This document shows, one piece after another, positions 1 through 64,000 of a stretch of 64,000 nucleotides of DNA. The DNA is taken from the NCBI GenBank assembly GCA_008802785.1, contig VUYT01000009.1, forward strand, positions 62,001 to 126,000, in the 5' to 3' direction. The notes under the pieces are model-generated. The model was not told the DNA's origin and did not search any database. It saw only the letters and a list, made by a program, of their open reading frames with translations. The position numbers and the translations under genes were made by a program. Position 1 is the stretch's first letter. The number at the start of each line of letters is the position of its first letter. The DNA comes from Symmetrospora coprosmae. Lineage: Eukaryota; Basidiomycota; Cystobasidiomycetes; Symmetrosporaceae.

Positions 1-830
1 CTTCCCGACCGATGCGTCGGGATCCTACGCTTTGGCTTCTCCAGGCGCTCGCCATATTCGATCCTGGCGAGAGTGTGCAGGTTGGTACAGGGCGTTGGCG
101 GGAGGTGACACTGCTTGATTCCGATGATGAGAGTCGATGCGATAAAGTACAGGGCTGGACGCTGAAACGCTGACTGGAAGAGTTGGAATGGGTCGGAAGA
201 GGGTCGGATTGGAGTCGGAGATGGATGTGGATGTAGCAGGTAGAAAGCAGAGCTGCGCTGACCTTTATAGCCCGCTGCGGCCCTGCGAGCCCGTCTCACT
301 GTTGTGCAAGCTGGCCGTCCAGGCGGTGCCGAATCCACATCTGCGGCACCGCCGATTGGCCACCGACAGGATTGGTGACGTGGCGAGCTTCAGAGCCTGC
401 GGATCCCTTTGTAGGTGAGGGCAGATCAAGTGGCAGTGGCAGCTGACGTGCAGGCTCAGTTGGCTGGCTAGGCCTGCTGACGCTAAGGGAGTCTCCGAAC
501 GCGTGTAGGATCAATGAAGTGAGGCTTAAGTTCGCGTTCGCGTTATGGACGCCTCGTCTGCTCTGGTAATCGAAAGGCGAGGTTTCGGATTGCAGCGACG
601 CGCTGTCCAGGTCGGCAGAAATCGCAAAGGGGCAGTACGGGCCTCTCGGTGTTCGCGTATGGGACGTGCATGTTCTTCTGCAGACGCTCCTGTGCGCAAT
701 TACTTTGGCAGTTTTCGATGCGTTCGGAGCAGAGGCAACCCCATCGGAGGCGTCTCCGAGGGTGTCCACGAACGGACTTTATCGATTTCGACATCCTCCA
801 GCTTGCCCTCTCACCCACAACCTGCAAACC
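1..830. other. 5' flank, no gene supported
   Basis: No reading frame here shows a recognisable domain or a consistent exon chain. It probably holds the promoter of the BCAS2 gene that begins at 831. A minus-strand ATG at 55 runs open to the window edge and could be the first exon of a neighbour, but 18 codons are too few to judge. Confidence 0.5.
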
Positions 831-1672
831 ATGGCATCCTCGATAGACGCGCTTCCGTACTACGACACGGACATCGACAGGGTTCCGGGTGCGCATGCGC
901 AGATTAACCAGATGCGACGCTTTCGGGCTGACTTCCGCCTATGCAGGCCTCCGTGAGCGCCTCGAGGCTCAGATCCAGCAGGAGCTGGCATCTACGTCAA
1001 CAAGTAACGTCGACATCTCTTCGCGCATCCCTGCGGAACTACCTCCACTCTTTGCGTCCTCCTCCTTCCTGAGCTCCGAGCTCGAGCGCGTCTCTTCGGG
1101 GTCGAAAGCGACGGGCGGCCTCGATGCAACACGGTACTCTCTGCCCGCACCACCAGCGGGCGCGCCTGCAGAGGCATGGAAGAAGGCGATAGACAATGCG
1201 GGGGCACAGCTCGAGCACCAGCAGATCCGGCTGAGCAACCTCGAGCTTATGCAAAAGTACGCAGGGAACAGCTGGAGGGTCAGCAACTTTCTGATTGAAA
1301 AGGAGATTGAGCGGCTGGGAGCGAGCAGCGAGGAGGTCAGACGGCGGACAGAGGAGATCAACAGGGAGAGGAAGGCCAAGCAGGTGCGTTCACGGCTGAT
1401 GCTGTCGCTGCACTGGTCCGAGCTCCCGCCTGTTCGGCGGAGTCACCTGATTGACGTCCCTCTACCTATCCTCCGATGCACACACGCAGCTCGAAGCAGG
1501 AGACCGGCTATCCTCGCTCGAGTCCCGATGGACGACGCTCGTCTCTGGCAACCTGCAGCTCGAGCTGGCCAACCTGACGCTCGAGATGGAGGTGGACGCG
1601 CTGCGGGAGCGCGAGGAGGAGCTGAAAGGCCATCTCCTCGAGCTGCAGCAGGGTCCGGCCGCCGCGCAATGA
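831..1672 (+). CDS. Pre-mRNA splicing factor BCAS2/SPF27 (Cwf7-type)
   Basis: Exons 831-888, 947-1383 and 1490-1672 join into 225 codons, the same length as human BCAS2. BCAS2/SPF27 is a core subunit of the Prp19/NineTeen complex, which activates the spliceosome in the nucleus. The N-terminus carries the family signature DALPYYD. The centre carries QLEHQQIRLSNLELMQKY, matching the family block around QLEHQ..R..NLELM. The last exon encodes a coiled coil containing SLESRWTTLV. Intron 1 (58 bp) has a CTGAC branch site and joins in phase 1; intron 2 (106 bp) joins in phase 0. Both acceptors restore family-like sequence exactly, so the model is firm. The next gene starts 145 bp downstream on the same strand. 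Confidence 0.93.
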
Positions 1673-1817
1673 TCCGGATGACGTCCATGTACAATCCCTG
1701 CCATGTCCTGCCTTGCCTGCTGTCGTCGCTGCAATGCTATCGTCGTCGACAATGCCCTTGTCCGTGCCCACGCCCCGTGCTCTCTGCTCTGCACCAGATG
1801 CCACCGGACGACGCTGG

Positions 1818-3232
1818 ATGGTTCAGCACTGGGAGCACTCGAGGAGATATGAGTCAGTGCAATGCAGTGCAGTGCACGATCAGATAGCGACGCTCGAGCT
1901 GACGCTGTCGCGGTTCCTCCATCCTCGCCCTCGTCCCCGTCCCCGTCCCTCTGCCGTCCTGACGGCGTCGAATTTGGACTGACCTGACTGCCGGCTGCCT
2001 GCACCGAACGGACGTCGACTGGACCTCGCTATGACCCACGCATGCATCCTCCGACGTGCATATCCACATGCGCTTCCCTGCCCTGATCGCGCAGCTCCTC
2101 CTGGGCCGCCGTCGTCCTCGCCTTCAGCCTGCGCTATCCTACCCCGGTGACGCCGCACATTGTCTCTGTAGACGTCCTCTCGCGCAAGGTCGACCTACAG
2201 AACAACCGCCTATACGCGGACAGAATCATACTCAAGAAGGGAGCAACCTCCGCGCTGCCGAGATGGTTCCCCGTCGGCATGCTGGGCAGGACGGAATCCT
2301 GGGTCTATGAGCGCAGCTGCGTAGACCTGCAGACCGGAGAGATGGAAGTCCTCACGCGCAATCTGGACCATCGGACAGTCATGGATGTGCAGGAGGATCT
2401 ATGGGTCACACGGGATGCGGAGGAGCCAGCAGATGCGTAGGTTTTGGCAGCACTGCAGAGTGTCAGACCGTACATACAGCCCGACCCGGCTGAGAAGCCT
2501 CTAACGACCAGGATCTGACCTCGTACCTCCGTCACTCCTCACAGGACCTCCTTCGGCACTTCCGTCAATGTCACCTCGAGCGCCGGCTTCCAGCTCCTCC
2601 GCTCGCGCATCGAGTCGTTCGGGCTACAGCGATACAAGCTGTCCACAGAGCGCGCACGGTCTCAAATATCCGCTCTGCTCGAGCTCCTCATACACCATCC
2701 CGTACATCGCGCCGGGCTACTGGACGGTTGCCCGCCGCCCTTGAGCGCAATGCTCGCGCCCGCGCTAGGTGAGAGCATCACGCGCTGGGAAGCGACAGCG
2801 AGCGGCTTCAGCGGGCACGGCTTCGACGACGCGCAGAAGGAGCGCTTTGACCCTCCCGACCCGAGCCCGGAGGACGCGCTGCGCCGCCCGACGCCCGCAG
2901 GGTACAGTGTCGGATTGTGGGGCGTCGCAGCGGGCGCGTACCAGGGGACCGCGGATTGGGCGAGAGAGAAGCGTACCATAGGCGTGCAACGCGTCAGCGA
3001 AGGATTCAAGAACGCGAGGGCAAAGTGGTTTGGGTGGAGACTGCAGATGAAGCAGGTCGAGCACGACGAGGTGGTGCCAGGCCGTCAACGGCAAGAGCCA
3101 GTGAGAGATGCGACAAACGGCCCACAAGCTGGCAAGCCGACGTCTCAAATACACGAGGACCAAGAAGAGCAGCCCAGCACCCGGAAATGCAAGTCCTGGG
3201 TGTGGGAGTGGTGCCGCAACAAGCCCTCGTGA
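1818..3232 (+). CDS. PRELI/MSF1 (Ups-like) domain protein with long C-terminal extension
   Basis: Exons 1818-1852, 2095-2436 and 2545-3232 give 354 codons. PRELI/Ups proteins shuttle phospholipids across the mitochondrial intermembrane space, usually with a small Mdm35/TRIAP1 partner. The first exon is short and ends in phase 2. It supplies MVQHWEHSRRY, which fits the family N-terminus (M-x-x-W-x-x-x-H/R-x-Y). It is followed by LRYPTPVTPHIVSVDVLSR, the RYPNP..HV..VDVL.R block. Later blocks are ESWVYERSCVD, LTRNLDH and SFGTSVNVTSSAGF. The PRELI domain fills about residues 1-175. The remaining 180 or so residues are basic and Pro/Arg-rich, which is unusual for a family normally 170-200 residues long. 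Intron 1 (242 bp) is long for this genome, and its exact donor is the least certain point. Confidence 0.85.
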
Positions 3233-3446
3233 GGGCGCTTGTGGCCACCAGATCAGGTCGAGCTCGGTCGTCTTATCATGCGCGAAGTTCTGCTCTGTCG
3301 TTGCCGTAGTGTTGTTGTATCTGTAACGGCATTGACGCGCAAAGAGGCTTGGCATGCGCCCATACGCAAAGCGCTCGCACGAGTACGATATCGCCGCCTG
3401 ATCATCCGGGTGACTGTCGCAAGAGAGACTGCTATGCCCTTTACTG

Positions 3447-4950
3447 CTACATCTTCGCACCTTTGCCGCTCGTGTGCAGTCCTAGCAGACCCCTGATCTC
3501 GTCCGTCTGAAAGTGTTTATCCATATCGTCCGCCAACGTCTGTGCCGCTTCGAGCGCGAGGAAGTGTCCGCCCTTCTTTAGCACCCTCCATGCGCGAATG
3601 TCCTTCAGCTGCAGCTCGAATGCCTTTTTGGCGGGCTGTGATAGGGATGGACAAGCATCAGCTAAGCATCAACCCACCAGCAGAGAGGCGAAGCGCACCC
3701 AATGGATCTCGTATGGACCACAACCGAATGCGACAGGTTGGGTGATTTCGGTCTTCTCGAGCAGATCTCCCTCCTCTCGCGTACCGGACCGCCTGTCGTA
3801 ATAAAGCCAGAAGGAGGATGTGATGTTCCCCGTGAACCAGTAGAGCATGCAGTTCGCAATGACCTTGTCAGTGGACGCGTGTGTCTCGGGCGAGGACCAG
3901 CGGTACATTTTCTCGCCGATGTAGATGATGAGGGAGAGGGGCGAGCAGGCGAGTGCGGCGCCGAGGGTGTAAGGAGTCGTGCCTTGGATCTCTTGGTATG
4001 CTTGACCCTTGCGCTTGAACTCCTGCAGTCGTGCAATACCCCGTTGCTCGAGATCGGTTAGCTCGCCGGTACCGTCTGGCTTGGAGGTGGTCCCGCTGAA
4101 GTAGTTAAGGTCTAACGGTACCGGATGTCAGCTACAGCACTGACGCTGGGGCCAGATGCACTCACGCAACGCTTTGACATTATCTGGGAACAGCTGTGCT
4201 GTCCGTCGCGTGAGCATCGAGCCCTGAACGTGCCGGGGCATCAGCCGCACGCATTGAAGGAGAACGGATTGCGCCAGCCCAACCCACCCAGTCTCCTCCC
4301 TGAGTGACATACTTGTCATACCCAAGCGACAGCATGATGGCATTGAAGCACGTCGCGGTCTTCGTGTAGTTCCATGGCGAGCCACCTTCAGTCTTCGCCG
4401 CGCGCTTCGGTGCGTCCGAGAAGGCGTATCCCGGGATGGACGGCATGACGATGCTGTAGCCTCGGTCAGAGAGTAGCTTTGAGATCTCTTCGAACTCCAA
4501 AAAGGAGCCAGGCCAGCCATGGACCAGGAGTAGGGGGATGGGCTGCCTGCCATCGGTCGCAGGCGACTCGCGGTGGACGAAGTGGACGGTGAGGTCGCCT
4601 TGATCGGGGATGCCAGAGACTCTGAGCTGCATGATTGGACTGTCAGCTTCTTGCGTTCCGGTCTTTCGGCGTCGCCGTGATGTACCTACCTTGTAGTGTC
4701 TGCCCATCTGCTTGATCTTTTCGGCCCACTCGCTCCACTCAAAGCCGCTCTGAACGCGCTCCACGAGCTGCTTCGTTATGCTCGCGGGCAAGCCGTACGT
4801 GAAGTCATCCTGGTCCCTGTCAAAGGCGTTGCTGAGGACATTGCCGTAGAACGAGCTCAGGTCGGTTGCCTGGGCTATCTTGCGGACTGCATCAAAATCA
4901 TAGTCCGGAACGGCGAAAGGCTCTGGCTTTCCGAAAGTAATTCCCTGCAT
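3447..4950 (-). CDS. Epoxide hydrolase, microsomal/EHN type
   Basis: Five exons (4950-4690, 4626-4288, 4223-4166, 4111-3678, 3635-3447) give 426 codons; introns are 42-64 bp. The protein is an alpha/beta-hydrolase with an N-terminal EHN domain (about residues 10-110). It would open epoxides to diols through an ester intermediate. The oxyanion motif HGWPGS lies at about 123-128. The nucleophile is the Asp in GGDWGS (about 199), split by intron 2. HLNYF follows the cap, and the catalytic His sits in GGHF (about 388). All catalytic motifs are present. The start is the ATG that gives MQGITFGKPEPF. An open stretch continues upstream in another frame (QWDHLRTTSFPKHDN at about 5150-5245), so an extra 5' exon cannot be excluded. 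No signal peptide is seen. Confidence 0.9.
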
Positions 4951-5366
4951 GTCGAAAGGTTGGATGCTGCAGACAGAAAAGCGATGAACAGTCGAGGAAT
5001 GCGCAAGGAGAGCTCGAGAGCTCGAGAGCTTGGGAACCTCCACGACGTCCGGCTACGGGAAGGCGCCGGCGCTTCTCCGAGGCGGAAATAGGGGGTGGCA
5101 AAGCCCTTCTCCACCTGGGGAGCCATGCAGGGAGATCCCGCGTTGTAATCCCGCTTAATCAGATCAGGGACCCACGGAGCGGCAATGACCACACGATTGT
5201 CGTGCTTTGGGAAGGAAGTCGTGCGGAGATGGTCCCACTGACAGCGGCTGCCTTCCCTATTCTAGAGATGCCCGCTTCTCTCTTCCGTTCGACACTTTTA
5301 CCGTCCCAAGTCCATCCTCTTTACGCGTCACTCATGATCAGGGCGCAGTGCTCATTCCACGCAATA
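4951..5366. other. Intergenic region between divergent genes
   Basis: This probably holds the shared promoter of the minus-strand epoxide hydrolase and the plus-strand secreted protein. The minus strand is open from about 5250 to 5100 (reading DNRVVIAAPWVPDL) behind a CAG acceptor-like site. It could be an unannotated 5' exon, but I cannot assign it. Confidence 0.4.
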
Positions 5367-6667
5367 ATGACCATCATGACCATCCTCACCAAGGCGCTCC
5401 TGGCCCTCCCTCATCTAGCAGTCCTGATATCCGGAGTCCCTCTCCCTCTCCCTCAGGCGGGCGGCTCGGGCAGTGAGTCTTTGCAATCGTTCTCCACGAC
5501 GTCAGGAAAGTCGATAGCGTTCTCACGGAAAGAAGCACGCCTCCCCCGAAACAGGCTGCGACTCGTCCTGCCTGGACCTCGCTCAGGCGGCTCTGAGCTG
5601 CCAGAACGAACCCGCTTCACGCGCCCGTAAGTCGCCCCAGTGATAGACGCCTACATCCGGGAAGTTGACACTACCGATGTCTCAGTCAGCTGCCTCTGCT
5701 CCGCTGCCGATTTTGTGACGGCCGGACAGGCTTGCATCTCGTGCGGCGGAGGGAACGTCTTCCCGGGCGGCACAGGACTTGACTCGGTGGGGTTGGCCAT
5801 TGAAGCGTGAGCCTCTGAAACAACCCGCATCCATCGCGGATGAGATGCACCAGCTGACGAAGCCCTGTTACTTCCGTGCACGCAGCTGCGGTGGCACGAC
5901 GACCGGCCTTACTCAGAGCTCCGGCGCTGTCGTGACGTCCAACGCTGGCGGAACCTCAGCTGCCGGAGGCGGGTTGCGTGTTACCGAGGCATTCACCGTG
6001 CCCATTACCGTCTCCGCCTGGGCGCCTGAAGGCTTTAGCCCTAGTTTGACCTATCTCATTGAGGAGACGGGCGGCGCCAACACAACCCTCGAGAACATCA
6101 GGACGTCCACGGTCACTCGCGCGACCGTCACTTTCACAGCTACTGTCACCAGTGAGCACTACCATCTTCGCGTCTGGTGATACGGAACTGACGAAATGCG
6201 CTTGGCAGACGAGTTCGTCCTCGGTCCTTCCGCCATCGTTCAGTACCAGGGTAACGATGGATTCGACGGTGAGCTCTCAGCTCTGCCGGACTTCCCGCCG
6301 TGGAAAAGTGTCGCTGATGTGCAGTCGCACCCTTCCAGACATCACCTACTGCACCTTTGAAGGCAATGCTACGGCCACCGCGGGTGGCGCTAGCAACGGG
6401 ACCGTCGCTGAATGCGTCCAATATGAGTTTGCTGGCGCATCCCTGACGCTGCAGGAGACGTTCACCTTGACTGGCGCCACGTCCGCCTGGGTAGCCTACC
6501 CGGTGCCGACCGGTCAGTCCGTTACTGGCGATGCTCTCGGGAGCAGATTGGCGGACATCGAGACGGCACCTACGGCGGCTCCCAGCGCTACAATCGGAGC
6601 TGGAACGATTGCGGGAGGAGGACTTGTCAGTGCTGCAACGGGAACGCCGTCAGCAAGCAGCGGTTGA
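5367..6667 (+). CDS. Predicted secreted Cys-rich protein, function unknown
   Basis: Six exons (5367-5472, 5555-5626, 5686-5806, 5886-6151, 6209-6268, 6339-6667) close in phase to 317 codons. The N-terminus (MTIMTILTKALLALPHLAVL) looks like a signal peptide. It is followed by a Cys module with CDSSC, then LSCQN, CLCSAAD and ACISCGG. This resembles the spaced-Cys domains of many secreted basidiomycete proteins. A Gly/Ser/Thr/Ala-rich stretch follows, then a second Cys pair (ITYC ... AECVQYEF) and a low-complexity Ala/Ser/Gly tail. I see no hydrophobic GPI-addition tail. The nearest ATG before the hydrophobic stretch was taken as start; an in-frame ATG at 5334 is an alternative. The acceptor of intron 5 was chosen by phase (6338). 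Confidence 0.72.
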
Positions 6668-7101
6668 GGAGGATGAACGTGAGCTTAAAGGAGAAGAAGA
6701 CAAGCGTGAGTGGTGCTCTCAAGATCACAAGGCCAGAAGATGGGGAAAGGACAGGCGTAAGGTGTCGACGGTTGTAAGGGGCTTTCTTGTGCGATCAGGT
6801 CAATTTGTGCTCTCTATGGTCCATGCTACTTTCGCTCGAATCTGCCCGCTTGCTGCGCTCCATCATGGCTTTGAGGCGCTTCCGTTCCCCAGCTCTTGCA
6901 TCTTCTCCATTTCTTCTGTGCTACGTGCGCCTTTACCGTCCTAGCACTTCGGCGGGGGCGGGCATCCCCTACCTACTTCTGCCTCTTTTATTGTCGTCTT
7001 GTTGTCTCTTTCCCTCCTTCTTCGCGCGTGATGAGCTTGTGTCTTTCCTCTTCTGTACGGAGATGGAAGTCGCTCTGCATCTCCTGTTCGACTTTGCATC
7101 T
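6668..7101. other. Pyrimidine-rich intergenic region between converging genes
   Basis: This should contain the 3' ends of the secreted-protein gene and of the minus-strand F-box-like gene. The plus strand is rich in CT runs (about 6890-7060). I see no coding signal. Confidence 0.4.
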
Positions 7102-8185
7102 TCATGCTTGTGTGCCCGTACCTGCTCGCCCGGACTTGCTTGCTTTTGCAGGCTTTCGCAGTTCCGCCACCTCGGATTCGAGTCGATAGAGGTGTACCCA
7201 TTCGAGCAGAGGCGACGTGATTGGGATGAAAGTAGAGACGTCGCTGTCGAGGAGCCTATCTATGGTAGTCATGTCCATTTCCACCTCGTCGATGTCCATC
7301 CAGGGGTCGAAACGTTTGAGGAAACTTGCGGCATAGTCCAGAGTAAGTAGGACTGGCGTATGAAGGCGGGAGACGAGCTTGACGTAGGTGTAGAGGGTGA
7401 CCTCGAACTCCGCCACATCTGTCGACCTGCAGATGAGCGACTCGAGTGAAGGAAGCGTGAGAGGCCCAATCTGACCGAGGTCATCCGATGTACATTTGAC
7501 ATCGATCAGATAGAGATGGGCTAGCTGGCTGAAGCCGACCAGGAGCTCGAGGTGGCCGCGAGTCGTGGCGGCTTTCTGAATGCATAGGTGGGCCACGTGC
7601 GCTACGTACGGGCCCATCGCCAAGTTGAGCTGGCCGTCATCTCCTGCTTTCAGGCGACATCCGATGTCGACGTGGCAGAGCCTGTCGCTCGCTGAGACAG
7701 GAAGGATCGATTCCAGCAGACGCTTCGCTGTGGGAGTGGTGACCGGCGTGCCGAAGTAGAGGGTCTGTAGCTGAGGGAAGGTATCGAGTAGAGTTGGGGA
7801 GAAGATCGAAGCGACCTCCTTGTAGATGCCTTCGGATGATTCGACTGTTTCCTTCTCGATGTTCTCGACGTTTACTCGTGCCCGCTGGACGTAGCGTGCA
7901 ACGTTCAGTTTCTGCAGGCCTTTGATTTTGGATTTGGTGTTGGCGACGTCGTCGAGGAGAAAGGTGACTCCGGTAGCTCGGTAGATGAGCGGCAGGCTGA
8001 GACCAGAGGGTTTGCGCGGTGCCGATTCGAAATGTCAGCTTACTGACCTCCATCTCTCTGTGACATAGCGGTAGGCTTTACCTCCTCTCTCGCCACTCTC
8101 TGCTGCAAAGGGAGACATTCTTGAGGTCTAGGATATCGACATGTCGCAGGACTGCGAATTTGATATCCTCGTGATTGGGAAACAT
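7102..8185 (-). CDS. F-box-like / leucine-rich protein
   Basis: Exons 8185-8082 and 7996-7102 join in phase 2 across an 85-bp intron to give 332 codons. The N-terminus MFPNHEDIKFAVLRHVDILD, followed by LKNVSLCSREW, has the spacing of an F-box (hydrophobic-x-x-hydrophobic, then DL.N.SL.S..W). The rest contains scattered leucine-rich segments such as LAHLYLIDVKC and LTLPSLESLICRS. F-box proteins usually recruit substrates to SCF ubiquitin ligases through Skp1. The same architecture recurs at 33.3-37.3 kb, but sequence similarity between the two groups is weak by eye. The F-box lacks the usual LP start, so the label is partly inferred. Confidence 0.65.
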
Positions 8186-8271
8186 GACGGGTGACTCTGT
8201 TTTGGGTACCTTCCAGGTGTGTGTGTATGCGGATGCTCTGCTTGGAAGGGATTAGTGTCGAAGTTGTGGGC

Positions 8272-8443
8272 GAAAGAGAGAGAGAAGAGAAGGAGGAGGG
8301 AGGGAGGGAAAGGAGGGAAGAAGGGAAGAAGGGCGACCGGAAGTGTCAGGAAGGGAGGAAGGAGGGATGGAGGGACGGAGGGAGGAAGGCAGGAAGGCAG
8401 GAAGGCAGGAAGGCAGGAAGGAAGGAAGGAAAGAAGGGGGAAA
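8272..8443 (+). repeat. Purine-only low-complexity tract (GGGA/GGAA/GGCAGGAA units)
   Basis: About 170 bases are almost all purine on the plus strand. They contain runs of GGGA, GGAGGGA and, near the end, four tandem AGGCAGGA-type units. Such tracts can form triplex or G-rich structures and expand by slippage. The open frame across the tract is a by-product of the missing pyrimidines. The tract lies just upstream of the F-box-like gene start at 8185. Confidence 0.9.
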
Positions 8444-9192
8444 GATTCGGCTTTGAGGTAGGCCGGAGTGGCGATGATATGTAGATACGGAGGGAGAAAG
8501 GAAGGGGAAGCGAGGGAGCAAAGTGGAGCAGTGCATGTTGGATATACGGGTTCATAGCGTCTATCGAGAGCCGCCTGATTGCACGAGGCGTATGATCAGT
8601 GCGTAGTACATACATGTAGGCCTCTTTCGCTCTCGACTCGCATTTCCGCCATCATCATTGCCATCCACCTCCGCATCCTGTACGGACTCGCTGAACACGT
8701 CACGTCGAAGCGTCTCTCTGTCCCACTGGCTGGATCTGTACCATCGCAATTCATCTGGGCCGACTGTGGTGGAACTGCTTGCGACCTCCGTTCGCCCTCA
8801 GGGTTCGTTGGATCCGCACGAGCAAGAGTACCCAGCAGGCTGACGCGTATGTGTGCGCCCCTGTGCATTCGTGCAGATCGTCACTGCTGCATTGTCTGCG
8901 CCGCCGTTGCTGCCCTTGGTCGACGAAAGCCAGAGAGCCATCCCATCCCATCCCATCACATCCACCGAACTGGTCGGCTCCGCCACCGACATCCAGTCAA
9001 ATAGCCAGCAGCAGACATCCTGAGCCACCTTACGACAGCGACACATCGTGGTACACGCCGTCGTAACGCTCCAGGCTGTCAGCCACGTCCGTGGGCGGTG
9101 TTGGTTGGGCGTTTGAAGCTGGAGAGCATCAAAAGTTGGGAGTCTGACAATAACCACCCAAAGGCTGCACAGCACGCAGAAGCTAGGCAGCC
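8444..9192. other. Intergenic region upstream of SET2
   Basis: No coding frame is supported. A short CCATC-type repeat lies at about 8938-8962. The promoter of SET2 should be in the right half. Confidence 0.4.
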
Positions 9193-12100
9193 ATGGAGGT
9201 CGGTGAAAGTAAGAGCACCACTGTGAAGGAGGAGGATACGTCCTCGCTGTCAGGCAGGCCGGAAGGGCAGAGCGACCCGGGAGGCTCGTTTGGCCTTTGG
9301 AAGCAGGAGGACGACCACAACATGGGCGATGCCGCCGCGAGCGTGACGCTGCCTGCACTAGGTGACCCTCACAGTGAAGACACAAAGCCTGTTCTCCCTT
9401 CCCCTGCCAAAGAAGCGACACCGAACAGCCTGCATCCGCAGATTCCGGATCTCGCGCCGCCACCGCAGCCGCCCGCGCAAGTCGACCCAGACCTTTTCCT
9501 CAGCTTCCAGACAGAGGAGGACAAGAAGGTCAAGATGGAGCAGGAGGAGAGCAGCACGAACGATGGGCCTAGGCGGAGTGGGCGCGTACAGCCTGCTCGG
9601 AACGGTCTCGGCCGCAGTCAGGGCTCGGCACGCAAGCTCGAGTCGCCAGACGAGGCTGCTGGCAATGGCGACCGGAAACCGGCAACACGGGCAAAGAAGG
9701 AAGAGGATGACATGGATGAAGATATTGCATCGGGCAGGAGTGATAGCGAAGACGAGAAGCCTGAAGCCTCGATGCGCAAGCCGGGCCAGCCCGTGTCAAT
9801 AGCGCATTTGCCCGTGGCGACCGAGGAGGTGGGCAAGCTACATCTGCGGTCCATGGTTCCCGGGACCTCTTACTGACGCAATGCCCCTACTTTACACAGG
9901 CCATGGCAACGTATGAAGAACTCGAATTCTCCTGGTACCAGAACAAATCGCTCGGAAGAACACGGCAGCAGGAGGACGCCATGGTCTGCGATTGCCGCTA
10001 TGATCCAGGTGCGTTCTTGCAACTTGGGTATCCACCGCACACGTCTGGCTAAGTCTTGCTCGTCTCTCACAGAAACGGACGACATCGACGCCGCATGTGG
10101 TGAACACTCTGGCTGCATCAACCGGCTCACCCAAGTCGAATGCGTCGCCAGCGAGTGCCGGTGCGGGCCACACTGCCAGAACCAGAGCTTCCAGAAGCGC
10201 GAGTTCGGACCCGTCGAGATCGTTCAAACGGAGAAGAAGGGCTTTGGCATGCGCGCCACCGCCGACATTGCGCGAGATACCTTTATCTACGAATACGTTG
10301 GCGATGTGATTGGCGAGAAGAAGTTCACGCAGCGTATGCAGGAGTACTACGACGAAGGCGTCATCCACTTCTACTTTATGATGCTGCAGAAGGATGAGGT
10401 GGGTCGAATGCCGGATCTCGCCTCGATCGATGGAACGAGCTGATCCGTACGGCCCTGCAGTTCATCGATGCGACCAAGCGCGGTGGAAAAGGACGCTTCT
10501 TCAATCACTCATGCGCTCCAAATTGCTACGTTGCGAAATGGGTCGTCGGCCGCAAGCTACGCATGGGCATCTTCGCCAAGCGTTTCATCGAAGCCAACGA
10601 AGAGCTCACCTTCAATTACAACGTCGACCGCTACGGACATGAAGCGCAAGAGTGCTTTTGCGGCGAGCCCAACTGCGTCGGCTATATCGGCGGCAAGACG
10701 CAGACCGACATCGGAGGGATGGACGACCTATTCCTGGACGCACTTGGCATCACGGACGAAGTCGAGGCCATGCAGCTCAAGGGGTCAAAGAAGAAGAAGG
10801 GGCGCAAGCTCGACGAGGACTTCAACCCGACAATGACGCAGATCGCTATCGACGATGTACCAAAGGTGTCATCTGCCATCCGTCAAGCAACGGGCAACAA
10901 GCGCATCATATCCAAGCTGCTCGCCAGGATCCTCTTGACGGAGGACACGGTTGTCCAGCGGCAGATCATGCGACTGCACGGTTTCAGCATGATGAGCACG
11001 GTCCTGCACGAATCTGGAGACGATAACGAGATCGTCATTGCGGTGAGTTGCCAGCTGCTTGTACAGATGCTGCTTCAATTCTTGCTGATTTTCCTTTACC
11101 ACCCTAGGTTCTTGGAGTTCTCGCCAAATGGCCGCTCATTACCAAGAACAAGCTGCAATCTACCAATATGGAGTCGGTGGTTCAGGGACTCGCCGAGAAC
11201 GAGAAGGAACCCACCATATCTGAACCAGCCAAGCAGCTCTTGGAGCTATGGCAAGGTCTCAGCATCGGCTACCGCATCCCGAAAGCGATCAGGGAGACCA
11301 TTGTCGAGTCGGACGAAGTCAAGCGTCAGCGTGAAGCGGCCGTTGCGGAGTTCGAAAAGAGCAGACGGCAGCAAGCGCTCGAGGATGAAAAGGAAGAGGA
11401 GGAGCGGCGACTCGAGCGCGAGCGATGGAGGGTGGCAAGGCTCATTCAGACACGGCTGATGCAGGCGAAGCCGATCACACCGCGCATCGAGCCTGCCAAG
11501 CTCCCTCCGCCCAACTGGCAGTTCTACCCGAATGGACCCCAGGCACAATTCGCTCAGCCGCCTCCGCAGTACATCTGCCTCCTCACCAAGCTCGTCAGCA
11601 AAGAGTACCCCTCGGTGCACGTCCAGCAATCCGAGGCGCTCAAATACAAGCAGGCCAACACGGTCAATGTCAACGATGTCATCGCCAAAGCGGTAGCTGA
11701 AGCGGAGGAGAAGGCGGCATTGGAAGCGCGCAACGCTGCGGCAGTCATCGAGGCTGCAGAAGCGGCCAAGAAGGCGAAGCGCGACCTGAAGGAGAAAACC
11801 TCGCGCGAGAAGAAGCTTTATCGACTCTTCAGTACGGTGGTCGTTACCACAATGAGCAAGTACAAAAAGTACCTCGATTCTGACCAGTTCAAGCGTCGAG
11901 CCAAGGAAGTCTGTGACATCATGTGCGAGAAGGAACGCAAGTCGGCGCATTACGCGACCGAGAAGTACGATTCCTTGTCGCCAGAGAAGGAGGCGAAGAT
12001 CAAGAAATACGTCAAGGATTTCATCACGAAGGTGGGTTGGCACGGCGTTGGGGTTGGGGCTGCCTTCTAAGGTGTCATGGTGACTTGATCGCCTCCCTTG

Positions 12101-12531
12101 TCTTTCAGCTTCTCACTCGAAAGGGCATCAAGGTATCCTCCTCCTCGTCATCCTCATCCTCCTCGAAACACCACCACTCCTCCTCAAGTCGCTCTCATTC
12201 TTCCCACTCCCACTCTCGCTCATCCACGAGCAGCCGGAAAGACAAAGACCGGCATCCATCATCGTCTCACAGCAGCAGGCCGCAGCCTGGTCCGTCTTCC
12301 TCTGCCGTAACGCCCGGCACGCCCACTGCCAGTGCCAGCGGTATGATGCGGGGCCATGTCGACGAGGATGCCGACGACATGGATATGGACGTTGATGCTG
12401 CCGACGACAATGACAACGACGATCTCATCAACGCTCTGGTCGACGATGCTACTGGCGGACCAGACACGCCCGAGTCGGCCAGCAGAACCCCTCAGCTGGA
12501 GCCCGAGGGCACCAACGGAGTCAAGGCCTAA
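9193..12531 (+). CDS. SET2: Histone H3 lysine-36 methyltransferase SET2
   Basis: Six exons (9193-9828, 9900-10008, 10073-10398, 10461-11042, 11108-12031, 12109-12531) give 999 codons. SET2 travels with elongating RNA polymerase II and methylates H3K36. Residues 1-212 are acidic and disordered. An AWS domain follows (about 235-296, CDCRYDP ... CGEHSGC ... CRCGPHCQNQ). The SET domain has KGFGMRA, YEYVGDVIGE and the catalytic RFFNHSCAPNC at about 369-379. Post-SET is CFCGEPNC (about 422). A coiled coil and the C-terminal SRI domain (about 785-870) come next; the SRI binds the phosphorylated polymerase tail. The last exon adds a Ser-rich and acidic tail of about 140 residues. The donor of intron 1 could be 9829 (GTGGGC, preferred) or 9856 (GTTCCC); both keep frame. 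Confidence 0.95.
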
Positions 12532-12679
12532 GTGCGGCGGAAGGCCCTGCGCGGCCGACACTAATTCGCAGTTTAAACATGTGCAGATGGTACTTATCCC
12601 TCCTGTTGTCCGTACTTCTACACGTTAGCCGGGATGGCACAACCCGCAATGCACGCAGACTATCTAGACCAGCCAATTA

Positions 12680-15600
12680 TCACTCGACCTCGTCTTCGTC
12701 CATGCCCTCACCGAGCGATCCATCGTCATCGCTGTCGCTCGCATCCTCATCATCGCTTGCTGTGCTCCCTGCGCCATCCTGGTCCTCATTCATACGCGCG
12801 AGCAGCTCCTTGGTTGCGCGCTCGACTTGACCTCCTGTCTCTAGAGCTTCGACCAGGAACGGCATGCTCTCCGCCGAGTGTGCAGCCATGCTCGCGTCGA
12901 TGCCAGCGTCCCACATGATGCGCAGAGCATTCACGGCAGCGAGCTGGATATCTTCGTCCTCCGACCGCGTCCTGGTAAGGAAGGCCTTGACGAGGTCGTG
13001 CAGGATTTGCTCGTGTTCCTCGAGGGCTTGCGAAACGGCACCGAGCAGTGCGGTGTATGGCACAGATAGACGGCCATCCTGTACGTTGTCGGACTCGATA
13101 TGCTGGGCTAGCGGAGTGACGAGCTTTGACAGACGAGCAGCGGTCCAGAAGCCTGTGCAAGAAGCTGAATCATCAGTCTTATGAACGGGATTACAAGACG
13201 GTCGGGAGAGATCAAACGCACCACTGTTGTCGTGCTCCAATGCACGGCTGAGCGTCGACATGACGGTTGTCAAGAGTTGCGCGTCCGTATCCTGTGACGA
13301 GACCAGCTGCACAGCCTGGTCCAGCATGAAAGAGTAGTACGGCACAGCGATCGACTTGAGCTGCGCAAGCATCTTGTCAACAGTCTTGAAGAGGACGATC
13401 TTGCGAGAAGTGACGCCATCTGCGTCTGCTCCATCGCCGTCGGCCAGCTCAACGACGGCCCAGTCGAAGAAGCGCAAGAAGAGCGGCCGGAAAGTCCCTT
13501 CGTTCAGGCGCAGAATCATCTGCATGAACGCAGATGTGGCCGCTCCTTCGACGCTTGTGACGTGCTGGCAGAGAAATAGCGAGTTATCCGTCAGTGGTAC
13601 ATCAGGTGAGTGGAAGTGGGCGGTTCCCTCACCTCGGCAGACAGCACGGCCCTCCGCCGGGTATCAAAGATAGCCAGGAACAGCGCAAAGGTCTGCTTGT
13701 ACGTCTCTGCAACAGCTGTAGCATTCGACTGACGGAGAGCTCGGCTGAGGATCTCGACGTTGCCGAGGATTGCCTGAGCATTGCCCTTGTCTGTGCTGTC
13801 CCAGAGCTGCACGACCGCGGCAAAGAGGGTCTTCGAAGCTGTCTTCTTGGTGGCTGCCGACAGTAGCGCAGACAGGGCTGAGGCTATCTTGCCGGTCGTC
13901 TCGCCGACCGCTAGCTGCCTAACCGAGTCGGCTGTGCAGATCTTGAAGACAGCCTGGAGCTGACCGCTGACGAAGGTCGGGACGGCCTGGAACAGAGCCT
14001 CGATGGCTGAGAGCGAAGAAGCAATGATGCTCCTGCTGGCCGAGTCGACGTTCGTGCTGGTAAATTTGTGGACAAGCTGCACTGCCAGAGTGACAATCCT
14101 GCCAACGCTTGGGATTACGCGGGCACCAAGGCGAGGGCTGCGAAAGGACCCTTGAGCATGATGTTAATGTGCGCGAACGAGAACGACGTGGACTCACATT
14201 GTCTCCCGGATGAAGGCGATGTATTGCGAAAGAGTGTTCTTGCTCTGCTCGCTTGCAGCATTGTCCAGGACTACAGTGAGCGTCTCGCCTAGAACCGGAG
14301 TCTCGCTGTCCGTTGTAGCGGAAGCGAGCACGCGCAGGATCTGCATGGACCGCGTCCGTTCGAACTTGGCAGCTGGGTGCAATAGGTAGTCCTGTAGCTT
14401 TTTGGCGCCTGCAACGACGGCATCGCTGAGATCGCCACGCTTGGCCTGCTTGACAGTTCGGAGTCGGGCAAGGAGAAGGTCGAATGCCATGCGGACGACC
14501 TGCAGAGAGAGGGACGAGCGCGACTTAGCAAGTTCCTTCGCCTGGAACACGGAGCGTAGAAGAAGCTTACTCTGGTGTCTTGGTCGTTGAGTGACCAGAG
14601 GATCACCTCCGCGAAAGCTGAGACGGTGAGGAGCTTGGCCACCGAGAGCACGAAAGCCTCGACATTGGCCAACAGCTGCGCGATGTCACCCTCGGCCAAC
14701 TTCTGCGGTGTGAGAGTGTAGAAGGTCGTTGACGTCTTGATGAGATCCTGGATGGTGACGTCGAGGTCCTGCCCAGCCGACCCTCGTGCTTGATCAACAC
14801 GGCTATGAAGCTGTTTGGCGCTGATGGCCTGGTTGAGGAAGGTCAGGGAGGCTAGAATAGTACGTCTGGACGTATTGATAGGGAGAGCAGGGCTCTCGGC
14901 AGGGGTGCTCGGTGTAGACTGCCGGCTGGCGATGGAGCCGTCTGTCGCTTCCACGTTGAGGCTCTGCACCTTGTTGAGCAGGTCCGAGAGGAGCTGGTGA
15001 TAGGACTGTTGCGATATGATTACAGATTAGCTTACGGGCATATGATACCAGGCGATATGCGGAACTTACGGCGAGCTGAATGTCCGCACTAAAGTGGCCA
15101 GAGAGGGCCAGTGGCAGAGCAAGCAGCGTCGCATCCTGTGTCTTAACGAACTTGAGCGCGACTTTGTCGACGAGCAGACCGCATACGGGAGCCAAAAAGT
15201 CTTTGGGACCAAGCACGTCGACAAAACGAATGAAAAGGCGGTTTCGGCGGTGGCGCGGGACGTGGTTGGCGGCATCGGCAAAGACGCGGAGAAAGTCGCT
15301 GAGTTCGCTAATGAGCTGTTCCTGGCTGAGTGCGCGCTTCCTGCGGTACTTGACAAGTGCCGGTACGATGCTCTCGATAGTCTGTGGCAGTGCAAGCGGG
15401 GCGCGCATGAGCTCACACACAGAGGGGACATACAGGACTGATCGCTCACCTTATCAACGACTCGAGAAGAGTATGCATCGTCCCGCTGCAGCACATTGGT
15501 GCCCATGAACGTGAAGATTGGCATGATGTTCTGCACGACCTGCTCCGGCACGAGTGCGACCAGGTCGGCGATAAGGCTGAGCGCCTGATTGGATGTAGCA

Positions 15601-18600
15601 GGGTTGTTCGATACTGTTTGGGAAGGGAAACGTCAGAAAGGCTCTGCCGTATGCAGGGGAGCCAGACATCGCCTCACTCCTGATGATCTCGAGCACTGGG
15701 CTAATCCGGACGGACTCGTCCACAGCCACGGCAGTCTCTGACATACGCCCCACAACCGTTGTAAGGGCACTCATGACGAGTTGGCCGTAGTACGCGACGT
15801 CCGTCTGCGCATTAACCTGCAGTTCGACGAGGCTAGAGAGCGTTTCGAGCAGGACAGCAAGCACCTCTTTCGAAAGCTCCACCTTGGTCTTGATGTCAAT
15901 GTTCTCCAATGCTACAGCAAGCTCGGCAGTTCTGTTGGCGCGTCCGCTGATCGTCGTTCCCGGGGCCGAGCGAGACTTCTTGGCAATGCTCGTGTCCGGC
16001 GAGTCAGTGGTGGACCCGCCCCGGAAAGACAGGCAGAGCTTGTCGAAGAAAAGGGTGAAGGTAATACTGTCGATGGAGAGCGCCCCGAGGAGCTGACGCA
16101 GGGAAGCAGCCTCGGACTGCAGATGAGCAATACGGGAAAGGAGTGAATTTGTTAGCTGGTCGTCCGGCAGGCTATGGGGAGAGTTGCACAAGCGCACCGG
16201 GACTGGGTGCAAGAGCAGGAGCACTATCCGCTCGAGTACATGTAGCCGCTGAGCCTGCGTGAGAGCAGCAAAGAGCGACAGGCGCAGTCGCTCCCTCGCC
16301 TGCTTCCGAACTGCGACCGCCAGTGCAGCAACGTTGCGGGTCTCGAAGACCGCAAGGAAGATCTTCATGCTGTCCTCGTCCAAGCCATCTTTAGGCAGAG
16401 TGCCATAAACTTCGAGAAGGAGGATGGCATACGTGTTGACGCTGTCTGGCGACACTGCAGCTATCTCTGCCGGAGATGCCTTGACTGCACTGAGCAATAG
16501 GGGCCTGTATATCGCGGCTTTGCTCGTGTCGACGAGATCTCGAAGACCATGCAGCAGGGCTGCGCGTGCGCCAAGATTGCTCTGCCATGCGAGCGCGTGC
16601 GATGCAAGCCAGCAGAAGACAGCGTGTGAAAAGGCCTTGCGCTTGCTGCTGGACGGCTTCTCTGGGTCATCGAGGTTTCTGTTCGTGTGGAGCACCCGGA
16701 GGCCATCACTGGACAGGAGGAGCTCGGCTCGCTTCTCGATAAGGAGGCGTGTGTAGCGGCCAGTCTGATTGGGATCGAGATACTGGAGTTCCTCTGAGAT
16801 GCAGGACAGTATCAGCTCCAGGAAATACGATCGAGTCATGGGATGAGGCGACTCACTCGATGAATCAACACCGTAGAACTGGTCGAAGGCGTATAGCCGC
16901 TGTTCCTGCGAAGCTCGCTTGGCTGCCTTCGCGATGAGCTCGAGAGCGGGGAACACGGCCGCGCGGACGTCCCTGTCCTTGTCCGAAAGTGCGACCAGCA
17001 GGCTGGGCAACACAACCTGAAAGTCGTTGAACTGCGCGCCAGCATCGGCCGCTTCGTTGGCCTGCAGATACAGGGCGGTATCCCTGAGTGCGATTGTGCG
17101 GAGTTTGGATGGCGAGGAGAGGTCGCCGTAGACCGATGCGAGGAAGGCGAGGGCGTCTTCCTGGATGCCTTTGGTGAAGAGTGAGGCAAGAATCTGAGTT
17201 GACGCCTCCTGTTTCAGGCCATCCGTGTGCGCGAGCTCGTAGGCTCGGCGAGCTGTCGAGACGAATGCACGGGCATCGTCACCCATATGATCGGAGCGGG
17301 CTAGCCACGCCCACTTTCCGGAAGAAGCGGGCCCTGGAAGGGCGATGGAGAGCAGTGCAGTGTAACGAAGCTCGCCCAGGCATTTGCTTAGCGTCTTGGT
17401 GGATATCGGCTTGGCGTATATGGCGGCAGCGGTCTCCGGCGAAGGGAGCTGAGCGGTGCTGCCCGATACGGCAGCGATGTCGAGCTGCTCGGGCAGGATC
17501 TGGCTAATGAGGGCTGAGCTTCCTCCCTGGATGAGCTTAGCCAAGACGAGGCAACTGAAGGCGCTGGCAGGACCAGCGATAGACGAGCTCGCAGTCGCGC
17601 CAGCGACGAGGAAGCTCTCGAATGCAGTGCGTAGAGACGTCTCTAGCTGCGCCACATTCTCTGCGATCTTTGTAGCAAGCTGTTCATTGACAGGCGCCAA
17701 GTTGTCGGCGTCCTGCGCTGTTATGATCTCGTTGCATCCTCGGAGCAACGGCAGTGCATCGGTCTGCAACTCGAGCAAGCTCCACACGGCCTTCCACGTC
17801 TTGATGCTCGCCTTTGTCGCGCAGAGCCTGGGCCAGATAGCCTGCTGGAAGACCTGGTCGGTGAGATCCTGCCTGGATTCCGCATTGATAGCCGGCAGGA
17901 AGCCCGTCAGAAGGTACCGGATGTGCGAGACGGCTGTAGCGCGCGGTACATCGGCGTCTGCGAGGGTCGAAAGGGAGGCGGCGAGAACCTTGTCCTTCTC
18001 TTGGGCGATGAGGCGCGCAAGGATAGTCTTGCCACCTTCGGACTCGAGCAAGGTCTTTGCAACCGCTGGCGATGGGTCGGCCAAGCGGGCGAGTATAATG
18101 CCAGCCAGTGTGGGCGAGACGGTTCGCTCGTCCAAGTTAGGCTCGCCGAGCGAGACAGCCGCAAGGATGTGCGACAGCGCGCGGGCGCGTGCTTGCTCGT
18201 CGTTGCTCCCGAGTGACAGCGCCAGGTCGGCATCGGTCATTGCCTCGCCATTGGCGGACGGGCCCGTGAGGGAGGCTGTATCGAAGAGACCGTAACCAGA
18301 GACAGCAGCCATGACCCTCCGGATGCCAGCCTTGGCTTCCGCCGTCTGCCCTTTCTGTGCAGCCTCGCAGGCGGTATAGTAGGCCTCGGCATCGCGCTGG
18401 GTGATGGCGCTGAGTGCGGCGATGACGGCAGGCGAAGCAGACTCGGACGCGGTCGATGCCTTGGCGATCAGGATTGGCAGAGCGATGCTTGTGACCTGCT
18501 GCGGGCAGGAGACGGGCGCGAGCAGAGTGTGCAACGCCGTGCCATACCGTGAAGTGTCCGCAGTGGAGTCCTCGGTGGACGCGAAGTGGGTCAGCGAGGT

Positions 18601-19913
18601 AAGGAAAGGATGCAGCAGCTTGCTTGCGGCGTGCTGCGAGCTGAGAGCCACCAGGATGTCGAGGGCGTCGCTGCGGGGAGGTAACATGGGTCAGTAGGAC
18701 CATCGACCCGAATAGCATGACAAGCAAAGCCTACCTGGATCTGACCAGGTTGTTCAGAGCCTTCTTAGGGAATCTGGAGAGTGTCGTGCGCTGGCTCTCG
18801 CACAGAATCACGAGGGTCGTAATGACAGCCTCGAGGCCATCCTGTTGCTCCGTGACACTGTCCATGGTGCCTCGAGCGAGCAGCGCGTTGATGAGGAGCT
18901 CCATAGCGTCCTCGTTGAGCTCGACCTTGGGTCCAAGCTTGCTGAGGAGGATGCATGCGCCAATCTTCCAGTCGTTGCTCGTCTTGCTCTGCAGGGCCTC
19001 GGTGAGGACGGGCAGGAGGACCGTCATCTGATTCTCTGCGATCTTTCCCGCCGCCAGCCGGTCGAGGTACCCCACGAGCGTGCCCGTCCAGAACCCTACG
19101 AGAGTCGGGTACAGAAGGCCTTCTGCGGCGTAGGCGCGCACAAAGTGGCTGATGTACAGGAGCAGGTCGTGCGATTTGGTCATTGCCGTCAGGAGGTGAT
19201 GACGAGGCAGGGGCTGGAGGGACGTCTTGACGGCAGCGAAGGACGAGAACTTGCCGTCTCTGTGAGGGTTGCGATATAGCGGTCAGCCGTTGCTCTCAGC
19301 GGTCTTTGCCTGCCTTTGCCACTGCTTTTTCCCAGACCATGCCGCAGCGGGCACTCACTTGAGGTCCATAATCTGGAGCATCCTAGCGAATTGCGGCGTC
19401 TCATGGTATGGGAGGATGACGGCGAACAGGTCGTCTACGTTGAACTCATTGATCCTGCGGGGTGCGACCGTCCGGCGTTAGCTTTCCTGCTGAGGACGCT
19501 TGCAAGCTCGAAGCACAGCAAGCACAGCAGCAGGACACCCACCTGAACCTCCGGATGCACCACTCGAGCACTTTGCCCGTATTCCTGACCAGGAACTTCT
19601 CTGCGAGCGCCCGGAGCAGCAGCCCGAGGATCCTGTCGAGCTTTGCGCTCTCGTCCGGCGTGAGCAGGGCGCGATCCGTCCCTTTCGCTTTTTCGCCAAA
19701 GATGGGCGTCTCGAAGCGTTCCAGACGAGGATCCTCGGAGAGCAAGGCGAGGTATCCATTGTATCCCAGCGAGTGGATGTCTGCATTCGACAGGGACGCC
19801 GCCTGCCTGGGCGTGAACAGGAACGACGGTCGCGCTTTCGACGTCGACACGCTCAGGCGGGCTGCGTCGACCGAGCCGATATTGGCGAGCTGGTTCGCCA
19901 GGGAGCTCGTCAT
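12680..19913 (-). CDS. UTP10: U3 snoRNP / SSU processome protein UTP10 (HEATR1)
   Basis: Eleven exons close in phase to 2186 codons: 19913-19543, 19454-19359, 19259-18735, 18670-15678, 15613-15450, 15381-15070, 15005-14571, 14541-14198, 14137-13633, 13564-13222 and 13152-12680. UTP10/HEATR1 is a giant HEAT-repeat protein of the small-subunit processome, needed for pre-rRNA transcription and 18S maturation in the nucleolus. The start MTSSLANQLANIGSVDAARL, the block LTPDESAKLDRIL and the GKVLEWCIRRFR segment match the family N-terminus. The tail has EGTFRPLFLRFFDWA, typical of the BP28 C-terminal domain, and ends in an acidic stretch. Alpha-helical HEAT-like repeats fill the middle. Intron 7 (14542-14570) is only 29 bp. 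The gene converges on SET2, with 148 bp between stop codons. Confidence 0.93.
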
Positions 19914-20667
19914 GACGATGGTCGTGCACTGTGCTATGCCTTGCTATCGTGCAGAGACTAGCGAAATCGCAATTCGCAACTCTGCGCCATCGAAAATGTG
20001 GGCGGAGGTGATCGGAGCTGACCTAATCAGCTAGAGATGGCAGCGTGCACGTCTGCTCTGCTCTGTACACGCTGAGATGCTCAACTATGCAGCTCTCCGT
20101 CTCGAGGCTCTGTCGCCTCCAAATGCAAATGCGAGTGCGAATGGCTCCTCGGGCCCGTAACCGCCTCAATGGGGACCACGAGCCGGCAGACACCAAGGAC
20201 ACGTCAAGACTGCTGGCCCCATGCTCACCCAGTATAGGTAGCCCGCTTTGCTAATCCTCCTGCGCACTGTTCCGCAATGCCCTCATACTCACCGGCGTCG
20301 CTATGTCTGCTTCACGCCTCGAGCGAGCAATTAAGCAGAGACCCACCTCAGCGTCTGACAGTCCTGGCGATGCCTCTCACCCCGCTCTGTCCGACAGAGC
20401 CTGTCGCATGACCACTGATGGGTCGCCTAACCTCACAGGTACACCGCCGCGACCCCGAGCGAGTCGCAAAGGCGGGCAAAAGAGCAGGCACCGCCTTGAC
20501 TTAGGACTGTCGCTACCGCACCCTGCCCGAAGCCAGTATCTCATCTACAAAAAGCCAGATCACAAGGAGGTCATATCTCTCCGCTCTGGATCCCCATCCT
20601 CATTCCTCCGCAAGCTATCAACCTCGAACCTCGTTTCCTGCTACACTCTATAGATCTGCCACTCAGA
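19914..20667. other. Intergenic region at the left border of the accessory island
   Basis: The left part is the UTP10 promoter. The right part contains copy A of a duplicated promoter segment, listed separately. Open frames here (for example 20303-20653) lie in that non-coding repeat and have no partner frame in the second copy. Confidence 0.5.
20379..20500 (+). repeat. Duplicated upstream segment, copy A
   Basis: This segment matches 22581-22705 over about 120 bases with small gaps. Shared landmarks are ACCCCGCTCTGTCC, GTCGCATGACCACTG, GAGTCGC/GGGTCGCCT with CCTCAC, and CGGGCAAAAGAG. It lies about 290 bp before the ATG of the first tandem gene, nearly the same distance as copy B from the second. 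It is therefore part of the same gene duplication and probably a promoter. Confidence 0.82.
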
Positions 20668-22012
20668 ATGTCCCGCACGCCTTCTCCAGGCGGCAGGTCA
20701 GTGACTTCTACTCAGGGTGATCTGGACCATGAGGAGTGTCAGCTGACGTGTACGAGGCATCATGCCTTCAGTCCCTCTCGCAGCGTGCAGTGCGACTACG
20801 TCTTCGGCCCCAACGAGGGAAAGCGGGTTTACGGCGGGCCAGCGCGTGGTTGGTACCATGAACTGGCCAACGAGCAATGGTTAGTCCGCGCGACTGTGGC
20901 AGGATGTCTGCTCGAAGCAATTGCAATTGCTGAGTAGCCGGCTCCGTGGGCACATTTTGCTGGGTTCCACTAGCCGGGCACACGTTCCGATGCACCAGTT
21001 GCGCGAACACTTCCGGGATAAGCATCCTCACGACCGCAGATATGAGTCGTAAGCTCGCGTTCAGATATCGTACCGATGGAAGCAGGAGAGGCTGATGAGC
21101 ATGTCGACAAGCCGGTCTCCCTCTGCTCAGAGTCAGGGCTCGCGGAATGGGTCGCCCGCTCCTTCAGGAAGGGGTAACAACTCTCGAGCGTCGTCACTCG
21201 GTAGGGGCGCAAAATCCACACTTCCTGCTCCTCCGCAGCAGACAGGCACCCAGTCTGCTTCTCAGACGTGGAGGAGACGTCCGATATTCGACTTGCTGGA
21301 GGCCGCTCGCCTAAACCAGCTACCCACGTCAGCCAGGCAGTGGGTTGAGGGATACCTCGGAGCTGAAAGTACTTCGATAAGGGGCGAAACTCTCATGAAA
21401 TGGTATACCCGGAAGCCCTATGGCCCAACAGCCCTCGAAAGGCAGCTATTCGAGTCGACAGGCATCAAGTATGTGAAAGACCGATTTATACTATACGAGA
21501 ACGAGCAATCAGACTTGTCTTCACCCATCTACGATCTCTATAAGGAGCTTCGGAAGATTCAAGACGAGGAGCGGACCCCGGAACGTACCAGGGCCGTTTC
21601 TCCTCAGACGGGAGCGACTCCGGCAGGACCAACTTCCTCTGGGCATAGCAATCTGTTGCCGACTGTTCGTGTGGCCGAACAGAAAGTAGTGGATCTCCTG
21701 AAGCAAAGCAGGACAGACTCCCCAGCGCAAACGAATCCGGACCACCTTGCGATCGGACCGTTCACCTGGCGGGAAGTGCGAGACTTATACAATTCCGACC
21801 GGCAGGCAGTCGAGAAAGCTTTTGCAACCCGATCACTTCGCGATGTGCGCAAGGTGTTCTCAAGGCTTGGCGCAAACCCGGCCATAAACAATGAGGACCT
21901 TAGAGGCATCGATCAACGGGTTCAGAACTGCGCTATCGTGTACCGCATGCTCCTGAAGCGACATCAACAGAGCACTGTGTCCAGACAGTCAAGATCTCGC
22001 AGTCCTCGATGA
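20668..22012 (+). CDS. Island protein 1: C2HC/C2H2-like module, RS linker, two W-x-x-L repeats (unrecognised family)
   Basis: Exons 20668-20696, 20784-20879, 20974-21048 and 21112-22012 give 366 codons; all three introns are phase 2. I do not recognise the family. Exon 1 encodes MSRTPSPGG. Exons 2-3 encode a putative zinc module: VQCDYVFGPNEG, then CRAHVPMHQLREHF and RDKHPH. These resemble a C2H2/C2HC finger with about 28 residues between the cysteines. A Ser/Arg-rich linker follows (SRSPSAQSQGSRNGS). Two divergent copies of a repeat of about 95 residues begin near residues 125 and 259; the second is clearer (VVDLLKQ ... FTWREVRDLY ... VRKVFSRLG). The protein ends in RQSRSRSPR. No signal peptide or membrane segment is seen. 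The last acceptor (21111) is weak; 21099 also keeps frame. It could be a nuclear regulator or a species-specific accessory protein. Confidence 0.7.
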
Positions 22013-22877
22013 GGAACAAACGCTTGGCTGCCTAAGTTGAGATTATCCCAAACTCATCGCTTACCTCTCTCTCTCTGTATTGACTCATTAGACGTCCGTA
22101 GATGCCACTAGATGCCATTAGATGCCAATTTTCATCAGTCGAATATGAGCGCTTACCTGCTGACGCCCTGTACCATCCCTAGTCTGCTGTTGACGACTGC
22201 TGCTCTCCTGCCCCGAGCGTAGATGGATGTGCCTCCGTGACAGCGACAATACGCGTCGCCGCTTACATCGTCTGACTACAGCACATCGCTGTCTTCGAAC
22301 TGCGCCCGACATCCGCAACCAGCTCTCGTCAGCAAGGCACATCCGAAAACCGGATGTGCACAAAGGGGACTTGCACCGAGTCTCCAGCTGCAGGCACGGA
22401 CGACTGGTACCACCGAACGCTCGACACCCGTTAAATCGCGCTCGCTGATATCTAGTCCAGACCGCTTGGACTCGCCTTTACAAGCCTCCTTTACGCCCTC
22501 TCCCACTTCGCACTCCCGAGACTCTCGGGCAGCCAAGCAAATGCACTCCTTCATGACAACTACTTGTGGCGGTGCTGAATGACCCCGCTCTGTCCAACAA
22601 GAGCAGGTCGCATGACCACTGTTGAGTCGCCTGACCTCACTCGTTCACCGCCGCAACCCCCAGGCATGTCCCAAAGACGGGCAAAAGAGTAGCACCGCCC
22701 CGACCTCGGTCCGTCACAGAACGCTGATCAGGAGGACCTAGCTCGCCTATAAGCTGCGGCTTCGCCTAGGGTTGCCTCTCTCCTCTCCTGTCACACAATC
22801 GTCTCCATTCTCCATTCTCCACTCTCCATTAACCTCCACCCTCGACCCCTTTACATCGACACTCTCCGAAACCGGTC
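22013..22877. other. Intergenic region between the tandem island genes
   Basis: It holds the end of gene 1 and the promoter of gene 2, including duplicated copy B. A short tandem of TAGATGCCA(C/T) units lies at about 22098-22123. A TATA-like CCTATAAGC sits at about 22746, some 130 bp before the gene 2 start. No other coding signal is supported. Confidence 0.5.
22581..22705 (+). repeat. Duplicated upstream segment, copy B
   Basis: This matches copy A at 20379-20500 (same landmarks, same order, same distance of about 300 bp from the start codon). The copies differ by scattered substitutions and small indels, so the duplication is not recent. Confidence 0.82.
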
Positions 22878-24492
22878 ATGTCCCGCAGACCTTCTCGCGC
22901 CGACGAGTCCGTGACACATACTTGTGGCGTCCGCTCCCTGTGGCAGGCAGTCGCATTGGCTGATGTGTGCTTGGCCGTCCCTATTGGCTCATCATTGCAG
23001 AGCGCAATGCCCGTACCGTTATGGCCCTGAAGAAGGCCGTCAGTTCGAAGGTGGAAGCCGTGGTCGCTATTCCCTGTTGCAAGATCACCAGTGGTAAGCG
23101 TAAAGCGACGCGCAGGGCTCCAGTGACGGAAAGTTTCATGCTGACGCATCTAGTCTCACCGTGTGATCTGTTCGTGGACCTATCAGTCGTTTCTGGTTTC
23201 CGAACGAACCGCAGATGCGGGCGCATTTCGAAGACAGGCATCCCCATGCTCGCCAACTCGATTCATGGCAGTAAGTCTGTGCGCTGCAGACTCGCCTGCT
23301 GAAACAGCGATGGCTGAAACGAGCATGACGCTCTTGCAGATGGCCAAGCCGGTCTCCTTCTGTTCAGAGCCAGGGCTCGCGGATCGCGTCGTCGCCTCCT
23401 CGAAGATCGGAGCAGACCTCCCGAGCATCAACACCTGGAAACGGTGCGAGATCCCCGCAGAAGGCCACCACATCGAGTCCGAAGCCCCGTTCGAGCTCGC
23501 GATCATTCAGACAATCGCCGCCTCCGGCTCCTCCGCAAAAGCATTCACCATCCGGAACAGCGCTCCGCTCAGGGGCACCCACTCCAGTGAGCTTTAGGGC
23601 ACGCTCCGCCTCGCCCAAATCGCCACCCCGCTCGGCTTCAGTACCCGCGATGGCGCCAGGGTTTCCCACCGCCAAAGACGGACCCAGGGCATCGTCACGC
23701 TCCGGAACCGTCCGATCAACACGCGGGCAACGCAATTACGCCAGCGACATGCTCGTCATCGATATATTGGACGCACAGCAGGAAAACCCCGGATTATATT
23801 CCCACCTCAACCTCGGGGAGGGACCAGGTCGCTTTTCCTGGAAGGAGCTGCAGGAGCTTTACCGAGCTAAACCACAGGGCGTTAAGGAAGCATTGGCTCT
23901 CTGCAATGGTAGGTATAACTACGTGCGGAACGCTCTCGACGTGAAATTCGCGAACATGACCCCGGCGCAACCAATGCAGGAGCCCCCGGCTGGTTTGGCA
24001 GGGCCTTGGAAGCTGCTTGGAATGCTTCAGAAGCAGAAGGAGCAGAACGACGGCCAGCGGAGCTCTGGAGCGACATCCCAGGGAGCTTCTTCGAGTCAGC
24101 CACCGCTGGCACAAGGCCACTACACGCTACTTGGCAAGACGCCCGTTATCAAGATACTTCGGTCACGGCAGGCAGATCCTACCCTCTATCCCGAGGCCCA
24201 TCTCGGAAAGGGCACGGAGGGTCGAAATCGCTTCACCTGGGCGGACTTGCAGGCCCTTCATCAGGCCAATCCGAAGGGCGTTCAGGATGCGCTGGCTTCC
24301 GGTCACGGCGACTACAATAGCGTGCGTCAGGCTTTCGACACAAGGCTACCATTCATGAGCGACGCAGAACTGGAGAACGAGCCTAGAGGCGGTCTGAGAG
24401 CGTCGTGGAGACTCCACGGGTTGCTTCGAAAGCAGAAGCAGCAGCAGCAGGACGCTTCTCGGCGAAGCTCCCGGGCGAACTCTCCCAGGTGA
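22878..24492 (+). CDS. Island protein 2: paralogue of island protein 1 (unrecognised family)
   Basis: Exons 22878-22906, 23001-23093, 23187-23270 and 23340-24492 give 452 codons. Exon 1 is 29 nt, as in gene 1, and all three introns are again phase 2, which strongly supports both models. Exon 1 encodes MSRRPSRADE. The module reads AQCPYRYGPEEG, then CRFWFPNEPQMRAHFEDRHP, parallel to gene 1. An RS/Pro-rich linker of about 135 residues follows. Two better-preserved repeats begin at about 208 (VIDILDAQQ ... RFSWKELQELY ... YNYVRNALD) and 338 (VIKILRSRQ ... RFTWADLQALH ... YNSVRQAFD). Each is followed by a segment with a Trp and LLRKQK/MLQKQK. The tail is RRSSRANSPR. Nothing indicates secretion; Arg/Ser content suggests a nuclear location. 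The role is unknown. Confidence 0.75.
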
Positions 24493-24676
24493 TGACGAGT
24501 CCGACTCGCCCGACGCATTCCGCTGAGCTTGTCTTTCCCATGTCAATACCCTGTTGGTGTAAGCAGCCTCTCCTCGGCCGTTGTTAGAAGCGGCCGATAG
24601 AATAATAGATGGGAGCTGTGGCCGAATATACGTTACAGGTGACAATACTACGATATGGCTACGAGATACGATACAG

Positions 24677-27306
24677 CTACGGTAGATGAATGCGGCTGTA
24701 CCCCTGTACATCCGAGCGACAGCACGGGCACAAGCTGCTCCCCCCTTGCGAGTCGCTCCGTGCGCCCAGCTCCGCTCTGCATCCGTCGCACAGGGCGAGG
24801 CATCTGCACGGCCAGAGAACGATGCTCCTCGGCTCTGAGCAGCAGACGACGCAGGTGCTCGCGGTGCGGAAGCCCGAGTCGTCCCACTCGGCCGAGTCTG
24901 CATCTGTAGCAGTCGTCCGGGCGGCGGGAGCGGGGAATTGCCGCCGGTTCGCGATGGCTGTCGACAGCGCTAGCGCAGATGGGTCCATGTGTGCCATGGC
25001 CAGACTCTGCGTGTGCATCTGCGACTGCTGGTTGGTGAGTGCACGGTACCGCCGGCGAGTCAAGGGTGATCCGCTGGTGCTCGACGCCGGTCCGAGGGAG
25101 CCGCGCTGTCCCGCCTGCAGATGCGCCACGAGGAGTGTTGTCATATCGTCTGACCCTTCCCCTGCATCCTGTTCGTTCTGCTCGGCGAGCAGCGAGTTGA
25201 GTTCGTCGTACGGCGCGAAAGGTGGCGAAGGGGAGCGGGCTGTGTACCGCTGCAGTGATGATAGCTCTTCGTCTGCCTCCTCCTCCGCCATCTCCTCCTC
25301 CTCCTCCTCCTCATCGTCGTCCAGCTCCTCTGCATCATCGCTGATCTCCTCCTCATCATCCGTCACAACATAGTCATCGTCTTCTGCGTCGTCCTCTTCC
25401 GCGTCATCATTCGCGCCTGCGTCCGTTCGCCCAGCAGTAGCAGCCTTGCGCTTCTCTTCGAGCTGCCGCTTCAGCCTTTGCGCGATCTTCTCTGGCCGCT
25501 CAAATGGCTGTGACCGCGCCTGCGCTTGCGCAGCAGGGCCGTCCTCCTCGATCCCGCACCACCGGAGCGATCTGGCCATCCGGCCTCTGCCCTGCGCAAG
25601 CCTGCGCACGCCGCAGTAGTCGGCCCACATGCTGACGTAGCGCCTGAGGTACACTTTGTACACGAGTCCGAGTGCGGCGACGAAGCGCCAGATCTCCTTG
25701 CGCAGGCTCGGATTGCGCGACATGGGGTCGACCTCTGCGCCGAGCGCGGTCGGGTTATCCCCCGCGACCCCGCCAAATGGCGCGACGGCCCCGTCGCGGA
25801 TGGCCATGGCGACGCTGGGCCGCACTGGCAGGCTCGTGGGGAAGGCAGACACGGCGCGGACGGTGGTGATTTCGTTGCTGAGCGGGGTCTCCGAGTGCGC
25901 GAGCTGCGTGAGGGAGGGCAGGCTCGGGTGGTCGACTAGGACGCTCCCAGACTGCCGGATCCTCCGCCTGCCGGCACCTCGGCTGGCGTCGCCGTCGCCG
26001 TACAGGGCGTTGTGCAGCTCGACGTACGTCGCCTGCGGAGCGTTGATCGAGGCCACCTGGTTGTTCAGGCCCTTCATTGCCGTCGTCTCCAAGCACGCCG
26101 AGCCAAACTTGAGGAGCGCGAGGATAAAGTCGTCGTCTCTGTTGGGCAGGGCGGACGCGTGCCCAAAGATGGACGCGTCGAGCCTGCCCTCGACGATGAG
26201 CTGAACGAGCGCGCGCAGTGCGACCGTGACGACGCTGCACACTGCAAAGAAGGCCTCGGGGAGGATGCGGCCGAGCGACTGGATGGCGGGCATGAGGGCC
26301 GAGTGCGCGCCGTCATCCGTGTGCAACCAAAAGTGCACCATGAGGCCGCGGCTGAGCAGCGTGAAGAAGCCCGTGACGACGAGACGCGCGCGTATCCGGA
26401 ACACGGCGGCAACGTGCAGGCAGAGCACCTCCATGATTTGGGTGAGTAGGAGCGCATAGACGGCACCTGATGGGGGCACTACTGGGTCGGCGTAGGGAAT
26501 GCTGTGGAAGTGCATGAGGAGGCCGAGGGTGAATAGGTTGATAGGTGTTATAGATGCGAGGCTATGAAGGAATAGAGTCAGGTCGTGGCATGTACTCCGA
26601 TGAGCAGCAATGCAAGCATGGGGAGCACCCACTCGTGATCCAGCGCGCGGACAAAGCTCTCGCTCGCGCACGCCACGCAGCACGCGACGAACGAGAGCCA
26701 AAGGACGTCCGCGTGTTCACTGCCTCTGATCTTATCGCTGTTGCCAGCAAGCCGGCCCATGACCAGGCTCGCATAGCCTGCTTTCGAGGCTGTGCCACTC
26801 CCCTCGGTGGTTGCGCCAGCTTCGGCAGCTGCAGCCGCAATCGCAGCAAGTCGCAGCGTGAGGCTGACGATGCGAAAGGTGGCGCGTGCCAGCAGGAAGA
26901 TGGCTGGGCCCCTGACGAGGGCGCGGATGCGGGTGCTGCTGCGGTACGGTATCGACGGCGGGACAATGTGGTGGATCCGGTTGATGACGAGGGTCAGGAA
27001 GCACAGCAGGAGGGCGTATTTGGACGTGAAGAAGGTGAAGAAGGATGGGAAATCGAGCATCCCGTCGTTGCGTGTTCTGCGTCGTTGTCGTCCATTGCCG
27101 GCATCTCCGGGTCCTGGAGCACTCCCGTCGTCATGGATCTGACCCTGCTGCCCCTGCTGCTGCAGCTCTGCCAGCTGCTCGACGACGAGCTCGATGCTGC
27201 GACGTGCACGATCCTGTGCTCCTCGCCATCCTGCCCTTCCTGCTTGGGCGATGCTGCCCAGCCGCAGAGTGTCCCTGTCCGGCAGGCGATCCCACACCCG
27301 GTCCAT
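24677..27306 (-). CDS. Asi1/Asi3-like multi-spanning RING E3 ubiquitin ligase
   Basis: Two exons (27306-26633 and 26561-24677) separated by a 71-bp intron with a GTGGGT donor, CTGAC branch and TAG acceptor give 852 codons. The N-terminal half has several hydrophobic segments (for example SKYALLLCFLTLVI, INLFTLGLLMHF, LVVTGFFTLL). A very acidic region follows (about 540-580, long D/E runs). The extreme C-terminus is a RING: CVVCCSEPRSIVLWPCRC, then LCDGCRAELGAR and LCPCCRSDVQGYSRIH. The NIVLWPC..C/CR..LG form with a terminal G-Y...H is that of Asi1/Asi3. In yeast these act at the inner nuclear membrane to degrade misplaced or regulatory membrane proteins. The start could lie further upstream. 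Confidence 0.85.
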
Positions 27307-28270
27307 CCTGATCCTGATCCTGCTCGAGTACGCTGCGATAGATGGCCGCTATTGCGCTATGCAGTAGTGCATCGTCATGGACAGCCGTGTCACCTTCAGC
27401 TCGTTCGCTGGGTGGGTATACTTGTAGATGGGTTGGTCAAGAGCACGGAGCCACCGGGAGAGCAGCATCTCGGTCATGGCTGCTCGAGGCCGCCGAACGA
27501 CAACGTCAGACGGATGATGCATCGCAGATTGCTCGCAGATTGCAGAGGCACAATCTGTCTACAAGATCGCAGTAGCCGTGAGGACAGTGCGCACATCACA
27601 GCATCTGGATCCAGGCCAGCTCGGCCATCTCGCTCCCCTTGTCCTTCGGAGGGTCAGACCTCGCGTCGAGATGATCAATCACGCTCACCCTGCGCTGCAT
27701 GTGCACCCGCTGCGGCCTGAAGCTAGCACCCGCCAGTGCTCGTATTTCGGGCGCCTGCAGCCGGGGCAAGATGGTCCGTGCGTGCATGGGCACCTTGGGC
27801 GCGTCTGTGTTGCGAGTGGCGGGGCAGCGACAAGCTGACACTATTCAGTCCGCGGCGACGCTTGCGTGCACCTGTACAGATAGCCCTAACCCACAGTAGA
27901 CGGCTGGGAGTAGAGCGAGCGGCTGGTGCGCATCCTCGGTGGTCATGTCATCGTCCCGGTCGAGACGACGGCCAGATCCAGCCGACCTGTTGGCGGTCGA
28001 CACCATCGCTCGCAGGTTGGCCAGAGGGGACGCCATGGTGGTTGCAGATATCCTTGGTAGTGTTCGATGCTTGCGCAGGCTGAAGTGTGCTGAGCAAAGC
28101 CAGAGGCGAAAGAGTCGTGCGGCGACTCAGCGTTACCCTCCGGCTCCCTTGCCTTTCATTGCCTCCCTTTCGTCGCGCCCGCATATCGCAACGAGAGGCT
28201 CGACACTCTGGCACAGCGGAACCGCTCCGCTCCTGCGTGCGGCCAGCCCGTGCGTCGCCAATCTTGCAGC
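27307..28270. other. Intergenic region between two minus-strand genes
   Basis: Apart from the doubtful small gene at 27596-28036, I see nothing here that I can support. It includes the promoter of the Asi-like gene and the 3' region of the t6A dehydratase gene. Confidence 0.4.
27596..28036 (-). CDS. Possible small two-exon gene, unrecognised
   Basis: An ATG at 28036 opens a frame of about 54 codons (MASPLANLRAMVSTANRSAG...). It can be spliced from a GT at about 27872 (GTGCAC) to a downstream frame ending at 27596. The ending has a protein-like composition (APEIRALAGASF ... KGSEMAELAWIQML). Several donor/acceptor pairs keep frame, so the junction is not fixed. The basic, Ser-rich N-terminus could be a mitochondrial presequence. 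I recognise no family; it may be spurious. Confidence 0.35.
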
Positions 28271-30356
28271 TCAGAGGAGCCGATAATCTCGATTCTCCCT
28301 CTCGAGCATCCTGCGCTTCTCGACCAGCGCAACCGTCTCTTCTCCCCAGAGCTCCGCCGCCGTTTTGTCGCCGTGCAGCACCTCCCTGTCGTGCCTGTCG
28401 GCCTCGCCGCGGTCCATGACGACGAGATTGTCGACAGATACTGCACCACCTGCGTCCCAGCGGATCAGCGTCGGTTTTGCGCAGATGGCATTCAGCGGGC
28501 AGGTGACGCTTCGTCCGCGGTGCAGGTCTTCAAAGAGGTAGCACACGTCCGCCTCAGAAATGGGAATCCTGCACATCAATGCGGAATGGCACGCGATATC
28601 AGCAGGGCGGAATCGCGGAGAGCGCGATGCGAGAGGATGCGTGACATGGCTTGGCTCGACGGCGACGCACCTGACATCGCCGGTCCGGCGCTGTTCGCGT
28701 GCCAGGAGATCCTGGTACATGCGCGTGTAGACCTTGTGCCGGTTTCTGCAGGGTGTTCTAGATCAGCATGATGATTTCGAGCCGAGCGGGGACATAGAAT
28801 CTGTGACGCCCACTTGATGGCCAGAGGGTTCAGCTGCAGATTCCCCGCGAGGCTGGCGACGATGTACCCTGCTGCAGCTTGGCCGAACATACAGGGCAAA
28901 GGCCCGAGGACGGGGAGGATGCGCACTCTGAAGGCCTCGAGCGCGTGGAGCTCGCCCACATTGCCCTTCTGAAACTCGTCCTCTGGCAAGGGCAGCAGCT
29001 TCCCCGCGGCGTGGGGTACCTCTGTGCTGTACACGACAGGGACGCCGTGCGTGATTCCTTCCTTCTTGAGGCGGATGCGCACACTACGCGCGAGCGGGTC
29101 CTCGTGCGTCGCGCTTATATCGCTGATCTGCACGCGCGTCGTGTCGTACTTGCCGCCGGCGCCCATGGCGCTAAACACCTTGATGTCGTGCTTTCGGCAG
29201 TAGGCGAGCAGCTCGACCTTTGTCCCGATGTTGTCGATGCAGTCGACGACCCAGTCCGGGCGCCCCGCGAGTAGCTCGTCCGCATCGGCCAGGCTGAAGA
29301 GCTGGTTCACGGGCTCGACGTCGACCCACGGCGCAATGGCCGAGAAGCGGCTCGCGCAGCACTTTACTTTGGACGTGCCGACGTCCGAGAGCTCGGCTAC
29401 GGAGTGGCGCTGTGTATATGTGAGCCAAGTGACAATGTCAGCTAGAGCGCGAGCTTTCGAGCATGTGTGCGCACGCAGGAGACGACGCACGTTGAGCGAC
29501 GATAGCGAGACCTGGTCAAAGTCGATGAGCCGGATCTTGCCGACTCCGGACCGTACGAGCATGTTGGCTGCGGTGGGAGAGGTGATCAGCATGACGGCTG
29601 TTAAACAAACAAGGAAAGTACGAGCCGTGCAGACTGACCAGCAGCACTCCCCACGCCTCCGAGCCCGACCACAATGACAAAGCTGTCGCGGACCTTTGCG
29701 AGTGCTTCTGGTCCGAGAAAGGCCAGGTTCCTGGCGAGCGCCTCGTCGATGATCTCCTGGTCAATGACCTTCTTCTGTGCGCTATTGCTGTTGCCGTACC
29801 CTGGCGTCCTTGGCTGTCTGCCTATGCTCGTCTGCTGCTCCTCTTCAGCAGCCATATCCGCCAGTGCGCTCCTTGCGCGCTGCATCTCCCTCCGCGCCGT
29901 CGTGGGCGTCATCGTGTAGTCTTCGAGCTCTTCTTCCTCGTCCTCGTCCTCGTCTCCGTCGCCATTGCTGTCGTCGCTCGCATCGTCCTCAAAGCCGTCC
30001 CCGTGTATGTGGATCCCGTTGGGTCGTTTCACCGAATTCGACGACGATGACGCGCGCCGACGGCGTCGGAGAAGACTGCGCCGTCGATTGCGACGAGCAT
30101 CATCATCTCCATCCGCATCCGCAAAGCGCGCCTCTATGCTATCGCGCAGCTCCTTCCTCTGCGTCTGCCGCTGCAGCGTCTGGAACGATAGCAGCCCTGC
30201 GCCCGTGAGCAGGGACGTCGAGAGGACCGTGACGAGCAAGCGCAGACTGCCCGGATCGCGAAAGATGGGGACGATGGTCGACGTCCACAAGGTGCGGAGG
30301 AACGACAATGGCGATGAGCTGATGCTGGTGCTGATGCCATTGCTCGAAGAAGCCAT
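28271..30356 (-). CDS. tRNA threonylcarbamoyladenosine dehydratase (TCD1/TCD2, ThiF/E1-like)
   Basis: Five exons (30356-29639, 29597-29491, 29409-28814, 28745-28671, 28568-28271) give 597 codons. The enzyme uses ATP to cyclise t6A37 of ANN-decoding tRNAs to ct6A; in yeast it sits on the mitochondrial outer membrane. A membrane segment (about residues 36-56) is followed by a long Arg- and Asp/Glu-rich insert. The ThiF-type nucleotide-binding site is VIVVGLGGVGS (about 228-238). Next come LIDFDQVSLSSLN|RHSVAELSDVG, split exactly by intron 2, IAPWVDVEPVN and DWVVDCIDNIGTK. Later blocks are LARSVRIRLKKEGI and a C-terminal segment CPLNAICAKP. The family arrangement is complete. Confidence 0.92.
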
Positions 30357-30742
30357 GTCGCCGAATGGGCCTGAGATGGAGATCCGTCAAGAGGCAGAGG
30401 AGAGGCCGGCCTTCGTCTTCGGGACGACTCATGCGGAACGGTATATATGCACACATCATGGATATCGCAATTGCAACCACACTGACGATGGTCTGCTGCC
30501 ATAGCAAGGACCGCGGCGACCGTGCGCACGTCGAACGTCGGAATCTCCGCGTCCGGACTCCAATGGCTCCAAAAGCGCAGACGCCCGCACCGCCATGACA
30601 ATCGCGTCGATTCTTGGGCTTCGCTCTGGACTGACTTGGACCTGACTGACGGTTCGCTGCCGCTGACCTGCGCAAGGCTCTACTCACCTTGCCTTCGCCG
30701 AAGGCCTCGCAAGGTGTCCCCGGAACGCTCACTCTGACACCC

Positions 30743-32082
30743 ATGCCCACCACCGAAGCCATCTTCTTCTACACTGTGCGGCACGTCGAGCCAGTCGCCC
30801 TGCCGTACACCTCAAAATCATCCGTGACGCTCCGCCTCTTGCCGCTTCCCAACCAAAAGACGCCGCTCTACGACTACAGCGCCCACCAGTCCACCCTCTC
30901 GCTCGTCCTCACGCAGACCTCTGCAGAGCTCAGACTCAGCTGCCTCGACCCTCTACTCGAAGCTACCTTCACTGCGGCCGTCATGGCCTGTACCGTCGAG
31001 ACGTTCGCCCCCAAACCAGAGCCAACTTGGAACAAGAGAGTCGACATTCATGCCGCCGGCAGAGATCGCTCCTTGGACTCGGTGCACACGACCGAGTTGA
31101 GTCTGATGGATGGCATCGACGGCATGACTCCCGGCGTGGGCTACATCCGCGCCGTCAAGTATTTCATGAGGGCCGAATTCACCCTGCCCGATGCTGCAAG
31201 TGGGTGGAAACTGACCTGCAACGCCAAAGCACCTCGCTGACTCGACTTTGTGGATACGCAGTCCCTCCACCTGTGTCAAGCGTCCGTCCAGACGCCGCCA
31301 ACGACTTCTGCTTCATTTTCCCGCGCGAGCCAGGACGCGACACCCTCCTCTTCGCCAACTCGAGCCGCCTGAGCGCTGCCTCGCCATACTTCCGGCTCCT
31401 CTTCGCGACGCTCCCCTGCGTAGGGCACGGCATCCTCCAGAAGCGGACCAGTACGTTCACATGGGCAAGATTGTTCGCCGACATGTCCAAGGACTACGCG
31501 CGACAGCATGCGCTCCCACCCCCGCTGCTCACGTATGATTCCGACGACGAAAAGACGCAGCGCACCCACTTCCGCCGTGTCCCCTCGTCGTACGGGCGAA
31601 AGCTGCGCGCGACGAGCCAGAGCCAGTCCGCGCAGCCCCCACCCGAGCGCGCAGGGCCCGGCGGGCCGCCCCTCAGCATTCGTTACATACTTGTCAAGCA
31701 TGCTCAGTGGAGGACCGTGCGCGCGATCCTGCACTGGCTCGTCATTGGTGGCAACGTCCTCCCCAGCACGCTTCTCAGCACGGACCCAGAGAGCCGCAGG
31801 TGGGAAGTCGAGAACGGCTACCATGCCGCATCCCCAAAGAGCGTCTATCGCCTTGCAAAGCAGTTCGGAATCGTCAAGCTGCAGGAATGGGCGCTCGGGG
31901 AGGTCTGCAAGCAGGTCGTGGATGGCCACGCGGATCTCGTCGAGGAGCTTACGAGCGAGACTGCAATGGATTACAAAGAGCTGCGGGACAGTATCGTAAA
32001 GGGGTATCTCGAAAGGCGGCCGGAGAAGGAGGTCACGCTGGCGCGGTTCAACGATGAGAGAGAGTATGAGTACGCGTATTGA
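30743..32082 (+). CDS. BTB/POZ-like domain protein
   Basis: Exons 30743-31199 and 31262-32082 join in phase 1 (62-bp intron) to give 425 codons. The N-terminal half is beta-rich and may be a MATH-like substrate-binding domain, which I infer only from position. The second half has the BTB pattern used by basidiomycete proteins: DFCFIFPREPGRDTLLFANS, then LSAASPYFRLLFATLP, a charged insert with SDDEKTQ, and VRAILHWLVIGG. It ends in a helical segment (VYRLAKQFGIVKLQEWALGE). BTB proteins often bridge Cul3 ligases to substrates. The ATG at 30743 is the first in frame. The gene is divergent from the t6A dehydratase, with starts 386 bp apart. Confidence 0.75.
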
Positions 32083-32199
32083 GCACGATCATGGCAGCTC
32101 ATAGCCGGTACTCGAAATGGTTGTTGCATTCCTTCATCTCGCAAGCGCCGTGGAGCCGTCTGAGTCAGAAGTCAGCTGTGCGCGCGTCGCTCTTGCCTC

Positions 32200-32460
32200 T
32201 CAGCGTGACGAAACATACTTGTAGCACGAATAGCGGTGTTCAAGGAGTGCCTCTGGCGCGTGCGGCTTGCTAGACTGAGATGAGTAATGCTTTGGTAGCC
32301 CATCTGCAGACGTTGCTGTACTCCACGCCCCAGCCAAACGTATCTCCGGCGGTTGCCGTTGCCGACTGAGGAGATTCGCAAGCGCAGCGTAAGGGGGGGG
32401 CGCTTGGCCGCTGCTGCGACCTTGTTGCACTCTCAGCCTGTGTTTCTGGTACTTCCGGAG
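32200..32460 (-). pseudogene. Remnant of an F-box cluster gene body
   Basis: On the minus strand this stretch reads AALANLLSRQRQPPEIRLAG then AWSTAT. That is a close match to AALANLISRQRQPPRLHLAG then GWCTAA inside the F-box gene at 33332-35107 (at about 34360-34450). Flanking DNA also aligns loosely. No F-box start, no long frame and no splice sites join it to neighbours, so it is the broken body of a third cluster member. Confidence 0.75.
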
Positions 32461-32508
32461 GCGACCCCCATAGCGCCCCGCGCAATCATTTCCGCTTACC
32501 GACGCTCG

Positions 32509-33124
32509 CTAGACCTGTACGGCAAGACGCTTTAGCCTGTCCGCGAGGGCGTTGACTGCCTTGACTTGAGGTGGTATAGGTGCTGGCTCGTCCTCGATGT
32601 AGTTGAGCGCGAGGCGGGCTGCCGTTCGTCGGCGAGCTGCGCTGATCATGGCCGGAGTCATTGCCGGGACTGTGAGCAGGGTGGGTCAGCCATAGGAGCA
32701 GCAGCAGCGGGCCTATCGACGGTGAACCGCGACTCACGGTCAATGTCTCTTTGCTTCTTTATGAAGGCAGCAGCATCCTCATACGTCGCAAAGGAATGGA
32801 TGCGTGCTCCTTTGAAGCCGATAGTGGCAAGGGCGAGTGCGTCGCTGGCGGAAAGGAGACGACAGCAGCAACAGCGCTCAGCTCCTCGGTGCCCTGACGC
32901 GTCGCACGCTCCGTGCGTCCAATGCATGCCCTCGCTCACTTTCTGAAGTACACAGCGGTACCGTGACGGCTGTCCTCGAGCACAGGGAGGTGAACAACGA
33001 GAAGCGAGCGAGCAATTGAGCGAAAGAGAGACGCTAGGACGGTGCGAGGCGATGTCCCTGCCAGTTGGACATTGCACGCGCAGTTCGTCTGGAGCAGAGG
33101 CAAGAGGCGCATCGTCGGATCCAC
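32509..33124 (-). CDS. Small protein with RNase H1 hybrid-binding (viroplasmin)-like motif
   Basis: Exons 33124-32940, 32844-32738 and 32669-32509 close in phase to 150 codons. The middle exon encodes DALALATIGFKGARIHSFAT followed by YEDAAAFIKKQ. This fits the V-x-GFKGA-x-x-x-F-x-T-x-E-E-A core of the N-terminal hybrid-binding domain of eukaryotic RNase H1. The W-containing first strand of that domain is not evident, and no RNase H catalytic domain follows. The C-terminus is helical (MISAARRRTAARLALNYIED). Most of exon 1 lies inside a copy of the F-box gene 5' flank (33001-33178), so the true start and the antiquity of exon 1 are uncertain; the two 3' exons are better supported. Confidence 0.5.
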
Positions 33125-33178
33125 AGGCTACCGGGCACCTTGGAGTGGCAAAGCAAGCGTTCAGGCACGCGCCGCGCA
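33001..33178 (-). repeat. Copied 5' flank of an F-box gene (partner at 35125-35300)
   Basis: The minus strand shares with 35125-35300 the landmarks GGATCCGACGATGCGCC, CTTGCCTC.GCTCCA, ATCCAA.TGGCAGG, GCCTCGCACC.TCCTAGCG and CGCTCGCTTCTC, in order. In the partner copy these lie directly before the F-box start codon at 35107. Here no F-box follows; exon 1 of the small RNase H1-like gene runs through instead. Confidence 0.85.
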
Positions 33179-33331
33179 CTCGACACAGACTCATAGCACA
33201 GCATCACTCTAGCAGCAGCCATGCAGGGCCAACGATCCGCTTGGGCTGTCCGAAGCACGGCGGCCACTACGTAGACGCCCTTCTTTTCCCAGATGTGTCG
33301 GAGATGCCGAGAGTGGGAGACCATGAAACAC

Positions 33332-35107
33332 TCAAGGGAGGACGAGCTTCAAGGCTATGCGCCTTTCTCTACAGACGTCCCGCAAATGCCTGATATGAAG
33401 CACCTCTCAGCTTGTCGGACCGTGGTCCGATTGATCGAAGCTGCTACCACTTACCCGAGGCAGAGCTGGTCGTATTCGGACCATGTCGAGCTTTGCCGCG
33501 TATCGGGAGCAGGTTCCAGTTGCACCTGATTGATAGCAGGAAAGGCAGGTAGTGCGAGGATGTTGGCGAGCTCCATTAAGTAGGGCGGGTGGACCGTCCC
33601 GCACCTGAGGTCGAGTGAGCGGACGGCCGGAAAGTGATTGTCCCGCACAAAACTTATGGCCTTTTCCCACTGTCGCCTGGCAGCGATAGCATCATTCTCT
33701 GCCACGTCCCACGCAAAGATACTGAGAAAGCGCAATTGTTCGAAGTTGAGGTGGGTATGCCACCGCCCTGATTGGCGGAAGCCTCCTGCCGTGTTGTGGA
33801 TTCCTACCCTGAGATGCACCTCTATGAAGGGCGCGCAGGCTCGCAAGTGTGCAGGAGCTTCTCCATCCATCTAGAGTAAGGCTAATGCCCGCGTCCTCAG
33901 CAGAGACAGAAACGGCGTGTCGATGAGCCGGATCACCGTCGAGGAGGAGAGTAAGTGCCTGCAGATCCTGTTCGTCGGCCACCATGACCGAGATCGCTAT
34001 GCGTTCCAGACTGGGAAAACACCTTAGGACGTCTTCCACGTTGATTCTGGAGCCTGGTAGTTCATAGAGCGCGACTTTCAGGCATCGAAGCACTGGCGCT
34101 TTGCATACCAGCAGGGCGTTGACGTTGTATTCGGCACCCTCTTCGAAGTTGCATGCAAGGGTATGAAGATGCGGAAGCGGGATCTGGCTTGGCCTGACGT
34201 ATGATGGCGCCGCGTCGCTTGCTAGTGTAAAATCGAGCTCCAGCTTCCGCAAAGTTGCGGCGCACTCGGTCACGAAGGTGCTGAAAGCGGTCCAACCCCT
34301 GGCGCTTGTGTTGTCCTGTAGACTGAGGTGGGCGAGGCCTTGAAAGCGTTCCGCTTCTGCCAACGCTGCTGTACACCATCCTCCAGCCAAGTGTAGCCTT
34401 GGCGGTTGCCTTTGTCGACTGATGAGGTTGGCAAGCGCAGCATGAGGGGGTCGGCTGGCCGCTACTGCAGAGCCGACGACGATGCGAATAATGGGATTGC
34501 CGGACTTCCCGAGAACGGCGAAGTGTCTCGCTATACTCTCGTACTGCCTCGAGAAGCGCTCTGCCGCCACTTCGCCTTCTTCCGCTTCGGCCTCCGAAAA
34601 CTTGACGGCGACTTGAGTTCCTGGAGCTACTGCCAGTAATTCGGCAAGCCCACGCTCGGACTCGGCATAGGAGACCAAATCGTGCGTGTTCTCCAGTGCC
34701 GGCAGTGCGATGGTGAACGTGATATTCTTCAGCTCCATCTGGCACAAGGCGGACCGGAGAAGCCGGTAACGTGTAGCATCTGTCGATTTTTTAGGGTCCT
34801 GGTGGAGAAGAAGCGCTGCCTTGCTATACGCCCGCATGGCACTGAGGCTGAGCGTTTCGAGAAAGTCTTTGAGCTTGTCGACGTTCCATGATACCGGTAT
34901 GAAGGTCTCAAACGTGAGCGGGAGCTGCCGAGGCGGGGAGTAAGGCAGTGAGTATTAGGGCTCGGAGCGCTGCATTCAGAGTGCGTGGCTTACGGCGACA
35001 TCTCGCATACGCTTGCTGACGAGCGCGAGAGTCTTTCGGTCGCGAAGCGGGAGCTGCTCGCCGACCAAGGTTAACATTTCGTCCGGAAGGTCTACCAAAC
35101 GTGTCAT
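33332..35107 (-). CDS. F-box protein (cluster member 2), frame broken or with an extra intron
   Basis: Exon 1 (35107-34994) encodes the F-box MTRLVDLPDEMLTLVGEQLP with LALVSKRMRDVA. A 69-bp intron leads to exon 2 (34924-33455), a leucine-rich body, and a 65-bp intron leads to a short last exon (33389-33332, GHLRDVCRERR). The layout equals that of the next member. At 33861-33874 the frame shifts by four bases within a GATGGATGGA repeat: LTLDG continues in another frame as EAPAHLRACAP, which aligns with the neighbour. Either a 4-bp duplication broke the gene, or a 43-bp intron (GTTTCT...CTCTAG) is removed. The aligned neighbour is continuous coding there, so I favour the duplication. F-box proteins select targets for SCF ubiquitin ligases. 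Confidence 0.68.
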
Positions 35108-35124
35108 GGCCGCCGGCAAGGAAG

Positions 35125-35300
35125 AGAAGCGAGCGAGAGAGTGAGAAACGCTAGGAGGGTGCGAGGCTACGGTCCTGCCAATTGGATAATGCGCGCAGAG
35201 TTCATTTGGAGCGGAGGCAAGGGGCGCATCGTCGGATCCATGGGCAATCAGGCACCTGGGAGTGGCAAGGTAAAGCGTCCATAGACGCGACGCGGCGCAT
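35125..35300 (-). repeat. F-box gene 5' flank, intact partner of 33001-33178
   Basis: This lies immediately upstream of the F-box start codon at 35107 and is the better candidate for the original promoter. The copy at 33001-33178 is separated from it by the whole member-2 gene. Confidence 0.8.
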
Positions 35301-35497
35301 GAAATAGATTTACCGTAGAGTAGCCCTTCAGCAGGAGGCGTGCAGGGTATCGCGTGGTGCAGAGCTAACGGTGCGGCCACAGCTGCGCAGAGACAGTCAC
35401 CACCCCGATCAGGCTCGCAGAGCTTTTGCAAGGGACGTAGCAGTGCGGAAGGTGCAGTTGGCTGACGCAGTCGTTCAACGTGACCGTCTAAGATCTG

Positions 35498-37257
35498 CTA
35501 GACCTGCCAAAATACGTCGAGCTCGACTCCTTTCTTCTTGCAGACGTCACGGATATGTCTGTCGAGAATGGCGGTTAGTCACGGACAGTAAGGTACCCTT
35601 TAGACGGCTGCCATCCCTACCCGAAACACATCTTCTCGTAGGCTGTGGGTGGGCGATCGCCCACGTCTGGGACGTATCCATCGAGGCGGACCACGCGCAA
35701 GTCGGGAAGATCGGGAAATATCCTATCTGCTACCATGACGAGCTCCTGCAAGTGTGGCATGGCAACTTCCAGCAGGATATGCATGCTCCTCTGCCATTGC
35801 CTCGTTCGTGCAATGTCGCTGAGTGTCGTATGGCACATCAGGTCGAAAGTGCAGATGCGGACATGGCGGAAGTCGAGATGGCTGTGTCCGTCTACGAGAG
35901 ACCGAGCGATATCCACGTCCCCTCGCATTCGCACTGTCAGAGCCTGCACGATTGGTGCACATAGTGCCGTTGCCGCCGGAGCCGCGTCACCGCCGCGCAA
36001 TTCGAGGTGTAGATCGTTGATAGCGATGGTGACAGTGCACGGCACGTGTAGGCGCTGCTCGAAGAGAGGGATGAACAGGTCGACCTCGATGCCCGTGACG
36101 TCAACGATCTCGATGTGGAGGTGCCGAAGGCTCGGAAAGGCGGCTACAGCATCTGTTAGCGTGAATAGCTCTGGGAGTTCCGCGACCGTGACGTCTAGAT
36201 ATTGAAGAGTTGGTGCCTTGAGAATGGAGAGACCAGAGAAGTGGAAGCGGGACAAATCGTCCTCAATCCGGAGTCTCCCAAGGTGAGGCAGGACTATAGG
36301 GTCCCGGGCCTCGACTGCCGGATCCAACTGCCAAGCTGATGAATGGAAGAAGAGGTTGCCAGCGTCAGGCAGCTGTGTGTTGAGTACGAGCTCCCTGAGT
36401 GACCCGGCATTTTCCCGCACCAGCGGAGCGAAGGCGGCCCTGTCTGCTACGACCATCCTGAAGCCTGAGAAAGCGGGCATTCTTGACCACTGCCGGCAGG
36501 GAGGTGCACCATACGTTGCCCAGAGAAACTGATGGAGGTGACGTCTGGCGGTCGATGAGCGCTTGAAGCGCCGCATCAGGGAGCGTGCCGTCTTCCTTGC
36601 TGTTCAAATCGATCCGCACGAGCGGGTTGCCAGCAGACGTCAAGATCTGCAGGTGGCGCTGAACGCTCTCCCTGTTCAGAATCCGGAGCGTGTCCGCCAG
36701 ATGCCCCTCTGCAGATGAACGACCCTGGCCGATGATGACCTCAAGCTGGGCGAACGGCGCTACGGCGAGGAAATCGGCGAGTGCGTTGTTGTGGAGGGCG
36801 TGATCTAGCTCGCCTGAGGCGAGCACATTCATTGCGGCCGCATCGCTTTCCCGAAGCGAAGGGAGCTGGATGCGAATGCAGAGCTGCTTTGGCTGCATCT
36901 GTGCCAGCAGGCCTCGCAAGAATCGATAGGATTGCGGCGTTGCTGGATCGCTTTGGATCTTCATGTCGATTTCGAGCTCGACGCAAGTGAAGGCTCGGAG
37001 GATCTTGCGTGGGAGGCTTTCAACCTCCTGCAGCTTGTCGAACAGCCAGTTTTCCGGCTTGAATGTGTGGAATAGAAGGGGCAGCTAGGGAGTTTCACAA
37101 GTCAGCATAGGTCCGACAAGGTGTTGTGAGAAGGGTGACCCACTGTCACGTCCCTTATGCGCCTGCCTGTTAGCGATAGATTCTTCTGCCCGTTGAAGGG
37201 GAGATGTTCCGTGACCAGGGTCAACATTTCATCGGGCAGATCCTCGAAGCGCGTCAT
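35498..37257 (-). CDS. F-box protein (cluster member 3), apparent +1 frameshift
   Basis: Exons 37257-37144 (F-box, MTRFEDLPDEMLTLVTEHLP; 38 codons as in member 2), 37084-35621 (leucine-rich body) and 35558-35498 (GHIRDVCKKKGVELDVFW). The introns are 59 and 62 bp. Member 2 has the same three-exon plan and phases. Near 36470 the frame changes: one frame ends in VVKNARF, the other resumes at FSGFRMVVAD. Member 2 (AERFQGLAHLSL) shows these belong together. No GT-AG intron of fitting length exists there, and the exon is one base too long for its phases. One extra T in a TTT run explains it, either a real mutation or a sequence error. Confidence 0.7.
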
Positions 37258-38331
37258 CTGTGTGAGAGCGCGGACAGCCATTAGTAAAGTTCGGAAGAAG
37301 CAGGTCACTGAGCCGCACTAACGTTTGCTGGAGCTCGCTCAGCAGGACAGCAGTGGCATCCGTCAATGGTCGTCAAGGCCGCTCAAAGTGGAACTCGAAA
37401 ATTCTCGCGAGGTGTCTTTGAACGTCGAGAAGGACGAAGGAGGTCGCAGAATTGGTGCTCGGCTTTCGAGCGAGGATGAATGGGTGCTTGCAGGATGCGT
37501 GTCGCGCGGTTGTAGGCGCGCGGAAACGTGGTCCTGGCTTCAGGAGGTGACGAGCACTGCAGGAACCGCAACGCGCGCAGTGACGGCGGCAGATGGGATG
37601 GAAGAGGCCGGGGCGAGTGCGCGCTCAGAGCTTCGGCATCGCACTGTATTGTAGTCTGCCTCTGCTTGCGGTTGTGACTGAGAAGATGCAGTTCGTCTGA
37701 CGTCGATGCAGGCTCGCGCCGACCAACACGTGCCGCTACAAGCGAGCCAGCCCCGGCAGTCGCAACGCCAAAGCGTCATCGATATAGCAGCTTCTGCATG
37801 CAGGCCTATCCGAGACTACTCTGCTGCTGATGAGCACCTTCTTACAAGTCTGACGTGCTAGCGTCTAGTCTGAAAATCGAGTCCAGTCCTCACTGGTCCT
37901 TGCCCGCCTCTTCCGGTGGCGGAGGCCGCGCTCACCCGTCCAGGCACGCTGCGAACCGTCCGGTCCTCCGAGGAATGACAGCTCGAGCTCGATGGGACGA
38001 GCCTGAATGCATCCTTCTCTTCCTTCCTCTCTCCATCCCATCAACACTGTCCTTCTGCGACACCTCTTTCCCTGTCTGCCCTTCCCTCGCCTTGCTGGTC
38101 TTCCCGCAGCGACCTCGCGCCATCAAGAACCGCGTCCCAGGCCAGCCTGAAGCCTCAGCTTGAGCCCCGGGGCATCGATACAGCAACTCGGCACCCACGA
38201 CAGAGCAATCCTGCTCACCACCTTCTCTTGATCGCATCCCACGCTCTCTTGACACGACCATCTCGACTCCATCCCGCTCTCCCGCCGCGTCCAAACAAGC
38301 CCCTATCCTCACCTCGCCACTTAGAATCAGC
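37258..38331. other. Intergenic region, F-box cluster edge to protease promoter
   Basis: I see no gene here with domain support. Open frames on both strands (for example plus 37325-37654) have no recognisable motif. The right 300 bp are CT-rich, as expected for a fungal promoter and 5' leader. Confidence 0.4.
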
Positions 38332-40171
38332 ATGTCGCCTACACTCACCTCATCGCTCCTCACCCTGCTCTGCGCGTCCGCCTCCCTGGTCGCAGCATCC
38401 GAGCCTCTGACCATCCCGCTCGAGAAGCGCAACCTCGTCCCGCTCGCGACCGAAGCCGGCGTCGTCATCAAGGACAACCTGCTCCAGACGCTCGAGTTCA
38501 CAAAGCAGAAATACCACGCCACCCTCGTCAACTACCAGATCAACCACGACGGCACGCCCTACCCAGGCACGCCCAAGCTCGAACTCTCGCGCGGCCCTGG
38601 GAAAAAAGGAAATGGGAAGCGCGACGGCTCCGTGCCGCTGCGCCCGCTCTCCGGCAGCGCCCTCTGGGCAGGCGACATCCAGGTCGGCGGGCAGACGTTC
38701 CGCATCGACTTTGACACGGGCTCGTCCGACCTCTGGATCCCTTCTGTCAACTGCACGTCGCCCGCCTGCCAGTGCACGGGGACCAACTGCGACAGGAAAA
38801 ACAAGTTTGACTGCACAAAGAGCAAGACGTGCATCCCGTACCCAGACAAGAACTTTACCATCTCGTACGTCGACGGGTCGGGCGTCAGAGGCAAGCAGTA
38901 CAATGACACTGGTGGGTTCCGCGTGTGTCTCTCTCTCCGTTGTCAACGAGTTGCAGCTGAGAGCATTCGCCTGCAGTCACTGTTGGGGGCATCTCTGGAG
39001 GCAACACGACCTTCTCTGCCGTCGACACCATGGACACGACCCTCGACGAAGACGCAGTCGTAAGTAATGTCGTCCATCCTCGACCTCTAACGCGCGCTGA
39101 TCCGTACGCCCCCACATACAGGACGGCATCATGGGCATGGGCTACCAGCTGATCAGCAACCTGAAGCAGCGTCCCGTCTTCCAGAATGTGCGTCTCCATC
39201 TGCCTCTTGCTCTGCAAGCTTCGCCCGGTTGCTGACGTGGGTCTACGCGCAACCGCTCTCGCAGCTCTACGCGCGCAATACGACGCGCTTCTCGTCCAAC
39301 ATGTTCAGCTTCTTTTTCAGCGACGAGGACACGGGGTCCGAGCTGTACCTCGGCGGCGTCAACAATGCCAAGCTCAAGAAGCCCATCTCGTACTTTCCCG
39401 TCACGCGCAAAGCGTACTGGCAGATTGGGAACGGGGCAGTGCGCGCCAACGGCGTAAAGACGGATGCGAGCGCGCTGCAGGTCATTGTTGACACGGGCAC
39501 GACGCTCGTCTATGCTGTGGGTTCCGCTCAAGCTGCCGGAGCCTGACTAGCATGCTGCCTGGCCAATTGGCAATGCTGACGAGGGGTCCTCCGTGCAGCC
39601 GAATGCCACGGTGGCCAAGATGTTTGCCCCCGTCCGGGGAGCCAGATACTGGACCGAGGGGTACTGGACCTTTCCCTGCGCCTCAGTGCCGACGATCGGG
39701 TGGTCGTTCGGGAGCGACGCAAGCACGCCCGTGTTCAACATGACTGCCGACTCGCTCAACCTCGGCCGGAAGAGCTCGTCCTCGCCCGACTGTGTCTCTG
39801 CGATCGTGGGCCAGTCATTCGCAGGCAGCGCGGTCCTGCTCGGCGACGCGTTCCTCAAGAACGTCGTATCCGTCTTTGACCTCGGCACGGACCGCGTCGG
39901 GTTTGCGTACCTGGCGCCAAAGACGACGGCACAGCCCACGCTGGCGCTGTCGCGGGGACGCGCGGCGTCGACCACGACGACGTCCAGCGCGCCCACGTCT
40001 ACTTCAACCTCAACGAGCTCGAGTCCAGCCTCGACCTCGACCTCCACATCCACGTCGAGCACGGGCGCCCTCGTCCAGGTCTCGCTGCCCCTCTCTGCCC
40101 CGACGTCGTCGCCATCGCTGGCTCTGCGACGCGGCAGCAGCAGCTCTTCCAGGCCTAGCCGGCTCGCGTAG
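38332..40171 (+). CDS. Secreted pepsin-like aspartic protease (family A1)
   Basis: Five exons (38332-38911, 38977-39059, 39122-39187, 39265-39516, 39599-40171) give 517 codons; introns are 62-82 bp. A signal peptide (MSPTLTSSLLTLLCASASLV) and a propeptide of about 85 residues precede the mature enzyme. The first active-site motif is FDTGSSDLW (Asp about 128) and the second is VDTGTTLVYA (Asp about 319). YVDGSGVRG provides the flap, GIMGMGY is conserved, and LLGDAFLKNVVSVFDLG is the usual C-terminal block. Cys pairs follow the first motif. The C-terminus is a Ser/Thr-rich stalk of about 70 residues, typical of wall-associated proteases, but it ends in RPSRLA without a clear GPI hydrophobic tail. 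Confidence 0.92.
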
Positions 40172-40846
40172 TCGTTCCTTTCCGTCGTTGACCCTTTCAT
40201 CTGCATTGGTTCTCGGGTGTCCTTTCGCTTTTTCTAGATAGTTGGTCTGGCGGGGGAGTAATGGAGGGCCTTCTCGTTCACGGGCCGCTCATGCTCAGGC
40301 AACAGCTTGCGATAGATCTGGCCTCTTGCGTTTGTCGCGCTGTGCGGCGGTATATTAGGTTTATCGGAAGAGCTTCTCGAGCTTCCTCTGCCGCGCCTCC
40401 CTCTTCTGCTTCTGCCTGTTCAGACGCGTACAAGGCATGGACGTGCAGCACAGAGCAGTGCGATGCAATGCATCATTCCCCTATCACATCATTGCCGTTG
40501 ACCAAGAGAAGCGCCCAAAGCTCGGCCGGCCGGCCATACGTATTCTACTGATGGCCTCCACCAGCAGGCGGGTGCGGCTCTTTGGCTGCGATGCCGTCCC
40601 ATACAGGAGGTATCGAGTGACGGCAAGGGAGGTGTCCGCTCCATCGCCATCGCCATCGCATAACAGGAGCCCATCCTGCCATCATTCTCGAGCCCGGTCC
40701 CGGAATTGGAATTGCGAGCGATCCACAGGAGAGCAGCTCAAGGTCCTGGTCAGCGCCTGGCTTGCCTTCAGCGAGGAGGATTCACGAATACGCCTATCCG
40801 CGTCAGCTGATCGCATCGCTCCGGACGGCATCGCTTGCCAGCACCC
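40172..40846. other. Intergenic region before the RhoGEF gene
   Basis: This contains the protease 3' end and the promoter of the exchange-factor gene. No coding signal is supported. Confidence 0.4.
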
Positions 40847-43800
40847 ATGTCCGACGCGACTGGATCGGCAGCTGCTCCAGCTCCAGCGCCAGGTCCAGGT
40901 TCCCGTCTGCTCAGTATCAGCTCGCCCCGTCCAGACAGCACGGCGTCTTCGTCTGCAGCATCAGCATCGTCCTCCTCAATCGGCTCGTCATCGTCGTCAT
41001 CGTCTGCACCCTCGTCTGCTCCAACCACGCCGCCCGAGCCCGAGCCCGGTACCGTCACCGACAGCTCCCGCGGTGGCGACACCGCCTTCGTGTCAGGACG
41101 CGCTTCAATGGCGCCGGCCGACCCCAGCTGCACCTGCCCTGCATCTGCTGCATTCCCGGAAACGACCGCAAGGCACTCTGTCGAGGCTTCCAGGCTTGCG
41201 TCATCGACCGGCGCCGGCCAGGAATATCGCCCGCCCAGACACGCCCTGATGCGTCTCAGGCGCACGAGCATGCCCAATGTGCCCATGTCCTCTGACAGTG
41301 CCAGTCCCGCCCTGCCAGTCCCGCACGCCAAGGCGCTCATACCGAGTCACGTTACGCTGCAGAACAATCGCCTGAGCACAGCGAGCGCCAGAAGCTGCGA
41401 CAGCCTGCCAGAGGAGGCAGAAGGGGACGACACTCTGAGCAGCGTCGAGCGTGGGCGTGCGGCAGGGCAGGACAAGACAGCCATCAAAAACAACAGTCCG
41501 GCAAGCCAGACTGCCGTAAGCACAGCTCCGACCTTGGACGCACCGCTCCCTAAGCCGCGGATCCGCCTCAAATCCAACATCCGCCGCACGTCCATGTCGC
41601 CCTCTGGTCTGGGAAGCTCCTCCTCGAGCTACCCACACGCACATGCGCATGCGCAACAGCGTCCCCAACCGCGCTCGTCCGACTCGAGCGCCCCGTCCCG
41701 GCCCGTCTCGCTCGCCCTCCCCGCGTCGCACTCGCCGCTCGTCGCGTCCAACCTGCAGGGCACGACGCAGGCCGTCGAGTCCAAGACACTCGCGCGCAAC
41801 GTCCGCCGCGTCCTCCAGCAGAAGGCCTCCTCCACCAGCCCGGGCAAAGCAGGCGGCGGGGCCGGCGTGCGCTTCAGCACCCCGCCCCGCACCCAGTCCA
41901 TCATCACCAGCCAGGCGTACAACACGGCGAAACGCGTCGCGAGGGGCTCAAAGCGCGATCGCGTGGCCAACGAGATTCTCGAGACGGAGAAGGTGTACGT
42001 GGCTGTCCTGAACGATGTGCACGAGGTAAGAGAGCACCCTGAGCTGCGATTCAGCGTGTCGAGCGGGCAAAGCTGACTGGCTTGTGCCTCATGTCGCGGA
42101 TCGACGGTAGCACTTTCTCATTCCGCTGTCGCTTCTCGCCAAGTCGACGGACCCGGCAAAGCCGCCTATCCTCTCGAGCAAGGCTATCAAGGAGATCTTC
42201 TCAAACTACGGCGACATATACAATCTCGCTCGAGAGATTCTAGCGACGCTGGAGCGCACGTCTACCATACCTTCAGCCAAGACGGCTCCAGCCATCCCGA
42301 CGTCGATGGACATCTTCGCAGCAGCAGCAGCCGACGCAGGCCCAGCGCGCATGGGCTCCATACGCGCCTACGTTTCGCCCGCCTTTCCCGTCCCTCGTGC
42401 AGTGGGCACAAACCTCTCGCCTATACTGCCCTTCCTCAAGTGCTACTCACTCTTCGTCGGCAATTTCGCAAACGCGCAGGCGAGGCTGCAGGAGGAGGAT
42501 AAGCACAACGAGGCGTGGCGCGAGTTCTGCGCCGAGAAGCGTAGCCTGGGAGTAGGAAACGGCCTGAGCCTGAGCGCCATGCTGCTGTGCATCGTGCAGC
42601 GCATACCTCGATATCGCCTCTTGCTTGCTGTAGGTCGCCCGCCGCATGACAATCGGCCCCGACCCTCGGTGGTGCTGTCTGCACCACCCGCGCTGATTCA
42701 TGCATTGTGCGTTCCTCCCACGTACGTAGGACCTCGTGCGCTTCACAGACCCGTCCAACCCAGACTATGCTGCTCTGCAGCGCGCGAAAGGGTCTGTCGA
42801 AGACGTTGCCAGCCACCTCGAGTCCTCGCTCGCGCAGCATGCATCCTCTCTCGCCATCCTGGATCTGCAGCGCTCGCTGACCGGCCTCGACTTCGCGCTC
42901 ATCGCACCCGGTCGACGTTTGCTCAAATCGGGCGTGCTCATCAAGCAAGGCCGGCGCGAAGAGGAGGAACGCGCGTTCTTTCTCTTCACGGACATTCTTA
43001 TCTACGCAGACGTTGTGTACGCCGGAGCAGGGTACTACGCTGCTGCAGGATGGGCGCGGGCCGTCTCGTCCTCGTCGCACATACCGGGCGTCAGCAATGA
43101 AGCCACCGGTATGCCTGGCCCGTATCATCATCACGCGGCTGTAGCGAGCGCGGCAAGCGAGAAGTCACGCTCGTCCGTCGTGTGGTCTGCGACCGGCGCG
43201 CCGAGCGGGACAACATACACATTCAAGCGCAAGCTCGACCTGGAGGACGTCAGCGTCGCTGGCTCGGAAGGGAATGCTTTCGAGATTCTGTCGTCTACAA
43301 AGAGCTTTACCCTGATAGCTGGTGAGCTAACCATACGCTACATGTCTCTTTCAGGTGCGAGCGAGCGAGCGAACGGACTGCTGCTTACACTCCCTACTAC
43401 ACAGTCTCCTCGCAGAGCAAGTACGAGTGGATCACGGCCCTACGAGAAGCCAAGGAGGAGCTCCTGAGCTCGCGACGGACGTTGCTCACCGAGGAGGACG
43501 AGAAGCGGCGCTCTCGGATGCGGAGGCTGTCCATGCCCGCCGCGCCCACGCGCTCTGCCTCGAGTCCGCTCCTCGCCTTCGCGACCCCATCTGCAACACC
43601 ACAGCAGGAGAGCATGCCTAACGCACGACGCGTGCCCGTGCCCCCGCTCGTCCGCTTGCCCAGCAATGACGATGACGCTGATGATAATTTCGATGACGAG
43701 GATGCCGGGGCCTCATCCATCTTTTCGCTCTCGTCGGAGATCTCGTCAGCGGCCGGCTCGTCTTTCTCGCAGACCCGGCAGAAGCCGCCCATGGCCTCGC

Positions 43801-44538
43801 ACGCACCCTCGCAGAGAGGCGGCTCGGACGGCTACTTTGGCGTTGGCACAGCGTCCGATGTCGTTGAAGGGCTCTCGCATCTCCGCGTGTACGAGGACTA
43901 CAGCGCCCCGATCTGGGTTCCCGACAATCGCTCAGATGGGTGCATGCGCTGCGGCGAGGCATTTGCAGTCTGGAGGAGAAGGCACCACTGCCGGCTCTGC
44001 GGTGACGTGGTCTGCTGGGCCTGTTCATCGAAGGTGGGTAGGCCCGGCACTTTCAGGGAGCCCATACCAGTAGCTGATCTTGTGAGCTTGAGTGCATTCG
44101 CAGAAATTCGTCATTCCGTCTACGTCGGGGACAACAGCGGCTCGGGTCGGTCGCGCATGTGACGAATGCTACGATACATGTTTTCTGCCCGATGCGCACG
44201 CATGCGAGGGTCCCGCCGACACTGCCGTCGATAGCCCGGCGAGCAGCAGCGTTGGCTCATCGGCCGGGCTCGGGCCTGTCCCGCTGCCGCCGCTGCTGAG
44301 GAAAGCCTTCTCCGCCCTGGACGTCGTTAGGGACCGCGACCCAGCTTCGGCTCCGGCTGCAGCTTGTTCAGACGTGCCCTCGCATGGGACACCCAATCGC
44401 CAGGAACCGGGTGCCGCGCGGGACGATAGGAGACGCAGCGGGGGCGGCAAGCTGCTCAGCGCAAGTGCGAGCGCGTCGTCGTCCCCAAGGGAGAGCGTAG
44501 ATATCCTTCGCAGCGTGCTGGCCCGCTCTACCGGCTGA
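40847..44538 (+). CDS. Rho guanine nucleotide exchange factor with DH, PH and FYVE domains
   Basis: Five exons (40847-42025, 42111-42629, 42730-43321, 43405-44033, 44104-44538) give 1117 codons. Residues 1-350 are Ser/Pro-rich and disordered. The DH domain starts at [24 protein letters not shown] (split into positions about 372-393) and continues with [30 protein letters not shown] and [15 protein letters not shown]. It catalyses GDP release from a Rho-family GTPase. A PH domain follows ([20 protein letters not shown] ... [10 protein letters not shown] ... [10 protein letters not shown]). FYVE is at about 934-1000 ([20 protein letters not shown], the R-R/K-H-H-C-R motif, then CDECYD); it binds PI3P. 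This is the FGD-like order, suggesting a Cdc42/Rho activator on endosomes. The in-frame ATG 12 bp downstream of TTG was taken as start. Confidence 0.9.
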
Positions 44539-44814
44539 TGGCCCGGCGAGCATTGTCCCTCTTGTGCTCTCGTCATGTGGATTGGCTTATCGTGTTGCTT
44601 CTAGATTGCCGTATACACGGGCCGGATGTGCGCTGGTGAAGTTGTAGCCCCTTGATCTCCTCTACCGTAATGTCGCCTAATTCCCGTCGCACCTTGTATA
44701 GTGCTCTTGCTGCTTTCGGCTGGCTCGCGGATTGGTCCACGTAGGCTGGGATGATGTGGCGAAGTGGGCCAGAGTGTGGAAAGCAGCTTCTCGACAGGTA
44801 AGCGTTCATAGGCG

Positions 44815-45758
44815 TCACGCTTCAGCGGTCACCGCGCTTGCCTCTGCCGGCTTGTCGCGATCGACGGCAAAGTACAGTCGATGGCTGACGTCGCGGATGA
44901 GCCAGTCGAAGCCTTGCGAGAGGTTCAAGCCGTCCCTCGCGCTGCAGCTCTCGATGTGCCAGGAGTGCGTTTTGAGGCCGTCTAGCGCGAGGCCCTGCAT
45001 GGTGCGATGCAAGTCAGACGGGCAAGCGGAATGTCGGGCCAAGAAGGGCGTAACGACGCACGTTGCGGATCTCGGCTTGCGATAGCGCGCCCGGTACATC
45101 TTGCTTGTTGGCGAAGATGAGCAGGCTCGCGCCTGCCAGGCGCTGCCGATGGTCAAGTTGGGGATGAGGCGAGTTTGTAAGCTGGTAGGGAGCGCAGTGC
45201 GGCAGGCGGCTGCACGGAGCCCACCTCCTGGAGCAGCAGCTCGTCTAGCTCGTGCTTGCAGTCACTGAGGCGGTCGCGGTCGCTCGAGTCGACGACCCAG
45301 ATGAGGGCGTCCGTCTCCTCGAAGTGATTGCGCCAGAAAGGGCGGAGTGACTTTTGGCCCCCGACATCCCCTGGGACGTCCAACGGGCTTCAGCAGAGGT
45401 TGGCAGCTTCGACCATGCAGCTAGAACGGCGGAGAGCGATGCGCACAGATATGCAGCGAGTACCCCGCGTGATGAAGCGTCTTGATGTTGAAGCCCATGG
45501 TCGGCGAGACGGTCGAGATGTCCTCTCCCATGACGCGGCGGACAATGGTTGTTTTCCCTGCATTATCGAGACCGCTGCACAAGGAGGAGACGGCGGAGGG
45601 GAGGGAAGCGACGAAGGGCTGTGTCAGTAGGCGGCCCCGTTACATACTCCACGTAGACGAGCGGAAGGCCCATCCGTCCCGCAGCCGCACAGCATCAGGA
45701 TGCGCATCGCTCGTTCGCGCCGCTTCGCTTTTCGGATGATGGAGAGCAATCCGGGCAT
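44815..45758 (-). CDS. ADP-ribosylation factor-like GTPase ARL2 (Cin4/Alp41 type)
   Basis: Five exons (45758-45691, 45574-45447, 45370-45225, 45142-45062, 44994-44815) give 200 codons. ARL2 works with tubulin cofactors in microtubule formation and in release of prenylated cargo. [20 protein letters not shown] matches ARL2 N-termini. The P-loop is GLDNAGKTT (about 24-32), switch 1 has [11 protein letters not shown], switch 2 is [18 protein letters not shown], the base motif is NKQD and the last loop is CSARDGL. Length exceeds human ARL2 (184) because of a tail of about 16 residues ([17 protein letters not shown]). Introns 67-116 bp interrupt the P-loop region and WDVGGQ at positions that restore family sequence exactly. 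Confidence 0.94.
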
Positions 45759-45952
45759 ATCGGCGGTGCTCGCGTGCGGGTATGGCAGTGTTCGTTCTTT
45801 GACGGTTGAGTGGGCTTCCGTCCATCCCAAGGGCGTCAGGGGATGGCCTCGGGAGGGTGGCGGCGACGGCGACGGCGACGGCGACGGCGAACAGCGGTCT
45901 GCTCCGGACAACCCACACCAGCACAACATACTCCAGATAGGCGCCCGCAGAC
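45759..45952. promoter_or_regulatory. Bidirectional promoter of ARL2 and SPT4
   Basis: The start codons of ARL2 (minus, 45758) and SPT4 (plus, 45953) are only 194 bp apart, so both must share this region. It contains a GGCGAC hexamer repeat at about 45859-45891. Confidence 0.7.
45859..45891 (+). repeat. (GGCGAC)n microsatellite
   Basis: There are five or so tandem GGCGAC units within the shared ARL2/SPT4 upstream region. Confidence 0.9.
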
Positions 45953-46597
45953 ATGTCGAGCACGACAAAGAAGCTCCGGGCGTGCATGCTCTGCTCGCTC
46001 GTGCAGACGCCGTCCGAGTTCAGGAGGGACGGATGCCCCAACTGCGAGCCCTTGAGCGTGGGTGGTGGACGATGCAGCGGCTCAACCTCGCACCATGGTG
46101 GAGCGCGACTGGGAGCAGTGCGCGTCGTGGAGAGGTAATGCTGATGCTCCCGCTCCCGCTCCTGCGGCTGCCTCCCCTCTCCCCTCCCAGATGAAAGGCG
46201 ACAAGGACCGCGTCCTCGAGTGCACGACCTCGGCCTTTGACGGCCTCGTTGCAATGGTCAACCCGCAGGACAGCTGGGTCGTGCGTATCCGCACAGCGTC
46301 TTGGAGACCGCAATCGAGACTGGCTGCAGCTGACGGGCTTCCGTCGGCTCCCCTCTTGCTGACCTACCAGGCGCGGTATCAGCGAGTCGGTGCGTGAGCT
46401 CCTGCAGGGCAACGACGTGCCAAAGCACCGAGAGGCGACACTGACGACGCTCATCGTGTCTCGCTCTCGCTCTCCCTTCAGACAAGCTCGCAGCCGGAGT
46501 CTACGCAGTCCACGTTACGGGACAGCTTCCGGAGCACGTCGTCGAAGACCTCGAAGCGGCCGGCATCCACTACCGCCCTCGAGATGCAACAGACTGA
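45953..46597 (+). CDS. SPT4: Transcription elongation factor SPT4
   Basis: Exons 45953-46057, 46191-46280, 46371-46389 and 46482-46597 give 109 codons, close to the usual 100-120. Spt4 binds Spt5 (DSIF) and supports processive RNA polymerase II elongation. The zinc finger is CMLC ... GCPNC (about residues 12-31), after KKLRAC. The next blocks are [20 protein letters not shown], then [20 protein letters not shown], both diagnostic. Exon 3 is only 19 nt (encoding ARYQRV) and joins in phase 1. Intron 1 is 133 bp. It is divergent from ARL2. Confidence 0.94.
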
Positions 46598-46824
46598 TGT
46601 CGTCCCGGTCCACTCCTCTTAGAGATTCAGGCTTTCAGGCTTTCAAGTGAACGTCCCATGTTGTTGTGCGGCTGTGACGCAGCCTGCTGTGAATGACAAT
46701 GCAGTTACTCTCTCTCTCCTGACTATGTCCTCTGGTTCTGATGCTGCGACTGATGGTCTAGGAAATGAATGGTATACTACTGATGATGGCTGCAATAATG
46801 CGGAGATACCGCAGCCTGACTTCT

Positions 46825-49662
46825 CTATGGATCCACATTCCAGCTGCCGACCGCATCCATAGCAGCCCTGTCTCCTCTGGCCAGCGCCTCTTCGCCGAGC
46901 ACGCCCGCGACGCAGCTCCAGGGGTCCTTCCCACCTCCGTGCCTGAGCAGCTCCTCCTTGTACTTCTCCCCGCTCTCGCGCGACAGCGGATCAGCTTCGA
47001 ACAGGCGCGAAAAGACGCGCTGGGCAATCGCCCGATCAAACAGGTACGAGTAGCTGCAGGCGGACCGGCACACAGCCGACATCAGCGAGACCGAACAGCG
47101 GGCATCGAACGAGACGCAGCGGGGACAAGGGCAAGGATCGGGGGCGAACTCACTATGTTGCGCCGTACCCGAACAGATGGCCGAAATTCGCCTGCCAAGG
47201 GATGCGTGGCGCCGGCTGCGTGGCGCCGACTTCCCGCTGCGTCGCCATGTACACAGCCGTCGAGTCGACCCCTTGCGCGTCCGCAAGGCCGTGGTAGCGC
47301 TGGTCGAGGACGGCCATCATGATCTGGCTGTTGCTCTCGAGCGCGGCGAACCCTTTGAGGGCATGCTGGAGGTGCCGGAGGAGGTGCAGCGGCAAGGGCG
47401 CGTCCGTCTTGTGGTGCCGGGCAAACAGGCCGAGCACAGCGTCCGAGCTCGCAAAGTGCTCCATGAGGATTGAAGGGAGCTCGACGAGGTCGGTCGCGCA
47501 TCGCGTCCCCGCGACGTTGTGGTACTCAGTTCGCCCGATCATGGCTGCACATCGGGTGGGCGCGTGATGCAGCGAGCGCAAGCAAGCGCGACGGTGACGG
47601 TGTCGATGACGGTGGTAACAGAGAGGGCAGGGAGTCAGCAGGGCGCAGGGCAACGCGCACCGGAAAAGAGGGGGCAATAGCGGGGAAGAACGCACAGTGC
47701 ATGGCGTGCCCCATCTCGTGGAAGAGCGTCTCCACCTCTTGCCAGTTCAGCAGGCCTGGCTTTCCATCGGAGGGCTTGTCGAACTCGCAGCTGAGCACAA
47801 CGAGGGGCAGCTGATGCGTCCCCACCCGCCCCTTGAGCGCGCGCGCCTCCTGCGCAAGCGGAAACTGCAACGGGTCCGCGCTCTTGTCGTGCAAATTGTG
47901 CAGGAGCTCACGCCGGTCGTCCTCGCTCATGTGCTCAAAGTCGCGCTCGGGCGCATCGTCGTCGAGGCGCCTGCTGCACCGCACCGTAAAGTGCGCTGCG
48001 CCGGGCGGCTTTCCCTCGCGCTCAAAGAGGTCGCAGTAGATTTCGCCAATCTTCCCCTCGCGCTCGTCAATGACCGCGAGCTTCTTGACTTCACCATCAG
48101 GCAGCCACGTCTCGCCCGGGCGGGTCGACTCGATCTCAAAGTGGATCCCGTAGATGCGGCTGAAGAGCAGCGAGAGACCCGAGATGCACGTCCCGACGCT
48201 GAAGTACGGCGCGAGCGTCGCCGGGTGCGGCGTGGCGGGGTTCGACTGCGTCACGGCGAGCGAGTAGTAGTAGTCGCGGTCCCACGGCTCGATGGTGCTC
48301 GCGCCTCTACTGCTGTTCTTGCCCTTGCTGCCGCCCGTGTGCCGCTGCTTGGCGTCGACGAGCTGCTGCAGGTCGCGCCGGGCGAGCGGGCGGTTGCGCT
48401 CGGTGAGCGAGGCGAGGAAGGTGTGCACATTCTCTGGGGTGCGCGCCATCTTGTCGCCGAGGGCGACGTGGGCCCACGTCTCCTTGCCGACCAAGTGGGC
48501 GAGCTGAGCGCGCTTGGCCAGCAGGGCCTCCAAGCTCGCCACGCGGCGCTCCGTCTCTGGGCCTGCGTAGCTCGCGAGGTGAAAGCGCTTCCGCACGCTC
48601 GCGTCCGGGTGCTCCCTGCGCAGCGCGTGCGCCTCGGCGCTGTCGGCGTGCAGGTACAGCTGCCGGCCCACGGCTGCCTCGCCGCTGCGCACGGTTTTCG
48701 AGGTGACGAGCGCGGCGCCCGTGCTGCCCCACGCGCGCAGCTCGTCGACCGTGATGGGGACCATGCGCGCTGCATCGTGCGACGACTCGCCAGAGACGGA
48801 CGAAGAAGAAGAAGAAGGGGACGTGAAGTCGCGGCCGAGGGTGAGAATGTCGTCCGAGAGCATGACGAAGCGGTCCCGCTGCGCCTGGGGCAGGTGGATC
48901 CCGGATTTCTCAAAGTCAGAGAGGAACTGCGAGGCGACAGAGAGTGCGGGGAAGAGGGTCGATGGCGAGAAGCCGGATGTGATGGATGGTGAGCGGTGGG
49001 CTACCGGGTCGTACACCCGTTTGAGGGCCTGCGCGGGGATGCAGAGAAGCGGAACGTCAGCGTGTGCAGAAGCTCGCCAAAATAGAAAAAGTGAGCGTTC
49101 GCCCGCCCGGGAAAAGGCGCACCTCGTACAGCCCTACATGGGTGTTGAGCTGGTTCATGTAGTAGCACAGTTCCTGGTATGCTGCATCTGCGTGCGCAAC
49201 CCACTCTGAGTCTGGATCGACGTTGCGTATGAGCTCTGCGAGGTCAATGACGCCGCAGAGGAGGTCGGACAGCCTGTCGATCTGCTTGACCTGGACGAGG
49301 AGGGCGCGCTCGTGTGCATCTCTGGAAGGGCTGTAGGCCAGCATGCGGTTGACAATGGCGTTGGCTCGGAGTTGGGTCTTTTGCGTCAGGGAGGCAAAGT
49401 CCTCTGGGCGCTTCAAGGCGGCATAGCCGAAGCGGCCTGCGGGTGTGCCTGTGCCTGTGCTTGAGGACGAGGATGTGTCGAATGCATATCGTATGGCCGT
49501 GGATGCGGATGTGGACGTGGATGCTCTTGTGGATGCTCTTCTGGATGACGTCCATCGCCATCGAGGGCATGACCGCGGCCGTGCCATGGATGTGGCCGCT
49601 GCCATGCACAGCTCTCTGCTCACTGACGCCGACGACGACGATGCGATTGCTGCTATGCTCAT
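46825..49662 (-). CDS. OCT1: Mitochondrial intermediate peptidase OCT1 (M3 family)
   Basis: Four exons (49662-49123, 49028-47696, 47544-47154, 47053-46825) give 830 codons. OCT1 removes an octapeptide from certain imported precursors in the mitochondrial matrix. The N-terminus from the ATG at 49662 is rich in Ser, Arg and Ala, like a mitochondrial presequence. The zinc-binding HExxH is HEMGH (about 617-621) in ETLFHEMGHAMH, directly before intron 2. Past the intron come SMIGRTEYHNVAGTRCATDL (about 625-644) and FGHLFGYGATYYSYLFDR, all hallmarks of M3 peptidases; intron 3 falls inside the last block. Earlier blocks such as FGYAALKRPEDF also fit. It shares its upstream region with SYP1. Confidence 0.93.
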
Positions 49663-49818
49663 GTCTGTCGGTCGTCGTCGCCGTTGTCGGTGTCCGGGAG
49701 AGGGAGAGAGAGAGAGAGAGGCGCACAGGGTTGCCTCTTGACCGACATCATCGCCATATAACAGCACAGCATAGCAGCATAGCAGGAGACCGCCGTCGCA
49801 TCGCATCGCATCGCATAG
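49663..49818. promoter_or_regulatory. Bidirectional promoter of OCT1 and SYP1 with simple repeats
   Basis: Only 156 bp separate the start codons. A GA dinucleotide run lies at about 49697-49720, and a TCGCA pentamer repeat (about four units, 49796-49816) ends just before the SYP1 ATG. Confidence 0.65.
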
Positions 49819-52800
49819 ATGGCCTCCTCCCTCTCGCGCTCAGCGTACAGCGACGCCTTCCTGCAGGACGACAGCCCGGCCAGGGTGGGGAACCTCCTCA
49901 GGGCACGACTCGCAGCGGCAAGGGAGACCAACGACAGGCTCGCAGACTTTATCGCAGAGAGGGCAGAGGTGGGTGGGGGTGTGCTGCTATGCTATACTCT
50001 GATCCCGGTCCCAGCCGTGCTGATGCACGCTTCTGCCCACAGCTCGAGGAGGCATACGCCGCCGGGCTCCAGCGCAGCCTGTCCAAGCTCAAGACTGGAC
50101 CATCAGGCAAGACACCCTTCAACCTCACGGCACAGGGCAACGCCGCACTGGGAGCATCCTCCGCACGCTCCCTCGAGCGATCCATCGACCAAGAGTCGCA
50201 AAAGCTCGCAAAGCTCCACGCAGCCTTTGCCAAAAGATGCAGGGACGAGATAGAGCTCCCGCTCAGGCAGCGCAGCGCAAGAGAGGACTGGCAGTCCCTC
50301 ACCAGGCTCGACAAGCAGACGGACTCGCTCCTCAGGGACGTCGAGGACGCGCAGAGCAAGGTGCACAAGGTGCGTCCATTCGGGCCGGGCGGTCTCTGCC
50401 CCGGCTTCCCGATATAGAAGGGCCGACGAACGAACAACGTAACCTAACGTCGATATCGACAACGGCTGACACTTGCACACTCATGTCGCTGCTAGGCACA
50501 AGGCAAGTCTGGAGGCAGCACTTTCGGAGGCGGCAAGAAGAACGCAGAAAAGCTCGCCAGTCTCGTAGAGGCCCAGACGCGCGCAGAAGCAGCGTGGAAG
50601 AACCACGTCGCAGGGACGTACTTCCAGCAGTACCAGAGCGTCGACTATGCGCGCTTGAACACGCTCAAGGAGGTGCGTTGCGATCCGCCTTGCTCTGCTC
50701 TCCCTTGCCTTGCTTGCGTCCGCTGCTCCGGTGATCCCTCACCATGCTGATTGCGGGTGCTTGTGGCGCGCGCCAGCTCATCACGGTCTTCGAGACACTG
50801 CAGAACGACCTCGGCCGTGAGCGCATGGAGACGGCCGAGCGCGGGCTCGAGGCCGCCCTCACGTGGGAGGTGGACCAGGAGCTCGCCGAGTTCGTGTCGA
50901 GCCAGGGCTTCCGCACCGGCGCTGGCGGACAAAGAGGCGGAAGTGGGCGGGTCCCAGGGATTGGCGTCACGTCCCCGACGTCCACGAACCTCGCTGGCGA
51001 GTTTGGCGCCCGCGACGCCAACGAAGCACAGCGCCCGCGCGCAAACACCGTCACTAGCTCGCGCAGCATCCGGTCGAACGGTCGGCCGGCGAGCATTGTG
51101 TCGTCCTCAAGGCAGCAGAGCAGCGACGGTGGCGCTGGCACGCCGCAGAAATCAGGGGGCCTGCTCAGCGCATTCAAGGTCGGGAACCGCCTCGACCGGC
51201 GCAAGTCGACCGCTGTGCACTCGCAGACGCAGCCACAGCCACAGCCACAGTCGCAGTCGCAGGCGGGCGCAGGGGCGAGACCGTCGCTGCAGAGCAACGG
51301 GGACGATGAGGAGAGCCTCTCTGCCGCTGCCTCTGCCGGAAGGGGCGGGATCGGCGGCGGGCGGGCGTCCGACGGCTCGAGCTTGCGCGACCGCGAGCGA
51401 CAGCAGTCGTATCGCTCCAACGCGAGTAGCTCCGACAACGTCAACCTCGGCGGCGGCAGCGAGGACAATCTTGGTGCTTTGCGACCCAGCGGCGCGAGCA
51501 AGAAGACCAGCAACAGGACGAGCTTCATGCCGTCCTTTGGGCTCGGCGGGCGCAAGAACAGCTCGCGCGGCGGCGGCGGCGGGGCCGGCGGCGCGCAGCT
51601 CGGCGAAGAAGATGAGGATGACGAGCGTTCACAAGCGGAGCAGCTCGCTACACCGCCTGCAACCGCCACCGCAAACACTTCGCGCTCGCTCAACCCCTTC
51701 TCGGCCCTCGCTGCCACTGGCGCCGGCGGCAATGCGGGGGATAGGCCGCTCAGTCAGGCGTCGGACGCGACCAGCAGGCCTATGAACACGACGTACGGCG
51801 AGTACGGCTCGGACGCGCAGGTGGGTTCTGCCAAGACGGCTCACACTCACTCATAGCTAGCTGGTCACTGACGACAATCCCCGCACCATCACCACACCAG
51901 TCGCCGCCCGCCTCTGCCTCTGCCTCCGCGGCCGTCGATGCGCAAGGCTTCTCGGTTCCCCCTGCAGGGTATGATAGGCCACTCGGGGGCACGAGCGGCG
52001 CAGGCGGCGAGGCCAACCTCATGGACATGGCTGATTCCGATGAAGAGTGTGTCCACTTTTTCACTTTTGCCACATTCGTGCATTGCATTGCACATTTCGT
52101 TGCAGACGCTAACAAGGTTTTCCTCTCGCACGCTCGGCTCCGGCAGGAACGACGCACAGTCGCCGAGCCAGAGCATGCGCGTATCCATTGCGCCCGTCGC
52201 GCCTCTTGCCAAGAGCACCGACGACAGCGCCGACCGCGAGGCCATGCTCCGGCTGAAGAATACGCTGCTCTCGTCATCCTCGTCTTCGTCGTCGGCGGGC
52301 GGCCCGCTGAACCGGCGAGGCACGCGTGCGGGGCGAGGGAGTCGGCAGTCCACGCTCGGCCTCGCATCGCCCGGTGCCACTCCCGGCCTCTTGACCCCCT
52401 CGCCGCCGGGCATGCCCCGCATCGCCTCGGACGATATCCCAATCCAGACGCTGCTCGACATGCACAAGCAGCAGGCTCAGCAGCAGCCTGATGGCACCGG
52501 TGCAGGCGAGAGCGCGAGGGAGAGGACAGCCACGGCAGGCTCCTCGATCCGGAGCAGCGGGAGCCCAACAGAGATGCTTGCGTCGCCTACTCTCACCTCG
52601 ATGGCCGGCGGAGGCAGAGCGGGCAGCATCCTGTCGACCTCGTCCTCGCAGCAGAACCTCGCGCACGCTGCGTCGTCCACTAGCCCGTTCGGCGCCTCGT
52701 CCGCAGGCAACAACAGCACCAACGGGTCGAGCGGGGCCCCGTCGTTCCGCGCTGCCATCCTCGAGACGGTCAACGTGCTGCTGAAGGCAGGAGAGGTGCA

Positions 52801-53554
52801 GCGCGTCATGATCACGGGCGAAGTCATCTTTTCCGCGCGGAACCTGCCGAAGCAGTATGAGGGGGAGGCCACGCTGCGGATCCCTAATTTCTCGCAGTTC
52901 GACAAGCACGCGCCGAACGGGGCGATCTTGACGGCTAGAAGGGAGCCGGGCGAGTTCACCATTAACACGGGTGCGCTGCAGGCGACGCAGGGGAGCAACA
53001 CGACGGTCTTCAAGTACCAGCTGGACACGGCCTCGATCGGAACCGGCACCGTCATGGACAGCAAGGCGTACGTCCCGCTCGAGTTTACGCCGCAGTGGAA
53101 GATTGAGGAGCGGCAGACGTCGTTCCTGATGGCGTACTCTGGGAACCCGGGTTGCCGGTTCCAGAGCGGCGAGGTGTCGCCGTTTGGCGATTCGGAGGAG
53201 GAAGGGTCGCTCCCGCTTGTGCTGCAGGACGTGTCGTTCAGCGTGCCCGTCTCGCCCGCGTGCGGCGGGGTGAGCAGCCTGCAGACCAAGCCGCAAGGGT
53301 CGTACTCTTCGGAGAAGCGGCGCATCCTGTGGAAGATGGACGAGCTCGACCTCGCCGCCAGCGGGGGCAAGGTCGCAAAAGTGCTTGCGCGGTTCGCGAC
53401 CGAGAGCGAGGGCTCACCCATGCCCGTCAGCGTGCAGTGGCGCCTGCCTGGCAGGCTGGCCAGCGGGCTGCAGCTCGAGATCGAGGGCGGAGGGCTGAGG
53501 CTGGATGAGGTGGTGCGCAACACGCAGAGCGGCAAGTACGTCGCGCAGCCTTGA
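49819..53554 (+). CDS. SYP1-like endocytic adaptor: F-BAR and mu-homology domains
   Basis: Six exons (49819-49968, 50043-50369, 50496-50672, 50777-51820, 51901-52046, 52147-53554) give 1083 codons. Syp1/FCHo proteins arrive early at clathrin sites, bend membrane and recruit cargo. The helical F-BAR covers about residues 1-275 (MASSLSRSAYSDAFLQDDSP ... IDQESQKLAKLHAAFAKRCRD ... YQSVDYARLNTLKE). A long Ser/Gly/Gln-rich linker follows. The C-terminal mu-homology domain lies at about 816-1083 (ILETVNVLLKAGEVQRVMIT, then GEVIFSARN, RIPNFSQFDKHAPN, LDEVVRN). This order is the Syp1 order. The N-terminus is well matched by SYP1-type proteins and the start codon is the first ATG after the promoter repeats. 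Confidence 0.9.
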
Positions 53555-54284
53555 GCAGCGCGGGCCGAAGTGCAGTACAACAGGATACACAGTCGCAGCG
53601 TGAGGGTTGGGACGGTGTAGCAATAGCGGCGGAGGGACAACAAGTATACGTGCGTGCATGCGACGCCGGTCGATATTGAAACGAGGCTCAGGCTCAGGCG
53701 CAGGCACAGGCGGGCTTGCATTGCTGGGCAGCGTATTTGTGGCACTCCGCCTTCTCTTCTCTCTTCTACACTGCGCAAAAGGGCATATCATCGCCTCATC
53801 GCAGCGATCCCGGAGAGACTGACAGCTCCGGCCCGCGGACCCGCGAGTCCTCACCTCTTCTCCGCCCACGTCCGACAGTCCTGCACGAGCAGGCAGGATT
53901 CTCCCTCGGGGACTACCTCAGAAGCTTGCACCACAGACATCGTCAACCGCTATACAGTAGTCTGCTCTCAAGTGGTCCGATTCCAGCAGCAGTCTCTACA
54001 CGGTCGCGTCGCCTACCCCTATTTGGGAAGGCACGCAGGGCAGGCAGCTGGCCTTACTCGTAGGCCGAGAGAGCTGCAAGCTGGAACGAGGATCACACAG
54101 CCAGGTCGCTGGGATTGCTCCGATACAGTACTCTACAGCACTGCGGACCATCCTGTGCATCCAGGCCCAGTCTGCGATCAACCTCTCCATTCCTGTCGGG
54201 GTTGGGTTGGTCGCATCTGCGCCACTTTCAGCCTGATCAGTCGCAGTCGCAGCTCGCTGTGCCTGAGCAAGGACCAGGGGCGGA
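53555..54284. other. Intergenic region upstream of the zinc-finger gene
   Basis: No coding frame shows a motif. It should hold the SYP1 3' end and the promoter of the transcription-factor gene. A CAGG/CAGGCA-type repeat occurs at about 53689-53712. Confidence 0.4.
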
Positions 54285-57200
54285 ATGGGCATGGCCTCCG
54301 AGTTTCTCTCGCTCCATCACCTCCCATCGCAGTCGCAGTCGCAGTCGCACTCACATCAGCAGCACCCACATCAGTCTCCCTCACATCAGTACCTTCACCA
54401 GCTTGCCCGTCCATCCGAGAATCAATCCAGTGTCCCATCACGTGCGGCGCCTGGACCGGGAGGAGGAGGAGGAGCTCTTGGGGAACCACAACATCAGCGG
54501 CTCACCGCTCCTCCTGCACCCTCCCTCGCCTCTCTGCCCATTCCTATTCCGATCAATCAACAGGCCCAGCATCGCTCTGGCTTTGGCTCTGGCGTCGGCG
54601 TCGGTGCCGCCCCCGACAGGAGGCTCGCTGCCCTGGGCGAGGAGGGCAGTCTGCTGCCCGGCGGCCGCTGCCCCGGTGGCAAAGGTGCAGAGGCAGGAGC
54701 AACAGACACGGGAGGCACAATGACGGCTCGACGAATGCAGGGAGCCCACCGTCCTACCCTCGAAGAGATGAGGATGGAGCTCGACACGTCCATCGAGGAG
54801 GATGAGGACCCCTTTCCCGTCAACAGCGCAACTCGCACGTTGGGCAACGCCACCGCTGTCCCCGTCCCCGCGCTTCCTCCACTTCCAGACATCCCAGGAC
54901 ACGTCCAGGCGCGCGCACGCCCGATACGCTACAGTCATGGACAGGCGGCGGCCCTCTCTCGCAGCATACACGACGACGTTGACGGCCTCGACGATGATGT
55001 CGATGAGGCCGGAGAGGCAGAAGACGACAACGACCCGCACGATGCCGACTTTACGCCGCGCGCGGGCTCCTCCTCCACCACCACCATCCCTGCTGCAGGC
55101 TCCGGCGGTCGCGCGATTGCATCTAATGCAAAGAAGCGCGGCTCTGCCGGACCCACCACACGCCGCAAGCGGGCGAATGTCGGCGTTGGCGCCGGCGCGA
55201 AAGTCAACCACACCGGTGACGAGGAAGGGGAGGCTGCGTACACGTCGAAGAGCCGCACAAAGTACGCCCCCATCGCCGTCACGGGCGTCGTGCTCAACTC
55301 GGCAGGCTCGAATGTCGCGGGCAACACGGGCAAAGTGTTCCAGTGCTCTGGGTTCGCGGGGTGCACCATGGTCTTCAGCCGCTCCGAGCATCTCGCACGG
55401 CACATCAGGAAGCACACGGGCGAACGCCCGTTCAAATGCCGCTGCGGCCGCGCCTTCAGCCGGCTCGACAATGTGCGTGCTCTGCCCTGCCCATCTCCAC
55501 TTCATCCTGTCCCGCTCGTGCGCTGACACGTTCCGCCATTGCAGCTCCGTCAACACTCACAGACGGTCCACCATGACCAGCCGGAGAAGAATGCAGACAT
55601 GCTCGACCAGCTCGCCAGTATCCACTCGAGCCTATCCGTGAAGGTGACGGGGTCGGGCGCTGGCAGTAAAAGAGGGGTGAAAGCCGAGTCCGACTCGCCT
55701 GTCTCGCTGTCCGCGCCCGAGCTGCACGGCGAGCCGCCGTCCCTCTGGTCAAGTGCAGCGCTCTCCCAGGCTCCGCCTGCATCGGCTCCGAAGGGATTCG
55801 CGTATCCCCCTTCACACCATCTCACGCACTTTGCGTATCCACCTTCCGGCCCGTCCATCGCCACCGCCTACTTCGACGATGCAGCAGCAGAGATGGAGGG
55901 GCAACCACCGCGGAAGAAACGCTCGATGAACACGCTCAAGCAAGAGGGAACGTCGCGGGACTTCAGCTCGGGTTCTGCCTCTGGCTCGGCATCTTCATCG
56001 AGCGCGACGGCTCGCCCGTACGCTTCAATCGTCACCACCGCAGCTGCTGCCGGCGCGTCCTACGCCCCGCGAGTGCGCACTCGCAGCTCGTACTCAAACA
56101 CGAGCCAGGGCTCGGGATCGCGCGTCAAGCGACGCATGCCGCCGCCCATGGGCGTCAAGCCGCCCGCCCTCGTAGGCCTCTCGTACTACCCTTACCCGCC
56201 ACCGTCGCTCCACCCATCATCGGCCGGCCACGGTCATGAACACGGACATGCGTACGTCATGGCCTTTACGCACTCGAGCAGCTCGGAGGGGTCCGTGGAC
56301 TCGCTGTCGGAGGAGACTGCGGGGGACGGCCGCGACTCGTCGCCTGTTGTGGGAGCCCTTCCTGTCATGGGCATGTTCGACGAGGGCGCACCGAGGAGAT
56401 TGTCGTCTTCGTCGTCCGTGTCCTTCGATCAATTTCGAGCCCAGCATGGGTTCCGACCGTATCCGCAGCCATCTTCTTCGCCAGTCGGAGCGGCACCCTA
56501 CGCCTCACCTTATCCCCGCTCGCCCTACTCGCGCTACAGCACGCATCAATACACCATGTATCCGCCGCCTCCAGCCCCGCTGCATCACGAGCAGCGGGAG
56601 CAGCAGCCCTTAGGCTTTCTCGCTCGAGACTCGCCCATCACGCACGAGGACTACCTCCCTGTACACCATCAGCACCAGCTCCATGTATCGTTCACCGACG
56701 AGCCGCTGCACAGCCCCGGCAGCGGCCTCCCGAGCATCGAGGCGCTTCTGAGCGCAGCGAGCGTCAATGCACGCGCCGACGCGGAGCCCGACGCGCAGGC
56801 GGGAGGAGGAGGAGAGACGTACTCTGCCTCGTTCCCTCCCGCCAGATCTGTACACTTGACGTCGCCCAAGGCAGCCGGGTACATCTGCCCAAAGCCGGAA
56901 TGGAGTCCGCCTGCGTCCGCTGCTACCCTGAGCGAGCATCTTCGGCCGTCCGCACTCCTGTACCGTTTGCCTGGGATGGGGCATGTACCGGGTGACATGG
57001 CTACTGTGGCTGTCACCGACCCTGCCCTTCTCGAGAGTCAGCTGCACACGAGTCGAGCGCAATCTCTGCCGGACCTTCACGCAGCGGAGGACCGACAACG
57101 CCGCGGTCGCGAGCTATCGACCGATTCGTCGCACGCATCGTCCTCGTACACAGCTGGCACTGGCACCGACTCGGGCCTCGAGTCTGGCTCCGGCGGACAG

Positions 57201-58220
57201 GCAGTCTCGGTCTCGACGGCGCCAACGTCCGGCGGGGAAGAGCACGATAACGACGACGGTGATGGTGACGATGACGGTGGCGAGCGAGGCACAAAGACGC
57301 CCACCGGGAATCCAACAGCGAATCGCGCCGTTCGGCCACGTTCGCGGTCGCGGTCTCAGTCTGCCCGCTCGCTCCCCAATCTCCGCCTCGAGTATCCGTG
57401 CTCCTCTCTCTCAGCCCTCAGCCCGTCCACAGTCGTAGCTGCAGCTGTGCCTCGCCTTGCCGTACGCACGGCAGTCGATTTCCACGCACACAGGAGCGAG
57501 GCTGTCCCTTCTTCGGCGTCTGCCGAGGAGCTTGAGCACGGCCAGGCTGAGACCGGCGCTTACGGTGCATGGCACCCTCAGAATATGCATCTCCGCACGC
57601 GAACGACCAGCAGCACGGGCACCGTCAAAGCCCGCGGTGAGAAGGTGTGGCCGGCTTCAACAGCGTCTACTCATACTGGTGCAGGCGCGCACGGCAACCT
57701 CTCGCCCCCCTTTTCGGCCCACAGGAGGACCATCAGCGCCGAGCGCTCCACGTCACAGGTGCCTCGTTCTGCACATGCGACTGGCGTCGACGCAGAGCCT
57801 CACAGCGACACCGACGCCGACGCCGAAGGAGAAGCGGACGCGAACGCTGACGCTGACGTTGACGATGAGCGCGTCGAGCAGACTGCCGGCCTCATGTCGC
57901 TCAGCCGACTATGTGCGGACGAGGAGGATCGGGCGGCTCAGCGTGGGCAAGCTATCGCACAGGGACTGGGCCCTGTGCATATGCACATGCAGCTCGACGA
58001 GCTCCAGTCTGCGAGTTACATCCATCCGCACCTCCGGCCTGCACCGGCTCGTTCTGAGCTCGGCGCATGGCCTGTCAATACACCTTCGGCTCCTGCTTCT
58101 GCTGCGGCTGCTTCCAAGAAGCGCGGCCGGAAGGACACTGCGACGGCGCCTTATGCTTCCGTGGCCGTCAAATTGGAGGCTTCGGACTCGCTGCAAGATG
58201 ACTATCGTTTCTCTGCATGA
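54285..58220 (+). CDS. Large C2H2 zinc-finger transcription factor
   Basis: Exons 54285-55472 and 55545-58220 join in phase 0 over a 72-bp intron to give 1287 codons. Two C2H2 fingers straddle the intron. Finger 1 begins [20 protein letters not shown] (about 354-373) and is followed by [10 protein letters not shown]. Finger 2 is [22 protein letters not shown]. The TGERPF linker and the RSEHL/RLDNLRQH helices match fungal regulators that bind short C-rich elements; fingers of this type occur in stress and carbon-source regulators. The rest is low complexity: Gln/His/Ser-rich at the N-terminus, an acidic block (about 225-255), and an 890-residue Ser/Pro/Thr-rich C-terminal part. The second exon would look like an independent 890-codon gene if the intron were missed. 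Confidence 0.88.
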
Positions 58221-59237
58221 GCAGTCAGCTCGGCTGCCTATGCTAGGAGCATCCGCCTCACTGTATCTGGCGCTTGCCCTCGGGCTCGCCTCGATATCTC
58301 CGCCAGGAACTCGCTAGAGAAGCGAATCTCCTCACCACTTCTGGCCTGTATCGCTGCCGCCACCGACCACTCGCCTGTATACCACCGCAGGCCCACTCAG
58401 CCATCCATTTCTATACTATCGCCAAGATTGCGGCGACCCTGTCTAATTCTCTGCGTCACTCAGCCCACTTGCTATGCCCCTCCTCCGCAGTCACGCACAT
58501 ACACGCGCCAGCTTCGCCGTTGTTGTCACCATCATCTGTCCAATCCGCACATCCTCTTTTCCGCCTTCCCGCCCTCCTCGCAGTGTTTCCGTCCCTCCTG
58601 TCTCATCCTCTCCATCCGTCCCGCCCTGTATCCTTTCCGCCATCGTCGCACTGCATTATCCCGCCACACAGACAGTCATCAGATCTTCTGCATCCTACTT
58701 CTATTCAGCTCTTTCTACTGTCGCCTCTACCCTGTAGCTTTAGCAGTCTCCACACCTTCATCACCTCATGTCTCTGCCTTTTGGCCTGCCGCAAATGCTT
58801 ATGCGACAGGTACTCTTCTTGCCTGCCTGACACTTGCGCGATTGGCCGTGTCTCGCGGCCATGTGTGCAATGATGAACAGCTAAGCACGACACGCGCAAC
58901 GTCAGCCGATGGAGAAGCCGGCAGCGCGTCGCAGGCGCTTGAAGAGGCGGACCAAGCGTCGTTGCATGACCGAGTTACTAGCTAATGTTGACAGCCCGAC
59001 AGACCCGTTATGCCATGCTGCGCCTCTACGCGGCGTGTGAATCAAATGAGAGCAGGTATAAAGAGGGAGATGGCGAACAGAAGAGGAAAAGCTCTATGGG
59101 CGCGCAAGATTAGGCGAGAGGCAGCATGAGCAGCGTCGCGATACTCTCCTCTTTCGGAGCGTATGTCACCCGCCGCGTGGGTGCGCACGCACGCAAATTT
59201 GGAGTACTGCTGAGAGTGGTGTGCAGCTGGTGTCGCC
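58221..59237. other. Pyrimidine-rich intergenic region between converging genes
   Basis: About 1 kb carries the 3' ends of the zinc-finger gene and of ERG3. The plus strand from 58430 to 58790 is rich in CT, which keeps frames open without a motif. I see nothing else. Confidence 0.45.
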
Positions 59238-60960
59238 CTACTTGCGTTTCCGCACGTCGCCACCGCCACTAGACCGCAGTTGCATCCCCGCAGCTTCGAC
59301 AAAGGGTGTCACTGCTTCTTCTGGCTCTGAGGCGCTGCTGCTGTGCTCGTCGCCGGCTTCTGAACGCCCACTCGACTCCCCCTCTTCCTCGCAGGCAGAG
59401 TGGCCGCTCTCGCTCGCCGTCCGCGCTATCGTCGGCGCTGCAGCGCTCAGGTGCCCCTGTTGCTTTTGCTGCGCCGCCGCAACAAGCACCGCCTTCTCCT
59501 GCTCCTCCTGCAGGCGGAGCATCTGCTTCTCGCGCTTGTACATCTCCTTTGCCTCCTCCTGGCGGATGATGGCGTGTATGGGGTCGTCCTCGGTCTTTGG
59601 GTGCCTGTAGCTGCCGCCGACCTTATCTGCCCAGGTGAAGTACTGGCCGTAGTTGTAGACAAAGTACATGTGGTGCAGGGTGTGGTGCGCGGGGCCGTTG
59701 ATGATGTTTTCGAGCGGGTGCCCAACAATCATGTCGCTGTCGTGGATAAAGATGCTCCACAGGTTGACGACGACAAACAGGCCCAGGTACGTGTACTTGT
59801 GCAGGGGCACCATGTACACGTACATGTGGTACGGCAGCGACTGCAGGTACCCGTCCAGCGGGTGGAACGCGTGCGACGAGAAGGGCGTGGGAATGACCCA
59901 TTTGTGGTGCGGCTTGTGCAGGCGCTTGTACACGCTTGGCCAGTGCAGGACGCGGTGCACGAGGTAGATCATAAAGTCGGTGAACCAGAGGAAGAGGGCG
60001 GCTCTGATTGTCGTCGGCGGGAAGAGGATCAGAATCTTGAGTGTGGTACGACGACAGAGGAAGAAAGACGGGCACTCACGACAGGATAATGTAGGCAATG
60101 CCGCCCGTGCGCCCGTGCCCAAACGGGCTGTTCTCAATCCCTTCATACATCAGGCTGTATCCCCTGCACTCGCCGAGGAACCAGGGCAGCGTCATGAGGT
60201 CGAGGATGGGAAAGCCTTTTGATGCCATTGCAATCTCCATCTTGACCTGGCCTTTTATGAACCGGGGGTGCTTCATCATTCGCTTGTCGACTGCGGGACG
60301 AGGAATGGGATACGGGCAAGGTGGACGTGCGTCAGCATGGGATCTGAGCATGTCTGGGGTGTGTTCGTGGATGTGGATATCATGCTGGACGATAACACGT
60401 AGAGGCGGACTGCGTGGCGAGCAGGCGGGCTTGAAGGCACGGCAACAGAGCCGGAGCGAGATGCTGCTGCGTCCGCGAAGGACTGTTGGCTGTCTTTGCG
60501 ATGCGTTGCAGCTGTGCGGCCTTTCGCCTTTCGCCTTGTGACTTCTTGCCCTGTTGCACCGGGCCGTCCCCCGTCCCTGCCCCTGCCGCCCTTCGCTTGC
60601 TGACTGGCGCCACTTAGGAGATTTCGCGGGCGGCTCATGGGCGGCGGCAACGACGCAGAGAGAGAGAGGCACAGACAGCACTCACACATGACGTGGTACG
60701 AGAATGTTGCAATGCCAAAGTAGAGGATCCACACGCCGACGAGCGTGATGGCGTAGAGCTGCGTGCATGTGTGCAGGCAATTCTATTCAGTCAAGCGGGC
60801 AGGCACAACAGAGGCCAGGCCAGGCGCTGCTGGGCTGAGCTGAGCTGGAACGCACCGAGATGGCCTGCCTGTAGACGTTGTCCCGCTCCCACTCTGGCTG
60901 CATCTTGCTCCACAGGCCATCCAGGACCATGCTGTCCAACCCATCGAGGACGACGTCCAT
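59238..60960 (-). CDS. ERG3: C-5 sterol desaturase (lathosterol oxidase) ERG3
   Basis: Exons 60960-60856, 60758-60686, 60290-60080 and 60003-59238 give 384 codons. ERG3 introduces the C5-C6 double bond during ergosterol synthesis in the ER and uses a di-iron centre. The three histidine boxes are HRVLH, HKPHH and HTLHH, with spacing as in fatty-acid hydroxylase superfamily enzymes. FDKRMMKHPRFIKGQ matches the Erg3 FDK...HP.FLKNQ block. Several hydrophobic segments are present (LYAITLVGVWILYFGIATF). A C-terminal tail of about 100 residues is Gln/Glu/Ser-rich. Intron 2 (60291-60685) is 395 bp, several times the usual length here. The start codon follows from the first ATG before a conserved short N-terminus. 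Confidence 0.93.
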
Positions 60961-61698
60961 GTTTGCGACTGTAACTGCGCAAGGTGGGTCGAGGCGCGTG
61001 TCTGACCAAGTGGCGGCTGTTCGACGATAGAGGCTGAGCTCTGTGCGTGCACGCGCAGGTGCAAGGTATATCCCGTCGAGGTGTGTATAGTTCAGTAGTA
61101 TCCTGCTGTATGCCCCCGTATGCGTTGGCAGGAAGAAGAAGCTATGATATGCCACCCTCCATCCTCCCTCAGTGCCCAGCCGCTGCGACTCCTCCGCCCT
61201 CCGCCCTCCGCCCCTCTTCCGCCCCCTCGGCCGAGACCCGCGAAAATAGGGGCAGGGGTAGGGGCAGTCGGCTCACTTTTCTGCGCGAGGAGGACCGGAC
61301 CACCTTATCTGATAGCAGCATTGACTAATCACAGGGCAGGGACAGAGTGGAGAGAAACGCAGGCATGGCGTCCGTGTAGCTGGACAACAGCTGCATGTAC
61401 ATGTGTGGTACACGGCAACTTGCTCGCTCTCCTGCGGTTATGGCCCAACCTGCTGCTAGGAGAACTTGCGGGTTTCAGCGGACAAATCCGCCACTCAACG
61501 CCGCAGAACAGATGCACGTGCAGCACACGCCGCGCGCGCGGAGCTCAGCCGAAGCGAAGCGACCCGGGAGAAGCTCATGGCCTGGACCGCGACCGCGACA
61601 TTGACCACTGCAGCAGCTTGGAAGCACAGGCTACGCATCTCTAGCGGAGGCAGCAGATAGCGCACACAGCAACAAGCCGGGAGCTGCGCCATCTAGCG
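60961..61698. other. Intergenic region between ERG3 and the cyclase-family gene
   Basis: This is the ERG3 promoter and the 3' region of the minus-strand cyclase-family gene. No coding frame is supported. Confidence 0.4.
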
Positions 61699-63352
61699 CT
61701 ACATGATGGTCATCGCGTTCGGCGGACTGGCCACACCTCCCATAACGTTTAGGTTCTGCAGCGTGAAGAAGAAGGTGTACCGCCTCTGCTCTGCGCAGAC
61801 CTGGGCCAGCATCTCCAGATCGAGCAGTTCGACTGTTCCGTACAGCGCACCGCACCGCAGCGCGTCAGCTCTGGCTTTGGCTTTCATCACTGGAGTGTCG
61901 CCCGGACCGCACGCACCGACGTGCACACCCCACCCGGACAGCAAGACCTGGTGCAGACTCCTGGCCGGCCCGCTCGGCGCTCGTTCCCGAATGGAATCCT
62001 CTCAAACGCCGGGTCTGCGCAGAAAGGACCGCAAGGTCAGTCAGGCACGGGGCACGATCGCTGAAATCGACTGCGACTATTTGCGCGATTCGGCGCTCAC
62101 TGTCGGATCCTACGAGCGCCAGCTTGTGGTCCCAGACCCATCTGAGCGTGTCTTCGCTCGTCTCGACACCGATGAAAGCATAGTCGTCACCGCGGAACGG
62201 GACTTGCGTCTGTTCGGGAGCGGAGAGAGCGCGGTACTGCTGCGTGACGCCCGCGCGCACAATGGCAAAGGCTCCCGGCTCGGAGAAGGCTTGCGAGATG
62301 TTGAGGCCCTGCCACTGCGCGACCTGCTCGAGCTCGGATACAGGGATCGAGCGGTTCTGGAGAGCAAAGATGCGGGTCAGGCATGGGATACGTTCCGTTT
62401 CAGCTGACTACGGTAGCCTACCGAGAAGGCAGAATACTCGAGCCCTGTGGACTCTGCCCAGCTCGCCCAGTCGAAGAGTACCCCTCTGCCTGCAATGCCG
62501 TAGCTGGCATCGTTTTGGAGGCCGAGTGTGGTCCCGTCCACACCCGCTGCACCCATGAGCTGGTCGAAGGCTGGAGAGCGCGAGAAGACTCAGCAGTACA
62601 ACCGACATCTCCGTGAAGAGCAGACTAACTTAGCAGGTCATTGTAGAATCTGTACGAGCTTTGCTCCCCGTTGTCAGAGTACGGAAAGTGCCTCAGGCCG
62701 TCGTACTGCGTGGAAATCTGCGTGTTCATGACGAGCTGATCGTCCTGGTAGCCCGAGAACGGCAAGATGGAGTGGGACTAGCGTATGGCGGAGGGTGATG
62801 GTCAGCTTCAGGTACTGGCAATGCTTGGACAGGCCCGCGCACCAGGCCCCGTCTGTCCGGGTTGAAGGGCGGAGACGGGTCGTCCAGCAGTAGGTTGAGA
62901 TTGATGGCCTTGCCTATCTGGACTTCTGATCGCGCGGCCGAGAGGATGGTCTGGTTCGTGATGTGGTTCAGACCGCCGAACTCGTCCTTGTCGCCCTGTG
63001 TGCGGAGCAGTCGCGATCAGCTCGGACAATGTAGCGAGACCGTCTTGGCAGGATTGGTTACTCACCCAAACGCCCCATGCTGCTCTGAAGGGGTGTGAAG
63101 CATTCAGCGGGAGAGCCTCGTATGCGGGCCCTGGCGAGAGGGTGCGGTGCGAAGAGTCAGTATGTCCGGGGAACAGCGACAAGCTCGCCACTGGCACCGC
63201 GACCGACAATTGGCGTATTTGTCCTGGCTGTCTTTGCCCAGAGCGGGCGTAGCTTGACGTCGGACCAGTGTCTCGGCATACGGGGTAGGCGTGCCAGTGG
63301 TCGCCCCGAGTATGAGAAGGGCTCCGAGGAGGCTCGACGAGATGCTCATCAT
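61699..63352 (-). CDS. Secreted cyclase-family (kynurenine-formamidase-like) protein, with one apparent frame break
   Basis: Eight exons: 63352-63208, 63130-63066, 62995-62843, 62777-62630, 62570-62422, 62356-62101, 62014-61917 and 61832-61699, about 382 codons. The N-terminus MMSISSSLLGALLILGATTG looks like a signal peptide. The Cyclase (PF04199-type) fold is shown by WGVWGDKDEFGGLNHIT, STQYDGLRHF, GAFAIVRAGVTQQY and the ending VELLDLEMLAQ ... NVMGGVASPPNA. Family members are metal-dependent hydrolases; the substrate is unknown here. In exon 7 the frames disagree: PAFERIPFGNERRAGR reads in one frame and ARSLHQVLLSGWGVHV in another, with no GT-AG intron between. The exon is one base short for its flanking phases, so one base is missing in the GGCCGGCC region (61960-61975), either by mutation or sequence error. 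Confidence 0.8.
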
Positions 63353-63848
63353 GTTGCGCTGGGATTCAAAGATGGGGTGGGATCAACTCAAGCAGCAGGT
63401 GGAGCCGTGCGCACTGGGAAGTGGGGATGAAGTGGGGTGTTGCAAAGGAGAGAAGGAACAGCGGGGCGCCGTGTCCGAGGTGTGGACGGGCATGCATATG
63501 GCAGACCGAAAGCGGAGCTCCGTCCGGATTCGAATTCATCCAGGCGGGGTTTCGAGGATGATTGTAGACGAGCAGACATATAGGAGTTCGTGCAGCGGCA
63601 TCTACATGCCGTCGATGTCCGCGTGAGAAGAGGGACTGTCGAGCTTTCTTTGTTCGACCCGGAAGAACCGTTCTGTACGTGCGAGGCGGAGAAGACCGAG
63701 CGAAGAGGACAACGTGTGCCTACAGTACAGGCAGGCTGGATGGGGATTGCGCACTACGACTAAGTGTCCATGTCATGTCATGCCGTGTCATGTCGCGTCG
63801 TCTAGGAAAATCAAATTCTATCGTTGCGAAGAGGGGAACCGCAGGCCT
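63353..63848. other. Intergenic region
   Basis: This holds the promoter of the cyclase-family gene and perhaps the 3' region of a gene entering from the right. A CATGTCATGC/CATGTC-like repeat lies at about 63770-63795. No frame is supported. Confidence 0.4.
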
Positions 63849-64000
63849 TCATTCCTCCGGATTAGCGATGCTGAGGCGCATCAGGCCCCGGTTCCCCACG
63901 GGCCCCTGCTGACCTCCTGCTCCTAGCTGCGACTGCGTCGGGCTCGCGGGCTCATACACCCCCTGCTGCTGCTGGGGTGGACCAGCGGAATTGAGCGACT
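63849..64000 (-). CDS. Possible 3' end of a gene cut by the window edge
   Basis: The minus strand is open from the edge to a stop at 63849-63851, about 50 codons. The start is Gln/Pro/Gly-rich (PPQQQQGVYEPASPTQSQLG) and the end is NRGLMRLSIANPEE. The composition is that of a disordered C-terminus. No domain can be named and the frame may be spurious. Confidence 0.35.
   Translation of the reverse strand, partial: SLNSAGPPQQQQGVYEPASPTQSQLGAGGQQGPVGNRGLMRLSIANPEE

Follow-up and report, generated by a model that had tools for sequence, protein, structure and literature searches.

A diverged tandem gene pair with a conserved upstream block, finger-like N-termini and predicted helical repeats in Symmetrospora coprosmae

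Two neighbouring genes, A and B, were analysed in a 64,000-nucleotide stretch of Symmetrospora coprosmae DNA, positions 62001–126000 of contig C76 (the window, to whose first letter positions refer unless another contig is named); both are read from the plus strand. Predicted splicing of gene A: exon 1 at 20668–20696 (29 nt); exon 2 at 20784–20879 (96 nt), which carries the first finger Cys; exon 3 at 20974–21048 (75 nt), which finishes the second Cys codon and carries the HF..KHPH part; exon 4 at 21112–22012 (901 nt), which carries the RS linker, region A1, repeat A2 and the RS tail. Predicted splicing of gene B: exon 1 at 22878–22906 (29 nt), exon 2 at 23001–23093 (93 nt), exon 3 at 23187–23270 (84 nt) and exon 4 at 23340–24492 (1153 nt), the last with a long RS/P-rich linker, repeats B1 and B2, and an RS tail. 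Joining of the exons in silico gave predicted frames of 366 (A) and 452 (B) codons and confirmed the splice architecture that an earlier note on this DNA had described as common to both genes (29-nt first exon, three phase-2 introns each, similar exon series); that note had counted seven splice junctions, and the pair has six introns. All six predicted introns are GT-AG and phase 2; their lengths are 87/94/63 (A) and 94/93/69 (B) bases, and exons 2 and 3 of both genes have lengths divisible by three. A YTNAY branch-like site was absent from two of the six (A intron 2, B intron 3). Codon usage was compared with that of a UTP10 frame; correlation: gene A – 0.91 (other frames 0.74 and 0.69), gene B – 0.89 (other frames 0.88 and 0.76). 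The test tells the frames apart in gene A and hardly in gene B. GC3 of the pair is 0.60 and 0.62, lower than in one UTP10 frame (0.69) and in the RING frame (0.77).

The pair is flanked by UTP10 (minus strand) and by a RING-finger open frame (24677–26701, minus strand). Pfam matches to UTP10 (U3snoRNP10, BP28CT) were found in the open reading frames 18731–19183 and 12680–13525; the start of UTP10 was taken, by contiguity, as 19913, in an open reading frame without a Pfam match, and with this start the intergenic gaps are 755, 866 and 185 bases. Of the 20 open frames scanned around the pair, 7 had a Pfam match above cut-off (U3snoRNP10, BP28CT, RING finger, ThiF, BCAS2, peptidase M3 and fatty-acid hydroxylase), all common cellular kinds by name. 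Taken with the short introns, these matches suit a fungus, likely a basidiomycete. The housekeeping character ascribed to the whole surroundings agrees with the names of these seven; the other 13 frames gave no match above cut-off, and some of them may not be genes. No transposase family was matched among the 20 frames. An exact (TTAGGG)4 was not found anywhere in the genome (20.05 Mb, 77 contigs), so that contig ends decide nothing on a subtelomere position. The accessory island with recent gene birth that had been proposed amounts to one gene pair lying between UTP10 and the RING frame, and the recent birth is not upheld by the comparison of the copies given below.

A single collinear BLAST alignment extends from the promoter to the linker (A 20365–21217 vs B 22567–23454; 61% over 916 columns; E 1.7e-45). 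The N-terminal protein alignment of A and B gave a score of 165 (shuffle mean 28.7; 0 of 1000 shuffles as high), and 130 when the ends were removed (shuffle mean 26.5; 0 of 1000 as high). This collinear homology, with the matching intron positions and phases, supports a tandem paralogous pair of common architecture. The whole proteins are 33% identical. Substitution rates, N-terminal set (103 codons aligned, columns with gaps left out): dN 0.46 and dS 1.22 (NG86), dN 0.52 and dS 0.99 (YN00); linker alone (40 codons): dN 0.43, not far below dS 0.59, dN/dS about 0.7 (NG86). Values of dS were thus available by NG86 for the N-terminal set and the linker, and by YN00 for the N-terminal set; NG86 gave no dS for the finger or the repeats. 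An N-terminal dS of about 1 (0.99 to 1.22; linker alone 0.59) and 33% protein identity speak against a recent birth and for an old duplication. N-terminal dN below dS is consistent with purifying selection. In DNA identity between A and B, exons 2 and 3 (51% and 56%) hardly exceed the introns (51%, 35% and 48%); 45% of third codon positions are identical over the N-terminal part, which comprises the finger (38%) and the linker (55%).

It is very improbable that the two are decaying copies under little selection and not working genes. Their GC3 below that of both neighbouring frames, the linker dN/dS of about 0.7 and the want of recognisable repeat character in A1 would fit such decay, but the frames run for 366 and 452 codons without interruption, their introns are GT-AG, N-terminal dN is lower than dS, and near-identical intact open frames occur in other deposits.

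The most alike portion of the two genes lies outside the coding parts. A block of 135 bp upstream of gene A (20381–20515, plus strand; putative promoter or upstream activating region) has 108 of 135 positions identical to the block aligned with it upstream of gene B (22584–22719, plus strand); this 80% is above the identity of every exon. Identity between A and B is 35–72% in the introns, exons and repeats and in the 152 bases that adjoin the start codon, the top value being that of exon 1 (21 of 29). The sole other match of the upstream region of gene B (22560–22880) in its own genome was that of gene A. The block lies 5' of a TATA-like TATAAG (22748–22753, plus strand; −130 of gene B) and, in gene A, 5' of an A/T-rich stretch, TACAAAAA (20546–20553, plus strand; −122), near the position of the gene B site; as a TATA-like site this stretch is weak. 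The block looks like a shared promoter element, the alternative being gene conversion between the copies; as judged from the alignment, the tandem duplication took in this putative promoter. Being kept better than the third codon positions, the block is a ready target for finding the control of both copies.

Other assignments of the block were tried and rejected. A 15-base piece of it recurs exactly once more, on contig C19 (207600–207614), and a third family member reached through the promoter was rejected as coincidence: within the surrounding 9 kb of C19 this piece could be extended to an alignment of 57 columns (72%, E 0.023), and the other short matches there reached E 0.009 at best; the open frame around the 15-base copy was read by eye as, presumably, dihydrofolate reductase. 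A structured RNA was rejected, as Rfam gave only HOTAIR_3 (E 1.5; 17.5 bits vs the gathering score of 80); folding z-scores: plus strand −0.61 (A) and 0.13 (B), minus strand −0.20 (A) and 1.48 (B), the gene B copy being one base short at either end. A conserved coding exon was rejected on a 1-base indel and on differences that are, read by eye, mostly amino-acid-changing; both copies carry an ATG at the same place.

The segments C-x28-C (A) and C-x27-C (B), HF..[KR]HPH, the RS-rich linker and the RS tail, all listed in the earlier note, were found in the spliced proteins. The protein of gene A has Cys 13, 42 and 340 and nine His, including 54, 59 and 61; that of gene B has Cys 13, 41 and 257 and eleven His, including 54, 59 and 61. 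In A and B alike, intron 2 falls within the codon for the second Cys of the finger (TG/C and TG/T, the slash marking the intron). From this Cys onwards the finger reads C-x3-V-x7-H-x4-H in A and C-x3-F-x8-H-x4-H in B. Both resemble the second half of a classical C2H2 finger, which in PROSITE PS00028 is C-x3-[hydrophobic]-x8-H-x(3,5)-H; B fits it exactly, and A, with x7, is one residue short. The two Cys of the classical finger, in contrast, are 2–4 residues apart (the C-x(2,4)-C knuckle), whereas here they are separated by 28 (A) and 27 (B) residues; and, unlike classical C2H2 proteins (zf-C2H2), A and B carry a single finger-like segment each. No Pfam C2H2 or other zinc-finger match above cut-off was obtained for the spliced proteins or their N-termini. 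The zf-met2 model (PF12907) met residues 49–62 of the gene A N-terminus below threshold (E 0.19; 12.3 bits, cut-off 27), did not cover the Cys and was missing in gene B. The back-translated HF..[KR]HPH pattern fitted exactly two sites of the genome, both in these genes (2 forward, 0 reverse; control 1 and 0). The N-terminus is probably a zinc-finger-like segment of unusual Cys spacing. Raf2 is reported in PMC4121317 to have an atypical C2H2 finger.

Both proteins are strongly basic (pI 10.1 and 10.7; linker charge +9.8 in A and +19.9 in B). Gene B encodes 24 RS/SR dipeptides, more than its shuffles (mean 11.6, maximum 23); gene A encodes 13 (shuffle mean 8.7, maximum 16), a mild enrichment. 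The C-termini end in SRSRSPR and SSRANSPR. An RS-rich linker and a C-terminal RS tail are likewise present in SR proteins, and an RS-type RNA-processing factor, in which a phosphorylated linker and tail would target the splicing machinery and the finger would touch RNA and not DNA, draws on the dipeptide count of gene B and on both C-termini. This assignment appears unlikely: an RNA-recognition motif is expected of SR proteins, but neither A nor B matched an RRM in Pfam, the enrichment in A is mild, and no RNA-binding family appeared among the Pfam matches save TDP-43_C in gene B. The latter (E 0.0042; 18 bits vs the cut-off of 27.9) was rejected as composition; it spans residues 281–321, which comprise the last part of B1 and the linker that follows, and was gone when the repeats were searched alone.

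The repeats lie behind the linker: A2 at 21665–21970 (z 11.4 to B1 and 6.4 to B2; 0 of 1000 shuffles as high), B1 at 23734–24060 and B2 at 24124–24447, all on the plus strand; B1 vs B2 gave z 41.6. Two W-x-x-L repeats had been claimed for both genes. Gene B does have two similar repeats and three W-x-x-L motifs; W-x-x-L is absent from gene A, in which W-x-x-V occurs once and a single repeat is supported. Region A1 was not distinguished as a repeat in any comparison: 405, 537 and 692 of 1000 shuffles scored as high against B2, B1 and A2, respectively; with a profile built from B1, B2 and A2, 812 of 2000 did so; a profile of B1 and B2 picked up 1637 of 2000 shuffles and did not report A1; hhalign gave P 0.17. 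B1 and B2 resemble each other much more than they resemble A2, so that a doubling of the repeat within gene B after the split is probable, or else A1 has diverged beyond recognition.

Structure prediction, proposed in the earlier note as a check on the repeats, succeeded in part. The model of B2 is all-alpha, of fair confidence (pLDDT 84.4, pTM 0.78), with helices at 8–17, 39–48, 50–58, 64–77, 80–84 and 92–107; its alignment consisted of four rows from the window (B2, B1, A2 and A1), the homology of A1 being unsupported. The tandem model of both gene B repeats is unreliable (pLDDT 47.2, pTM 0.28). Foldseek with the B2 model gave nothing below E 4.2 in the PDB and nothing below 1.4 among viral models; with the PDB and viral models as the comparison set, the missing fold match does not prove a new fold. 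No Pfam family was matched by any of A1, A2, B1 and B2 at E up to 10. By eye the repeats have a likeness to MADF or Myb-SANT-like DNA-binding domains (V/I-x-x-L helix start, P-x-LY after it, Trp opening helix 2, a later VR-x-x-F/L). These are three-helix HTH domains; the repeats, however, had no such match in Pfam or among the PDB sequence hits, and the B2 model has more than three helices and no significant Foldseek match.

A basic protein with a finger and a helical domain could also derive, by domestication, from a Gag- or transposase-like protein of a mobile element or virus, and the weak fold matches included an HTLV/STLV matrix or Gag protein (E 3.3 to 7.7, not significant). Such an origin is highly unlikely for four-exon genes with a common promoter block that were found in two copies in 20 Mb, with no inverted repeats of at least 25 nt in 19900–25000. 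Viral relatives were sought in viral_contigs with one peptide pattern; 214 stretches fitted it, and none was confirmed.

Within the genome the family has at least two members: protein searches with repeat B1 and with each of the complete proteins as query returned these genes alone at E up to 10. From a collection of 5.8 billion proteins, each search of which scored the about 8000 candidates that shared the most words, only P0002 and P0003 matched at E up to 10. P0002 differs from the gene B frame at 2 of 301 residues and P0003 from the gene A frame at 3 of 305, the A frame beginning six codons ahead of exon 4; both are uninterrupted open frames around exon 4 and come from other deposits. No family above cut-off was obtained for the spliced proteins and their parts in Pfam (24736 models) or for the exon-4 frames in NCBIfam and PHROGs; the PDB sequence search gave no recognised family, and among the titles and abstract openings listed in the literature search none describes this family. 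The claim of an unrecognised family therefore holds within Pfam, NCBIfam and PHROGs (exon-4 frames), PDB sequences and the 5.8-billion protein collection. As the collection matches are uninterrupted open frames, spliced fungal relatives may be missed. The pair may accordingly belong to a fungal family already known outside the searched databases, its finger hidden by introns from open-reading-frame collections: relatives with other exon layouts could escape a search that returned exon-4 frames only and scored about 8000 candidates. We consider this rather unlikely, the 24736 Pfam models having given no match above cut-off.

The explanation that we prefer, tentatively and as somewhat short of probable, is an old tandem duplication within a taxon-restricted family of probably nuclear, basic, nucleic-acid-binding proteins with a finger, an RS linker and a helical docking repeat. 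One fungal gene was duplicated in tandem long ago, its putative promoter included, and each of the strongly basic products would act as a regulator in the nucleus. Zinc may be bound at the N-terminus through C-x27/28-C-x11/12-H-x4-H, the second half of the finger folding as a classical C2H2 and the residues that separate the two Cys looping out widely; finger and basic RS-rich linker together would hold nucleic acid, either DNA or RNA. The helical repeat is a candidate docking module for a partner, with one supported copy in A and two in B, and its doubling in B may alter valence or the choice of partner. The shared promoter block would put both genes under the same control. More doubtful is a taxon-restricted family that combines a C2H2-derived finger with a Cys loop of 27–28 residues, an all-alpha repeat of a fold absent from the PDB, and a promoter element kept better than the family's own synonymous sites. 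Should the family prove to be as restricted as it seems, it would be a clear example of an orphan gene duplicated long ago, and the gene's origin, zinc site and new-looking helical domain would be directly testable.

Frames of alternatively spliced forms were also read. Retention of any single one of five introns, intron 1 of gene B included, leads to an early stop, as does skipping of exon 3 of gene B; the frame stays open when exon 2 or 3 of gene A, or exon 2 of gene B, is skipped. Intron 1 of gene A (20697–20783, 87 bases) has no in-frame stop and leaves the frame open if retained, so that its call as an intron depends on the match to gene B; a form of gene A keeping this intron, with 29 extra residues, is possible.
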